From contig JACRKZ010000138.1 in NCBI GenBank assembly GCA_016235455.1, positions 1 to 64,000 of the forward strand: a DNA stretch of 64,000 nt, written 5' to 3'. This document shows positions 1 to 64,000 of the stretch, piece after piece. The notes under the pieces were generated by a model. It was not told the origin of the DNA. It did no database searches and worked only from the letters and a program-made list of their open reading frames with translations. The position numbers and the translations under genes were made by a program. This DNA comes from Armatimonadota bacterium. GTDB lineage: Bacteria > Armatimonadota > UBA10988. Position 1 is the stretch's first letter, and every line of letters begins with the position of its first letter.

Positions 1-770
1 ATCTGGGTCTGGTCGTCCTGCTGCCGCTCACGGCGCTGGTCTGGCGCACGACCAGCCTGGGACTGGCCGGCTTCTGGGCCGTGGTCACCGACGAGCGCGT
101 GCTGGCCTCGTACCGTGTGACCTTTGGCACAGCGCTGGTCGGCGCTTCCATCAACGCGGTATTCGGTTCGATCGTGGCCTGGACGCTGGTGCGCTACCGC
201 TTCCCCGGCCGCGACCTGCTCGACGCGCTGGTCGACCTGCCCTTCGCGCTGCCGACCGCGGTGTCGGGCATCGCGCTGACCGCGCTCTACTCACCGAAAG
301 GCTGGATCGGCGCGCTGCTGGCGCCGTATGGCATCAAGGTCGCCTACACGCCCTGGGGCATCGCCGTGGCCCTGACCTTCATCGGCCTGCCGTTTGTCGT
401 GCGCAGCCTGCAGCCCGCGCTGGAGGAGCTTGAGGCCGAGGTGGAGGAGGCCGCCGCCAGCCTCGGCGCCAGCCGCTGGCAGACCTTCCGCCGGGTCATC
501 TGGCCCGCGGTCTCGCCGGCCTTGGCCTCCGGCTTCGCCCTGGCCTTCGCGCGGGCGCTGGGCGAGTACGGCTCGGTGGTCTTCATCAGCGGCAACATGC
601 CCATGCGCACCGAGATCACGTCGCTGCTGATCATCACCAAACTCGAGCAGTTCGACTACGCCGGCGCCACGGCGCTGGCCGTGTCCATGCTGCTGGCCTC
701 GTTCGCCATCCTGCTGACGCTCAACGTCGGGCAGTGGCTCGTTCGCGCGCGCCACCAGAAGGGATCCTGA
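1..770 (+). CDS. cysT: Sulfate ABC transporter permease CysT (5' truncated by window edge)
   Basis: ORF 81..770 is open upstream in frame from base 3 (LGLVVLLPLTALVWRTTSLGLAGFWAV...); binding-protein-dependent permease motif EAAASLGASRWQTFRRVIWPAVSPAL; followed by cysW and cysA. Confidence 0.9.
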   Translation, partial: LGLVVLLPLTALVWRTTSLGLAGFWAVVTDERVLASYRVTFGTALVGASINAVFGSIVAWTLVRYRFPGRDLLDALVDLPFALPTAVSGIALTALYSPKGWIGALLAPYGIKVAYTPWGIAVALTFIGLPFVVRSLQPALEELEAEVEEAAASLGASRWQTFRRVIWPAVSPALASGFALAFARALGEYGSVVFISGNMPMRTEITSLLIITKLEQFDYAGATALAVSMLLASFAILLTLNVGQWLVRARHQKGS

Positions 771-773
771 CCC

Positions 774-1628
774 ATGAAGCGTGCAGGCGATCCGCTCTGG
801 CTGCGCGTGTTGCTGATCGCGGTGTCGACTGCCTTTCTGGGCCTGTTCGTGCTGTTGCCGCTGATCGCGGTGTTCGCCGGCGCACTGCGCGATGGGCTGG
901 GTGTCTACCTGCGAGCGCTGGCCGAACCAGAGGCGTGGTCGGCCATCAAGTTGACGCTGCTCGTAGCCGCCATCGTGGTGCCGGCCAACGTGTTCTTCGG
1001 CCTGGCCGCGGCGTGGACCATCGCGCGCTTCCGCTTTGTCGGGCGCAGCCTGCTGACCACGCTCATCGACCTGCCCTTCGCGGTCTCGCCGGTGGTCTCG
1101 GGCCTCATCTACGTGCTCATGTTCGGCCTGCACGGTTGGTTCGGCCCATGGCTGTCGGCGCACAACCTGAAGGTCATCTTCGCCGTGCCCGGCGTGGTGC
1201 TGGCCACGTTGTTCGTCACCTTCCCGTTCGTCGCGCGCGAGCTCATCCCGCTCATGGAGGAGCAGGGCAGCGAAGAGGAAGAGGCCGCCCTGGTGCTCGG
1301 CGCGGGCGGGCTGCGCACCTTCTGGAGCATCACCCTACCCAACGTGCGCTGGGCGCTGCTGTACGGCGTCATCCTCTGCAACGCCCGCGCCATGGGGGAG
1401 TTCGGCGCGGTGTCTGTGGTCTCGGGCCACATCCGCGGCCGGACCAACACGCTGCCGCTGCAGGTGGAGATCCTCTACAACGAGTACCAGTTCGCCGCCG
1501 CCTTCGCGCTGGCCTCACTGCTGTCGCTGCTGGCCCTGGTGACGCTGGTCATCAAACGGCTGGCGGAACGCAAAGTGGCGCGAGAGAAGCGCGCCGGCCT
1601 CAGCCTGGAGCCGTCCCTTGAGCATTGA
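774..1628 (+). CDS. cysW: Sulfate ABC transporter permease CysW
   Basis: Permease motif [54 protein letters not shown] typical of CysW; operon context. Confidence 0.92.
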
Positions 1629-2694
1629 AGTCCGCCACATCACCAAGACCTTCAACCAGCACCAGGCCCTGCGCGATGTCAGCCTGGCCGTGCCCAACGG
1701 CGAGTTGGTGGCGCTGCTGGGTCCTTCGGGCTGCGGCAAGACCACGCTGCTGCGCATCATCGCCGGCCTCGAGGAGCCGGACGCCGACGACAGCGCACGG
1801 GTGCTCTTCGACGGCCAGGACGTGGCCGAGCGCGGCGTCGGCCAGCGGCGCGTGGGCTTCGTCTTCCAGCACTATGCGCTGTTCCGACACATGAACGTGT
1901 TCGACAACATCGCCTTCGGCATGCGGGTCAAGCCCTGGCGCCAACGGCCCCGGCGCGGGCAGATACGCGACAAGGTCACTCACCTGCTGGAACTCATCCA
2001 GATGGCTGACCTGGGCCGACGCTTCCCTTCGCAGCTCTCGGGCGGCCAGCGCCAGCGCGTGGCTCTGGCCCGCGCGCTGGCCGTGGAGCCCAAGGTGCTG
2101 CTGCTCGACGAGCCGTTCGGCGCGCTCGACGCCAAGGTCCGCGCCGACTTGCGAAGCTGGTTGCGCCGGCTGCACGACGAGTTGCACATGACCAGCCTGT
2201 TCGTCACCCACGACCAGGAGGAGGCGCTGGAAGTGGCCGACCGCATCGTGGTCATGAACGACGGGCAGGTGGAGCAGGTGGGCACGCCCGACCAGGTCTT
2301 CCATCAGCCGACCAACACCTTCGTGGCCGACTTCCTGGGCAAGGTCAATCTATTCCACGCACGCGTCGAGCAGGGCAAGCTGGTGGCTGGCGCGCTGGTC
2401 ATGGACGCCCCGGCCTCGGGCGCCGCCGAAGGCCAGGCGGCGCAGGTGCTGGTGCGCCCGCACGACCTGCTCGTGGCCCGCGTGGCCGACGACACCGCCG
2501 CGCTGCCGGCGAAGGTGACCCGCGTCATCTCGACCAGCTCGGTGGTGCGCGTCGACCTGGTCACCACCGACGGCCAGACGCTCCAGGCCGATCTGGCGCA
2601 CGAGGCGTTCGCGCCGCTGGCGTTGAGCGTGGGCGACGCGGTGTTTGTCGGGCCGCGGCGGTCGCACGTGGTGGTGGATGACTATGTGATCTGA
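1618..2694 (+). CDS. cysA: Sulfate ABC transporter ATP-binding protein CysA (TTG start)
   Basis: Walker [10 protein letters not shown], signature [15 protein letters not shown], Walker [13 protein letters not shown]-terminal TOBE-like region; overlaps the cysW 3' end. Confidence 0.93.
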
Positions 2695-2706
2695 GCGCCG
2701 CTCGGC

Positions 2707-3399
2707 TCACCGCTGAGATGCCCGAGGCGGCGGCGGCAGCGTCTTCTTCACCAGATCGTACAAGCGGCACAACAGCACGGGCACCTCGTCGCGCAGCATC
2801 AGCCGGTCGAGGTGGTACTGGCCGTCGGGAAAGCCCTCGAAGACGCCCCGGTCGGCAAGCACCTTGAGTGCCTCCTCGCGGCTCGGCGCCGGGCTGTCCG
2901 GTGGGCTCTGGCGCGTCATGACGGCCAGCAGCCGGGCCAGCGCCACGCCGGCCTCACCGCGCGAGATTGGCTCGGTCCGGGCGCGAGTGCCGGAAATGGC
3001 CCCGGCGTCCAGCCGGCACGACGACACCTGCCGCAGCGCGGCCGCCGCCCAATGGTCGGGCGGCACGTCGCGGAAGCGCGGTCCCCACACCGCCTCGAAC
3101 AGCCCACGGTCGCGCAGAACCATGTCCGGGTCGGGCAGGCCGGTCCCGCCGCAATGGGCGACGTCGGCCGGCATCCAGTTGACCGTACGGCCGAGAATGA
3201 AGCCGAACTCCTCACGCGTCACCGGGTCGTTCAGGCGGTAGTAGCCGCCGGGATAGCCATCCAGCACCCCGACAGAGCTTAGCTTCTCGATAGCCTGATA
3301 GGCCCAGTGGCACGGAATGTCATTGAACGCGCCGGCCTGGGCGCCACCGGCGCATAGCGCCGCCAGCCCGACCATGCCTATGCGCCGCCAAGCTCGCAT
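2707..3399 (-). CDS. Secreted S-layer homology (SLH) domain protein
   Basis: Signal peptide; SLH-type repeats (FNDIPCHWAYQAIEKLSSVGVLDGYPGGYYRLNDPVTREEFGFIL; FRDVPPDHWAAAALRQV; EEALKVLADRGVFEGFPDGQYHLDRLMLRDEVPVLL). Confidence 0.85.
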   Translation of the reverse strand: MRAWRRIGMVGLAALCAGGAQAGAFNDIPCHWAYQAIEKLSSVGVLDGYPGGYYRLNDPVTREEFGFILGRTVNWMPADVAHCGGTGLPDPDMVLRDRGLFEAVWGPRFRDVPPDHWAAAALRQVSSCRLDAGAISGTRARTEPISRGEAGVALARLLAVMTRQSPPDSPAPSREEALKVLADRGVFEGFPDGQYHLDRLMLRDEVPVLLCRLYDLVKKTLPPPPRASQR

Positions 3400-3545
3400 C
3401 GCCGCCCTCCTGTTCGCCGCTCACTGTGCCACATGGCCAGCGCGTCCGCCAGTCGGGCCGACCGCTGACCCGAGCCGACACGAACGGCATTTGCCGGCAA
3501 CGATGAGGTCGGCTAGACTGGCGCCACCAAGCGGAGTACCAACCC

Positions 3546-6500
3546 ATGGCGAGCACCACAGCGGCCCGCAAAGCAGCGATCCTGGTGATCAGTCTAGCGC
3601 TGACCGGTGCCGCGGCCAAGGAGCCCGTCGACTATGTCAACCCGCTGATCGGCGCCAGCACCAACGCCGCCCTGGGCGAAGGCAAGACCTTCCCCGGCGC
3701 GGCCACTCCGTTCGGCCTGGTGCAGCTTAGCCCCGACACCGTCACCGGCGGCGACAACGGGCCGGGCTACTCCTACGAGCACCGCACCATCGAGGGCTTC
3801 AGCTTCACCCACATGAGCGGGATCGGCTGGTATGGCGACTTGGGCAACCTGCAGGTGATGCCCACCGTCGGCCCGCTGCGCACCTCGTGCGGCCGCGAAC
3901 AGCAGCCGGGCGAAGGCTGGCGCAGCCGCTACGAGCACGACACCGAGGTGGCCCAGGCCGGCTACTACGCCGTGACGCTGGCCGACAGCGGCATCCGCGC
4001 CGAATGCACCGCGGCGCCGCGCGCGGGGATGCTGCGCTTCACACTGCCCCAGGCCGACCCGGCACGCCTCCAGATCGATCTGGCCCGTCGCGTGGCTGGC
4101 ACGTCCACGCGGCAGTACGTCAAGGTCGTCTCCGACCATGCCATCGAGGGTTGGATGCTCTGCACGCCGGCTGGCGGCGGCTGGGGCAATGGCGGCGGCG
4201 GCGGCCACTACAAGCTGCACTTCGCGCTCGAGTTCAGCCGGCCGCTGGGCGAGTTCGGCGTCTACAGCGCCGACATCCCCGACGACTGGCCGCGCAACAA
4301 CGATGCCATCGTCACGCCACGCTACCGCGAACGCGTCGCGGCGGCCCAGGTTATACGAGGCTGCCGCGAGTTCGAGGGCGCTCACCTGGGCTTCTTCGCC
4401 GAGTTCCCCAGCCGCGCCGGCGAGCAGGTGCTGGTCAAAGCCGGCATCTCGTTTGTCAGCCCCGAGGGCGCGCGCGCCAACCTCCGGCACGACATCGACC
4501 ACTGGGATTTCGACCGCGTGCGAACCGAGGCGCGCGCCCGCTGGGCCGAGGCGCTGGGCGGCATCAACGCCGAGGGCGGCAACGATGCGCAGCGTGAAGC
4601 GTTCTTCACCGCCATCTACCACTGCCTGATCGACCCGCGCAGCGTCAGCGATGTCGATGGCCAGTACATCGGCGCCGACGACCAGCCGCACCGCGCGCCG
4701 GATTTCACCTACCGCTCGGTGTTCAGCGGCTGGGATGTGTTCCGCAGCCAGTTCCCGCTGCTCACGCTGGTCCGGCCCGATGTGGTCAACGACCAGATCA
4801 ACTCGCAGATCCAGCTCGCCGAACTCAGCGGCCGCGGCTACTTCGAGCGCTGGGAGATGCTCAACGCCTACTCGGGCTGCATGATCGGCGACCCCATGGT
4901 GTCCATTCTGGCCAACGCCTATCAGCGCGGCATCCGTGGTTACGATGCCGACAAGGCCTGGCGGTTCGCGCGGGCCTCCATGGAGCGTAGCACCGGCCGC
5001 ATCGGCTGGTCGCCGGGCAGCCTGTCGCAGACCGTCGAGAACGCCTACTACGACCACTGCCTGGCACGCCTGGCGGCGGCCCTGGGCAGGACCGACGAAG
5101 TGGCGCCGCTCGAAGCCCGCGCGCAGTGGTACGCGAACCTCTACGATCCCACCGTGGGCAACCTGCGCGCGCGCCTGGCCGACGGCAGTTGGACCACCTG
5201 GCAGGGCAAGACCGTCCACGGCCAGGGCTGCGTCGAGAGCAATCCCTACCAGCAAGGCTGGTTCGTGCCCCAGGATGTGCAGGGCCTTGCAAACCTCATG
5301 GGCCTCGATCAGTTCCGCGCCTCGCTGGGCGAGTTCTTCGACAGGACGCCGCTCAGCTTCAAGTGGAACGACTACTACAACCACGCCAACGAGCCGGTAC
5401 ACCACGTGCCCTACCTGTTCACCTACGCAGGCCAGCCGTGGCTCACGCAGAAGTGGGCACGCACGGTCATGGACCATGCGTATGGTCCCGGCGTCAAGGG
5501 TCTGTGCGGCAACGAGGACGTCGGCCAGATGTCGGCCTGGTACGTGCTCAGCGCCGCCGGCTTCCACCCGGTCTCGCCCGTCGATGGCGTCTTCCTGCTG
5601 GGCAGCCCGCTGTTCGACAAGGTGACGCTGCGGCTCGACCCACGCTACTACCCCGGCCGCTCGTTTGCCGTCGTCGCCCGTGACAACGGGCCGACGCACC
5701 CGTACATCCAGTCGGCGACGCTCAACGGCCGGCCGTTGTCGCGCGCCTGGCTGCGCCACGAGGAGATCGTGGCCGGCGGCACGCTGGAGCTGACCATGGG
5801 CGCCGAGCCGAACCAGGCCTGGGGCACCGCGCCGGCCGACCGGCCGCCGTCGCTCAGCCAGCCCGTCGTCTGCACCGGCCTGACCGTGGCACCCGTCAAG
5901 CCCGGCTGGGGCGAAGCCATCACAGCCACCGTGACGCTGGCCAACCAGGGCGACGCACCCACGCCGGCGCGAGCCCAGGTGTGGACGGACGACAAGCTGC
6001 TGGCCAGCGTGCCGGTCACGCTGGCCGCCGGCGAACGCCGCGCCGTGGCCGTGCCGCTGCGGATAGCGGGCCCGGGGCGCCAGGTCCTGCACACCGTCGG
6101 CCAGCCGCCGGTCGAGCTGGAACTGGTCGACAACCGGCCGCTGCGTGTCCTCTCGGTGACCGCCGGCGACGACGGCGCCAAGGTCATGATCGCCTTGTCC
6201 AAACGGCCCGACAAGGCCTTCCTGGCCGCCGACTGCCGCATCGACGGCGTGGCGCCGCGGAGCCTGGAGGCAGCGCCCACGGGCACCGAATGGACTCTCG
6301 AGCCGGCCCAGTCGCTCGCGCCCGGTCGCCATCGTCTGGCGCTCGGTGGGCTCGGGGAGCTGAGCTTTGGTGTCGTCCGTGCCAAAGTGGAGGTCTTCCG
6401 CACCACCGGTGAATGGGCCGACCTGCCCACGGGCGCGCCCTCGGCCAAGGACTACGCCGACGCGCACGCCCAGCACGGCGCGACCGTGAGTTGGCTGGCG

Positions 6501-6950
6501 CCCTTCGCCCCGCCGCACGCGGCCGCCGGCAGCGACGGTCCGCTGCTGCCACGCCTGCTCGACGGCCTGGCCGCGGGGAGCGACGACGACACCGGCCACT
6601 GCACCTGGCTCGATGGCGGCGAAGCGCGGCTGCTGCTCGACCTCCAGGCCGAGATCCCCGTGACGCGCATCGCCACCTACTCCTGGCACCGCGGCGACCG
6701 CGCCCCACAACAGTTCGCCCTCTACGGCGCCGCCGGACCCACCGCGCCGGACGCCACCGAGGCCCTCGGCCCGCCGTGGGAGCACCTCGCCGACGTCGAC
6801 AGCACGCGCCTGGGCGACGGCGGCAAGCATGTCTCCACGGTCCGCGGCCAGCCACTGGGCACCTACCGCTGGCTGCTGTGGGTGCTGCAGCCGGTGGCCA
6901 AGCGGGAGAACCAGGGCACCTTCTTGACCGAAATCGATGTGGCTCAGTAG
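3546..6950 (+). CDS. GH92-family alpha-mannosidase-like protein with C-terminal CARDB-like and discoidin-like regions
   Basis: Signal peptide; DYVNPLIGAS...FPGAATPFGLVQLSPDT, FSFTHMSGIGW, SGWDVFRSQFPLLTLVRPDVV, GNEDVGQMSAWYVLSAAGFHPV are GH92 hallmarks. Confidence 0.92.
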   Translation: MASTTAARKAAILVISLALTGAAAKEPVDYVNPLIGASTNAALGEGKTFPGAATPFGLVQLSPDTVTGGDNGPGYSYEHRTIEGFSFTHMSGIGWYGDLGNLQVMPTVGPLRTSCGREQQPGEGWRSRYEHDTEVAQAGYYAVTLADSGIRAECTAAPRAGMLRFTLPQADPARLQIDLARRVAGTSTRQYVKVVSDHAIEGWMLCTPAGGGWGNGGGGGHYKLHFALEFSRPLGEFGVYSADIPDDWPRNNDAIVTPRYRERVAAAQVIRGCREFEGAHLGFFAEFPSRAGEQVLVKAGISFVSPEGARANLRHDIDHWDFDRVRTEARARWAEALGGINAEGGNDAQREAFFTAIYHCLIDPRSVSDVDGQYIGADDQPHRAPDFTYRSVFSGWDVFRSQFPLLTLVRPDVVNDQINSQIQLAELSGRGYFERWEMLNAYSGCMIGDPMVSILANAYQRGIRGYDADKAWRFARASMERSTGRIGWSPGSLSQTVENAYYDHCLARLAAALGRTDEVAPLEARAQWYANLYDPTVGNLRARLADGSWTTWQGKTVHGQGCVESNPYQQGWFVPQDVQGLANLMGLDQFRASLGEFFDRTPLSFKWNDYYNHANEPVHHVPYLFTYAGQPWLTQKWARTVMDHAYGPGVKGLCGNEDVGQMSAWYVLSAAGFHPVSPVDGVFLLGSPLFDKVTLRLDPRYYPGRSFAVVARDNGPTHPYIQSATLNGRPLSRAWLRHEEIVAGGTLELTMGAEPNQAWGTAPADRPPSLSQPVVCTGLTVAPVKPGWGEAITATVTLANQGDAPTPARAQVWTDDKLLASVPVTLAAGERRAVAVPLRIAGPGRQVLHTVGQPPVELELVDNRPLRVLSVTAGDDGAKVMIALSKRPDKAFLAADCRIDGVAPRSLEAAPTGTEWTLEPAQSLAPGRHRLALGGLGELSFGVVRAKVEVFRTTGEWADLPTGAPSAKDYADAHAQHGATVSWLAPFAPPHAAAGSDGPLLPRLLDGLAAGSDDDTGHCTWLDGGEARLLLDLQAEIPVTRIATYSWHRGDRAPQQFALYGAAGPTAPDATEALGPPWEHLADVDSTRLGDGGKHVSTVRGQPLGTYRWLLWVLQPVAKRENQGTFLTEIDVAQ

Positions 6951-7016
6951 GCGCACTGCGCGCTTCTTGTATCGGGATCCGGCCCAAGCTACACTGGCCC
7001 TGCCAAGGCGACGTCC

Positions 7017-9875
7017 ATGACCCTCACGCTGCTGCTGCTCACCGCCTGCCCCATCCTGGCCGGTCCCGCGCCGCTGGTGCTGCGCAACGACTCCGCGCTC
7101 CGCGAACTGACCTTCGACGGCCAGGTCTGGCGCACGACACGCTTGGCCCGCGCCGACGGCAGCGAGAGCGTTGCTCTCGTTAGCGATGAGTTCCACCTGC
7201 TCTACCTCGACGACCGCGAGGCCGACATCGGCGCCTATCAGGTCGACGGCGAGCCGGTCTGGCAGGGCAAGGAGCGGCTCGCCCTGCGCTATCGTCCGCG
7301 CGCCGGCGCCGACCTGCCGCCGGTGACGCTGACCTACTGGGTCGGGCCGGGCGCCACGCTGCGCAAGACCGTCACGCTGGGCATGAAGCCGGGCACATCG
7401 CTGGACCGGCTCGAGGTCGAGCGCTTCGTCACCCAGTCGCCCGCCGGCCGCGGCGGCCGCGGCGAGCCGGTCTATCTCGATGGCCGCTGGTTCTGCGGCC
7501 TGGAGTACCCCGCCGGCCACACCCGCCATACCGACGGCAACACGCCCGCCGCCGACGCCCACCATTACGAGAAGGTCGGCAACTACAGCCTCGTCGACCT
7601 CGACGGGCGCGACCGGCTGAAGACGCCCGTGCCCGGCATGGTGCGGCTCATCCACTTCCCCGGCGATGCGCCGGCCGATGGGCGGCTGGTCAGCAAGACC
7701 GCCGTGTTCGGCATCGGCCGGCCGGGACAGCCCATCGAGCTGGCCTTTGGCGACTACCTGCGCACCGTGGCCAAGCCCGACCGCTCTTTTGCCCACTACA
7801 ACAACTGGTTCGACGGCTCGGGCAAGAGCCTCCGTGGCGACGCCTTCGTCAAGGTGTGGCGCGCCTTCAAGCAGCGGCTGGAGCCCGCCGGCCTGCGGCT
7901 GGAGGCCATGGTGCCGGACAACGGCTGGCAGAACGGCAGCTCGCTCTGGGAACCGGGCGGCGACTTCCCCGGCGGCATGGCCGATCTGGCCAGGCTGGGC
8001 AAGATGCTGAAGGACGAGGGCTCGGGCCTCGGCCTGTGGCTGTCGCTCGACGGCACCAGCAACAACATCGGCTGGGGCGAGCAGCATGGCTACGCGCGCG
8101 CCAAGGCCAACGCCTACTTCAGCCAGTACTTCGCGCACTACTCGCTCTCGCAGCCCAAGTACCGCGCCGACATGGAGGCGCAGTTGCGCCGGCTGGTCCG
8201 CGAGTGCGGCCTGACCTACTTCAAGCATGACTTCAACCACCTGAGCGATGTCGGCCCCGGCAACGGCCATCCGGCCACGGACCGCCACGGCCACGAGGCC
8301 AACGTCGACGCGATGATCGCGCTGCTGGCCGCCTGCCGCGCCGAGAACCCGGCCATCTACCAGAACCTGACCAACTGGATGTGGTTCTCGCCCTGGTGGC
8401 TGATGCACGGCGACGCACTGTGGATGCTGGCCGGCGACGACGGCTTCAACCGCAACCAGCCCGAGCTGTCCAGCCGCGCCATGGCCACCACCGACCGCGA
8501 CACCTACCTGTGGCGCATGTGGGGCAACCCCGCCGACCGCCCGCTGGTGCCCATCTCGCGGCTCATGACGCACGGCATCATCCGCAACCCCGGCGGCCAG
8601 ATGGAGTCGCCGCAAGACACGCTGGCCGACTGGGCCGACCACGTCTGGATGCACTACGGACGCGGCACGCAGCTCAAGGAGTGGTACATCACGCCCGCCG
8701 CCCTGGATGACGCGCACTGGCAGGTGCTGCTCGACGTGCACCGCTGGAGCCAGCGCAACTTCAAAGCGCTCTGCAACACCGTGTTCGTCGGTGGCCGGCC
8801 CGACGAGGGCCGGGTCTATGGCTATCTGGGCTGGGACGGTGACCATGGCGTGCTGGTCGCGCGCAACCCCGCGGTCGCCGAGCAGACGCTGACCGCGCCG
8901 TTCGACGCCACCACGCTGTACCGCGGCAAGGCCGGCCAACCGTTCCGCGCCAAGCAGATCTACCCACAGGCCGGCGACTGGCCGACACCCTACCGCTCAG
9001 GCCAGCCGCTGGCCGTCACCATCCCCGGCTACACCACCATTGTCTTGGAGCTGGACCGCGGCGCCGCGACCAAGGCCAACACGCCAGACTTGTCGCGGCC
9101 CAAGGTCAGCGCCCAGTCGGTGACGCTGCCCGACGAGGTCATGGCCCGCTGCGACCTGCTGGTCATCGGCTACGACGAGCTGCCCATCGTGGCCCTCGAC
9201 GGCCAACCCGCGACACCGGCGCGCAGCAGCGAGGGCGGCGTGAACCAGTTCGCCGGCTATGCGCGCTCGGGCATGCCCAGCGCCACCGCGCGCATGTGGC
9301 GCATGGCCGGCTTCGACCTGCGGGCACGTCGCGGCCAGACGGTGACGCTCGGCTTCACCGGCGAGACGCGGGCCGAGGCCTGGCTGCTACTGGACCGTCC
9401 GCAGGGCGGCCGGACCATCCGCCAGACGGTGCGCGTCATGCCCGAGACCAAACTCCAGGCGCCGCCGCCGCGTGCGATCACCGACGCCGAATGGGCCGCT
9501 CGCCGCGCCGCGCGGCTCCGCCTCGACACCTTCGGCCTGGAGCCCTGGGCCGGTGGCAAGGCCAGCGTTGAGCTCAACGGCCAGATCGCGGGCGAACTGG
9601 CCGACCCCAAGGGGGGTGACTCCTGGCACTCCCAGACGCTGGACCTGCCGCTCGACCGCGTGCTGCGGGAGAACAAGCTCGCCGTGCTGCGCGAGAAGGA
9701 CGGCGACAAGTGGAAGCTGCGGCGCGCGACCCTGGAAGTGCAGTTGGCCGACGGCACCTGGGTGCCAAGCAACGTCGGCGCGCCGCAGACCAGCCACGGC
9801 GACTGGGCGTATCTGGAGGGCGAAGTCTTCGGGTCGCCGACGCGGACGCGGGTCATGGAGCTGGCGTTCAGGTGA
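7017..9875 (+). CDS. Secreted alpha-galactosidase-like (clan GH-D / GH36-like) glycoside hydrolase
   Basis: Signal peptide; LGLWLSLDGTSNN, YFKHDFNHL (nucleophile-like Asp), ALWMLAGDDGFNRNQPELSSRAMATTDRDTYLWRMWG; C-terminal beta-sandwich regions. Confidence 0.65.
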   Translation: MTLTLLLLTACPILAGPAPLVLRNDSALRELTFDGQVWRTTRLARADGSESVALVSDEFHLLYLDDREADIGAYQVDGEPVWQGKERLALRYRPRAGADLPPVTLTYWVGPGATLRKTVTLGMKPGTSLDRLEVERFVTQSPAGRGGRGEPVYLDGRWFCGLEYPAGHTRHTDGNTPAADAHHYEKVGNYSLVDLDGRDRLKTPVPGMVRLIHFPGDAPADGRLVSKTAVFGIGRPGQPIELAFGDYLRTVAKPDRSFAHYNNWFDGSGKSLRGDAFVKVWRAFKQRLEPAGLRLEAMVPDNGWQNGSSLWEPGGDFPGGMADLARLGKMLKDEGSGLGLWLSLDGTSNNIGWGEQHGYARAKANAYFSQYFAHYSLSQPKYRADMEAQLRRLVRECGLTYFKHDFNHLSDVGPGNGHPATDRHGHEANVDAMIALLAACRAENPAIYQNLTNWMWFSPWWLMHGDALWMLAGDDGFNRNQPELSSRAMATTDRDTYLWRMWGNPADRPLVPISRLMTHGIIRNPGGQMESPQDTLADWADHVWMHYGRGTQLKEWYITPAALDDAHWQVLLDVHRWSQRNFKALCNTVFVGGRPDEGRVYGYLGWDGDHGVLVARNPAVAEQTLTAPFDATTLYRGKAGQPFRAKQIYPQAGDWPTPYRSGQPLAVTIPGYTTIVLELDRGAATKANTPDLSRPKVSAQSVTLPDEVMARCDLLVIGYDELPIVALDGQPATPARSSEGGVNQFAGYARSGMPSATARMWRMAGFDLRARRGQTVTLGFTGETRAEAWLLLDRPQGGRTIRQTVRVMPETKLQAPPPRAITDAEWAARRAARLRLDTFGLEPWAGGKASVELNGQIAGELADPKGGDSWHSQTLDLPLDRVLRENKLAVLREKDGDKWKLRRATLEVQLADGTWVPSNVGAPQTSHGDWAYLEGEVFGSPTRTRVMELAFR

Positions 9876-10065
9876 GCTGGCCGCCGCTCCAGTAGGCCCG
9901 GCTCGGCCGTAGCGCCAGCAGCAGCGCCACCAGCACCAGCGCCGCCGCGTGCTGCCTCACTGGCTCGGCGAAGTGGGCGCCGATGACCATGCCGAGCAGC
10001 AGACAGCACCATTTGAGCAGGGCGATGTCAGACCACGCCCAGACCTTCGTGCGAAGCAGCTGCAT
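9868..10065 (-). CDS. Small hypothetical membrane protein
   Basis: 65-aa ORF with two hydrophobic segments, filling the gap between flanking genes; only 8 bp overlap with the GH gene. Confidence 0.45.
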   Translation of the reverse strand: MQLLRTKVWAWSDIALLKWCCLLLGMVIGAHFAEPVRQHAAALVLVALLLALRPSRAYWSGGQLT

Positions 10066-10117
10066 GGCTTCGTCTCCGTTGACTCCAGTGTAGCGCGCAA
10101 CGCCGCGATCGGCCCGC

Positions 10118-11206
10118 TCACTCCGCCGGCGTCAACGGCAGATCCAGCCAGGCCAGCCCGATGTGCCGCCGCATGTGGCCCTGGTCGCGCGGGTCCTCGC
10201 GACCGTCGTAGAACAGCGCCAGCCGGTCGCCAACCTTGACCACCGAGGGCAGACCGACGATGGTCTGCGACCACTCGCAGTTCAGCCCATCGAGCACCAC
10301 CGCCTTGTGCCGAGGGTCCCACTTCGTTGGATCTTTGGACCAGTAGACCCACACCGCGTCGGTGTACTCGCCGCGCTGCAGCCCGACGTGGTTGGTGAAC
10401 AGGAACCAGGTCGCGTTGGCCGGCTCGTAGTACAGCGAGCTGTTCTCGATCTGCTCGGCCAGCGGCAGGGCCGGCTGCTCATCCACCGTCCAGGCACCGT
10501 TGAGGTCCTTGGTGCGGGCCAGGCTGAGCGTGCGCAGGATGGGCGCGTCGGTCGAGGCGCTGAAGAACATCAGGTACTCGTCGCCCTGCCGCACGATCTG
10601 GCCGGGACTCGCCGTCGCGGAATAGTAGGTGCCCGGCTTGGGCCGGAACGGCGTGACCTCGGGCTGCTTGACCCACGGCCCGGCCGGCGACTGACCGCGG
10701 GCCTTCATGGTCAGATAGGGGAACGCCGGGATGAGGTCGGGCGCCGGGCTGGTATGCGGCGTGCCGAGGTAATACATGTGCCAGTCCTGCCCATCGAAGT
10801 AGGTGGTGCCATACGACGCCGAGGCGGAGTCCGGTTCGCCCGGCTTGCCGAAGTCCAGCACGGGCCCCTTCTTGGTCCAGTGAGCCAAGTCGCCGCTGGT
10901 GGCCAGACACGACAGCCAGCCACGCGGGCCCGCGCCGTCGTAGTGCATGTAGTACGTGCCGCCGGACTCATACACCCACACATCGCGCGCGCCCAGCAGG
11001 TCGCACTGGCCCGGCCCGTCGCCCGAGCGCAACACGATGCCCTGGTCCTTCGCCTCCAGCCGATAGACGGCCGACGGCCGGCCGTCGGGGTACTGCCGCA
11101 CGTTCTCCGAGCGCACCATGCTCGTGCCTCCCAGCGCCGCCCAAGGCGCCAGCAGCGCGGCAGCGACGCATGTCAGGTTCGTGCACAGGTTCATGGTTGT
11201 CCTCAA
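10118..11206 (-). CDS. Secreted GH43/GH117-like five-bladed beta-propeller glycosidase
   Basis: Signal peptide; DVWVYESGGTYYMHYDGAGPRGW, CLATSGDLAHWTKKGPVL, YFDGQDWHMYYLG propeller blade motifs. Confidence 0.65.
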   Translation of the reverse strand: MRTTMNLCTNLTCVAAALLAPWAALGGTSMVRSENVRQYPDGRPSAVYRLEAKDQGIVLRSGDGPGQCDLLGARDVWVYESGGTYYMHYDGAGPRGWLSCLATSGDLAHWTKKGPVLDFGKPGEPDSASASYGTTYFDGQDWHMYYLGTPHTSPAPDLIPAFPYLTMKARGQSPAGPWVKQPEVTPFRPKPGTYYSATASPGQIVRQGDEYLMFFSASTDAPILRTLSLARTKDLNGAWTVDEQPALPLAEQIENSSLYYEPANATWFLFTNHVGLQRGEYTDAVWVYWSKDPTKWDPRHKAVVLDGLNCEWSQTIVGLPSVVKVGDRLALFYDGREDPRDQGHMRRHIGLAWLDLPLTPAE

Positions 11207-11325
11207 CTGGCCCTGCTCATTCGGGCGCCGAGCGGCGTCCTCCTCCCCGCGTCACGACTTGCCAGCGCGGGCCGCCCAACCGCACAATGGGCTAGCGCCA
11301 CCACGCGCCGGGAGCCCGACCCGCC

Positions 11326-12795
11326 ATGATCCCGCTGCTACTGACCACCGCACTGGCCGCCAATGCGCCCATCCGGGCCTTCTGCATCGACTTCAACTGG
11401 GGACCGGGCGGGCCCAACGGCTTCGCCAAGCCGGGTCTGTGGGCCGATGTCTCGCCCGCCGACTCGCTGGCCTGGCACGCGGCGCTCGGCGCCAACGTCA
11501 TCCAGACCTTCGCCGTCTCCTGCAACGGCTACGCCTGGTACAAAGGCGGCCAGGTGCCGCCGCAGCCGGGGCTGCGGGCCGACTTCCTGCCCGAACTGGT
11601 CAAGCTGGCCCACGCGCGGGACATGCGCGTCATGGGCTACTTCTGCGTCGGCTCCAACACCCGCTGGGGCGCCGAGCACCCCGACCTGAGCTACGGCACG
11701 CCCAGCGCGCCGCACATCCCCTTCACCACCGCCTACCTCGACTTCCTCTGCGCGGAGATCGAGGAGTCGCTGCGGCTCAGCGGCATGGACGGCTTCATGA
11801 TCGACTGGGTCTGGAACCCGACGCGGCCGGTCAAGGACGGGGTCGAGCAGTGGCTGCCCAGCGAGCAGGCGGCCTACGCCGAACTGATGGGCAAGCCCTT
11901 CCCCGGCGCAGACAAGCTCGGCGCCGATGACCGGTTGGCTTATCACCGCCGCGCTATCGACCGCTGCTGGGCGCGCATTCGTCAGACCGCCAAACAGGCC
12001 AGGCCAGACTGCGTCATCTGGCTCAGTTGCCACAGTCTGGCCGACCCGACCGTGGCTGGCTCACCGCTGCTGCGCGAGGTGGACTGGCTGATGAACGAGA
12101 ACCCCAACCCCGCCGACCTGGCCGCCGCTCGGGCCAGCGCCGGGCCGAACACCACGCTGGTGCAGTGTCTGGTGGGCTGGGGCGATGCCCACGACGCCCA
12201 GCGCGTGCTGCTCAGCCCCGAGTACCGCGATCTCGCCGTCTACGGCTTTGCCAAGCCGGGCGACAACGGCTTCCCGCTGCCGGTGGCCGACTATCTGGCC
12301 CAGCCCATTCGCGGCTTCCGCGGCAACGACCGCAACATCGCCGTGCTGGCGCGCTGGTTCACCGGCCGGCCCATCGATGAGCCGGCACCGCTGGTAACCC
12401 AGGCCGCCGACGGCCAGCTCGCCCTGACGCCCGACAACGCCAAACTGGTGGGCATGAGCCCGGTGGTCATGGACGGCCAGATCGGCCATTGGGGCAACGT
12501 GCGCGACAGCGTCACCTGGCGCCTCCGGGTCGACCGACCGGGCGACTTCGACCTGGTGTTGACCTACGCCGTGGCGACGGGCATGGCGGGCAGCCGGTTC
12601 GCGGTGCTGGTCGATGAGCGGCGCTATGAGCAGACCGCGGTGGAGACCGGGCCAAGCTGGCGCGAGTACCGAGCGTTCGGGCTCGGCCGCGTGGCCCTGG
12701 CCGCGGGCGAGCACACGGTCAGCGTCGTGCCCGACCCGGCCGGGCCGTGGCGTGCGATCAGTCTGAAGGGGTTGGTGTTGGCGGCGGCAAGATAG
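11326..12795 (+). CDS. Secreted TIM-barrel glycosidase-like protein (alpha-L-fucosidase-like fold) with C-terminal beta-sandwich
   Basis: Signal peptide; RVMGYFCVGSNTRWGAEHPDLSYGTPSAPHIPFT, DGFMIDWVWNP, C-terminal CBM-like region (TWRLRVDRPGDFDLVLTYA). Confidence 0.6.
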   Translation: MIPLLLTTALAANAPIRAFCIDFNWGPGGPNGFAKPGLWADVSPADSLAWHAALGANVIQTFAVSCNGYAWYKGGQVPPQPGLRADFLPELVKLAHARDMRVMGYFCVGSNTRWGAEHPDLSYGTPSAPHIPFTTAYLDFLCAEIEESLRLSGMDGFMIDWVWNPTRPVKDGVEQWLPSEQAAYAELMGKPFPGADKLGADDRLAYHRRAIDRCWARIRQTAKQARPDCVIWLSCHSLADPTVAGSPLLREVDWLMNENPNPADLAAARASAGPNTTLVQCLVGWGDAHDAQRVLLSPEYRDLAVYGFAKPGDNGFPLPVADYLAQPIRGFRGNDRNIAVLARWFTGRPIDEPAPLVTQAADGQLALTPDNAKLVGMSPVVMDGQIGHWGNVRDSVTWRLRVDRPGDFDLVLTYAVATGMAGSRFAVLVDERRYEQTAVETGPSWREYRAFGLGRVALAAGEHTVSVVPDPAGPWRAISLKGLVLAAAR

Positions 12796-12861
12796 CATGA
12801 GGGGAGTTGGCGGCCCCTTTGGCTGTCCGGGTCGTAACGCAAGGGGAAGGGACATGCTACG

Positions 12862-13056
12862 ATGAAGGTGCGTGCAGTGCTGGCTAGACTGCGCGCCGAC
12901 GGCTGGGATGTGGTGCGCGTGACGGGCAGCCACCGGCAGTTGCGCCATGCAAGCAAACCCGGGACGGTGACACTGTCAGGCCACCTCAACGACGACATGC
13001 AGGCAGGTACACTTCGCAGCATCTGGCGGCAGGCCGGCTTGGAGCCCGAGCAATGA
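12862..13056 (+). CDS. hicA: HicA-family mRNA interferase toxin
   Basis: VRAVLARLRADGWDVVRVTGSHRQLRHASKPGTVTLSGHLNDDMQAGTLRSIWRQAGL: HicA dsRBD-like fold with conserved GSH motif; SD-like aaggggaaggg upstream. Confidence 0.93.
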   Translation: MKVRAVLARLRADGWDVVRVTGSHRQLRHASKPGTVTLSGHLNDDMQAGTLRSIWRQAGLEPEQ

Positions 13057-13268
13057 TCGACTATACCGTGATCTACGAGCGCGGCCCGCGCAACTGGTCG
13101 GCCTACGTGCCTGACCTGCCGGGCTGTGTCGCCACCGGGCGTGATCGCGCGCGGACCGAGCAACTCATCCGCGAGGCCATCGAGCTGCATATCGAGGCCC
13201 TGCGTGAAGCCGGCGAATCGGTGCCCGCGCCCACCGTAGAGGCCGGCGTCGTGTCCGTCGCCGCGTGA
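13053..13268 (+). CDS. hicB: HicB-family antitoxin
   Basis: YTVIYERGPRNWSAYVPDLPGCVATGRDRARTEQLIREAIELHIEALREAGESVPAP: HicB family; start overlaps the hicA stop. Confidence 0.92.
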   Translation: MIDYTVIYERGPRNWSAYVPDLPGCVATGRDRARTEQLIREAIELHIEALREAGESVPAPTVEAGVVSVAA

Positions 13269-13276
13269 CCGTAGGA

Positions 13277-13315
13277 CAGACGGCCCACCGCCTGAGGATC
13301 GCGATGGGCCGTCTG
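13277..13315 (+). terminator. Hairpin terminator downstream of hicAB
   Basis: Perfect 11-bp inverted repeat CAGACGGCCCA / TGGGCCGTCTG immediately after the hicB stop, between convergent genes. Confidence 0.65.
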
Positions 13316-13338
13316 CGTCTTTGGGTTGTTCGGGGAGA

Positions 13339-14043
13339 CTAGAAGCTGTGCTCCCAGGCCAGCTTCACGCCCGGAACCAGGCGCACCGAGCGGTTGTAGT
13401 TGTGGCTCGGAATGTCGATGTCGAACGTGCCCGTCACCGACAGGCCATTGCCCAACGGGTAGGTCAGGCTCTGGCCCAGAATGGCCACGGCAAAGCCGTT
13501 CGGCGCGTAGGTCTTGCCGGAGTTGAAGCCCACTGCGCCCCAGGTGACATACGTCAGCTTGGCCGGCAGCGTCCAGGCGCGACCCGCCGAGGCGAGGAAC
13601 ACGTCGTGGTGCTGGTTGGTCAGGCCGTGGTAGATCGACAACGTCGGGTTCCAAGGCGAGACCGAGGTGCTCACCGAGGCGAACAACTCGTTCTTGGTGA
13701 TGTTGCCCAGCGGCCCGCCGTAATGGATGTAGCCACCGGTGACCGTCACGGGCAGGCTCTTGGAGGCATAGGTCAGCCGAGCCGTTACATCGTACTCGCT
13801 GCCGTAGCCCGACGCGTACGGCTGCCAGTGCCAGCCAGACACCCCGGCGCTGAACTCGGGGCTGATCTGGTAGTTCAGGCCCAACGAACTCGACTGCCCG
13901 CTGTAGCCGAACTGCAAGCCGCGGAACACGTACTCCACCTGGTAGCCGGTGCTGGCCGAGATCGAGAAGTCCCTGGCCACCCCGGCGCTCACGGCCGTCA
14001 GTGCCAGGCCTGCGACGAGCACGAATCCTGTCCACTTACGCAT
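13339..14043 (-). CDS. Outer-membrane beta-barrel-like protein
   Basis: Signal peptide (MRKWTGFVLVAGLALTAVSAGVA), alternating amphipathic strands (YQVEYVFRGLQFGYSGQSSSLGLNYQI), terminal aromatic (LAWEHSF). Confidence 0.65.
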   Translation of the reverse strand: MRKWTGFVLVAGLALTAVSAGVARDFSISASTGYQVEYVFRGLQFGYSGQSSSLGLNYQISPEFSAGVSGWHWQPYASGYGSEYDVTARLTYASKSLPVTVTGGYIHYGGPLGNITKNELFASVSTSVSPWNPTLSIYHGLTNQHHDVFLASAGRAWTLPAKLTYVTWGAVGFNSGKTYAPNGFAVAILGQSLTYPLGNGLSVTGTFDIDIPSHNYNRSVRLVPGVKLAWEHSF

Positions 14044-14125
14044 TGCTCTGTCCTTTCACTGCCGTTGGCGCAGGGCGCTTGTCCATGTTTCAACGCACGG
14101 CGCCGGGGCAATCGAGTCGCTTGGC

Positions 14126-15631
<1,506 letters not shown>

Positions 15632-15813
15632 TCACCTGTCACTTCGGCCCGCCTGGGCACTCGGGCCTGTCCGGCCCACACCCGATCCCCGGTCGCGCCG
15701 CTACCGAGGACCGCGCGGACACAACGTGTTATCGCGCCGCGCGCCACACCCCATCTGCCCCGAAACCGTCGCCGCCCCACTTTCACCTGTATTCCTATCT
15801 ACTTACTCGTCAT

Positions 15814-15842
15814 ATGCTACGCTTCGGACCCAACGGCGTCAA
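15814..15842 (-). promoter_or_regulatory. Candidate sigma70-type promoter (TTGACG-17 bp-TAGCAT)
   Basis: On the minus strand: TTGACG, 17-nt spacer ccgttgggtccgaagcg, TAGCAT, inside an unusually AT-rich patch upstream of the metY leader. Confidence 0.4.
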
Positions 15843-16017
15843 GTCCTATTTTAAGATCGTGTATTGGGTGATTGTTGGCCGAGACGTCGAGCAGCCGGGG
15901 ACGGCCCGCCGCCGAACTGGGCGAGCCGACCGGGCGTGTGGGGCGATCAGCGGCGTGGCGCCACGGAGTGGCAGTGGTGGAAAGCGGCGAATCGCGCGAT
16001 TGTACTGACGATGAGGC

Positions 16018-17739
16018 CTACCGCTCGAGCCGCGGCGCCAGCCAGACGCCCCAGGTGCCGCTGGCGCTGTCCCCGCCGAGCGCGGTCAGCAACTCCAGGC
16101 TCTTGGCGCCGTCGAGCGGCAGATCGAGGTGACGCGCAGTGTGGTCGGCCACCGGCTCGGAGCGCCAGATCTCCCGGCCGTCCGCACGCACAATGAAGCG
16201 CACCGCACCGTCATGGCCGTCTTGCAGGCCGTAGTCAGCCACCAGCCGTTTCCACTGGCCAGCGATCGCGTAGCTGTAGCTGGCAGCGGCGTGCGCAAAC
16301 AGGCCGCGGTCGTAGAAGCGGCCACCGACGGCGAGGAAGCGGTTGGTGTCCTCGCGCCAGACCTGGTCACGCAACGGCTGGCCCCAGCCCGTGCTCGCCG
16401 CGGTCCAGCGCAGGTCGGACAAGGCGACGGTCGTGGTGCCCGCGGGCACAGCGTCAGGCGCCAGCAGCGCCGGCGGGTTGGCCAGTCGCCGCACGAGGCG
16501 GCCTTGCGCGACCGCGACAGGGTCGGTGGCGAGCGCCTCCAACCCGCCGGCGACGCGGTCGATGGCGACCCTATCCCGCGAGTCCAGCGCGGCGAACGCC
16601 TCGGCCACCAGCGCCTGGCGCTGCATGGCACTCAGATCGGGCCTGGCATTGTCGTCGGCGGTGTAGTGGAAGCTGTGCGTGTCCCAGGCGCCGTTGTCCA
16701 GGCAGGCGCGCAGCCGCAGCTCGAACCGGCCGCGGCGCAGATCGCCGATGCTGACCTTGAAGCGTCCGTCGGCGTCCGGCAAGGCGGTCCAGGCGACCGC
16801 GTCGTAATCGTCCTTGATCGCCTCGTCGTCGTTGTAGGCGATGACGCCGTAGGGCTTGGGTGTGCCGCTGACCTTGCCGCTGACGGCGATCTTGCCGTCC
16901 TCGTAGGCCCACTTGAGATCCGTCAGCTGGGAGCTGACCTGGCCGCCGACGCCGTCGCGCGAGCCGCGGAACAGAGGCTGCCGCGCCAGGGCCAGGGCCG
17001 TCGCGCGCGACAGGATCGTGCCGGGCTTCTCGCCGCGCAGTTCGTTGCCGAAGGTATGGTTGCCCGCACCCATCAACGACAGGCCACGCTTCCGCTCCTC
17101 GCCGGTCTCCTTGTCGTGCGGCAGGCCAAAGGCGTGGCCCAACTCGTGGGCGAACCCGCCGATGTAGTGGCTGTTGAACTGGCCGAGACTGCACGGCCCG
17201 CCATACCAGGCGGGCGTGGTCTTGTCGGGCAGGTTGGCCGCGCTGATGCGCTGGTCGTCGTAGACCAGGCAGATGCCGTGGTCGAACGCACCCGACCCCG
17301 CATACGGCCCGACCTCGACCGCCTTGTCGCCGTTCCACTCGAGCAGCGTGGTGACCACCAGCACATACTCGCGGTCCAGATCGATCCCGCGCGGCGCGAC
17401 CGCGCGGCGCACCTCGCCGGCGATCTCCCAGAACGAGTTGCGGCCATACTCGCGCAGCTTCTTGGCGCCCGTGACCAGCTCGATCCGCGCCACCTCGCCG
17501 GCCATATCCAGCGCGAAGGTGTGCTCGCCGAGGCCGTTGGCGGCCATGCCGCGCCGGTAGAAGTCGGCCACATGCTGCACGCAGGCCGTGACCCGCGCAG
17601 CATACCCAGGAATGGCCTCGCGGTCGCTCGGCGTGAAGTAGACGATGCGCAGCACGGGCCCGGCGGCCGCTTGGAGGCGCGCGCCACAGCACAGCGCCAG
17701 AAGACAGGCCAGCAGCATGGGTCGGGCGGAATGGCGCAC
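16018..17739 (-). CDS. Secreted metzincin-like metalloprotease with C-terminal NPCBM domain
   Basis: GGFAHELGHAFGLPHD (HExxHxxGxxH zinc site) followed by a Met (LSLMGAG); C-terminal NPCBM-like WGQPLRDQVW...FYDRGLFAHAAASYSYAI...FIVRADGREIWRSEPV. Confidence 0.7.
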   Translation of the reverse strand: MRHSARPMLLACLLALCCGARLQAAAGPVLRIVYFTPSDREAIPGYAARVTACVQHVADFYRRGMAANGLGEHTFALDMAGEVARIELVTGAKKLREYGRNSFWEIAGEVRRAVAPRGIDLDREYVLVVTTLLEWNGDKAVEVGPYAGSGAFDHGICLVYDDQRISAANLPDKTTPAWYGGPCSLGQFNSHYIGGFAHELGHAFGLPHDKETGEERKRGLSLMGAGNHTFGNELRGEKPGTILSRATALALARQPLFRGSRDGVGGQVSSQLTDLKWAYEDGKIAVSGKVSGTPKPYGVIAYNDDEAIKDDYDAVAWTALPDADGRFKVSIGDLRRGRFELRLRACLDNGAWDTHSFHYTADDNARPDLSAMQRQALVAEAFAALDSRDRVAIDRVAGGLEALATDPVAVAQGRLVRRLANPPALLAPDAVPAGTTTVALSDLRWTAASTGWGQPLRDQVWREDTNRFLAVGGRFYDRGLFAHAAASYSYAIAGQWKRLVADYGLQDGHDGAVRFIVRADGREIWRSEPVADHTARHLDLPLDGAKSLELLTALGGDSASGTWGVWLAPRLER

Positions 17740-17847
17740 GTTTGGTCTCCGGTCGGCGCATTCTACGCGCCGGCCGCCCCGCGCGCAACGACGGGGCGAG
17801 AAGGGTTGGCCATCGGCCGTGGCGAACTGCGCGGCAGGAGCTTCGTT

Positions 17848-19314
17848 ATGCTGCCGACCCTGGCCCTCCTAGCCCTGACTGCTGCCCAGCCGCACCGCAC
17901 CGACTGGATGCGCGACGCCGGCTGGGGCGTGTTCACGCACTACCTGACCGGCGCCGGGATGAGCGCCGACGACTGGAACAAGCGCGTCGACGCGTTCGAC
18001 GTGCCGGGCCTGGTCAAGCAGCTCGAGACCATCGGCTGCCGCTACTACTTCCTGACGCTGGGCCAGAACTCGGGGCACTACTGCTCACCCAACGCCGCGT
18101 ACGACGCGGCGACGGGCATCAGCCCTAGCAAATGCTCTAAACGCGACCTGGTGGCGGAGCTGGCCGTGGCGCTGGAGACCAAGGGCATCCGCATGTGCGT
18201 CTACCTGCCCGCGGGCGCACCGAACCAGGACGCGAAGGCCATGGCCGGGCTGGAATGGACCAACGGCCCGCACCGCAACGCCAACTTCCAGCGCAAGTGG
18301 GAGGCGGTCATCCGCGAGTGGTCGCTGCGCTGGGGCAAGCGCGTGCACGCCTGGTGGTTCGACGGCTGCTACTGGCCCGACGCCATGTACCGCTTCGCCG
18401 AGGCGCCCAACTTCGCCAGCTTCGCCGCGGCGGCCAAGGCAGGCAACCCCGACAGTCTGGTGGCCTTCAACCCCGGCGTGATCAACCCAATCATCTGCCA
18501 GACCCAGTGGGAAGACTTCACCGCGGGCGAGATCAACGAGCCGGGCTACATGGAACATCCCGGCCGCTGGGTGGTGGCGCCGCAGAAGCCCGGCGAGACT
18601 GATGCGCCGGCTGAGCAACGCCGCGCGCAGTATCAGATGCTGAGCTACCTTGGACCTACCTGGTGTGCCTCGCCGCCGCGCTTCACAGTCGACCGCGTCG
18701 CGGAGTATACGCGCGATGTGATGGACCACCAGGGCGTCGTGACCTGGGACGTGCCGATCGGCGCCGGCGGGCTGATTCCCAAGCCGTTCTTCGACCAGTT
18801 GGTGGCATTGCACGCCAGCCTGGCCGGGCCGCGTCCGCCCAAGACCGAGCGGCCGGTGACCCCGCCGGGCAACCTGGCCTTCCGCAGGCCGGCGCAACTG
18901 CTCAGCCTCGACGGCCTGCGCACCATGCAGGTGAACAGCGGCACCTACCACCCCAAGTGCGGTGTCGACGGCGACCCGGGCACCTTCGCCCTGGCCGGCG
19001 GCGAGTGGCCTTGGAGCTACCATGTCGACCTGGAGAAGGCGCAGGCCCTGGCCCGGGTGGTCATTACCTTCGCGGGTAGCCGCGACGGCCCGCGGAAGAC
19101 CGGCTACCCCACCGAGTACGCCATCCGGCTTTCGGCGGACGGCCTGAACTGGACCGAAGTGGCGCATGTGCAGGACGCCGTCGGCGGCAAGGTGGAGCAC
19201 ACCTTCGCAGCGGTCGAGGCACGCTATGTGCGCGTTCTCTCGATCAAGCCCGACGCGGCGGACCAACCGGGCGGTCAAATGGCCGTCGCGGAGTTGGAGG
19301 TCTACGGCCCTTAG
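17848..19314 (+). CDS. Secreted GH29-like alpha-L-fucosidase with C-terminal F5/8 type C domain
   Basis: Start chosen at ATG 17848; MRDAGWGVFTHYLTG, YYFLTLGQNSGHYCSPNAAYD, VHAWWFDGCYWPD; C-terminal discoidin-like WSYHVDLEKAQALARVVITFAGSRDG...YVRVLSIKPD. Confidence 0.7.
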   Translation: MLPTLALLALTAAQPHRTDWMRDAGWGVFTHYLTGAGMSADDWNKRVDAFDVPGLVKQLETIGCRYYFLTLGQNSGHYCSPNAAYDAATGISPSKCSKRDLVAELAVALETKGIRMCVYLPAGAPNQDAKAMAGLEWTNGPHRNANFQRKWEAVIREWSLRWGKRVHAWWFDGCYWPDAMYRFAEAPNFASFAAAAKAGNPDSLVAFNPGVINPIICQTQWEDFTAGEINEPGYMEHPGRWVVAPQKPGETDAPAEQRRAQYQMLSYLGPTWCASPPRFTVDRVAEYTRDVMDHQGVVTWDVPIGAGGLIPKPFFDQLVALHASLAGPRPPKTERPVTPPGNLAFRRPAQLLSLDGLRTMQVNSGTYHPKCGVDGDPGTFALAGGEWPWSYHVDLEKAQALARVVITFAGSRDGPRKTGYPTEYAIRLSADGLNWTEVAHVQDAVGGKVEHTFAAVEARYVRVLSIKPDAADQPGGQMAVAELEVYGP

Positions 19315-19318
19315 CAAC

Positions 19319-19356
19319 CGAGCGGGGCGGCTCCCTTGAGGTCGCCGCCCCGCTCG
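19319..19356. terminator. Bidirectional terminator hairpin between convergent genes
   Basis: Perfect 13-bp inverted repeat CGAGCGGGGCGGC / GCCGCCCCGCTCG. Confidence 0.65.
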
Positions 19357-19375
19357 CCTCAGCCGCCGGAACGGC

Positions 19376-19987
<612 letters not shown>

Positions 19988-20118
19988 GCTCAACTCCGTG
20001 GCCAGCGCTGTGCCGGCGCGACCAAGATGCACTATCGCAATGCGCTATGTCAAGCGCGGAATCGGCTTCACTTTGACACGCGGGTGCCAGACGGCTACGC
20101 TTGTCCAGGAGAGCAACG

Positions 20119-21024
20119 ATGGCACACCAGACCGATCGACGCAGTTTCCTGGGCACCGGTGCCGCACTGGCGGCGGCCGGGCTGTTGGCTGGGCGCGGCC
20201 AGGCGCAGGCCGCGCGCAGCAAGGTCATCGTGGTGACCTGTCCGACCGCCATCACCGAGACGGACCAAGCCGATGCCGCCGCGGTCAAGACGATGATCGA
20301 TAAAGGCATCACCGCGCTGGCGGGCACCGACCAGGTGGACGCCGCCTGGGCCGCGCTGGTCAAGACCGACGACAAGGTGGCGCTGGTCGACGCGGGCACC
20401 TGGCTGATGAACGTGCCGGCCGTCTTCGCCGAAGTGGCGCGCGGCATCCAGAGCGCCAAGCCAGCCAAGCTGGCCCTGGCCATCTGCAAGATGACCAACA
20501 ACAACGCCGAGTACATGGGCAAGCTCAAAGCCGCGCTGGAGGCCGCCAAGGTCTCGGCCGACCTGATCGACCCCGGCTTGTACGCGCTGCCCTGCAAGTT
20601 CGGCGATGCCTTCACGCTGATGGCCACGCTGCCCACGGTCAAGGCGCACCCCATCTCGGGCGTGTCGGGAGCTGTGAAGCACTACGCCACGCTGACCGCG
20701 GGCAAGGTCTCGGAGTACCATGCCAACGGCATGGAGACCGCAGGCAAGGTGTTGGCCGACGAGTTTGGCAAGCACCGCCACCTGACCATCATCGACGGCC
20801 TGCGCTGGGGCAACGGTCGCAAGGGCCCGAGCTTCTACCGCAAGTGCCTGCTGTTCAGCACCGACCCCGTGGCGGCCGACGCCGTGGCGCTCAAGCTGTT
20901 CCTCGAGAATCAGCAGGCGCTCAACAACATCCCGCCCGAGCGGCACATCCAGCGGGCCGAGACCGAGTACAAGGCCGGCATCGCCGACCTGGCCAGGATC
21001 GATATCGTCGACCTCAAGGTCTAG
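20119..21024 (+). CDS. TAT-signal DUF362-like protein
   Basis: Start ATG 20119; DRRSFLGTGAALAAAGLLAGRGQAQA TAT-type signal; VDAAWAALVKTDDKVALVDAG similar to the DUF362 paralogue at 25763..26746. Confidence 0.6.
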   Translation: MAHQTDRRSFLGTGAALAAAGLLAGRGQAQAARSKVIVVTCPTAITETDQADAAAVKTMIDKGITALAGTDQVDAAWAALVKTDDKVALVDAGTWLMNVPAVFAEVARGIQSAKPAKLALAICKMTNNNAEYMGKLKAALEAAKVSADLIDPGLYALPCKFGDAFTLMATLPTVKAHPISGVSGAVKHYATLTAGKVSEYHANGMETAGKVLADEFGKHRHLTIIDGLRWGNGRKGPSFYRKCLLFSTDPVAADAVALKLFLENQQALNNIPPERHIQRAETEYKAGIADLARIDIVDLKV

Positions 21025-21027
21025 GCC

Positions 21028-21909
21028 ATGTGGGCTCTGCTCGCGGTGATACTGCTCGCTACGCCTCCGAAGGCCCCGGAGCCGCCCGAGGCGCTGCTCC
21101 GCGCCGCCTTTGTGGCCGGCAGCCCGCGCCTTGACGGCGCGATCGAGGTGTTCACCGGCGAGCACATCTACGAGTACATGGACGGCGCGGGCGAGTTGCC
21201 GGTGGCTTGTGGCTACCGGCAACTCGCCGCGGCCAGGCTGGTCGACGCCGCGGGCCGCAAGCTGACCGCTGAGCTGATCCTCTGCCCCGGCCCGGCCGAG
21301 GCCTTCGGCATCTACAGCCTGCGTCGGCAGCCGGGCGAGGCCATTGTGCCGCTGTCGCATCTGGCGCGGCACCTGGATGGCGAACTGATCGGCTGGCGCG
21401 GGCCGTATTTCTGGGTCGTCTCGAGCCTGGCGCAGCCCGCGCCGTCCCAGGACGATCTGTTGGCCACGGCCAAGCTGATCGAGGCCCGCATCCCCGACGC
21501 CGGCGCCCTGCCCGACCTGCTTGGGCGGCTGCCCATCGCCGACCTCAAGCCCGACAGCGCGCGCTACTGCCACGGCAAGTTCGGGCTCGATACGTTCTGG
21601 TTCCGCCGCGACAACCTGCTCGGCCTGCCGCTGCCTAGTGATGGGAGACCGGTCGACGTGGAAGTCGCCGCCGCCCGCTACGAGAAGCCCGTCGGGCAGC
21701 TCATCGTGGCCCACTACCCGAGCGTCGAACTGGCCGCCGCAGCCCACGCGCGTTGGGCCGCAGCCAAGGAAGCACACGAACTGGCCGTGCTCGACGGGGC
21801 CTGGCTGGGCCTGGTGGTCGATGCCGCCAGCGAGGCCGATGCGGCGGTGCTGGCCGAGCGGCTGAAGGCGACGATGGCCAAGCCGGGACCGGCCTGGACC
21901 GAGGGCTGA
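21028..21909 (+). CDS. Secreted DUF6599-like protein
   Basis: Signal peptide; EVFTGEHIYEYMDGAGELPVACGYRQL and PAEAFGIYSLRRQPG motifs. Confidence 0.6.
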   Translation: MWALLAVILLATPPKAPEPPEALLRAAFVAGSPRLDGAIEVFTGEHIYEYMDGAGELPVACGYRQLAAARLVDAAGRKLTAELILCPGPAEAFGIYSLRRQPGEAIVPLSHLARHLDGELIGWRGPYFWVVSSLAQPAPSQDDLLATAKLIEARIPDAGALPDLLGRLPIADLKPDSARYCHGKFGLDTFWFRRDNLLGLPLPSDGRPVDVEVAAARYEKPVGQLIVAHYPSVELAAAAHARWAAAKEAHELAVLDGAWLGLVVDAASEADAAVLAERLKATMAKPGPAWTEG

Positions 21910-21948
21910 CGTGGCCGGGCGGCGGCCAGCGATGCCAGGCCGAAGGGC

Positions 21949-22143
21949 ATGGACGCCAACGTGCTCATCATCATCGAGCCAGGCAAGCGCGGGGGCCGAC
22001 CGTGCGTTCGTGGCCAGCGCATCGCCGTGGCCGATGTGCTGGGCAGGCTGGCCGCCGGCATGGGCGAGGCGGAGATAGTCGACGACTTTCCCGAACTGAC
22101 CGTCGAGGACATCCGGGCGTGCCTGGCCTTCGCGGCCGGATGA
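21949..22143 (+). CDS. DUF433 domain protein (putative antitoxin)
   Basis: IEPGKRGGRPCVRGQRIAVADVLGRLAAGMGEAEIVDDFPELTVEDIRACLAFA is a classic DUF433 sequence. Confidence 0.9.
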   Translation: MDANVLIIIEPGKRGGRPCVRGQRIAVADVLGRLAAGMGEAEIVDDFPELTVEDIRACLAFAAG

Positions 22144-22272
22144 GGTGGTCCGGTAACGTCCCACGTCGCCGCCAATGCCCCGACTGGGAGCGCCAAGCGC
22201 CAGCAGCCTGCTCACAAGCCGGAAGAGGCGATGGCGACTCACATAGCAGGTGGACCATGGAACGGGGGCAGG

Positions 22273-25014
22273 TCACACGCCCTGGCCGCGCGACCGCCAC
22301 GATCTCGATTGCAGCGCCTTCTGCGCCTCCACCATGAGGCCTGCGGCGAGACTGACCACGAGCACCCACACCCACTCGATCTGGCCGACCGGAGCGGTCA
22401 GGAAGATGGTGTTCATGAGGGGCGCGTAGCTGAACAGGAGTTGCAGCGCGATCATGATCGCCACACCGACGAGCACGGACGGGTTGGAGGAGATGCCGAC
22501 GGCCCAGAGCGGACGGTGGAGCGACCGGCAGTTGAACAGGTAGGCGATCTCGATGCCGACGATGGCGTTGACCGCAAGCGTGCGGGCCACCGCTACGTCG
22601 CGGCCCGCATGGATGGCGACTTCATAGAGACCGAAGGCGCCGGTCAGCATCAGCACGCCCACCAGGGCCACGCGGGCCACCAGGTCGCGCGTCAGCAACG
22701 GCGCATCGGGCGCGCGCGGCGGGCGGCTCATCAGGCCCGGCTCGCGGGGCTCCAGGGCCAGCACCAGGCCCAGCACGCCGGCGGTCACCGTGTTGATCCA
22801 CAGGATCTGCACCGGTAGAATAGGCAGTGCGATGCCCAGCACGATGGCCAGCAAGAGGATCAGCCCCTGGCCCAGGTTGGTCGGCAAGGCCCAGACGATG
22901 ATCTTCATCAGGTTGTCGAAGACGCCCCGACCCTCCTCGACGGCGGCCTCGATGGTGGCGAAGTTGTCGTCGGTCAGCACCATGTCGGCAGCCTCCTTGG
23001 CCACCTCGGTGCCGGCGATGCCCATGGCGATACCGATATCGGCCTGCTTGAGCGCCGGGCCGTCGTTGACGCCGTCGCCCGTCATGGCAACGACATTGCC
23101 GCGCGCCTGAAGCGCCTCCACCAGGCGCAGCTTCTGCTCGGGCGAGACCCGCGCGAAGACGGCCACCTCAGCGGCGGCCTCGACCAACTGGGTGTCGCTC
23201 AGGGCCGCCAGCTGGTGGCCTGCCAGCACATGCGGCCGGGCCTCGGCCGGCACGTCCGGTGCCACTCCCAGCCCCACCTGAGCGGCGATGGCCGCGGCGG
23301 TGAGCGGATGGTCACCCGTGATCATCTTGACCTGAATGCCGGCTTCGCGGCAGGCACGCAGCGCCGCGATGACCTCCGCTCGCGGCGGGTCGATGATGGC
23401 CTGCACACCAAGGAACACGAGCCCGCTGGCCACGTCATCATGCGACAGTGTGGCAGTGCTCGGTGCAGCGGCCTTCCTGGCCAAGGCCAGCACCCGCAGT
23501 CCCTCAGCCGCCAGCTGGTCAGCCTCGGCCCGCACCTGCTCAGCGTTCAGGGCGTCCTCCACGCCGTTCTCACCAAGCGCTCGGTCGCAGCGCGCCAGCA
23601 CGACCTCCAGCGCGCCCTTGACATAGGCCACCCGGGTCCCCTGCTCGTCGGCGGTGTGCAGGGTGGCCATGTACTGATGCTGCGAGTCGAACGGGACAGC
23701 GTCAAGACGGGGCGACTCGCCGCGCAGCGACACGAGGTCCAGCCCCGCCTTGGCTGCCACCACCAGCAACGCTATCTCCGTCGGGTCGCCGTGTGCCTGC
23801 CATTGGCCCTCCTCGCGCACCAGCTCCGCATCGTTGCAGAGCAGCCCGGCCACGAGGCATTCCCGCAGCGCCGGGCCAAGGGTGTCGGTTGCCAGGACGC
23901 CGCTCTCATGGCGCAGGTCGCCGTTGGGCTCGTAACCAGCCCCGGTCACCCGGTATGGTCGCCCACCGGCGATGACCCGTTGCGTGGTCATCTGGTTCTG
24001 GGTCAGCGTGCCCGTCTTGTCGGAGCAGATGACGGTGGCGCCGCCCAGTGTCTCGACGGCGGGCAGACGACGAATGATGGCTCGGCGCCGCGCCATGCGG
24101 GCCACGCCGATGGCCAGCGTCACGGTCAGTGCTGCCGGCAGTCCCTCGGGGATCATAGCCACCGCCAGAGCCACTGCGGCGGTGAAGGTGTCCAGCGCGG
24201 GCTGGCCGCGCAGGAGACCGACCGCGAAAGTCAGGCCAGCGAGGGCCAGCACCGCGTAGAGGATCACGCGCGTGAAGGCCGCGATGCGCGCGGTCAGCGG
24301 CGTCTGCAGGTCTGCGGCGGCGGTGATCAACTGAGAGATGCGGCCGACCTCGGTGCCGTCACCCGTGGCCACCACGACGGCCAGCCCCTGGCCGTAGGTG
24401 ACCAGAGTCGAGGCATAGAGCATCGTTCTGCGCTCGGCCAGCGCGAGCTCGGCGGGCAGGCGATCCTCGCCATCCTTGGTGACCGGGGCGGACTCGCCGG
24501 TCAGCGCCGCCTCGGCCACTTGCAGGTCGCGCGACCGCACCAGGCGGAGGTCGGCCGGCACCTTGTCGCCGGCCTGGATCTCGACCACATCGCCCGGCAC
24601 CAACTCCGCCGCCGACAGGCGCAGGCGCTCGCCGGCTCGCAGCACGGTCGCCTCGGTAGTCATCGACTGCGCCAGGGCCTCGATGGCCTTCTCGGCCTTG
24701 GCCTCCTGCACGTAGCCGATGACCGCGTTGATGAGCACCACGGCCAGGATGATCACCGCGTCGACCGGGTCCTTGATGAGCGCCGTGATGGCACTGGAGC
24801 CCAGCAGCACGATGATGAGCGGGTTGCGGAACTGGGCCGCGAACCGCGTGAGCCGGCTGGGGCCGCGCCGCGGTGAGATCTCGTTGCGGCCGAAGTGCTG
24901 CTGGCGACGCCGCACCTCGAACTGGTCGAGCCCCGTCCCCGCGGTCGTGTCGAGCAGCTCGAGCACGGCCTCGGCCGACAGATGGTGCCAGTGCCGTTCC
25001 AGCAATGTCTGCAT
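22273..25014 (-). CDS. Cation-translocating P-type ATPase (Ca2+-ATPase type, P2)
   Basis: DKTGTLTQNQMTT phosphorylation motif, TGES, MTGDGVNDGPALKQADIGIAMG, N-terminal cation ATPase domain. Confidence 0.95.
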   Translation of the reverse strand: MQTLLERHWHHLSAEAVLELLDTTAGTGLDQFEVRRRQQHFGRNEISPRRGPSRLTRFAAQFRNPLIIVLLGSSAITALIKDPVDAVIILAVVLINAVIGYVQEAKAEKAIEALAQSMTTEATVLRAGERLRLSAAELVPGDVVEIQAGDKVPADLRLVRSRDLQVAEAALTGESAPVTKDGEDRLPAELALAERRTMLYASTLVTYGQGLAVVVATGDGTEVGRISQLITAAADLQTPLTARIAAFTRVILYAVLALAGLTFAVGLLRGQPALDTFTAAVALAVAMIPEGLPAALTVTLAIGVARMARRRAIIRRLPAVETLGGATVICSDKTGTLTQNQMTTQRVIAGGRPYRVTGAGYEPNGDLRHESGVLATDTLGPALRECLVAGLLCNDAELVREEGQWQAHGDPTEIALLVVAAKAGLDLVSLRGESPRLDAVPFDSQHQYMATLHTADEQGTRVAYVKGALEVVLARCDRALGENGVEDALNAEQVRAEADQLAAEGLRVLALARKAAAPSTATLSHDDVASGLVFLGVQAIIDPPRAEVIAALRACREAGIQVKMITGDHPLTAAAIAAQVGLGVAPDVPAEARPHVLAGHQLAALSDTQLVEAAAEVAVFARVSPEQKLRLVEALQARGNVVAMTGDGVNDGPALKQADIGIAMGIAGTEVAKEAADMVLTDDNFATIEAAVEEGRGVFDNLMKIIVWALPTNLGQGLILLLAIVLGIALPILPVQILWINTVTAGVLGLVLALEPREPGLMSRPPRAPDAPLLTRDLVARVALVGVLMLTGAFGLYEVAIHAGRDVAVARTLAVNAIVGIEIAYLFNCRSLHRPLWAVGISSNPSVLVGVAIMIALQLLFSYAPLMNTIFLTAPVGQIEWVWVLVVSLAAGLMVEAQKALQSRSWRSRGQGV

Positions 25015-25142
25015 CGAGTGCCCTTTCGTCTGGCAAGGTAGACTTCGGGGGCGTGCGGATTACACCGACCACGCGCTACTCCGCCGGGCCCAGGCGACCT
25101 CGATCGGCCCGTGCGGGTGTGGCCAGACGCCGCTCGCCAAGG

Positions 25143-25632
25143 TCAGTTGGTCGGTGCCGGCGCGACGCGGAACCGATCGAAGGTGCCCGGCCCGGGGAAG
25201 CTGACCCCCAGCCTGTAGCGCGACAGGTACCGGGTGGGCGCGGCCTACCAGGCATGGCAGCGGCTGGCGCCCTCGCTGTCCACGAAGTACACCCAGCAGG
25301 CCCAGGCGCCGGCGTCCGACATGCGGCCCCAGCCCAAGCGGATGAGTTCCAGTGCCGTCGGCCAGCCCTCGGGCCGTGTGCAGAGCGCGCCGAGTGCATC
25401 TCAAGCGAAGCACGAGGTGGTCCAGCAGCCGCAGTGTCGGCTTGCCGCCGCGCAACACCGCGCGGTCGGTGGCCAGTTCGCCCTTGGCGCCGGGGAACTC
25501 CCTGCCGTTGCCAAACTCCCTGCCCTGCGCGGGGTCGTCTGGCGCCACCACCGGCACGGGCTCCTGGGCCCAAGCGGCAACCGCCAGCAGCGACAGACAG
25601 AGCCAGAGAGCGAGCCGCGGTCGGCAGGTCAT
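25143..25632 (-). pseudogene. Disrupted secreted carbohydrate-binding-like protein (frameshift plus in-frame TAG)
   Basis: Signal peptide frame MTCRPRLALWLCLSLLAVAAWAQEPVP...GREFPGAKGELATDRAVLRGGKPTLRLL; continuation in another frame (LCTRPEGWPTALELIRLGWGRMSDAGAWACWVYFVDSEGASRCHAW*AAPTRYLSRYRLGVSFPGPGTFDRFRVAPAPTN*). Confidence 0.55.
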
Positions 25633-25762
25633 GACCGTTCCCCTCAGTAACCGGAGGCCGAGTTCGTAGTTCGGCCTTCGGGCGGCCCTCCCAACGGCCA
25701 GGGCCATGGGGCACACCGCCTCAAAGCGGAGCTGCGACCCGGCCCTACGGGGCACTCGGCGG

Positions 25763-26746
25763 CTACGCCACTTCGACGCGCTCGATGCGGATCTTGGCGG
25801 GGTCGGCGATGCCCAGGCCCAGATCGGCGGCCAGCTTGATGTACGCCGGCGGCCGGCCGACGCGTGCCAGGGGCCGCAGCCCGGCTTCCTTGCGCAAGTC
25901 CTCGATCAACTGCGTGCCGACGGTGTCGTGCGCCACCGGGTCCAGCGCCAGCAGGATTAGGTCCAGGTCACGCCGTGCGTCGGGCTTGTTGGACGGTCCG
26001 CCATCGATGACGACCGTGGTCGCGTCGCAAACCACCAGCCGATGTTTGGTGCGCAGCGCGGGGATGCTGTTCAGGTCGGCGATGGCCTGGCAGATGCCGG
26101 GCCCGTGCAACTTCCAGGGCTCGTTGATCGAGCCGAAGTGGTTCTTCAGCGCGGCGGTGATACCCGCCAGGTTGTGGTCCTTGAGGATGGGCAGCGAGAC
26201 CAGCGCCGTGGCGTGGCTGGTGGTCAACGTACTGAGCTTCTGGGTCACCGTGCCCTGGATTGTCGGCTCGGCATCGTGGCCATAGCCGGCGGAGTTGGTG
26301 GCCACCACGCGGTAGCCCGCGGGGTTGGCGCCCACCAGGTAGCCGGCGCCCGACAACTCACGCTCCGAGCGCTCCCAGACCAGGCACTTGTCGCCCGGCA
26401 CGCCCGCGCTCATCACCCCGCGTGCGACGGCATCGGCCACGTCGGTACGGGTACTTATGGCCGAAGCCAGGCAGTTGACCTTCAGGGCCACGGTATCATC
26501 GGCCCGAAACAGCGACTTCCAGGCGTCGGCGCCGTCCTTGCCGGTCAGCTTGGCCAGGCCGGCAGCGACCATCTTGGCCACCTTCGCCGCGCGCTGGTCG
26601 ACGGCCAGCGCGGCCACGCCGGGGCAGTGCACGGCCACCACGACCGCCTCGTCGGCCGCGTCGGCACGGCCGGCCAGGCTCGCCGCGACGCTCGCGGCGG
26701 CCACGCCGGCCATGAATCCACGCCGGTCCACGGATTGCTGCACCAT
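25763..26746 (-). CDS. TAT-signal DUF362 domain protein
   Basis: Start ATG 26746; VDRRGFMAGVAAASVAASLAGRADA; ALVSLPILKDHNLAGITAALKNHFGSI typical of DUF362. Confidence 0.8.
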   Translation of the reverse strand: MVQQSVDRRGFMAGVAAASVAASLAGRADAADEAVVVAVHCPGVAALAVDQRAAKVAKMVAAGLAKLTGKDGADAWKSLFRADDTVALKVNCLASAISTRTDVADAVARGVMSAGVPGDKCLVWERSERELSGAGYLVGANPAGYRVVATNSAGYGHDAEPTIQGTVTQKLSTLTTSHATALVSLPILKDHNLAGITAALKNHFGSINEPWKLHGPGICQAIADLNSIPALRTKHRLVVCDATTVVIDGGPSNKPDARRDLDLILLALDPVAHDTVGTQLIEDLRKEAGLRPLARVGRPPAYIKLAADLGLGIADPAKIRIERVEVA

Positions 26747-26765
26747 TTGCTGCTCTCCTCGTCTG

Positions 26766-27314
26766 CTACAAACCCAGCTTGGCGGCGATGGGTTCCATCG
26801 CCGCAATACAGAAAGCAATGTGCGCATCCAGGTCGACAGCCAGGTCGGCCGTGCCGTCGACGATGTCCTCGCGACTGACCGCCGCGGCGAAGGCCTTGTC
26901 CTTCAGCTTCTTGCGCACGCTCTTGGGCATCATGCCGCCCAACCGCTCGGGCCGCATGAGCGCCACGGCGGTGATGAACCCGGCCAACTCGTCACAGGCA
27001 AACAGCATCTTCTCCAACCGCGTCTCACGGCTCACGCCGGTGTGCCGCGCGTGCGACGCCACGGCCCGACAGATGACCTCGTCCACGCCCATGCCGCGCA
27101 GGATCTCGACGCCCTTCTGAGGGTGCTCGTCCAGCGTCGGATGCCGCTCCCAGTCGAAGTCGTGCAGCAGGCCGACCGTCTCCCACAGGTCTGCATCCTC
27201 GCCCTCGGCCACCGCCGCCGCGCGCAGACACGCCGCGACCGCCTCGCCGTGGCGGCGCAAGTTCTCGTTCTGGACCCATTCGTACATCAGGGCTCGGGCC
27301 TGGTCGGGGCTCAT
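26766..27314 (-). CDS. HD domain-containing hydrolase
   Basis: Start ATG 27314; AVAACLRAAAVAEGEDADLWETVGLLHDFDWERHPTLDEHPQKG..VASHARHTG (H..HD..H HD-domain pattern). Confidence 0.88.
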   Translation of the reverse strand: MSPDQARALMYEWVQNENLRRHGEAVAACLRAAAVAEGEDADLWETVGLLHDFDWERHPTLDEHPQKGVEILRGMGVDEVICRAVASHARHTGVSRETRLEKMLFACDELAGFITAVALMRPERLGGMMPKSVRKKLKDKAFAAAVSREDIVDGTADLAVDLDAHIAFCIAAMEPIAAKLGL

Positions 27315-27416
27315 GCGTCGGTCTCCACGGGCCACATTGAACGTGGGTGGCGGAAGTCCTGCCCGGTGGCAGGAGAAGCCCTGACCCAACCGAACTACGC
27401 CCCGTGGAGATTCGCT

Positions 27417-30245
27417 ATGCGTCGGCATCTTCTGCTCGTGCTGCTGCTGGCCGGGTGCGCTGTGGGCCGCACCTTGACCTACACCGACCTGCTTGGCCAG
27501 ATGACCGACCTTGACCGGCTGACGCGGCTGCAGCCCGGCGTGAAGTCCGGCCAGTGCTCCTCGTGGGACCGCGCCGAGACCGAGCGCTGGGCGCCCAACG
27601 GCGATTGCGGACAGTACCTGCGCGTGGAACCCAACGGCGAAGCGGTCATGGCCGACCTCAAGGGTCCCGGCTGCGTGTTCCGCCTCTGGTCGGCCAACCC
27701 GCAAGGCAAGATCCGGTTCTACCTCGACGGCGCCGCCACCCCCAGCTATGAGTTCGACCACAACGAGCTGTACCAGGGCAAGACCGCCCCGTTCATCAAA
27801 CCGCTGGCCTGGCAGCGCGAGCCGGGCCGGGCCTCCGACCTCTACTTCCCCATTCCGTACCGCCACAGCCTGAAGATCACGGCCTCGGAAAAGATCAACC
27901 AGTACTACTGCGTCAACTACCAGACCTACCCCGAGGGCTGGCTGGTGCCGACCTTCCGCCTGCCGCTGAGCGCCGACGAGCAGCGTGCCGTGGACAAGGT
28001 GGCCCGAGCCTGGGCCGCGCCGGGCACCGACCCCAAGGCGCCACGCCGCGGTGCGCAGAGCAAGAGGCTGACCATCGAACTGCCGCCGGGACAGACCGCG
28101 CGGCTGGCCGAACTGGCCGGGCCCGGCGAGATCCGCGCGCTGCGCATCAAAGTCGACTGCGAGCAGCGCGACTGGCCGCGCAAGCTCGTGCTGCAGGGCA
28201 CCTGGGACGCCGCGCCGTGGCCGCAGGTGCTCAGCCCGATGGGCGCGTTCTTCGGCTTCGACTGGCAGGCGCCCGAGTACGGCGCGCTGCCCATGGGCTG
28301 CCTCGGCGGCGAGTCCTACTGCTTCTTCACCATGCCCTTTGGCAAGTCGGCCTCGCTGCGGCTGACCAGCCACCTGGCCAGGCCGGCGCTGATCACCTAC
28401 GAGGTGCTCTGGGCGCCACAGCCCATGGCCGACGACTCCTGCTACTTCTATGCTCGCTGGCGCCACGCCCGCAACGCGACGACCTTCGACTGGCCGTTCG
28501 TCGAGACCGCCGGCCACGGCACGCTGGTCGGCACGTCGCTCCAGATCAACCATCCCACCCCCGGCTGGTGGGGTGAAGGCGACGAGAAGGTCTGGGCCGA
28601 CGACGAGGACCAGTTCCCCCCATGGATCGGCACCGGCTCGGAGGACTACTTCGGCGATGCCTGGGGCATCCGCTACCTGCCCGGCCCGAGCTGGGGCTGC
28701 AGCCGGCAAGAAGGCAACCAGACCTGCTGCTATCGCTGGCACCTGCTGGACAACATTCCCTTTGCCAAGCGCCTGCGCATGACCATCGAGAACTACGGGC
28801 CCAACGGCCAGTGGGGCGGCCCCAGCGAGTACGAGTACAACAGCGTGGGCTACTGGTACCAGCAGGAGCTGGTGCCGCCGTTCGAGCAACTGCGCGACCG
28901 CACCTACATCGGCGGCGTCAAGCCCGGCGACAAGCCAAGCCCACAGGCCTACAACCCCGACCTGTTCCGCGCGCCGTCCGAGGACGACCTGCACTGTCTC
29001 GGCCTGGCCGAGCCCGGCTGCGTTGAAGCCGAGACACTGCTCAAACCCGCGGTCGATGCGGGGCGCGCCAGGATCATCAGCGACGTCGACCGCCCGCGGC
29101 CCTTCAACGTCGAGCAGGCGGTGGATTTCGGCACGGTCAAGGCCGGCGACGTGCTCGGCGAGTTCGGCCTCGACGTGCCGGCCGACGGCGTGTATCAGCC
29201 GACCGTTGTGGTGGGCGAAGAGACCACCGCCAGGCTCTGCCTGTCGACGCCCGACACGACTCCCGCTAGCGACGAGGCGCGCCCGCAGCCGTGGTTGCGC
29301 GTGCTGCCGCCGGTGTTGTTGACCAAGGGCAGCGCGAGCTTGCGCCTCACCGCGCTCACCGCCGGCCTCGCGGTCGTCGACGCGGTGCGCCTGGCGCCCG
29401 TGCCGCGCGAACTCGACGCCATGGAGGCCGAGGATCAGACCGTGGTCGCCAGCACCGGCGGCGGCGAGGCGCCGCGGCCCAGCCAGCCCATGCTCGGCCC
29501 CAGCGGCGGCCGCATCCTCGAATGGCACGGCGACCTCGGCGCGAGCCTGACGCTGCGCCTGGCCAAGCCGGCCGAGGAGGCCTACGTGCTGGGGGTCAAG
29601 CCCATGAGAGGGCCCGGCGCCGGCGTCTTGCAGGCCTTCGTCGGCGGCAAGGCCATCGGCCCGCGCTTCGACCTGTATGCACCCGAGAAGGGCGTTGGCC
29701 CGGCCGTCTTGCCGCTGGGTATGGTGCCCCGCGGTTGCGCCGAGGTCGAGTTGCGCCTGGTCGACAGGAATCCGGCGGCCACATCGGTCCACTGCGGGCT
29801 CGACTACTTCCGCTGGGAGCCCAAGATCCTGCATCCCGACAGCGCGCCCGGTCTGGTGGCCACGGTCACCGGGCTGCACGCCTGCCAGTACCGCATCCAG
29901 AACTTGGGTGACCGCTTCATCGGCAACCATCACCTGTGGTTGCAGCCGTGCGACAACAACGCCGTGCTGGAGATCGCCCTGGACGTGCCCGAGACTCGCG
30001 TCTACAAGCTCGCCCTCCGCCTGACCACCTCGTGGGACTATGCCAAGGTGCAGCCCTCGCTGGACAACAAAGACCTGGGCGAACCGGTTGACTGCTACAC
30101 GCTCACCGTCGAGCAGACTCCCGAGGTCGATCTGGGCAGCCACGAACTGACCGCCGGCCGGCACTACGTCAAGCTCAAGGCCGCCGGCCACAACGCCAAG
30201 TCGGCAGGCTACCTGATGGGCTTGGACTACCTGTCGGTCAAGTAG
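27417..30245 (+). CDS. Secreted DUF2961 / GH172-like protein
   Basis: Start ATG 27417 with signal peptide; SSWDRAETERWAPNGDCGQYLRVEPNGEAVMADLKGPGCVFRLWSANPQGKIRFYLDG; FPPWIGTGSEDYFGDAWG motif. Confidence 0.85.
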   Translation: MRRHLLLVLLLAGCAVGRTLTYTDLLGQMTDLDRLTRLQPGVKSGQCSSWDRAETERWAPNGDCGQYLRVEPNGEAVMADLKGPGCVFRLWSANPQGKIRFYLDGAATPSYEFDHNELYQGKTAPFIKPLAWQREPGRASDLYFPIPYRHSLKITASEKINQYYCVNYQTYPEGWLVPTFRLPLSADEQRAVDKVARAWAAPGTDPKAPRRGAQSKRLTIELPPGQTARLAELAGPGEIRALRIKVDCEQRDWPRKLVLQGTWDAAPWPQVLSPMGAFFGFDWQAPEYGALPMGCLGGESYCFFTMPFGKSASLRLTSHLARPALITYEVLWAPQPMADDSCYFYARWRHARNATTFDWPFVETAGHGTLVGTSLQINHPTPGWWGEGDEKVWADDEDQFPPWIGTGSEDYFGDAWGIRYLPGPSWGCSRQEGNQTCCYRWHLLDNIPFAKRLRMTIENYGPNGQWGGPSEYEYNSVGYWYQQELVPPFEQLRDRTYIGGVKPGDKPSPQAYNPDLFRAPSEDDLHCLGLAEPGCVEAETLLKPAVDAGRARIISDVDRPRPFNVEQAVDFGTVKAGDVLGEFGLDVPADGVYQPTVVVGEETTARLCLSTPDTTPASDEARPQPWLRVLPPVLLTKGSASLRLTALTAGLAVVDAVRLAPVPRELDAMEAEDQTVVASTGGGEAPRPSQPMLGPSGGRILEWHGDLGASLTLRLAKPAEEAYVLGVKPMRGPGAGVLQAFVGGKAIGPRFDLYAPEKGVGPAVLPLGMVPRGCAEVELRLVDRNPAATSVHCGLDYFRWEPKILHPDSAPGLVATVTGLHACQYRIQNLGDRFIGNHHLWLQPCDNNAVLEIALDVPETRVYKLALRLTTSWDYAKVQPSLDNKDLGEPVDCYTLTVEQTPEVDLGSHELTAGRHYVKLKAAGHNAKSAGYLMGLDYLSVK

Positions 30246-30251
30246 GCTGCG

Positions 30252-32834
30252 GTGAACGTCGAGGCCTTTCTGGAGCACGTTAGCCGCCTTCCTCACTACG
30301 CGGGGCAGGTGGTTGGTAGCCATGAGCAGCCCGCTCGCGAGCCACGGTTCGGCGACGACCTGGCCCTGAGCGACGCCACCCGCGCCACGCTCGCCGCGCT
30401 GGGCGTGGAGCGGCTCTATGCCCATCAGACCCAGGCCATCACCGCGCTGGCCGAGGGTCGCGACGTGTTGCTCTGCACCGGCACCGCCAGTGGCAAGAGC
30501 CTGGCCTATCTGGTGCCCATCATCGAGACGCTGACCCGCGACCCGCAGGCGCGCGCCTTGCTCGTCTTTCCCACCAAGGCGCTGTGCCAGGACCAGCACA
30601 CCCGCTTTAGCGCCGCCGTGGCCGAGGCGGGCCTCAGGTTCGAGACCGGCGTGTTCGACGCCGATACACCCCGCGCCGCACGCCGCCGGCTGCGCGACCG
30701 GGGCCGCGTGCTGTTCACCAACCCCGACATGCTCCACGCCGCCCTGATGCCCTCGCACACGGGCTGGGCACAACTCCTGGGCAACCTGCGGTATGTCGTG
30801 CTCGACGAGCTGCACACCTACTCGGGCCTGTTCGGCTCGGGCGTGGCCAACCTGTGGCGACGCTTCGAACGCGCCGTCCGCCATCACGGCGGCGACCCGC
30901 GCGTGGTCGCCTGCTCGGCCACCATCGGCAACCCCGCCGAGTTGGCCCGGCGCCTGCTGGGCCGCGACCTGCTGCTCATCGACGACGATGCCAGCCCCTG
31001 TGGCCGCCGCGTGTTCGTGCTGTGGAACCCACCGCGCGTGCGCCATACGCCCAACCGCTCGCGGCGCTCAGCCAACTGGGAGGCCACGCAGCTCGCCGCC
31101 GAGCTGATCCGCTGGGGCGTGCCCACGGTCTGCTTCTCCAAGGCCAAGATGACCGCCGAGCTCATCGCCCGCTACATCCGCGAGGAGCTGACCAAGACCG
31201 ATGCCGGCCTGGCCGAACGCGTCGCCGCCTACCGTGGCGGCTACCTGGCCGAGGAGCGTCGCGAGGTCGAGCGCCGACTGTTCTCTGGCGAGCTGATGGG
31301 TGTTAGCACCACACGCGCGCTGGAGTTGGGCATCGATGTCGGCGAGCTGGAAGCCTGCATCATCGTCGGCTACCCGGGCACTCTGGCCAGCTTCTTCCAA
31401 CAGGCCGGCCGCGCCGGGCGCCGGCAGGACGACGCCTTGGTGGTGCTGGTGGGCGTCGACACGCTCATCAACCAGTGGATCCTGCGCCACCCCGACTACC
31501 TCTTCGGCCGGCCGGTGGAGGAGGTCACGCTCGAGCCCGACAATCCGTTCATCGCGCTGGATCACGTGGCCTGCGCGGCGCACGAACTGCCCATCGCCGC
31601 CGACGAGGAGGACCTCTGCGGCCCGTCGACCGCTCTGGCGCTGGACATCCTGGCCGAGAACGGCAAGCTGTCGCGCGGGCCGGCCGGCTGGTTCTACTCG
31701 GGGCTCGAGATCCCCCAGCACGAGGTCTCGCTGCGCGGCTACTGCGACGACAACGTGGTCATCCAGGACGCCGACACCGGCGCCGTGCTGGGCGAGGTGA
31801 ACCGCCTCGACGCACCGCCCATCCTGCACCAGGGCGCCTACTACTTCCATCAGGGTGACTGCTATCTGTCGCTCTCACTCGATTTAGATAAGGAGTACCG
31901 CGCGCTCGTTCGGCGCATCGAGCCCGAGTGCTACACCCAGCCCATGGGTGGCACCGACGTCAAGCACATCGACGCGGTCTGCCTGCGACGCCCGCTGGGG
32001 CGAGGCCATGCCTGCTGGGGCGAGGTGACCTCCAACTTCGTGCTGTTCGCCTATGAGAAGGTGCCGTTCCACGAACTCGACGCCATCTCGGTGCACCCGG
32101 TGGAGGTGCCGGAGTACCTGCTCGACACCGTGTCGTTCTGGCTCGTGCCCGACGACGAGATCATTGCCCAAGCCCGTCAGGCCGGCATCGAAGTGCGCAA
32201 CGGCCTGCGCGGCATCGGCTATGCCACGCGGCTCATGCTGCCGCTGTTCTGCGTCTGCGAGACGCTGGAGCTGTCGCACTCGGTGGGCTGTGTGAACTCG
32301 CCGCCGCAGGCCGTGTTCATCTATGAACGCGTGCCGCTGGGCATGGGCGCCACGCGCCGCGCCTTCGACCGGCTGGAGACGATCATGCCCGCGGTGCTGG
32401 CGCATCTCCACGCCTGCGACTGCGAGGACGGCTGCCCGCTGTGCGTGGGCAAGCCGTTGCGGCAGTACACCACCTGGAACATCGAACGCGGCGAGGCCAG
32501 CGTGCCCAGCAAGTCCGCGGCCATCTGGCTGCTGGAGGCGATGTTGGCCGAGGTGGGCGGTGAGCCGACGCAGAACTGGGTGGCGGAGTTGCCCGACGAG
32601 GCGGAGCAGCGGCTGGCGCGCAACCTGCGCCGCCACCTGGAGCGCCGACGCGAGCCGCGGCGCATCCAGCACGAGCCCACGCCGCGCGCCGAGGTGGCGC
32701 CACCGCCGGTCGAGCCGGCGGCCAAGCTGGACATGCCCGACGCGGCGCGCCGACGCGAGCACCGCGACGAGCTGGCCAAGGAGACGCTGCGCGAGCGCGT
32801 GCGGCGGCGGATGCGCGAGCGCGAGGGGGAGTAG
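30252..32834 (+). CDS. DEAD/DEAH-box helicase with C-terminal Cys-rich DUF1998 domain (MrfA/YprA-like)
   Basis: Walker A TGTASGKSLAYLVP, VLDELHTYSG, GRAGRRQDDALVV, C-terminal CDCEDGCPLC zinc-binding cluster. Confidence 0.93.
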   Translation: MNVEAFLEHVSRLPHYAGQVVGSHEQPAREPRFGDDLALSDATRATLAALGVERLYAHQTQAITALAEGRDVLLCTGTASGKSLAYLVPIIETLTRDPQARALLVFPTKALCQDQHTRFSAAVAEAGLRFETGVFDADTPRAARRRLRDRGRVLFTNPDMLHAALMPSHTGWAQLLGNLRYVVLDELHTYSGLFGSGVANLWRRFERAVRHHGGDPRVVACSATIGNPAELARRLLGRDLLLIDDDASPCGRRVFVLWNPPRVRHTPNRSRRSANWEATQLAAELIRWGVPTVCFSKAKMTAELIARYIREELTKTDAGLAERVAAYRGGYLAEERREVERRLFSGELMGVSTTRALELGIDVGELEACIIVGYPGTLASFFQQAGRAGRRQDDALVVLVGVDTLINQWILRHPDYLFGRPVEEVTLEPDNPFIALDHVACAAHELPIAADEEDLCGPSTALALDILAENGKLSRGPAGWFYSGLEIPQHEVSLRGYCDDNVVIQDADTGAVLGEVNRLDAPPILHQGAYYFHQGDCYLSLSLDLDKEYRALVRRIEPECYTQPMGGTDVKHIDAVCLRRPLGRGHACWGEVTSNFVLFAYEKVPFHELDAISVHPVEVPEYLLDTVSFWLVPDDEIIAQARQAGIEVRNGLRGIGYATRLMLPLFCVCETLELSHSVGCVNSPPQAVFIYERVPLGMGATRRAFDRLETIMPAVLAHLHACDCEDGCPLCVGKPLRQYTTWNIERGEASVPSKSAAIWLLEAMLAEVGGEPTQNWVAELPDEAEQRLARNLRRHLERRREPRRIQHEPTPRAEVAPPPVEPAAKLDMPDAARRREHRDELAKETLRERVRRRMREREGE

Positions 32835-33031
32835 CTGGATCGTGGTCAAAGAACACTTCGGCAAAGAAGCGCCGCGTTCGGTGCCGCGCGGGACCGCGGA
32901 GCTCCCAGGGCTCGGCCGACATCCTGCCCGGCCTGTCTCTCCCGCCGCGTCGGACCACGCCAGCCCATTCTAGCCAACAACCCCACCCTCGCGCTATCAT
33001 CAGCACCCGATGCACCCAGGAGGCATCCGAC

Positions 33032-34138
33032 ATGAGCAGTTTCAGCCTGAACCTCCGACCGGCCGACCAGTGCCGCTACGATATCCTCTCGCTCGGCGAG
33101 ATCATGCTGCGGCTCGATCCCGGCGAGGGCCGCATCCATACCACGCGCAGCTTCCAGGTCTGGGAAGGCGGCGGCGAGTACAACGTGGCGCGCGGGCTAC
33201 GGCGCTGCTTCGGGCTGCGCGCGGCGGTGGCCACGGCCTTTGCCGACAACCCCGTGGGTCGGCTGGTCGAGGACTTCATCCTGCAGGGCGGGGTCGACAC
33301 CAGCCTGATCCGCTGGGTCAAGTACGACGGCATCGGCCGTGACGTGCGCAACGGGCTCAACTTCACCGAGCGCGGCTATGGCGTGCGCGGCGCCGTCGGC
33401 TGCTCCGACCGTGGCCACACCGCCGCGTCGCAACTCAAGCCCGGCGACATCGACTGGGAGCATATCTTCGGCGAGCTCGGCGTGCGCTGGATGCACACCG
33501 GCGGCATCTTTGCCGCGCTGTCGGCCACCACGCCCGACGTCGTGGAAGAAGCCATGACCGTGGCCAAGAAGCACGGCACTGCAATCTCCTATGACCTGAA
33601 CTACCGCCCGTCGCTGTGGAAGTCCATCGGCGGACAGGCCAAGGCCCAAGAGGTCAACCAGAAGCTGGCCCGCATGGTCGACGTGATGATCGGCAACGAA
33701 GAGGACTTCACCGCCTGCCTGGGCTTCGAGGTCGAGGGTGTCGACGCCAACCTGACGGCGCTGGAGACCGACAACTTCAAGGCCATGATCAACCGCGCCA
33801 CGGCCGCCTACCCCAACTTCAAGGTCGCCGCGACCACGCTGCGCTCGGTGCGCACCGCCACGCGCAACGACTGGGGCGCCATCTGCTGGGCCGGTGGCGA
33901 GTTCTACCAGGCCATCCATCGGCCCGACCTGGAGATCCTCGACCGCGTCGGCGGCGGCGACAGCTTCGCCTCGGGTCTGGTCTACGGCCTGATGGTCAAG
34001 GGCGACCCGGCCCTGGCCGTCAACTACGGCGCGGCCCACGGCGCGCTGGCCATGACCACCCCCGGCGACACCTCCATGGCCACGCTGGCCGAGGTCGAAA
34101 AGCTCATGGGCGGCGGCGGCGCGCGCGTCGACCGGTAG
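33032..34138 (+). CDS. PfkB-family carbohydrate kinase (2-keto-3-deoxygluconate kinase-like)
   Basis: YDILSLGEIMLRLDPGEGRI; YDLNYRPSLWKS; DRVGGGDSFASGLVYGL (PfkB signature). Confidence 0.88.
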   Translation: MSSFSLNLRPADQCRYDILSLGEIMLRLDPGEGRIHTTRSFQVWEGGGEYNVARGLRRCFGLRAAVATAFADNPVGRLVEDFILQGGVDTSLIRWVKYDGIGRDVRNGLNFTERGYGVRGAVGCSDRGHTAASQLKPGDIDWEHIFGELGVRWMHTGGIFAALSATTPDVVEEAMTVAKKHGTAISYDLNYRPSLWKSIGGQAKAQEVNQKLARMVDVMIGNEEDFTACLGFEVEGVDANLTALETDNFKAMINRATAAYPNFKVAATTLRSVRTATRNDWGAICWAGGEFYQAIHRPDLEILDRVGGGDSFASGLVYGLMVKGDPALAVNYGAAHGALAMTTPGDTSMATLAEVEKLMGGGGARVDR

Positions 34139-34148
34139 GGCGCGGCTA

Positions 34149-34243
34149 CGGTGAGCTGCATCCGCGGATAACGCAGATGGACGCAGATAGGTCTGAGTCA
34201 TCCATCTGCGATCATCTGCGCTATCTGCGGATGCAGCTCACCG
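34149..34243. repeat. Long imperfect inverted repeat built from phased ATCTGCG heptamers
   Basis: Outer 17-bp perfect arms cGGTGAGCTGCATCCGC / GCGGATGCAGCTCACCg; inner arms carry CGCRGAT at 34163, 34172, 34182 and ATCTGCG at 34204, 34214, 34223. Confidence 0.85.
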
Positions 34244-36853
34244 CGGCTCGATGTTCAGGTTGTCCAGATAGATGACGGCCGGGCCGTTGGCCACCGAGAC
34301 GAAGCCGCACCAGGCGATCTTGCGGAAACCGTCGTCGCAGTGCAGTTTGGCGAAGACCTTCGGCGGCTGGCCGGGCAGAGCGACGGTCAGGGTGTAGGTG
34401 CCGTCGGCCTTGTCGCCCAGCGCGCAGTCGAGCTGGTAGTGGACCCACACGCTGCGCGGTATCTCCAGCAGTTTGGTGCCCTGCACCGTGAGCCAGCCGT
34501 CGGCGCCGAAGGCCAGTGCCGGACCCGTCTTCCAGGGCTGGCCGCCATCGCGCCAGGCGTGCTCGAACGGTGCGCCCGGCTCCAACCGCAGATCGAAGCT
34601 GACCCGCGCCGTGCCGTGGTCATAGCCGGGGTTGTAGAGCAGGTGCGGGTTGTAGAAGTTCGGCTGACCGGCGGCGTCGGTGAACTTCAGGCTCTGCTTG
34701 CCCGACGCCGCGGTCTCGGCGGTGAGGCGCAGGCTGGCCGCCTCGCTATCCTCCAGCGCGGTGCCGAAGCTGGGCTTGGCGCCCGGCTGGCCGTCCTCGA
34801 AGTCGTCGGCCACGGCGGCCGGCGGCGGTGGGATGGCCGGCGCATAGACCGCCGGCCAGGACTTGGTGAAGGTGTGGTTGGTCAGCCGGCCCGCCTTGCT
34901 GTAGTCCCACGGCTTGAAGCCAACCTTCGCTGCTGGTGAGCCCGGCTTGAGGCGATAGTCGCCGTGCTCGGGATCGACGAACATGGGGTCGGCCACCACG
35001 GAGTCGACATCCTGGCCCTTGGCCTGCCAGGCGGCCAGATCCAGATCCCCCCAGCGCGGCGCGTTGCCCCGGCGGTTCCAGTAGAGGTTGGAATCGAGCT
35101 CGCAGTTGGCCCGCGGCCAGGCGTTGTCGACCAGATGGCCGACGTCATAGAGCAGGATGTTGCGGTGCAGCGCCATGGAGAGATGCTGCTCCATCCGCCC
35201 GCAGCGCAGCAGCGGCGCGCCGTCGTCGAGGATGGGGCCGAAGATGTTGTTGCGCGCGGTGTTCTCGCGCCCATAGTTGACGTTGAACGAGTGCGTGGTG
35301 CAGCGGTAGACCAGGTTGTTCTCCACGGTGATGCCGCTGCTGCCCTCGTCGAGGTAGATGCCCACGCCCCACGGCACGCCGACCTGATCATGCACGACGT
35401 TGCCGCTGATGACCGTCCCGGTGGCCACGCCCAGCGTGTAGATGCCCGCCTCGTCGCCCAGCACACGCTGGGGCATGTCGTGGATGTGGTTGTCGGCGAT
35501 GGTATTGGCGCGCGTCGGCGTGTCGCCGTAGCCCCAGGTCCAGCCCGCGGAGATGCCGCTGTAGTAGAAGTCGGCGATCTCGTTGTGCGACAGCTCGCAG
35601 TGGTGCGCAAAGCCCAGCCAGATGCCCACCGCCGGTGGGTGCATCCGCCCGCCATGGGCAATGAGGCAGTCGCGCACCGTGTTGTGACCGGCCACGCCCT
35701 CGTCGTCCGGCGGCGCGCCGGGGCCGATCTTGATGCCGCCGCCGCCCAGGTCGGTCAGTTCGCAACGCTCGACGCGCACGCGCTTGGTGCCGTTGCCCAG
35801 CTCCAGCGCGTAGCCGCCGAGCCTGGTCAGCCGACAGTCCTCGAAGACGCTGTCGCGCAGGCCCTCGGCGGTGACCGCGGCGGCCATGCCGCTCTCGGCC
35901 TGTGGCAGGCTGTGCCCGTCGGGCTCCAGCAGCCAGTTGGCATGGGCGAAGGTCAGGCCGCGGAATTCCAGATGCTCCACCCACCGGCGGCCGGCGATGT
36001 CGCCCTGGAACTGCACCAGCGTGGTCAGTCGCGGTGCGATGACCAGCGCGCGCTCCGGCGCTTCGCCGGGCATCGGCACGTAGGTCAGCGTGGCCGTCGG
36101 TCGGTCCAGGTACCAGTCGCCGGGCTGGCCGAGTTGCTCCTTGACGTTCTCCACCAGGTACCGCGTGCCCGCGCCGAGCCCGGCCATCGACGGATGCCAC
36201 GTCGGCCGCCGGAAGGTGGCGATGCGCGCGGCGTCATCCACCTTGGCCAGCCTCATGCGTGACACCGACCAGGTGTGGAAGCACAGCACCTCGACATCGT
36301 CGAGGTTGGCCTGGTCGGCGCGCAGTGCGCCCTTCTCGAAGCGCAGCCGGTTGGCGCCGCGCTCGGCCACGTCGGGCGTAGGGGCGATGTTGCCCGTCGC
36401 GTAGGCGTAGCCCTGGCGCGGCCAGCGCGGCCGGAAGCGGCGCTCGCCGTTGATGAAGAGCTGGGTGAAGTTGCTGCCGTCCGGCAGCTTGGCCTGCCAA
36501 CGATTGCCAGCCACCCGCCAGTTGGCCACCGGCTGGCCGCCGCTGAGGATTACGTTGGCGCCGGGCGCGCCGCGGTAGACGATCGGCGCGCCGGCACGGC
36601 CGGAGTCCTCGGGCTGGAAGGTCAGCGTCGCCGGCAGGTAGTAGACGCCGCCCGCCAACGTGATCACGGCGCCGTCGGTCAGGCGACCGCCGGCTTTCAG
36701 CTCGCGAATGGCGTCACGCGCACGCTGGACCGTGGCCAGCGGCGCGGCCTTGGTGCCAGCGGCGGCATCGTTGCCGCCCGGCGCGACGAACAACTCCACC
36801 GGCGCGGCGGATATCGCGGCCGAGAGCAGAATGACCCAGAGCAGGTGGCGCAT
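34238..36853 (-). CDS. Secreted right-handed parallel beta-helix (pectate-lyase-like) protein
   Basis: Start ATG 36853; VELFVAPGGNDAAAGTKAAPLATVQRARDAIRELK; multiple beta-helix rungs (NTIADNHIHDM, GTVISGNVVHDQ, ITVENNLVYRCTTHSF). Confidence 0.88.
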   Translation of the reverse strand: MRHLLWVILLSAAISAAPVELFVAPGGNDAAAGTKAAPLATVQRARDAIRELKAGGRLTDGAVITLAGGVYYLPATLTFQPEDSGRAGAPIVYRGAPGANVILSGGQPVANWRVAGNRWQAKLPDGSNFTQLFINGERRFRPRWPRQGYAYATGNIAPTPDVAERGANRLRFEKGALRADQANLDDVEVLCFHTWSVSRMRLAKVDDAARIATFRRPTWHPSMAGLGAGTRYLVENVKEQLGQPGDWYLDRPTATLTYVPMPGEAPERALVIAPRLTTLVQFQGDIAGRRWVEHLEFRGLTFAHANWLLEPDGHSLPQAESGMAAAVTAEGLRDSVFEDCRLTRLGGYALELGNGTKRVRVERCELTDLGGGGIKIGPGAPPDDEGVAGHNTVRDCLIAHGGRMHPPAVGIWLGFAHHCELSHNEIADFYYSGISAGWTWGYGDTPTRANTIADNHIHDMPQRVLGDEAGIYTLGVATGTVISGNVVHDQVGVPWGVGIYLDEGSSGITVENNLVYRCTTHSFNVNYGRENTARNNIFGPILDDGAPLLRCGRMEQHLSMALHRNILLYDVGHLVDNAWPRANCELDSNLYWNRRGNAPRWGDLDLAAWQAKGQDVDSVVADPMFVDPEHGDYRLKPGSPAAKVGFKPWDYSKAGRLTNHTFTKSWPAVYAPAIPPPPAAVADDFEDGQPGAKPSFGTALEDSEAASLRLTAETAASGKQSLKFTDAAGQPNFYNPHLLYNPGYDHGTARVSFDLRLEPGAPFEHAWRDGGQPWKTGPALAFGADGWLTVQGTKLLEIPRSVWVHYQLDCALGDKADGTYTLTVALPGQPPKVFAKLHCDDGFRKIAWCGFVSVANGPAVIYLDNLNIEPR

Positions 36854-36883
36854 GACAGCCCTCCGCTCGGTGATTCGCGCGCT

Positions 36884-36961
36884 GGTGGCACCGGCCTCCT
36901 GGCCGGTGATTGCGCGCGGCTCGCCTCGATGGCCATCACCGGCCACGAGGCCGGTGCCACC
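36884..36961. repeat. REP/BIME-like double-hairpin inverted repeat
   Basis: 26-bp arms GGTGGCACCGGCCTCCTGGCCGGTGA / TCACCGGCCACGAGGCCGGTGCCACC with 1 mismatch; each arm is itself a palindrome (CACCGGCC-N4-GGCCGGTG). Confidence 0.85.
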
Positions 36962-36963
36962 CG

Positions 36964-38439
36964 TCAGGCGCGGCGCCAGCTCGTCCCGTCGCGCGTGTCT
37001 TCCAGCACCACACCCAGCTCGGTGAGCTGCAGGCGGATCTGGTCGGCCAGGGCGAAGTTCTTCTCGGCCCGCGCCGTGCGCCGCATGGCGATGAGGAGCT
37101 GCATCAGCCCATCCTCAAGATCGCCACCGGTCTGCGGCAACTGCGCCGGCACCAGACCCAGCACCGTGCCGCCCAAGTCGTTGAAGACCGCGTGGATCTC
37201 GTCGAGCGCCGCGCGCGACAGCCTGGTCCCGCTGTTCAGCAGATCGTTGCTGGCGCGGCACAGGTCGAACAGCACGGCCAGCGCGCCCGGCGCGCCGAAG
37301 TCGTCGTCCATCGCCTCCGCGAACCGGCTCCTGAAGCCCGCCAGGTCGAGGCCGTGGTCGGCGCCGTCGTCGGCCGCGCGCTCCAGCGCGCGTCGCACCA
37401 GGCCGACGGCGGTGTGCAGGCGGCGCAGTCCGTTCTCGGCAGCCTCGAGCCCTTCGGCGGTGAAGTCGAGATCGCTGCGGTAGTGGCTGGAGAGCACATA
37501 GAAGCGCAACACCAGCGGATCGTACTTGCGGCCGAGCATGGGGTGCGTGGGCCAGTCGGGGTTGACGATGTCTTTGATGAGCACGAAGTTGCCCTTCGAC
37601 TTGCCCATCTTCTCGCCATTGACCGTGATCATGTGGTTGTGCAGCCAGTAGCGCACGAACGGCTGCTCATGCGCGCCTTCGCTCTGGGCGATCTCGCACT
37701 CGTGGTGCGGGAACTGGTTCTCCAGGCCGCCGCCGTGGATATCGAAGGTGTTGCCCAGGTACTTGGCCGACATGGCCGAGCACTCCAAGTGCCAGCCCGG
37801 ATAGCCCGCGCCCCAGGGGCTGGGCCATTGCATGATGTGCTCGGGCTCGGCAGCCTTCCATAGCGCGAAGTCACGCGGGTCGCGCTTCTCATCGAGCACT
37901 GCCACGCGCGCGCCGGACTCCACGTCCTCGATCCGGCGGCCGGACAGCTTGCCGTAGCCCTCGAAGCTCTTCACATCGAAGTAGACGCTGCCGTTGACCT
38001 CGTAGGCATGGCCCTTGGCCAGCAGTTCCTGGCACAGCGCGATCTGCTCGGGGATATGGCCCGTGGCGCGCGGCTGAATGTCGGGCCGCAGCAGGCCCAA
38101 CGCGTCCATGTCGTCCAGATAGCTGTTGGTGAACAGCTCGGCGATGGCCATGGGATGCAGGCCGCGGCGCCGCGACTCGGCGATGATCTTGTCCTCGCCG
38201 GCGTCGGCATCGTCGGTCAGGTGGCCCACGTCGGTGATGTTCTGGACGTAGGTGACCTCATAGCCCGTGTAGCGCAGCCAGCGCACGATGACGTCGAAGC
38301 TCAGGTAGCTCTTGGCATGGCCCATATGCGAATGGCCGTAGACCGTCGGGCCACAGACGTACATGCCGACCCGCGGCGGGGCCAACGGCTCGAACGGCTC
38401 CTTGTCCCGGCGCAACGTGTTGTAGACCTGCAAGGCCAT
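36964..38439 (-). CDS. cysS: Cysteinyl-tRNA synthetase
   Basis: [25 protein letters not shown] (HIGH-type), [16 protein letters not shown] (KMSKS), [21 protein letters not shown]. Confidence 0.96.
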
Positions 38440-38463
38440 GTCGTCTCGCTCCTCTGTCTAGTG

Positions 38464-39690
38464 CTATACGCCCGGCACCTGCTTCGACCGCGCCTTGAGC
38501 GAGTGCGTCACGGGCATCCCGCCGCGCACCAGCTCGCGTTCGAGCAGTTGCACGAACGCCGCCCGGTCGGGCCCGCGCACAATGGCCTGCTCGTGGGCCT
38601 CTTGCAGGGCCACGGGATACCCGTGCCCTTTGGCGATCTGGTCGACGATCACCGCGTGCACCAAAGATACCACCGACTCGTCGTCCGCGGCCCACTCGGG
38701 CATCTCGACGCGGCCGATCTCCCGCGCCGCGCCGTCGCGCGCTGCGTGGAGGTAGAAGAATGCCGCGCGCTGCTTGATGCGCTCATAGCCGCTGTTGCGC
38801 TCGACGAACAGCGGCGAGCGATGGCTCGCGGGCAGGACCGCGCCGAACAGGTCGGAGTCGACGAGCCCCGCCGGCCGGCCGCAGGGCAGGGCCTGGGCCT
38901 CGGCCACGGTCATGGTGTCGCTGCCGGTGACCTGCCTGACGGCGGCCAGATGCGGGCAGAGCTCGCAGTTGACCACCCGCTGGTCGCAGTCGCCCAGCCG
39001 CACGAGGTTGTTCACCTCGTTGGCGCCCGACCGGCTGACGTAGCTGGCCACCGGCACGCCGATCTCACCAAAGCGCGCCAGCAGCCGGCCATACTCCTCC
39101 AGGTGCGCGAGTGTGAAGCCATCGTCCTCGTGCGCCCAGCTCCAGGGGATCAGCTTGCCGTCCAGCAGCGCGACCGCCGGCCGCGCGGTCGTGGCTTCCG
39201 CCAGCGCCAGCAGGGCCCGCAGTTCCTCCACCGTGCGCACCACGGCCACGTGCTCGGCGGTGACCGTCTGGCGTTGGCCCAGCACGCCACGAAAGACATC
39301 GCCCTCGTCGCTGTACAGCCGCGGCTCCGAGTCCAGTTCCGCCGACGACTGCTCGCCATAGGTGAGGCGCACGCGGCCGGTGTTGACCACGAACCAGATG
39401 GCCGCGCCGTGGCGGTCGGGGTAAATCTGGCTGCCGTCGCTGGCCACGACGGTATAGGCGAGCGGCGCTGGCGGCGCGGGGAAGCTGCGGCCCGCCTCGG
39501 GCGTCAAGGCGGCCAGTTGCAGCTTGGTGCCGGCGGTGGCGGTGCGGTCGGCCCACCAGCTGTAGCGTCGCGCATGGTCGGCGTAGGCCGCCACGGTATG
39601 CTCACGCCGCCGCGCGCGGTCGGCCTGCTCGACGAGCTGCTGCTCGGCCAGGTCGGCAATGCGCGCATAGACCTCGTTGAGCTTGAACAT
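38464..39690 (-). CDS. NurA domain-containing nuclease-like protein
   Basis: YTVVASDGSQIYPDRHGAAIWFVVNTG and ALLDGKLIPWSW acidic motifs typical of NurA. Confidence 0.75.
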   Translation of the reverse strand: MFKLNEVYARIADLAEQQLVEQADRARRREHTVAAYADHARRYSWWADRTATAGTKLQLAALTPEAGRSFPAPPAPLAYTVVASDGSQIYPDRHGAAIWFVVNTGRVRLTYGEQSSAELDSEPRLYSDEGDVFRGVLGQRQTVTAEHVAVVRTVEELRALLALAEATTARPAVALLDGKLIPWSWAHEDDGFTLAHLEEYGRLLARFGEIGVPVASYVSRSGANEVNNLVRLGDCDQRVVNCELCPHLAAVRQVTGSDTMTVAEAQALPCGRPAGLVDSDLFGAVLPASHRSPLFVERNSGYERIKQRAAFFYLHAARDGAAREIGRVEMPEWAADDESVVSLVHAVIVDQIAKGHGYPVALQEAHEQAIVRGPDRAAFVQLLERELVRGGMPVTHSLKARSKQVPGV

Positions 39691-39699
39691 GGCAGCCGA

Positions 39700-40476
39700 T
39701 CAGCGTCCGGCCAGCGTCACGAGCAACTGCTCGCACTCGGCGTAGTCGCGGTCGTGGTCGATGTCGAAGTTGAAGGCCGCGTCGCAGCCGAAGATGGCCG
39801 CCACGGGGAAGCCCATCAGCCGTGCGATGGCCGCCTCCAGCGCGGGCACGTTCATCAGCCGCCAGCCGAACTTCATGGACAGCGCGAAGCGCAGCGCGGT
39901 CAGCGGCCCGATCATGCCGAACAGCCGGGCGAAGTGCTTGCGCGCGCCAAAGACCATCTCGATCCGCTCGCGGTGCTGGGCGATGAGCGTGGGGCTCATG
40001 ACCATCACCGAGGAGGCGGTCAGGTCGCCTTCCTTGAGCGGCACATACTTGTTGGTGGCCTCGGGCAGGCGCGCCTCCACCTCTTCACGGCGGTAGATGG
40101 GCAACACGAAGCCCTTGTCGGCCGGGGTGCGCGCCACCAGATCGTCCAGGCCCTCAGCCGTGAGGAACGGCAGGTCGGAGGAGATGAACACCACCTGCTG
40201 CTGGTCGCCGAGCGCCTCGAGCCCAGCCATGATGTTGGCCGGCCCGCTGCCGCGGTCCTCGACAAACAGATCCTCCGGCCGCAGGTCGAGGCTGTCGCGG
40301 ATCTGGTTGGGGCCGACCACGCAGACGCGGCCGACGCGTGCCGCATTGTGGGCCGCGTCGAGCGCCGTGTCGATCAGCCGGTGCCCGCCAAACTCGAGCA
40401 CGCACTTGAACGGCTGCTCGAATCGGCTGGACAGGGAGTCGGGCATCGGCCCGCCGGCGGTGATCAGGGCGTCCAT
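39700..40476 (-). CDS. MobA-like NTP transferase domain protein
   Basis: MDALITAGG..., FISSDLPFLTAEGLDDLV, FNFDIDHDRDY: nucleotidyltransferase signatures. Confidence 0.8.
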   Translation of the reverse strand: MDALITAGGPMPDSLSSRFEQPFKCVLEFGGHRLIDTALDAAHNAARVGRVCVVGPNQIRDSLDLRPEDLFVEDRGSGPANIMAGLEALGDQQQVVFISSDLPFLTAEGLDDLVARTPADKGFVLPIYRREEVEARLPEATNKYVPLKEGDLTASSVMVMSPTLIAQHRERIEMVFGARKHFARLFGMIGPLTALRFALSMKFGWRLMNVPALEAAIARLMGFPVAAIFGCDAAFNFDIDHDRDYAECEQLLVTLAGR

Positions 40477-40546
40477 GGTGTCTCCAGGGCAGATAGTATA
40501 GCCGCTGCGGTTGCGCAGGCATACCAGCGCGCGTTACGCTGGGAGC

Positions 40547-42097
40547 ATGATCAAGCTGCTTACTGCCGCGGAAATGCGCGAACTCGACCGCGCCACCATC
40601 GAGGACCATGGCCTGGCCGGGGTGGTGCTCATGGAGCACGCCGGCCGGGCCGTGGCCGAGGCGGCGCGCGACCTGGCCGGCGGCGCGGGCCGCCACATCA
40701 CACTGGTCTGCGGCAAGGGCAACAACGGTGGCGACGGGTTCGTCGCCGCCCGCTGGCTGCTGCGCTGGGGATTCGTGCCCGAGGTCTTCCTGGTCGGCGA
40801 TCCCGAGAGCGTGCAGGGCGATGCACGCACCAACCTCAACCTGCTGTTGCGCGCCGGCTCCGGCGTGGAGACGCTGGCTGAGGAGGCCCACCTGGTACTG
40901 CTCACGGGCAGTCTGCGGCGGGCGGTGGTGGTGGTTGACGCACTGCTCGGCACGGGGCTCACCGGCCCGCCGGGTGGTGTGGTGGGCGGCGCCATCCGCA
41001 CGGTCAACGCCGGCGGCCGGCCCGTGCTGGCGGTCGATCTGCCCTCGGGGCTCAATGCCGACTCGGGCGAGGTCTATGACCCGCACATCGAGGCGGTGCG
41101 CACCGTCACCTTCGGCGCCTACAAGCGCGGTCTGGCGCTGCAGCCGGGCGCCGACTGCGCCGGCGAGGTGTCGGTCATCGACATCGGCCTGCCCACCGCC
41201 CTACTCAACGCGCTGGACAAGGCGCCCGCGCTGGTCGAGCCGGCCGATGTCGCCGCGCGCCTGCCGCGCCGCGCCGCCGACTTCCACAAGGGCCTGGCCG
41301 GCCGCGTTCTGCTCATCGCCGGCTCGCGCGCGCTGGGCGGCGCGGCGCTGCTGGCCGCGCGCGGCGCGGCACGTGGCGGCGCGGGCCTGGTCACGCTGGC
41401 GCTACCCGCGTGCCTGGCCGACAGCGCCCGCCTGGCCACCCCGGAGACCATGTGTCGGTCCATGCCCGAGACCGACGACGGTGCGCTCAACCCCGATTGC
41501 GCCGAACTGCTGGCGCCGCTGGTGGCTACCGCGGACGCCGTGGGCATAGGACCCGGCCTGGGCACCGGTGAAGGCGCGCGCGCCGCGCTGGCCGCCGCCT
41601 TCGCGGCGGCCACCGGGCCGCTGGTGCTCGACGCCGACGCGCTCAACCTGCTGGCCGACTCGCCCGAACTGCGCGATGGCGTGGACGTCCCGCTGATCCT
41701 CACGCCGCACCCCGGCGAGGCCGCGCGCCTGCTCAAGAGCGAGGTGCGCCGAGTCCAGGCCGACCGCCTCGGCGCGGCGGCCACCATCGCGCGCCGCTAC
41801 GGCGCCACGACGCTGCTCAAAGGCGCGCCCACGGTCGTGGCGACGAGCGCGGGCCGACTGACGCTCAACCCCACCGGCTGCCCGGCCATGGCCTCGGGCG
41901 GCATGGGCGATGTGCTCACCGGGCTGCTGGCCGCGCTGCTGGCCCAAGGGCTGTCGCCGAGCGATGCCGCGCTGGTCGGCGCGTGGCTGCATGGACGCGC
42001 GGGCGAACTGGCCGCCGACGGCGCCGACGCCGGCCTGCTGGCGGGCGATCTGGCCGACGCCCTGCCCGCCGCGCGGCGCGAGATCGCCTCGGCCTGA
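40547..42097 (+). CDS. Bifunctional NAD(P)H-hydrate epimerase / ADP-dependent NAD(P)H-hydrate dehydratase
   Basis: N-terminal LTAAEMRELDRATIEDHGLAGVVLMEHAGR...CGKGNNGGDGFVAARWL; C-terminal LTPHPGEAARLL, LNPTGCPAMASGGMGDVLTGLLAALLAQG. Confidence 0.95.
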   Translation: MIKLLTAAEMRELDRATIEDHGLAGVVLMEHAGRAVAEAARDLAGGAGRHITLVCGKGNNGGDGFVAARWLLRWGFVPEVFLVGDPESVQGDARTNLNLLLRAGSGVETLAEEAHLVLLTGSLRRAVVVVDALLGTGLTGPPGGVVGGAIRTVNAGGRPVLAVDLPSGLNADSGEVYDPHIEAVRTVTFGAYKRGLALQPGADCAGEVSVIDIGLPTALLNALDKAPALVEPADVAARLPRRAADFHKGLAGRVLLIAGSRALGGAALLAARGAARGGAGLVTLALPACLADSARLATPETMCRSMPETDDGALNPDCAELLAPLVATADAVGIGPGLGTGEGARAALAAAFAAATGPLVLDADALNLLADSPELRDGVDVPLILTPHPGEAARLLKSEVRRVQADRLGAAATIARRYGATTLLKGAPTVVATSAGRLTLNPTGCPAMASGGMGDVLTGLLAALLAQGLSPSDAALVGAWLHGRAGELAADGADAGLLAGDLADALPAARREIASA

Positions 42098-42198
42098 GCG
42101 CGGCGCCGAGGCGTGGCGCGGGGCCGTTTGGTGCCAATTCGCATCCGCCCCTCACACCTTCGTGCTGTGGTATCATGCTCTATGAGCAGGAGCCATCA

Positions 42199-42570
42199 AT
42201 GGAGCCCAACGAGAGCATCGCTTGGGTGGCGCTGGGAGTGGCCGGCGCTCTGGCGTTGATCATCGCCTCGGCGTTGCCGTTCATCTCGTCGCTGCTAGGA
42301 CCGCGGCGTCCATCGGACGTCAAGCTGCAGTCGTACGAGTGCGGCATCACCCCCGAACAGGAGGCCATGGGCCCGGTTTCGGTCCGGTTTGGCGTCACGG
42401 CCATGCTGTTCCTGCTGTTCGACATCGAAGTGGTCTTTCTCTACCCTTGGGCTGCTGCGTTTGGCAGGATGGGTCTGTTCGCGGTGTTTGAGGCACTCGT
42501 GTTTCTGGCCATCCTCGCCGTGGGTTACCTGTGGGTCTGGAAACGAGGTGCCTTCGAATGGGACAAGTGA
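42199..42570 (+). CDS. nuoA: NADH-quinone oxidoreductase subunit A
   Basis: KLQSYECGITPEQEAMGPVSVRFGVTAMLFLLFDIEVVFLYPWA. Confidence 0.95.
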   Translation: MEPNESIAWVALGVAGALALIIASALPFISSLLGPRRPSDVKLQSYECGITPEQEAMGPVSVRFGVTAMLFLLFDIEVVFLYPWAAAFGRMGLFAVFEALVFLAILAVGYLWVWKRGAFEWDK

Positions 42571-43076
42571 CCAACGGCGGCCAGGCGGTGGAGGCCGCGT
42601 TGACCGAGGCCTTCGGCGACCTGCTGAGCTTCGTGCCCACCAGCGATGGCATGTTGACCGTCGAACTCGCCGAGCCGAGCCGGCTGCTCGACGTGCTCGG
42701 CTGGCTGCGTAGCCACGCGGACTTCGCCTTCGCCCACCTCGCCGATGTCACGGCCGTGGACCGGTTGCCGCGCGAGCCGCGGTTCGACTTGGTCTACCAC
42801 CTGTTCTCCCTCGCGCTGCCGCTGCGCCTGCGCCTCCGGGTGCCGCTGGCCCTCGACCAGCCCATCGCCAGCGTGACGGGTCTGTGGTCGGGCGCCAACT
42901 ACTCCGAGCGCGAGGTCTTCGACCTGTTCGGCATCGTCTTCTCAGGCCACCCCAACCTGGAGCGCATCCTCCTGCCCGACGACTATGTGGGCTTCCCGCT
43001 ACGCCGCGACCATCCGCTGGGCGAGATTCCCGTAGACTTCGACCTGCCCTACCGAAAGCGATTTGGCCATGCGTGA
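42558..43076 (+). CDS. nuoC: NADH-quinone oxidoreductase subunit C
   Basis: ATG 42558 overlaps nuoA; SVTGLWSGANYSEREVFDLFGIVFSGHPNLERILLPDDYVGFPLRRDHPLGE. Confidence 0.95.
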   Translation: MGQVTNGGQAVEAALTEAFGDLLSFVPTSDGMLTVELAEPSRLLDVLGWLRSHADFAFAHLADVTAVDRLPREPRFDLVYHLFSLALPLRLRLRVPLALDQPIASVTGLWSGANYSEREVFDLFGIVFSGHPNLERILLPDDYVGFPLRRDHPLGEIPVDFDLPYRKRFGHA

Positions 43077-44283
43077 GTCCACCTGCGTCACCATCAACAT
43101 GGGCCCGCAGCACCCCAGCACGCACGGCGTGTTGCGGCTGGTCGTGGAACTCGATGGCGAGGTCGTCAAGGCGGTCAAGCCGGTCATCGGCTACCTGCAC
43201 ACGGGCATGGAGAAGGAGCTGGAGAACCAGCGCTACATCCAAGGCATCACCGTCACCGACCGCATGGACTACCTCTCGCCGTTGGGCAACAACCTGGCCT
43301 ACAGCCTGGCCGTGGAGCGGCTCTGCGGCATCGCGCCACCGGCCAAGGGGCAGTATCTGCGCGTCGTGCTGGCCGAGTTGCAGCGCATCTCCTCGCATCT
43401 GGTCTGGCTCGGCAGCCATGTCATGGACATCGGCGCCACCACGGTCTTTCTCTACTGCCTGCGCGAACGCGAGGCCGTGCTCGACCTGTTCGAGATGTGC
43501 TCGGGCGTACGCCTGATGACCTCGTTCATCCGGCCCGGCGGCCTCAAGCAGGATGTGCCGCGCGAGTTCTACGACGGCTTCGTCCAGGATGGCAAGAAGG
43601 CCCGCGGCGTGCGCGAGTTCATTGCCGACTTCCCGCGGCGCGTGGACGACTACGAGGCGCTGCTCACCGAGAATCCCATTTTCCGCAACCGCACCCAAGG
43701 TGTCGGCGTGCTGACCGCGCAACAGGCCATCGACCTCTGCCTGACCGGCGGCAGCCTGCGCGGTTCGGGCGTACCCTACGATATCCGCAAGGTCTTCCCC
43801 TACTCGAGCTACGACGAGTTCGACTTCGAGGTGCCGTTGGGCACGGCCGGCGATGTCTACAGCCGCTACCAGGTGCGCATCGCCGAGATGCGGCAGAGCG
43901 CGCGGATCATCGTCCAGGCGCTGGCCAAGATCGATGCGCTGGGCGACGATGCGCCGGTCAACAGCGACGACCGCAACTTCGTGCCGCCGCCCAAGCCCGA
44001 GCTGGCCTGGAGCATGGAAAGCCTGATCCACCACTTCAAGATCTGGACCGAAGGCATCAAGCCGCCCGCGGGCGAGGCCTATGTGCCCATCGAGTCGCCG
44101 CGCGGCGAGCTGGGTGTCTATGTGGTCTCCGACGGCAGCGCCAAGCCGCTGCGCGCCCATGTGCGGCCGCCGGCGTTCGTCAATCTGCAGGCGCTGGAAA
44201 CCATGGCTCGGGGCCATATGCTGGCCGACCTGGTGGCCTGCCTGGGCAGTCTCGACCCGGTGCTGGGCGAGATCGACCGATAG
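43069..44283 (+). CDS. nuoD: NADH-quinone oxidoreductase subunit D
   Basis: TINMGPQHPSTHGVLRLVVELDGE, GYLHTGMEKELENQRYIQGITVTDRMDYLS. Confidence 0.96.
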   Translation: MRESTCVTINMGPQHPSTHGVLRLVVELDGEVVKAVKPVIGYLHTGMEKELENQRYIQGITVTDRMDYLSPLGNNLAYSLAVERLCGIAPPAKGQYLRVVLAELQRISSHLVWLGSHVMDIGATTVFLYCLREREAVLDLFEMCSGVRLMTSFIRPGGLKQDVPREFYDGFVQDGKKARGVREFIADFPRRVDDYEALLTENPIFRNRTQGVGVLTAQQAIDLCLTGGSLRGSGVPYDIRKVFPYSSYDEFDFEVPLGTAGDVYSRYQVRIAEMRQSARIIVQALAKIDALGDDAPVNSDDRNFVPPPKPELAWSMESLIHHFKIWTEGIKPPAGEAYVPIESPRGELGVYVVSDGSAKPLRAHVRPPAFVNLQALETMARGHMLADLVACLGSLDPVLGEIDR

Positions 44284-44312
44284 CTTTGGATGCGTGACAA
44301 GGAGTCGAGGTG

Positions 44313-44825
44313 ATGCTGTCCGACGCGGCACGAGCGGAGATTCTGGCCCATCGGGAACGCTATCCCGAAGGCCGGCAGAAGAGCGCGGTAATGGGCGCGC
44401 TGCATATCGCCCAGGCCGAACTCGGTTGGCTGTCGCCCGAGGTGTTCCGCGAGGTGGGCGAACTGCTCTCGCTGGCGCCGGTGCATGTCGCCGCCGTGGC
44501 CACCTTCTACACCATGTACGAGAAGGAGCCCGCCGGCCAGCACGTCATCGACGTCTGCTGCAACATCTCCTGCATGCTGCGCGGCGCCTATGAGATCCTC
44601 GAGCACATCGAGCAGCGCCTCGGCATCAAGCGCGGCGAGACCACCGCCGACGGCCAGATCACCATTCGCGAACAGGAGTGCATCGGCTCGTGCTCCACGG
44701 CCCCGGCCCTGCAGGTCAACTATCGCTTCCATGAGAACCTGACCATCGAGAAGGTCGACGCCATTCTCGACCAACTGCTCGCCGGTCAGCCGGTGGCCAG
44801 CCCCGAGGAGGTGACCCATGGCTGA
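44313..44825 (+). CDS. nuoE: NADH-quinone oxidoreductase subunit E
   Basis: RYPEGRQKSAVMGALHIAQAELGWL; CCNISCMLRGAYEILEHIE; ECIGSCSTAPALQVN 2Fe-2S motif. Confidence 0.95.
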   Translation: MLSDAARAEILAHRERYPEGRQKSAVMGALHIAQAELGWLSPEVFREVGELLSLAPVHVAAVATFYTMYEKEPAGQHVIDVCCNISCMLRGAYEILEHIEQRLGIKRGETTADGQITIREQECIGSCSTAPALQVNYRFHENLTIEKVDAILDQLLAGQPVASPEEVTHG

Positions 44826-46077
44826 GCGACGCATTCTGCTCGAGCACCTCGACGTGCCCAATGCCCACACCCTCGACGTGTGGCGCGCCCACGGCGGCTA
44901 TGCCAGCCTCGACTCGCTGTTCGCCAAGGAGCCCGCGGCCTGGGTCGACGAGGTCAAGGCTTCCGGCCTGTGCGGCCGCGGTGGCGCTGGTTTCCCCACG
45001 GGCATGAAGTGGAGCTTCCTGGCCAAGGGCACGGGTAAGCCCACCTACCTGGTGGTCAACTGCGACGAGTCCGAGCCCGGCACCTGCCATGACCGGCAAC
45101 TCGTCAGCCGACTGCCGCACCTGCTGGTCGAAGGCATCATTTGCACTTGCTGGGCCATCGACGCGCACCACGCGTTCATCTACATCCGCGGCGAGTATGC
45201 CTATGGCGCCGAGCGGCTCGAAGCCGCCATCGCCGAGGCCAATGCCGCCGGCCTGCTGGGCCAGACCATCAACGGCCGCGAGTTCCCGCTGCGCATCACC
45301 GTGCATCGCGGCGCGGGCGCCTACATCTGCGGCGAAGAGACCGCGTTGCTCAGCTCGCTCGAAGGTGACAAGGGTCAGCCGCGCCAGAAGCCGCCGTTCC
45401 CCGCGGTGGCCGGCCTGTATGCCGCTCCGACCATCGTCAACAACGTCCAGACCATCTGCAGCATCCCCTACATCGTGAAGCACGGCGCCGCCTGGTTCGC
45501 GGGCATCAACCTCGAGCCCGAGAGCAAGAGCCCCGGCCCGCGCATCGTCTCGGTCAGCGGCCATGTGCAGCGGCCAGGCGTCTACGAGATCGAGAACGGC
45601 ACGCCCTTCCGCGAGTTGATCTACGACATCTGCGGTGGCATGTTGCCCGGTCGCGACCTCAAGGCGGTCATCCCCGGCGGCTCCTCAATGCCGATGTTGC
45701 CCAAGGATGTCATCCTCAACACGACCACCTCGTTCGAGTCGATCCGCGCCGCCGGCAGCCAGCCGGGCAGCGGCGCGATCATCGTCATGGACGACAGCAC
45801 CAGCATCCCGCACGCCATCTGGCGTATCGCCAAGTTTTACGCTCACGAGAGCTGCGGCAAGTGCACGCCGTGTCGGGAAGGCAATCCCTGGACCGTCAAG
45901 ATCCTTGGCCGCATCATCGCCGGCCAGGGTGACCCGCGCGATCTGGCCATCCTCGACGACATCGCCGAGACCATGGAGAAGAACAGCTTCTGCCCGCTGG
46001 GCATCGCTGCTGCGTGGGCCTTGCAGGGCGGTCTGAAGCACTTCCGACACGAGTTCGAGGCGCTCTGTCAGGGCTGA
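44818..46077 (+). CDS. nuoF: NADH-quinone oxidoreductase subunit F
   Basis: GLCGRGGAGFPTGMKWSF, YVYIRGEY-like YIRGEYAYGAERLE, GAYICGEETALLSSLEG, HESCGKCTPCREG. Confidence 0.96.
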   Translation: MAERRILLEHLDVPNAHTLDVWRAHGGYASLDSLFAKEPAAWVDEVKASGLCGRGGAGFPTGMKWSFLAKGTGKPTYLVVNCDESEPGTCHDRQLVSRLPHLLVEGIICTCWAIDAHHAFIYIRGEYAYGAERLEAAIAEANAAGLLGQTINGREFPLRITVHRGAGAYICGEETALLSSLEGDKGQPRQKPPFPAVAGLYAAPTIVNNVQTICSIPYIVKHGAAWFAGINLEPESKSPGPRIVSVSGHVQRPGVYEIENGTPFRELIYDICGGMLPGRDLKAVIPGGSSMPMLPKDVILNTTTSFESIRAAGSQPGSGAIIVMDDSTSIPHAIWRIAKFYAHESCGKCTPCREGNPWTVKILGRIIAGQGDPRDLAILDDIAETMEKNSFCPLGIAAAWALQGGLKHFRHEFEALCQG

Positions 46078-46203
46078 TGCGGCGCGTCAGCCTCGGCACC
46101 CGATACGCCGCGATTGCGCGGCACCCAAACCGTCAATCAGTAGCCGCCGCTAGCGGTACCAGTATCGGCTTGTTCCGGGCGCGCAACGTTCGACGCCAAC
46201 CAA

Positions 46204-46247
46204 GGCCGCCACGCCAACCACTGCGCGCAGCGTTTGGCGTGGCGGCC
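46204..46247. terminator. Bidirectional terminator hairpin between nuoF and a convergent prepilin gene
   Basis: Perfect 14-bp inverted repeat GGCCGCCACGCCAA / TTGGCGTGGCGGCC. Confidence 0.6.
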
Positions 46248-46272
46248 AGATCCACTGTGGCCGAGGCGCAGC

Positions 46273-46962
<690 letters not shown>

Positions 46963-47163
46963 AGCGGTTCTCCAGGGCGTAGTGACAACGCTACCACACC
47001 TGGGTGCTACTTTGCCTCAGCCGGATACCGCATGTCAAGCGCCAAGCCGTTTCCGGCCCGTGTCTGGGCCGAACCGGACGACGTCGCCAAGTCGCTGGGC
47101 GGATGGGAGCGGGTCCGACCAGCGACCCGCTCCCGTCCACGCCGAACCAGGTGCGGCGAGCGC

Positions 47164-47838
47164 TTAGCCACCCACCGTCGGGTTGAGCCAGGGCGAATTG
47201 ATGAAGTACCACTGCTCGGGCTTCTGCGTCTTGACGTGGCCGTCGCAGTAGAGCACGTTGGCCTGCTCCATGTGCCGGGGATCCGGAGCGCACCAATCGG
47301 GGTTGTTGGGATCAGTGACGCAGCACCCGCCCGACATGTTCGGGTCCATGAGGATCCAGGCGCCCGGCTTCTTGCGGGTGATGTCGTACCACGGCGCGGC
47401 ACCGGGGCAATTGGTGCCGGACTCGGACATCATGACTGTGGTGGAGGGCTTGACCACCACCGCGATGGACTGCCAGCGCAGCATGTAGTTCATCGCGTAA
47501 GAGTTGGGCACCGGGTAGTCGGGGTCCAGAATCCAGCCGCTGGTCTGGTTCTTGTGCGGGTCGCTGGGACAGCCATAGACCTGCACGCTCTTGATGTAGG
47601 GCACCAGCCGGCCGGCCCAGATCTGCTGCTGCGCGGCATGGGTGGCCGGGAACTGCTCGTCGTAGTCCTGCACGTACTGCATGAAGGCGACACCGATCTG
47701 CTTGCAGTTGCTTTGGCAGCTCGATGTGCGCGCCTTCTCGCGCGCCTTGGCGAAGACCGGGAACAGGATGGCGGCCAGAATAGCGATGATCGCGATGACC
47801 ACCAGCAACTCGATGAGCGTGAATGCTCGACGTCTCAT
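47164..47838 (-). CDS. Prepilin-type N-terminal cleavage/methylation domain protein (DUF1559-like)
   Basis: ATG 47838: [62 protein letters not shown]-terminal [22 protein letters not shown]. Confidence 0.93.
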
Positions 47839-47948
47839 AGCGCACCTCCGTGGGTGACTGACATCGGTGTCATACCCATCCGTTAGTGTGCCGCGCCGCC
47901 CGATGAACGTCAAATTGGGACGCGCTGCGATATTACCTGGCAAGGGCC

Positions 47949-49511
47949 TCAGCCTGCGCCGAGACGTGTCAGTTCCGGGCTGACCAGCCACAGCGCAAGC
48001 CCGATCAGCGCCAGGCCCATCAGCGCCTTGGCCAACCCCAGGTGGCGCCGCGCCAGGCTGGCCAGCCGTTCGGAACCCACGCCACACCAGGTCAGTACCA
48101 GAATGCCGACCAACGGTGCGGTGAAGCCGACGTTGTAGAGCACCAGCAACGGCAAGGCCTGGTCGCGCGTGGCGGGCATCTGCAGGCCGACGAGAATCGG
48201 CAGGTAGACCTGCGAGGTGCAGACCGCTTCGAGCAGCGTGACCACGAGCCCGGCGACTCCCGCGCCAAGCACGGCCCAGGGGCCGCTCAGGCCGCGGCGC
48301 AGGGCCGCATGGATCCACTGCCGCAGGCGCGTGGGCAACTGCACGCGCAACTCGCGCGTGGCGCCGCCGCGGGCCAGCGCGCGCGCGTCCGCCAGTTGGC
48401 CGCAGGCCACACCGCCGATCAGCGCGGCCACCGCCCAGCGTAGCGCGTTGCCGATGGCCACCCGCTGGCCGACGGCGCCCAGCGCGCGCAGCACGCCGAG
48501 GCCGAGCAGCAGGTAGGTGGTGAACACGGCCAGGGCGAACGCGGTCCCCGCGGCCAGCAGCACGCGCCGCCGATGGCCCAGGCGCGTGAGCAGCGCTACC
48601 AGGAACACCGCCGTGGCGAACGCGCAGGGGTTGAGCCCGTCCAGCAGGCCGGCGAACCCGACGGTCACGGGCGACATGCCGCGCAGTTCCTCGCCCACCA
48701 TCGGCCGGCGCAGCAGCACCTCCCGCGGTGGCTGCGTGGGGTGGTTGATCTCGGCGGTCAGCAGATCGAACGGCCGCCGGTCGATCTGCTCGCTCGGCAG
48801 CATGTGCCGCCCGACGAACCAGGTCACGCTGGCCACGGCGGCGCCCCGATAGCGGTCGCGGTAGCGGTACATCAGCGCCAAGTTGGCTCGGTCCTGCGTG
48901 TCGTACACCTCGAACCGCACCGCCGCCGCGAAGTAGCGGCGCAGCGGCTCGACGACCTGGTCGACCTGGTCCAGGCACTTGGCGCACTGCCCGCCGTAGA
49001 ACACAACGGCGGTCACCCGCTGGCTGCCCGCGCGCGCTGCATAGGGCGGCCCGTAGACCTCGTCGGGCAGCGGACGGGGGCCGCCCTTGGCGGGCACAAA
49101 GCGCGCCGTGATCGGCACTCGCAGCGTTGCGCCACCGACCACGGTGACCGTCACCTGGCCGCGGTACTCGAACGGTCGGCGCAATCCTCGGGGCGGCCGA
49201 ACCACCAACGAGAGCGCCGTCGGGTCGGTCGTGGTCACGGTCTGCTGCATCAAGCGTGGTGTCACCACGCTGTCGCCGGTCACGGCGCCCAGCGCCACCG
49301 CGCTGCGCCCCAGGTTGCGTAGGGCGACCAGCCGGACGACCGCGGAGTCGCTGGGCAGGTCGCGGCCGAGGTCCACCACCGCCGGCTCGACCACCACCTG
49401 GGCGGCGACCGGCGCGGCGGCCAGCCACAGCACCGCGGCGGCAGCGAGCGCGTGCCGTGTTCGGTGGCCCCAGAGCAACCGTGCCGGTCGCCTCACGACA
49501 AGCCTCCGCAA
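47949..49511 (-). CDS. Fusion of DUF1573-like Ig domain, thioredoxin-like domain and CcdA-like membrane thiol transporter
   Basis: N-terminal [77 protein letters not shown] and [18 protein letters not shown]. Confidence 0.7.
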
Positions 49512-49557
49512 GCTGGCGCCTCGGCCGCGCTGTCCGCGCTTTACTCGCGCGGCGCGA

Positions 49558-50856
49558 TTACTCGCGCGGTGCGATGACCTCGATGCCGTCCATGTATGGC
49601 CGCAATGCCGGCGGCACGACCACGCTGCCGTCGGCCTGCTGGTTGGTCTCCAGGATGGCGGCCATGAGCCGCGAGGTGGCCAGCGCCGAGCCGTTGAGCG
49701 TGTGCACGAACTCGGGCTTGCTGGGCTTGCCGCCGGCGCTGGGATCGGCCTCGGGCCGGTAGCGCATCCGCCCGCGGCGGGCCTGATAGGCTTCGCAGTT
49801 GCTGGCCGAGCTGACTTCCAGATAGGCCTGCTGGCCCGGCAACCAGACTTCCACGTCGTAGGTTTTGGCCGCCTGCTGCGCGATGTCGCCGGTGACCAGC
49901 AGCGTGGTCACGAAGTGCAAGCCCAGCTCGTTGACCATGGCTTCCACCTGACCGGTGAGCGCTTCGAGCTGATCGTAGCTGTCCTCGGGCTGGCACAGGA
50001 TGTAGCGCTCGGTCTTGTTGAACTGATGGACGCGGATCAGCCCGCGCTCGCCCGCGCCATGGGCGCCGGCCTCACGCCGGAAGCACGGCGTGTAGGCCAT
50101 CAGCTTCATGGGCAGGTCGGCCGCGTCGATGATCTCGTCGCCAAACAGGCCGGTCAGCACGATCTCGGCGGTGGGGATGAGGTACAGCTCGTCGCGCTGA
50201 GCGTGGTAGACCTGGTCGGCGAACTTGGGCAGCACGCCGGCGCTGGTCATGACCGCGGCGTTGACCGCCAATGGCGGCATGATGTGCTCAAAGCCGTCGG
50301 CGATGCCGCGCGCGATGCAGAAGTTGATCAGCGCCCATTCGAGCCGCGCGCCCATGCCACGGTAACACGGCCAGCCGCTGCCGGCGGCCTTGGCGCCGCG
50401 CTCGAAGTCGAGCAGGCCCAGGCTCTCGGCCAGCGCCACATGGTGCCGGGGCTCGAAGTCGAACTCGGGCTTGGCGCCGAACGTGCGGATGACCTGGTTG
50501 TCGTGCTTGTCGGGGCTGGCAGGCACGCTCTCGTGCGGCAGGTTGGGCAGGTCCAGCAACGCTGCGTCGAGCGCCTCATCGGCGGCGCGACGCAGGTCGG
50601 CCAGCTCCTGGATGCGCGCCTTGATGGCGCTCATCTCGGCCGTCAGCTCGACCGTGTCCTCGCCGGCCTTCTTCTTCCGGGCCATCTCGGGGCCCACGGA
50701 GTTCTGCCGCGCGCGCAGTTGCTCTTCCTCGCCCAGCAGCTCGCGCCGCAAGGTGTCGGCGGCCAGCACCGAAGCCAGGCTGATCTCAGGGTCGCGTCGG
50801 CGAAGCTGGGCCTCGACCGCCTCGGGGTTCTCGCGAATGGCCTTGATATCGAGCAT
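49558..50856 (-). CDS. serS: Seryl-tRNA synthetase
   Basis: MLDIKAIRENPEAVEAQLRRRD; LIPTAEIVLTGLFGDEI; TPCFRREAGAHGAGERGLIRVHQFNKTE; ETNQQADGSVVVPPALRPYMDGIEVI. Confidence 0.96.
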   Translation of the reverse strand: MLDIKAIRENPEAVEAQLRRRDPEISLASVLAADTLRRELLGEEEQLRARQNSVGPEMARKKKAGEDTVELTAEMSAIKARIQELADLRRAADEALDAALLDLPNLPHESVPASPDKHDNQVIRTFGAKPEFDFEPRHHVALAESLGLLDFERGAKAAGSGWPCYRGMGARLEWALINFCIARGIADGFEHIMPPLAVNAAVMTSAGVLPKFADQVYHAQRDELYLIPTAEIVLTGLFGDEIIDAADLPMKLMAYTPCFRREAGAHGAGERGLIRVHQFNKTERYILCQPEDSYDQLEALTGQVEAMVNELGLHFVTTLLVTGDIAQQAAKTYDVEVWLPGQQAYLEVSSASNCEAYQARRGRMRYRPEADPSAGGKPSKPEFVHTLNGSALATSRLMAAILETNQQADGSVVVPPALRPYMDGIEVIAPRE

Positions 50857-50915
50857 GGCTGGGCTCCTACCTTTGCCCTGGGACTATAGCAGAGCCGATC
50901 CGGGTGTCAAGCGCG

Positions 50916-50985
50916 CCCCAAAGAACGGTGTCAGGGACCGTTTTCGGCCTGGGTCGAAAACGGTCCCTGACACCGTTCTTTGGGG
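50916..50985. repeat. Perfect 31-bp inverted repeat, family A copy 1
   Basis: CCCCAAAGAACGGTGTCAGGGACCGTTTTCG - gcctgggt - CGAAAACGGTCCCTGACACCGTTCTTTGGGG, no mismatches. Confidence 0.95.
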
Positions 50986-51047
50986 TGCCGTCGCCCGACC
51001 CTTGTTGATCGCCGGCTGGCGCCGTACCATAGACTGCGGAGGCGACG

Positions 51048-52217
51048 ATGCAGAGCTACGAACTACGCTATGGGGTCAACCCCAACCAGAAGCCGGCCCG
51101 GGTCGTTGCCGAGTCAGGTGACCTGCCGTTCGAAGTGCTCAGCGGGTCGCCCGGCTACATCAACCTGCTGGATGCGTTCAACGCCTGGATGCTCGTGTGC
51201 GAGCTGCGGACCTCGCTGGGTCTGCCCGCGGCGACCAGTTTCAAGCATGTCAGCCCGGCCGGCGCCGCCGTGGGCACGCCGCTGAGCCCCGAGCTGGCCC
51301 GCGCTTACTTCGTCGACGACATGGAGCTGACACCGCAGGCCGCCGCCTACGCCCGCGCGCGCGGCGCCGACGCCATGTCCAGCTTCGGCGACTGCGCCGC
51401 GCTGTCCGACATCTGCGACGTGGCCACGGCCAAGCTGCTCAAGCGCGAGGTCAGCGATGTGGTCGTCGCGCCCGACTATGAGCCCGAGGCGCTGGAGATC
51501 CTGCGCGCCAAGAAGGGCGGCAAGTACGTGGTCCTCCGGATGGACCCCAGCTACCAGCCGCCGACGCTGGACCGCCGCACCGTGTTCGGCGTGGCTTTCG
51601 AGCAGCCGCGCAACGACTGCCTCCTGGCCGACAACCTGTTCGCCAACATCGTCACCCAGGACAAGGAACTGCCCGAGAGCGCTCGGCGTGACCTGCTGGT
51701 GGCCACCATCACGCTCAAATACACCCAGTCCAACTCGGTCTGCTACGCCTACGATGGCCAGGTCATCGGTAACGGCGCAGGCCAGCAGTCGCGCGTCCAT
51801 TGCACGCGGCTGGCCGGCGACAAGGCCGACCTGTGGTGGTTGCGACAGCATCCGCGCACGTTGGACATGCAGTTCCGCGCCGGCCTGCCGCGCGCGGAGA
51901 AGAACAACGCCGTCGACCGCTTCCTGCTGCCCGAGCTGAGCGGCGCCGAGGAGGCGGCCTGGCGCAGCGCATTCGACCAGGTGCCCGCCCGCTTCACGCG
52001 CGAGGAGCGCCGCGCCTGGCTGGACAGCAAGTCCGGCGTGGCCATCAGCAGCGATGCCTTCTTCCCCTTCCGCGACAACATCGACCGCGCCGCGTCCAGC
52101 GGCGTGAAGTATGTGCTGGAAGCCGGCGGCTCGCTGCGCGACGACGAAGTCATCGCCGCGGCCGACGAGTATGGCATGGTCATGGGCTTCACCGGCGTGC
52201 GCCTGTTCCACCATTGA
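51048..52217 (+). CDS. Stand-alone AICAR formyltransferase (PurH transformylase domain only)
   Basis: ELRYGVNPNQKPARV, FKHVSPAGAAVG, TLKYTQSNSVCYAYDGQVIGNGAGQQSRVHC, SDAFFPFRDNID..., no IMP cyclohydrolase (MGS-like) domain. Confidence 0.88.
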   Translation: MQSYELRYGVNPNQKPARVVAESGDLPFEVLSGSPGYINLLDAFNAWMLVCELRTSLGLPAATSFKHVSPAGAAVGTPLSPELARAYFVDDMELTPQAAAYARARGADAMSSFGDCAALSDICDVATAKLLKREVSDVVVAPDYEPEALEILRAKKGGKYVVLRMDPSYQPPTLDRRTVFGVAFEQPRNDCLLADNLFANIVTQDKELPESARRDLLVATITLKYTQSNSVCYAYDGQVIGNGAGQQSRVHCTRLAGDKADLWWLRQHPRTLDMQFRAGLPRAEKNNAVDRFLLPELSGAEEAAWRSAFDQVPARFTREERRAWLDSKSGVAISSDAFFPFRDNIDRAASSGVKYVLEAGGSLRDDEVIAAADEYGMVMGFTGVRLFHH

Positions 52218-52266
52218 TCCATGATGAGCTGTGTGCCACCTTGGGCACGGGAGCCGATGCGGCGCT

Positions 52267-53541
52267 ATGAGTGATCCTGTCGACGCCCTGGTGGGCAAGC
52301 GCAAACGTGAGATGGACGGACCGGACAGCGCACACAGCGTGGGCTGGACGAGGCCGCGCCACGCCGAACTGGCCGACGAGGCCAACCCGCTCCTGCTCGA
52401 ATGCGGCCAGAGCATCTGGCCGGTGACGGTCGAGTACGAGCTGTATGGCGAGCTGTCGCCCGCGCGCGACAACGTGATCATGATTTTCCACGCGCTCAGC
52501 GGCGACGCCCATGTCGCCGGCTGGGACGCCACGTGGCAGGAGCATGGCCGGCCATGGCGCGCCTGGCCCGACGGCAAGAGCCCCAACTGGTGGGACAGCA
52601 TGGTCGGGCCGGGCAAGGCTTTCGACACAAGCCGCTACTGCGTGCTCTGCGCCAACGTGCTGGGCAGCTGCTACGGCACCACTGGCCCGTCATCGACTAA
52701 CCCGGCCACGGGCCGACCCTATGGCGTGGAGTTCCCACCGGTCACCGTGGGTGACTGGGTCAAGCTGCACGCGCGCCTGCTCGACCATCTGGGCATCGAC
52801 CAGCTGCTGTTGGCCGTGGGCGGCTCGCTGGGTGGACAGCAGGTCATCGAGCTAGGCCTGGCCTTCCCCGATCGAGCCAAGGGACTGGCTGTGCTGGCCG
52901 CCTCCCCGCAACTCTCCAACCAGGGCGTGGCCCTCAACTATGCCGCGCGGCAGGCCATCGTCAACGACCCGTGCTTCGCCTCGGGTCAGTACTACGGCTG
53001 CTGCCGGCCCGAGGCCGGGCTGGGCATCGCGCGCATGATCGGCCACATCACCTACCTGTCCGAGATGGGCATGGAGGCGCGATTCGACTCCGGCCGCAAG
53101 AAGCCCGACGAACTGCGCTGCGACCTGTTCAACCCGCACGAGCGCGCGCTGGGCGACGGCTCGGGCTTCATCGCGCATAACGAGTTCGAGGTGGAGAGCT
53201 ACCTCACCCGCCAGGCGCTGGGCTTCAATGAGCGGTTCGACGCCAACTCGTACTTGTACATCACCAAGGCCATGGACTACTACGATGCGGCCCAGTGGGG
53301 CGACGGCGATCTGGTGAAGGCCATGGCCCGGGCCCGGGGCGACTGGCTGGTGGCGTCGTTCACCAGCGACTGGCTGTACACGCCGGCGGGCTGCCGGCGG
53401 CTGGCCGATGCGCTGTGCGTGAACCTCAAGCCGGTGACGTACGTGAACATCGAGTCCGGCTACGGGCACGATGCGTTCCTGCTGGAGGTGGACGTGCTGG
53501 AGCGGCTGCTGACCGGCTTCCTGAAAGGGCTACAGCGATGA
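52267..53541 (+). CDS. metX: Homoserine O-acetyltransferase
   Basis: alpha/beta hydrolase: NVIMIFHALSGDAHVAG, CANVLGSCYGTTGPSSTNP, LAVGGSLGGQQVIELGLAFPDRAKGL, GYGHDAFLLE. Confidence 0.93.
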   Translation: MSDPVDALVGKRKREMDGPDSAHSVGWTRPRHAELADEANPLLLECGQSIWPVTVEYELYGELSPARDNVIMIFHALSGDAHVAGWDATWQEHGRPWRAWPDGKSPNWWDSMVGPGKAFDTSRYCVLCANVLGSCYGTTGPSSTNPATGRPYGVEFPPVTVGDWVKLHARLLDHLGIDQLLLAVGGSLGGQQVIELGLAFPDRAKGLAVLAASPQLSNQGVALNYAARQAIVNDPCFASGQYYGCCRPEAGLGIARMIGHITYLSEMGMEARFDSGRKKPDELRCDLFNPHERALGDGSGFIAHNEFEVESYLTRQALGFNERFDANSYLYITKAMDYYDAAQWGDGDLVKAMARARGDWLVASFTSDWLYTPAGCRRLADALCVNLKPVTYVNIESGYGHDAFLLEVDVLERLLTGFLKGLQR

Positions 53542-54248
53542 CGCACCGCGACCTCATCCAGCAACTGATGCAGAGCAAGCCGCAGATGGCCGAAGCGGTG
53601 GCCTTCCTGGCCTCGATCGACACGCAGTTTGGCCAAGAGAGCGGCGGCACGCCGCGGCCGCGCTGGGATCACGACCTGATCGGCGATCTCATCCCCGACG
53701 GCAGCAGCGTGCTCGACCTGGGCTGCGGCGACGGCGCGCTACTGGAACGGCTGCAGGCCAAGGGCTGCCGCGGCCAAGGGCTGGAAGTGGACCAGGAGAG
53801 CATCGTGCGCTGCGTGGAGCGCGGCGTGCCGGTCATCCAGTCCGACCTCGACCATGCCCTACCCGGATTCCCCGACCAGAGCTTCGACTACGTGGTGCTC
53901 GAAGAGACGCTGCAGACCGTGCGCCTGCCCGAGGTGGTGCTGCGCGAGATGCTGCGCATCGGCCGCACGGGCATCGTCTCATTCCCCAACTTCGGCCACT
54001 GGTGGGTGCGCACGCAGTTGCTCATCGAGGGTCGCATGCCCATGACGCCGCAGCTGAGCAAGAACTGGTTCGAGACGGACAACATCCACCTCTTCACCAT
54101 CCGCGACTTTGAAGGTTGGTGCGCCGACCACGCGGTCACCATCCACCAGCGGTTCGCCTATGCCGAGGGGGCCTTCCACGACCTCATCCCGGCCGACAAC
54201 GTGCTGGCCGAAGAGGCGCTGTTCGTCATCGGCGCCGCCACCTCATAG
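53538..54248 (+). CDS. metW: Methionine biosynthesis protein MetW (methyltransferase fold)
   Basis: SSVLDLGCGDGALLERLQAKGCRGQGLEVDQESIVRCVERGVPVIQSDLDHALPGFPDQSFDYVVLEETLQTV; FPNFGHWWVR; ATGA overlap with metX. Confidence 0.93.
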   Translation: MTHRDLIQQLMQSKPQMAEAVAFLASIDTQFGQESGGTPRPRWDHDLIGDLIPDGSSVLDLGCGDGALLERLQAKGCRGQGLEVDQESIVRCVERGVPVIQSDLDHALPGFPDQSFDYVVLEETLQTVRLPEVVLREMLRIGRTGIVSFPNFGHWWVRTQLLIEGRMPMTPQLSKNWFETDNIHLFTIRDFEGWCADHAVTIHQRFAYAEGAFHDLIPADNVLAEEALFVIGAATS

Positions 54249-54303
54249 AAACGGTGTCAGGACCCGTTTTCAGCATGGTGGAAAACGGGTCTTGACACCG
54301 TTT
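54249..54303. repeat. Inverted repeat, family A copy 2
   Basis: AAACGGTGTCAGGACCCGTTTTC - agcatggtg - GAAAACGGGTCTTGACACCGTTT (23-bp arms, 1 mismatch); fills the whole metW/lepA convergent gap. Confidence 0.95.
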
Positions 54304-54304
54304 T

Positions 54305-56110
54305 CTAGCTGTCCTCGCTGCGCAGTACCGCCAGGAAGGCCTCCTGCGGGATTTCGATGCGGCCGACCTGCTTCATGCGCTTCTTGCCCTCTTTCTGCTT
54401 TTCGAGGAGCTTGCGCTTGCGGCTGATATCGCCGCCGTAGCACTTGGCGGTAACGTCCTTGCGGTAGGGCGCGACGCGGGCGCTGGCGATGATCTTGGCG
54501 CCGATGGAGCACTGGATGCGGATCTCGAACTGCTGCCGCGGCAGGAGTTCCTTCAGCCGGCGGCAGAGCTCGATGCCGCGATGCTGCGAGGTGGAGCGGT
54601 GCATGATGCACGACAGCGCGTCCACCGGCTCGAGGTTGATCATCAGATCCGTCTTGACCAGGTCCGATTCCTGATAGCCGTCGGGCTCGTAGTCCAGCGT
54701 CGCATAGCCGCGGCTGCGCGACTTGAGGCTGTCGAAGAAGTCATGCAGAATCTCCGACAGCGGCAGCCGGTAGACCAGCATGGTGCGCGTCGGCGTGGTG
54801 TACTCCATGGTCACCAGCTCACCGCGCCGGCCCTGGGCCAGGTCCATGCACGGGCCGACGAACTCGGGCGGCGTCATGATCACCGCGCGCACGATGGGCT
54901 CCTCGATGGAGTCGATCTTCTGCGGCTCGGGCAGGTTGGCCGGATTGTGGATCTCCAGGATCTCGCCGCTGGTGGTGAGCACCTGATAGACCACGCTGGC
55001 CGCGGTGCAGATGAGGTCGAGATTGAACTCACGCTCCAGCCGCTCCTGGACGATCTGCATGTGCAGCAGGCCGAGGAACCCGCAGCGGAAGCCCATACCC
55101 AGCGCGGCCGAGGTCTCCGGCTCGTAGCTGAGCGCGGCGTCGTTGAGTTGCAGCCGTTCCAGCGCCTCGCGCAGGTCGTGGTACTCGGGCGAGTTGACCG
55201 GGTAGAGCCCCGAGAAGACCATCGACTTGGCCGGCTGATAGCCGGGCAGCGGCTCGGGCGCCGGGTGCTCGGCATCGGTCACCGTGTCGCCCACGCGCGT
55301 GTCAGCCACGGTGCGGATGTTGGCCACGATGTAGCCCACATCGCCGGGTTCCAGCGTGTTGACTACCTTCGGGGCCGGCTCGAACACGCCGAGTTCGTCG
55401 ATGTCGAACGTCTTGCCGTTACTCATCATCTGGATGGTCTGACCCTTGGTCAGCGCACCGTCGATGACCCGCACGTACGGCACTGCGCCGCGGTAGATGT
55501 CGAACTTGGAGTCGAAGATGAGCGCCTTCGTCGGGCCGCCGACCTTGGTCTTGGGGGCCGGCAGGTACTTGACGATGGCTTCGAGCAACTGCTCGATGTT
55601 GGTGCCATTGCGCGCCGAGACCGGCACGGCATGGTCGGCCGGGATGTTGAGGATCTCCTCGATCTGGTCCTTGCAGCGCTCGACATCCGCCGAGGCCAGG
55701 TCGATCTTGTTGATCACCGGCAGCACGGTCAGCCCGGCGGCCTCGGCCAGGTGGTAGTTGGCGATGGTCTGCGCTTCCACGCCCTGGCTGGCGTCGACCA
55801 CCAGCAGCGCGCCTTCGCAGGCCTGGAGCGCGCGGCTGACTTCGTACGAAAAGTCCACGTGGCCGGGCGTGTCGATCAGGTTCAGCGTGTAGGTCTGGCC
55901 ATCGACGGCGCGGTACGGCAGCCGGACCGCGGCGGCCTTGATGGTAATGCCGCGCTCGCGCTCGATATCCATGCTGTCGAGCATCTGGTCGCGCATGTGC
56001 CGCGTGTCCACCGTGCCGGCGACATCGATGATGCGGTCGGCCAAGGTCGACTTGCCGTGGTCGATGTGGGCCACGATGCAGAAACAGCGAGTACGGTCGA
56101 GATCGGGCAT
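54305..56110 (-). CDS. lepA: Elongation factor 4 (LepA)
   Basis: [54 protein letters not shown]-terminal [41 protein letters not shown]. Confidence 0.97.
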
Positions 56111-56233
56111 GGGGATCCTGTGTCTCCGGCCGGGCCGGAACTGCCCGCATTGTACGGTCGAGTGGGGTTGTGGTCAACGAAACGCCCGTGGCGGAGGCCA
56201 CGGAACCGCTTCTGGCCCTCGCTCGACAGACAG

Positions 56234-56265
56234 CCCGTGGCCCGGCGGTTGGGCCGGGCCACGGG
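56234..56265 (-). terminator. Hairpin terminator downstream of the Gly/Pro-rich protein gene
   Basis: 13-bp perfect inverted repeat CCCGTGGCCCGGC / GCCGGGCCACGGG, 6-nt loop. Confidence 0.55.
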
Positions 56266-56299
56266 TGGTGGGGTCGATGCTGCTTGGCGGTTGTGTTCT

Positions 56300-57901
56300 C
56301 TATTCCGGCTTCTTGGCCCCGCGGATGATGCCGTCCACCGGGTCATTGTAGCCTCCACCGTTGTAGTAGCCGCCGCCGTTGTAGTAGCCGCCACCGTTGT
56401 AGCTGTCGGTCGGCCGGTTGTAGTCATACGGCTGATCCGGGTAGTTGGGCCGCGAACCCAGATACAGGTAGCGGTCGCCGCCGATGCTCTCCAGGTCCTC
56501 GCGTTCGATGCGGGTGGTGCCGGAGAAGTACTGGTAGCCCCAGCCGTTCGGCGCGATAGCGTCGATGGCCATGCGCAGGTACTGCGGCGGGTAGTGCAGC
56601 CGCCACACGGCGCGGTTGGGCCGGTTCTCGGTCTCGTAGGTGGCCGGATCGAGGCGGACGATGCGCCAGCCCTCAGGCAGTACGTCGGTGACGTCCACGC
56701 GGCTGATGCCAGTGCGCGGCAGGCTCAGCGTCAGTTCGATGCGCACCGTCTGTCCGGGCATCACCGTGCGCGGCATGCGCCGGGTCATGATCTTGTAGGC
56801 GTCATAGCTCGTGCCGCCGCCGTAGTTGCCGTCACCGTAGCTGTAGGTGCTCTGGCAGAGCGGGGTCAGCCGCGCTTCCAGCGTGCGCCCAGGCCGGATG
56901 GCCGCGGGCACTTCACGAATGGACTGCGAGCCACCGCGAGTGACCACGGAGAAGGAGCGCAACGTGCCGCCTCGGCCACTGCGGTCGTAGATGCGCAGGT
57001 ACCACTCGTGTCGGCCGTCAAGGAACTGCTCCCAGCCGCGCAGGCTGGTTCGGCCGATGCTCTGGCCACGGCGCTCGCCCCAGCTCCGCACGATGTCCAC
57101 GCCCTCGTTGCGGAAGGTGATCGGGATATCGCGCACCATGCCATCGGTGGTGCCCAGGTAAGCGATCACGTCGCTCGGGGACATGTTGTCCAGCACCGCC
57201 TCGGCGTATGGCACCCGCCGGTCGCTGTTGTAGTTGTAGTCGTTGTCATACGGGTCCGGCCGCGGGCAGCCGAGGATGATGTTCCAGTCGATGTCCCAGC
57301 CGTGGTCGGGCCGACCCGGTCCACCGGGGCGGTAGCCGCCGTTGTAGCCAGGGCCACCATAGCCCGGACCGCCATAGCCGGGGCCGCCGTAACCCGGACC
57401 GCCATGGCCAGGGCCGTCAGGTCGGCCGGGGCCACCGTAACCAGGGCCGTCAGGCCGGCCAGGCCCGCCGGGATTGCCGGGGCCGCCGTGGCCGGGACCG
57501 TAGCCAGAGCCGCCGGGTCCACCGCTGCCGGGCCCACCGGGCCGCGGGCCTTCGGGATGGCGGTTGTCCGCCGGCGGGTTTGGTGCCGTGGGCGGGGGAT
57601 CGTTCTTGGGCGGCGCGGGCGGCGGCTGGCGCCGGTCATCGTCGCGCGGGGCTTCGTTCTTTGGCGGCGGCGGTGGTGGCTGCCTGTCGCGCCTGTCGTC
57701 GTCGCGCTTGGTGTCGCTCTTGGGGGGCGGCGGCGGTGGCTGCTTGTCGCGCTTGTCGTCGTCGCGCTTGCTATCGCTCTTGGGCGGTGGGTCCTGGTTG
57801 CCGCGTGACGGCGTGCGACCAGCGCCCCTGTCCTGGGCGTTCGCAACGCTGGCCAAGGCCAGACCGACCGCCAACCATCCTGTCCAGCGTAGCTGCTTCA
57901 T
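56300..57901 (-). CDS. Secreted protein with charged Pro-rich, collagen-like GPGYGG and YNGGG repeat regions
   Basis: ATG 57901, signal peptide MKQLRWTGWLAVGLALASVANA; repeats PPPPPPKSDTKRDDDRRDRQ, GGPGYGGPGYGGPGYGG, YNGGGYYNGGGYYNGGGYN. Confidence 0.75.
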   Translation of the reverse strand: MKQLRWTGWLAVGLALASVANAQDRGAGRTPSRGNQDPPPKSDSKRDDDKRDKQPPPPPPKSDTKRDDDRRDRQPPPPPPKNEAPRDDDRRQPPPAPPKNDPPPTAPNPPADNRHPEGPRPGGPGSGGPGGSGYGPGHGGPGNPGGPGRPDGPGYGGPGRPDGPGHGGPGYGGPGYGGPGYGGPGYNGGYRPGGPGRPDHGWDIDWNIILGCPRPDPYDNDYNYNSDRRVPYAEAVLDNMSPSDVIAYLGTTDGMVRDIPITFRNEGVDIVRSWGERRGQSIGRTSLRGWEQFLDGRHEWYLRIYDRSGRGGTLRSFSVVTRGGSQSIREVPAAIRPGRTLEARLTPLCQSTYSYGDGNYGGGTSYDAYKIMTRRMPRTVMPGQTVRIELTLSLPRTGISRVDVTDVLPEGWRIVRLDPATYETENRPNRAVWRLHYPPQYLRMAIDAIAPNGWGYQYFSGTTRIEREDLESIGGDRYLYLGSRPNYPDQPYDYNRPTDSYNGGGYYNGGGYYNGGGYNDPVDGIIRGAKKPE

Positions 57902-58032
57902 GGTCCTCTCCTTAGCTTTCGCTGATCCCAGGGACGTGCGCGGTCGACCCCACGTCAACGCGGCATGTGACGCAAGTGTGAAGGTGCCGCCGCGACTCCG
58001 CCGAACCCCGTCCCAGGAGTGCCGCCAACCCG

Positions 58033-59982
58033 ATGCAGCCGCCGCAGAGCACGTGCCAGCCCAGCGCCGCGCCGCTCTCCTGGTGGCGGTTCGCCCGCGC
58101 GGTGGTCACCGCCGGGCTGCTGCTGCCGCTCATGGCCTACTGGGCCGCCGACCAGGGCATCGACGTCATCCTCTCGCTCATGGTCCCGCCCATCGGCGCC
58201 ATTCTGCTGCTGGTCATGCTCAACCTGGCGCTGACCCGCGTCGTGCCCAAGCTGGCCTACAGCGTGGAGGAACTGATCCTGGTCTACGGCATGTTGGCCG
58301 TGGGCACCGCCGTGGCCTCGGAGTGGATGGACTGCATCACCAAGCAGGTCACCGGCTACGCGCTGTTCGCCACCGAGGGCAACCGCTTCGCCGAGCTGAT
58401 GAGCCCGCACCTGCCGCGCCTGCTGTTCTTCCGTGAGGATACGCACCTCAAGGACTACCTGGCCGGCGGCGGCGGCTGGGAGAGCCTGCGCGCCAACTGG
58501 CGCCTGTGGGCCCGACCCATCCTCGGCTGGACCTTCCTGACCAGCAGCCTGGCGCTGGCCATGCTCAGCATCAACAGCCTCATGCGCCGGCAATGGACGC
58601 AGCAGGAACGGCTGTCCTTCCCCTGCATCCAGTTCCCCTATGCGCTGGTCGAGGCGTCTGGCCCCAACCGCCCCTCGCTGTGGCGCGATCCGGCGCTGTG
58701 GTACGCCTTCGCGGCCATGGCGGCCATCGACTTCGCCAACGGCCTGTCCTTCCTCTACCCCGGCCTGCCGCGCATCAACGTGCGCTTCCTGGGCGACCTC
58801 AACCTGCTGTTCACCTCGCCGCCCTGGAACGCCACGGGCTGGACCCCGGTCGGCCTGTTCCCCTTCATCGTGGCCATGTCCACCTTCCTACCCACCGACC
58901 TCATGGCCTCGATGGTCGTCTTCTACTGGCTGCGCAAGGCCATGCAGATCGTCGCCTTCCAGATGGGCTACCCCCAAGGCGTGTTCGGCGGCGGCTACCT
59001 GGTGCCCAGCCCACCGTATTTCGGCGAGCAGACCTGGGGCGCATTCCTCGGTCTGTTCCTCACCGCGCTCTGGCTGGCCCGCGACCACCTGCGCGCCGCC
59101 TGGCAGCGCGTTCGCCTGGGCGGCAGCGACGAGGGCGATGTCAAGCCGCGCTGGGCGCTGGCCGGGCTGATAATTGGCTGGGCCGGCTGCGTGTTCGTCG
59201 GCCAGCTCTGCGGCCTGCCGGTCTGGTTCGGCATCCTCTACATCGGGCTGTTCCTGGCCTTCAGCACCGCCCTGACCCGGATGCGCGCCGAACTGGGTCC
59301 GCCGACGCACGAGATGGCCTGGCTGGGGCCCAACCAACTCGTGGTGGACCTGATGGGCACCCAGGGCATGACCCACCGCCGGCTGGTGGGCCTGAGCACC
59401 ACCTTCTACCTGTTCAACCGCATCCACCGCACCCACCCCATGCCGCACCAACTCGAAGGCATGAAGCTGGCCGAACGCGGCGGCGCCGACCAGCGTTGGA
59501 TGGCCGTGGCGCTGCTCCTGGCGGCCATCCTTGGCGCGCTGGCGGCGCATTGCGTGCGTATCTACCTGGGCTACCGCTGGGGCGCCGGTGGCGATGGCTG
59601 GGCTCAGACCAGCGTGGTCAACGACCTGCTCACCAACCCGCGCCGTCCCAACGCCACCGCCCTGGGCTTCGTGGGCGTCGGCGCGGGCACGGTGCTGCTG
59701 CTCAACCTGCTGCGCTTCCGCCTGGCCTGGTGGCCGCTGCATCCGGTGGGCTATGCGCTGGCCATGAACTTCGGCGTCGACTACTACTGGTTCTCACTGC
59801 TGGTGGCCATGGCGCTCAATCTGGCGCGTGCCGACGTATTCCATTTCGATCAATGGGCGGTTGGGGTGGATGCAGTAGAACATCGGCAGATTCCCTTGCG
59901 GACAGTCAGTTGGGATGGTACACTCCGCAGTGTTTTGTATGGCAATCGCAGTATCGGTGCATACCGAGCGGCTGCGACCTGA
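58033..59982 (+). CDS. DUF6785-like polytopic membrane protein with an apparently replaced C-terminus
   Basis: Many TM segments; PTHEMAWLGPNQLVVDLMGT, HPMPHQLEGMKLAERGGADQR; native-like sequence ends near ...FGVDYYWFSLLVAMALNLA and is followed by a hydrophilic tail of different composition. Confidence 0.75.
   Translation: MQPPQSTCQPSAAPLSWWRFARAVVTAGLLLPLMAYWAADQGIDVILSLMVPPIGAILLLVMLNLALTRVVPKLAYSVEELILVYGMLAVGTAVASEWMDCITKQVTGYALFATEGNRFAELMSPHLPRLLFFREDTHLKDYLAGGGGWESLRANWRLWARPILGWTFLTSSLALAMLSINSLMRRQWTQQERLSFPCIQFPYALVEASGPNRPSLWRDPALWYAFAAMAAIDFANGLSFLYPGLPRINVRFLGDLNLLFTSPPWNATGWTPVGLFPFIVAMSTFLPTDLMASMVVFYWLRKAMQIVAFQMGYPQGVFGGGYLVPSPPYFGEQTWGAFLGLFLTALWLARDHLRAAWQRVRLGGSDEGDVKPRWALAGLIIGWAGCVFVGQLCGLPVWFGILYIGLFLAFSTALTRMRAELGPPTHEMAWLGPNQLVVDLMGTQGMTHRRLVGLSTTFYLFNRIHRTHPMPHQLEGMKLAERGGADQRWMAVALLLAAILGALAAHCVRIYLGYRWGAGGDGWAQTSVVNDLLTNPRRPNATALGFVGVGAGTVLLLNLLRFRLAWWPLHPVGYALAMNFGVDYYWFSLLVAMALNLARADVFHFDQWAVGVDAVEHRQIPLRTVSWDGTLRSVLYGNRSIGAYRAAAT
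59896..59924 (+). promoter_or_regulatory. Possible promoter upstream of the KAP operon (TTGCGG-17 bp-TACACT)
   Basis: Weak sigma70-like boxes with exact 17-nt spacing upstream of ATG 60052. Confidence 0.25.
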
Positions 59983-60051
59983 CGTGCTCAGATCGAGGGC
60001 TGTGCTGTGGGGCGGACAGTCTGGGCGGGAGCAGCGCACACAGGAGGGGCG

Positions 60052-61395
60052 ATGAGCAACCACCAAGAGGCGGATCCGGCTGCTGCGACCGGGGGGCAGT
60101 TCGTGATCGAGTTGCGTGACGCGTCTTCGGAGCCGCTCCAGGCAGAGCAGATGCTCGACACGTGGAGCGAGTTCGAGCGGGTGCTGCTTCGCGTCAGGCC
60201 ACCATACAGTATTGCGGTGGACGGCGTATGGGGCAGCGGCAAGACCAAGCTGCTGCGCGGGCTGTTCGCGAGTGCGAGCCAGTCGTGGCCTTGCGTCTGG
60301 TTCAGCGCCTGGGAGTACGCAATCTGCAGCGTACCTATCGTGCCAGCGATGCTCCGCAAGATAAGCGCCGTCCACGCAGCCGCGCTGAATGGGCGTGTTG
60401 CTAGGACTCTTCTATGGGGCGGGGCGGCAACCGCGGCGGATGCAGCGGCGAAATTCATGGGGCTTGGCACACCGCTGAGCGATCTGGTTGCGGCCAAGGC
60501 CAAACTCACCAAGGCCGAGGCAGAGCTACTGAACACGAAGTTCGCGCTGTACAAGGATCCCGTCGAAGCCATCAAGCGGGACTTCTTGTACCTGTCGGGG
60601 CGCATCGCCACCAAGTCCCAGGCCAATCCCGACGGAAGGCCGCTGCTTGTGTTCATGGACGACCTCGATCGTCTTGTACCGGACGAAGCGTTGACCGCCC
60701 TGCAAGGAGTGCGGTCACTTCTTGCGTGCTGGCGAACAGACGAGTTCGCGGCCGACGACGAGCGCAGGATCTACGGCTACGACCTCCCTCCACGTGCTCC
60801 AGTCATCTTCATCTGCGCGGCCGACCTAGGGAGCATCAGGGCAGCCGTCGCCGCTCGGTACAAGGAGGCCACGGCCAGCTTGCCAGAGCTGCCACACTCG
60901 TTTGTCAACAAGCTGTTCGCTCTGCGCTTCTTCGTCCCGGTTCTGCAGCGCGAACCGCTGGCAGCCATGCTTGAGGGGCGGTTCTCTGCCGTCTCGGGAC
61001 AGCGTAGCTCGTGGAACTGGCGTGGACTCCTCGATTGCGTGCCGGACGACCCCCAGTACCAGTACCGCACGCTGCTATACGCTGCCGATCTTGCGTCATT
61101 GATGTATGAGCATCTCTGCTGCGCCGACAGCGACCAGAGACTCCTGTTCTTCGCGGCCCTCATAGCCCAGACGACGCCGCACGACATAGGTATGGTGGCA
61201 GAAGCCGTTCTCCAAAGCAGCGGTGTTGACAGCCCTTTGCGCCGCGAGCTAGACTTGGCCGCAGCCGCGCTGGGCAGCGCAGAGCACACGGCGAATCGCC
61301 AGCGCCTCGCCCAACTACTGCTCCTCACCGCCGCGTGGGCTGTCTCAGGAACTGACTACACTACAAAGGGAAGCCGAGATGGCCGTCAAGGTTGA
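60052..61395 (+). CDS. KAP-family P-loop NTPase
   Basis: ATG 60052 preceded by SD AGGAGGGG; Walker A VDGVWGSGKTKLLRGLF, WFSAWEYA, Walker B LLVFMDDLDRLVPDEAL. Confidence 0.85.
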   Translation: MSNHQEADPAAATGGQFVIELRDASSEPLQAEQMLDTWSEFERVLLRVRPPYSIAVDGVWGSGKTKLLRGLFASASQSWPCVWFSAWEYAICSVPIVPAMLRKISAVHAAALNGRVARTLLWGGAATAADAAAKFMGLGTPLSDLVAAKAKLTKAEAELLNTKFALYKDPVEAIKRDFLYLSGRIATKSQANPDGRPLLVFMDDLDRLVPDEALTALQGVRSLLACWRTDEFAADDERRIYGYDLPPRAPVIFICAADLGSIRAAVAARYKEATASLPELPHSFVNKLFALRFFVPVLQREPLAAMLEGRFSAVSGQRSSWNWRGLLDCVPDDPQYQYRTLLYAADLASLMYEHLCCADSDQRLLFFAALIAQTTPHDIGMVAEAVLQSSGVDSPLRRELDLAAAALGSAEHTANRQRLAQLLLLTAAWAVSGTDYTTKGSRDGRQG

Positions 61396-62368
61396 GGCAA
61401 CCGAGCAGGTCCGACAACACAAAGCCGTGTGGGTGGCTTGGCCTACCGCGGCCATGGAGTCGACGGAGGCTCCGCCTGAGCCGCTCGGCCCCGTGCGGCC
61501 AGGAGCGCCGATTGGCGAAGCAGACCCCTTTGCCGACCAGCCTGACGAACCGCACCTCGTCTTCCGCGGCCTGCTCCACAACGGTCGTGATGACCTGCCT
61601 AAGGATCTCGCGATCCTGGTCACGCTGCCCCTGCAGGCGGACCTGCAGTCCGAGGGCGAGGCTGGTGCTACGCCGTTGACAGAGCGTGCTGAGGCAGCTG
61701 TCGAGACGCCAAGGACAAAAGGCTGCACTACTCTGGGGCAGAACGCCGACGAGTCCTGGCCGGACTGTGGCGCTGTTCGCCTCTACCTGACAGGCAAGAA
61801 GCACCACAGAGTGGCCTACCGGCTGGTGATGCAATGCCGCGGCTCCAATGCTCTGCGCGACACGTGCCAGTTCCACCGGGCGCTGGGGAGCGAGACCAAC
61901 AGGCACTACAGCGTTCGGTCGTGGAAGGACGAGATCGATGCGGCACCACTGCACCACTGCGAGGTGACCGCCGATGACGGGTGCTCGTTGACCGGGCCGG
62001 AAATGCCGGCAACGATCCAGGCCCTGGCCTCGCAAGTGTGGGAGCACGGCCGCGGTTTGCGTACACCGGACATCGATGCGCAGCGCAGCGCGCGGCACCT
62101 TGAGGACATTGCCGTCGGTCAGGCCAGTCCCGTCGGGTCGTCTCGGTCGGCAGTGGTCGAGGCAGTACTGGTTAGGCCGGTGGAGGCGCTGACCATCGCT
62201 CGAGTGCTCGGCTCTATCGGTGACGATCTCTGCGTTAAGGTGACCGGGAGTTACCTCGGCTCCGAGGCAGGCCAGGCATTGAGGGTCCGAATCGACGATG
62301 AGGCAGCCCGGAGGGAGGACTATCGACGGTCAGGTGGTTCAGGCGCCGAGGATCAGGACAGATCATGA
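61379..62368 (+). CDS. Conserved-operon protein of unknown family
   Basis: ATG 61379 with SD-like AAAGGGAAG, overlaps the KAP 3' end and shares ATGA with the next gene; no recognisable motif. Confidence 0.6.
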   Translation: MAVKVEATEQVRQHKAVWVAWPTAAMESTEAPPEPLGPVRPGAPIGEADPFADQPDEPHLVFRGLLHNGRDDLPKDLAILVTLPLQADLQSEGEAGATPLTERAEAAVETPRTKGCTTLGQNADESWPDCGAVRLYLTGKKHHRVAYRLVMQCRGSNALRDTCQFHRALGSETNRHYSVRSWKDEIDAAPLHHCEVTADDGCSLTGPEMPATIQALASQVWEHGRGLRTPDIDAQRSARHLEDIAVGQASPVGSSRSAVVEAVLVRPVEALTIARVLGSIGDDLCVKVTGSYLGSEAGQALRVRIDDEAARREDYRRSGGSGAEDQDRS

Positions 62369-63996
62369 CACCAACGCCCGTTGCGCGACAGCCGCTCGGC
62401 TGGCACAGCTGGCTGGCCGCCCAGTTGGGCGAGCTTGCGCTCGGCCCCCTTGTCGAGCAGGCGGCCACCTACGTCCGACATGTCTTCATCGATCCGCAGA
62501 AGCGCGCGCCAGAGGGCCAGCTGCAAGCCTTCAGAGCCTCCGAACACAAGGGGCATGAGTATCCCGACCTTTGGATGAACAGCATAGTCTACATGTCTCT
62601 ATGGAAGCTGTGCCACGGAGTTGGCGACTACTCGTTCACTGGTGTTCCAGGGATAGACACGCAGACGCAGCAAGACATCAATGAGCTGTGGGCCTATGGC
62701 GTTGGTTGGATGGACGATACGGCGCGCGGCGCGCAGTTCTGTCTTCCTGGCGGCAATGACAGCCCGGATGACTATGGCCAAGCAGGTGTGTCGAACACCT
62801 TCTCCCTCGCAATGTACGTGTTCGTGCGCTCTCACTTCGCGCGCGGCAAGGAGTTCGACCTCGGCACCAACCTTGAGCCAGCATTCGTCAGCCCCGCCGT
62901 GCCGGTCCAAGCCGTGCGGATGTTGCTGCAGACCCGGAGCGGCAATGGCTGGTGGCAGACCCAGGCCCGAGCAGACGGTCGCGGGTGGATGCGCGACGCA
63001 GCTACCGGCGATGAGCGCACAGACAGATACGACGTTCAGGCAACAGCGGTTGCGGTCTCGGCTCTCGGTGACTGGTTGGTCACTATTGGCCAGCATCGCA
63101 GATGGCAGTTCACTCGTTGGCTCACCGAGAAGGGGCTCCTCGCCTCGAATCTGCCACCCATTCACCGAGCTGCCCAGCGGGACTGGCTGCTTCGCACATC
63201 GCGCCACCAGTTCTGGGAGGACGACGACTGGCTCAAGAGGGCGACAGAGCTACGTTGGTCGGAGGCCGACCGAGCCGGCCTGCTGACTGACGAACTCCGA
63301 CAGAAGTGGTATGAGACGGCCGAAGTAGCTGAAGCTGCGGTGGCGCAGAGAAACGGCGTCACGCCCGTCGAGTGGATTGGGCTATGCCAGAGCGTTCGGC
63401 AGGCCCGAGACGATGGCATCGGGCAACTGGTCAGCGCACGCCTGGACCGGGGCGATTGGCCGCGGTGGTTCGACTCAGCCGCCAACGAGTACGGCGGCTA
63501 TGGCGACATCCTCGTCGCCTGTGATGTTCTATACGCACTGGACCGCTTCGGCGGACGGGCCGGCAAGGACGTCAGCAGCCTGGTCGACGATGGCTGCTCG
63601 TACCTCTGGCGCGAGGCAGGCTTGTCCGATCCAGATCGGCTCCCACTATGGCCGTCGGAACACCAGCCGGGCCTCGCCGCCGGGCAACCTGGCGGCGAGG
63701 AGGACAGCCGCCGGGTGGAGGAAGTCGCTCGCGTGTGCGCCGTACTGTTCAGAGCCAGGTACGCCGTCTACTTCCCCGCCCTCCTGCGGGGACTCAGTTG
63801 GCTGCTCCGTACCTCAATCCGCGACGCCGCCCCAGACCCCGACGGCCACGTTGGCCTCAAGCACGTCTGGGCGCTCTATGCCCTCATCGAAATACTACGG
63901 CGGCACGACATCTACCAGCAAGGGTACGAGCAGACGACGGAGCGGATGTTGGCCCCTAGTCGTGACTGGGTGCCCTCAGGCCCACTTGGATGCTGA
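62365..63996 (+). CDS. Alpha/alpha-toroid (terpene cyclase/prenyltransferase-fold)-like protein
   Basis: Repeated helical units with GNGWW/ GGYGD...A..AL patterns: MLLQTRSGNGWWQTQ, DRYDVQATAVAVSALGDW, EYGGYGDILVACDVLYALDRFGG, DGHVGLKHVWALYALIEILRRH. Confidence 0.5.
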   Translation: MTPTPVARQPLGWHSWLAAQLGELALGPLVEQAATYVRHVFIDPQKRAPEGQLQAFRASEHKGHEYPDLWMNSIVYMSLWKLCHGVGDYSFTGVPGIDTQTQQDINELWAYGVGWMDDTARGAQFCLPGGNDSPDDYGQAGVSNTFSLAMYVFVRSHFARGKEFDLGTNLEPAFVSPAVPVQAVRMLLQTRSGNGWWQTQARADGRGWMRDAATGDERTDRYDVQATAVAVSALGDWLVTIGQHRRWQFTRWLTEKGLLASNLPPIHRAAQRDWLLRTSRHQFWEDDDWLKRATELRWSEADRAGLLTDELRQKWYETAEVAEAAVAQRNGVTPVEWIGLCQSVRQARDDGIGQLVSARLDRGDWPRWFDSAANEYGGYGDILVACDVLYALDRFGGRAGKDVSSLVDDGCSYLWREAGLSDPDRLPLWPSEHQPGLAAGQPGGEEDSRRVEEVARVCAVLFRARYAVYFPALLRGLSWLLRTSIRDAAPDPDGHVGLKHVWALYALIEILRRHDIYQQGYEQTTERMLAPSRDWVPSGPLGC

Positions 63997-64000
63997 TGGG

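Follow-up and report, generated by a model that had tools for sequence, protein, structure and literature searches.

REPs, which are linked to a transposase, are found at the 3' ends of genes, where the gap to the next gene is convergent or unidirectional (PMC3733652). In the related REPIN/RAYT systems the partner enzyme is a Y1_Tnp protein and the repeats carry a GTAG/CGTC tag at one end (PMC3116915, PMC3733652). Two further systems are relevant to the palindrome described here. The 23S rRNA IVS is located in helices of the 23S rRNA and its protein, S23p, is a four-helix bundle (PF05635) (PMC4990558). The MITEs of insertion sequences are non-autonomous palindromes that have their ends in common with a gene-bearing element.

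The palindrome occupies positions 34149-34243 of the window (the whole 64-kb stretch of DNA that was analysed) and, judged by its arms, its fold and its genomic copies, is a putative solo copy of a larger family. As an ungapped inverted repeat it pairs 34149-34188 with 34204-34243, 40 nt on each side with 90% complementarity, and the outer 17 bp pair perfectly, 34149-34165 on the plus strand (CGGTGAGCTGCATCCGC) with 34227-34243 on the minus strand. The plus strand of the left arm carries the heptamers CGCGGAT (34163-34169; consensus CGCAGAT), CGCAGAT (34172-34178) and CGCAGAT (34182-34188). These are matched in the right arm by ATCTGCG (CGCAGAT on the minus strand) at 34204-34210, 34214-34220 and 34223-34229, the third, second and first right heptamer, respectively, and the 9/10 spacing of the left arm is mirrored on the right as 10/9. 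In the initial annotation the three heptamers per side, their mirrored spacing and the perfect outer arms had been placed correctly. The unit had been given as about 42 bp, whereas the element measures 95 bp with 40-bp arms, and the stretch between the arms measures 15 nt (34189-34203) in the ungapped repeat, which also corrects the loop as first drawn; it is the position taken by the GxxExxY gene in gene-bearing relatives.

The element lies, as had been recognized, in a convergent gap. The PfkB-family kinase gene on the plus strand (33032-34138; PF00294, E 5.7e-20) has its stop at 34138, 10 bp short of the left arm, and the beta-helix protein gene on the minus strand (34238-36946; PF13229, Beta_helix, E 1.3e-18) has its TGA stop (34238-34240) within the right arm. 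The single-strand fold of the element amounts to -81.1 kcal/mol, compared with a mean of -41.7 for shuffled sequences (z = -11.2). A motif-blind scan of the window for mirrored triple-heptamer pairs returned this element only, and the same scan of 20 block-shuffled windows returned a total of two pairs. Matches of the element to known RNA families were all below threshold and mostly to microRNA hairpins. No T-tract follows the hairpin at this site, and its reading as an intrinsic terminator was rejected for this reason.

The element is not a single-copy curiosity. A whole-genome search for it yielded 17 places at E<=1e-4 in addition to weaker ones, about twenty near-copies overall. Every copy folds as a long hairpin, and the 9/10 spacing is present on one or both arms in nearly all of them; in one copy (L012) an arm carries a fourth heptamer. 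The initial annotation had proposed a genome-wide search and had named a single-copy motif or a variable spacing as what would refute it; the outcome is in favour of the element, with multiple copies and conserved spacing. It had also proposed a comparison with gene ends. With genes called by codon usage, a stop codon is present within 28 bp in 17/17 copies, nine of which are in convergent, eight in codirectional and none in divergent gaps, and five of which overlap the gene end. The family thus resembles the REPs in being extragenic, near gene 3' ends and never divergent (17/17). The copies end in CATCC...GGATG and are variable outside it: the GGTGAGCTGC of the left outer arm is common to copy L007, and most other copies differ outside CATCC/GGATG. 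When the two arms of one solo element are compared, 95% of the heptamer positions but only 57% of the spacer positions are identical, a contrast that is inflated since the heptamers had to be recognizable to be counted. This suggests that the words rather than the pairing are kept.

The flanks of 16 copies were joined without the element and queried against four relatives. The palindrome was absent from the conserved gene pair of copy L008 in both G029 (same genus) and G015 (same family), from that of L016 in G015, and from those of L013 and L020 in G029. A target-site duplication or a clean empty site was not found at these pairs, and the exact ends could not be derived, as the relatives are only 70-80% identical and the gaps too diverged. 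At the PfkB locus no exact empty site was found in the relatives, in which either the gene downstream is a different one or the sequence consists of a run of N.

The genome contains two genes for GxxExxY (TIGR04256, PF13366; a PDDEXK_3 nuclease), both between inverted heptamer arrays. One of them, L023, sits between CCACAGATTACACAGATTACACAGAT and TAATCTGTGTAATCTGCGTAATCTGTGG and belongs to the CRCAGAT clade; its arrays consist of CACAGAT at 9/9 spacing, compared with 9/10 in the solo elements of the genome. CGCAGAT at 9/10 spacing brackets the L104 gene and many members of the L023 clade, and the ends ATCCGCAGAT are common to solo elements and gene-bearing versions. The other gene, L022, sits between CACAGAG palindromes. 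CACAGAG forms a second heptamer family (L022:1417-1482 and 1899-1964; L228-L234), with its own GxxExxY gene and its own solo hairpins in the genome; copy L232 has long perfect arms additionally outside the heptamers.

The bracketing of GxxExxY extends beyond this genome. In the phylum sample, a motif-blind scan detected mirrored inverted heptamer triples around 20/31 GxxExxY loci and 0/133 shifted controls; by a plain inverted-repeat score these numbers were 25/31 and 0/134. By the latter score 69/86 loci of an enlarged phylum set were bracketed, with shifted controls run on a subset (0/134), and about 20% of the loci are without detectable arrays. A scan of the genome_contigs collection for the L023 clade retrieved loci from Chloroflexota, Acidobacteriota, Planctomycetota, Verrucomicrobiota, Pseudomonadota and others, of which 60 of the 77 usable ones were bracketed (controls, 0/263). 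Relatives of this clade were present in only eight plasmid records and were not found in phages. At L039 and L104 (G067, G072) a complete palindrome is present on each side of the GxxExxY gene instead of one half each, and in L039 several palindromes follow in a row, which suggests tandem or nested insertion. At L047, L041, L049 and others the open frame of GxxExxY extends into the upstream array, the repeats being read as protein (for example TTDTHRWTQM); given such frames, the N-termini of annotated members may be misplaced.

That the palindromes have been selected as bidirectional terminators or protectors of mRNA 3' ends, with GxxExxY as a passenger in some of them, would agree with the very stable hairpin and with the location of all 17 copies, none of which is in a divergent gap or more than 28 bp away from a stop codon. 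However, REPs, which are linked to a transposase, show the same gene-end distribution (PMC3733652), and a T-tract was not found at the site. A pure stem would not need the same word three times: the spacers within the stem are mismatched at 43% of their positions while the heptamers are kept, and the bracketing of one nuclease family would be left unexplained. Selection for such a role is therefore considered unlikely.

The AlphaFold2 model of GxxExxY (pLDDT 93.2) matched PD-(D/E)XK nucleases in Foldseek, namely SSO0001 (4ic1, E 2e-4), which we take to be a Cas4, RecE, lambda exonuclease and LHK-Exo, with TM values of 0.4-0.56. The catalytic residues D, E and K do not vary, and on the basis of the model a PD-(D/E)XK fold is predicted with confidence. 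A sequence search gave no solved structure among its relatives, and no description of its function was found in the literature. The nearest folds are those of repair and recombination nucleases, so that GxxExxY could be a host genome-maintenance nuclease, acting for instance on cruciforms or stalled forks, with the repeats as its sites instead of mobile dependants. In agreement with such a role, in a genome of the same family (G043, contig C725) the GxxExxY gene occupies a site homologous to that of L023, beside what we take from the flanking sequence to be a pyrB-like gene, and this locus is common to two genera. Against a maintenance role stands the patchy presence of GxxExxY (58/201 genomes of the phylum sample), the occurrence within one genome of divergent copies each with its own word, and the variation of the solo elements between relatives. 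Patchiness, several divergent copies and solo elements that are present or absent suggest a selfish rather than a housekeeping character, and we regard the maintenance nuclease as decidedly unlikely.

Solo arrays and GxxExxY genes of the L023 clade occur together. Arrays of the window type (9/10, <=2 mismatches) were present in 18/201 genomes and the reversed control pattern gave no matches. Seven genomes had at least five array matches, and six of these are exactly the carriers of the L023 clade (Fisher 8e-11). After removal of the gene-flanking arrays, the count was 5/6 for clade genomes and 3/195 for the others (p 1.3e-7). In G043 the array variant next to the C725 gene is also that of the solo elements of this genome. 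G066 and G016 have arrays without the L023 clade, and G072 has hardly any solo elements apart from the arrays of its own gene.

The arrays also follow the protein. The spacing of the left arm equals that of the right arm in 45/47 loci, compared with 19.4 expected on shuffling, and on the GxxExxY protein tree the heptamer word requires 20 changes (42.3 when shuffled) and the spacing nine (20.6), a clustering that physical linkage of gene and flank could partly explain. The initial annotation had considered binding of a protein to one face of the DNA. As the heptamers and not the spacers are kept identical between the arms, as the spacing stays at 8-10 nt, and as heptamer type and spacing both track the nuclease tree, such binding is plausible as a prediction. 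The same data bear on the idea that GxxExxY genes entered the centres of pre-existing, unrelated hairpins. Gene-less solo elements do exist, and the complementarity of the outer flanks is slightly above expectation: 5.3/12 within an element and 4.0/12 between elements (p 0.0025), and 3.9 and 3.4, respectively, at GxxExxY loci (p 0.03), an excess of which part could stem from convergent stop codons. Independent insertions, however, would not produce a heptamer word and spacing that track the protein clade across phyla, nor would they be expected to use CRCAGAT (CGCAGAT or CACAGAT) in 58 of the 60 bracketed loci of the L023 clade, and this nested origin is improbable.

Movement as REP/REPIN-type elements by a Y1 (RAYT) transposase, which the palindromic, extragenic and gene-end character of the copies and the presence of three Y1_Tnp genes in the genome might suggest, is highly improbable, as no heptamer arrays were found at any of these three genes, neither GTAG nor CGTC was found at the copy ends, and the palindrome beside one of the genes (L025) is of the GGTGTCAG family. 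This other family is represented in the window at 50915-50980 and 54245-54305. Both copies match L025:1313-1375, directly upstream of the Y1_Tnp gene in the same genome, and for this reason look REP/RAYT-type; the initial annotation had correctly set the heptamer palindromes apart from them.

We consider it fairly probable that the palindrome at 34149-34243 is mobile but non-autonomous, a small solo copy that belongs to a GxxExxY-bearing element. The possibility of a mobile palindrome with internal repeats, raised in the initial annotation, has gained support from the dispersed copies, from their absence at orthologous gene pairs and from the gene-bearing version. Sequence comparison establishes that the copies exist, that the genes are bracketed, that heptamers and spacings match, that arrays and genes co-occur across genomes and that relatives differ in the presence of the palindrome; from these it appears that the GxxExxY nuclease probably recognizes the heptamers, and mobility, binding and cutting of the palindromes are what we infer. 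Counted against this reading are the GxxExxY loci without arrays, the 9/9 spacing of L023 beside the 9/10 of the solo elements, the arrays of G066 and G016 in the absence of the clade, the scarcity of solo elements in G072 and the missing target-site duplication. In the gene-bearing version the GxxExxY gene has an array of three heptamers on each side, the two arrays being inverted. Its protein would bind these heptamers, which are spaced by roughly a helical turn and lie on the same face of their arm; binding may take place while the palindrome is extruded or single-stranded. GxxExxY would then cut, and repair or replication would copy the element to a new site. Copies would land, or persist, just past stop codons, where an insertion does least harm, and the hairpin, once in place, may protect or end transcripts as a secondary effect.

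A wider proposal, which may prove right or wrong with about equal likelihood, is that the GxxExxY proteins are sequence-specific PD-(D/E)XK nucleases, that each of them recognizes its own arrays of phased heptamers and that they drive pan-bacterial palindromic mobile elements, a class that would have been unrecognized so far. The solo copies would then be the CACAGAG/CGCAGAT-type hairpins of environmental genomes, each protein clade having its own word and spacing. Of the features of such a class, two are found in the present element: inverted arrays of three heptamers whose 8-10 nt spacing is mirrored, and a word and spacing that correspond to the brackets of the clade. The clade member of this genome, L023, has another spacing. 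A link between GxxExxY and heptamers was absent from the papers searched by protein family or heptamer words, a search that lay mostly within journals outside subscription. GxxExxY is present in more than a quarter of the genomes sampled from the phylum and in many other phyla, and the link supplies it with a specific DNA sequence. The link also suggests where one class of hairpin repeats in environmental genomes comes from, and the proteins and heptamers that are paired in nature form a series that could reveal the rules of recognition.

How, then, does the heptamer family compare with the known systems? It shares with the MITEs the non-autonomous palindrome with the ends of a gene-bearing element, and differs from them in that a DDE transposase was not seen in the bracket, a target-site duplication was not found in the diverged relatives, and phased heptamers are present internally instead of plain terminal repeats. 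In IVS/S23p (PMC4990558), as here, the loop of a long stem of inverted repeats contains a small ORF, the distribution is patchy and the element is treated as selfish. PF05635 was ruled out as partner of the heptamer family, as no match is present in this genome. In the phylum sample, PF05635 matches occur in 102/201 genomes. Dispersed PF05635 (23S_rRNA_IVP/S23) loci (L056-L085) lie between inverted short tandem units, often with a period of about 7 nt (for example GTTGGGT and AGTCGAA), and 21/30 of them have an inverted-repeat score of at least 15, compared with 0/131 shifted controls; the units differ from the GxxExxY words. The bracketing of both PF05635 and GxxExxY indicates that two unrelated families have the layout of a small ORF between inverted short-tandem arrays. 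There is also a likeness to REPIN/RAYT (PMC3116915, PMC3733652): in both, short palindromes are interspersed at the 3' ends of genes where the gap is convergent or unidirectional, the gene of the partner enzyme has these repeats on its flanks, and a genome can contain several types of repeat with a separate partner for each. As they lack a Y1_Tnp partner and a GTAG tag, the heptamer palindromes are not members of REPIN/RAYT. Three phased heptamers make up each of their arms, their partner is the PD-(D/E)XK protein GxxExxY and its gene lies between the palindrome arms. By analogy, the heptamer palindrome system would work like REPIN/RAYT with a PD-(D/E)XK enzyme.
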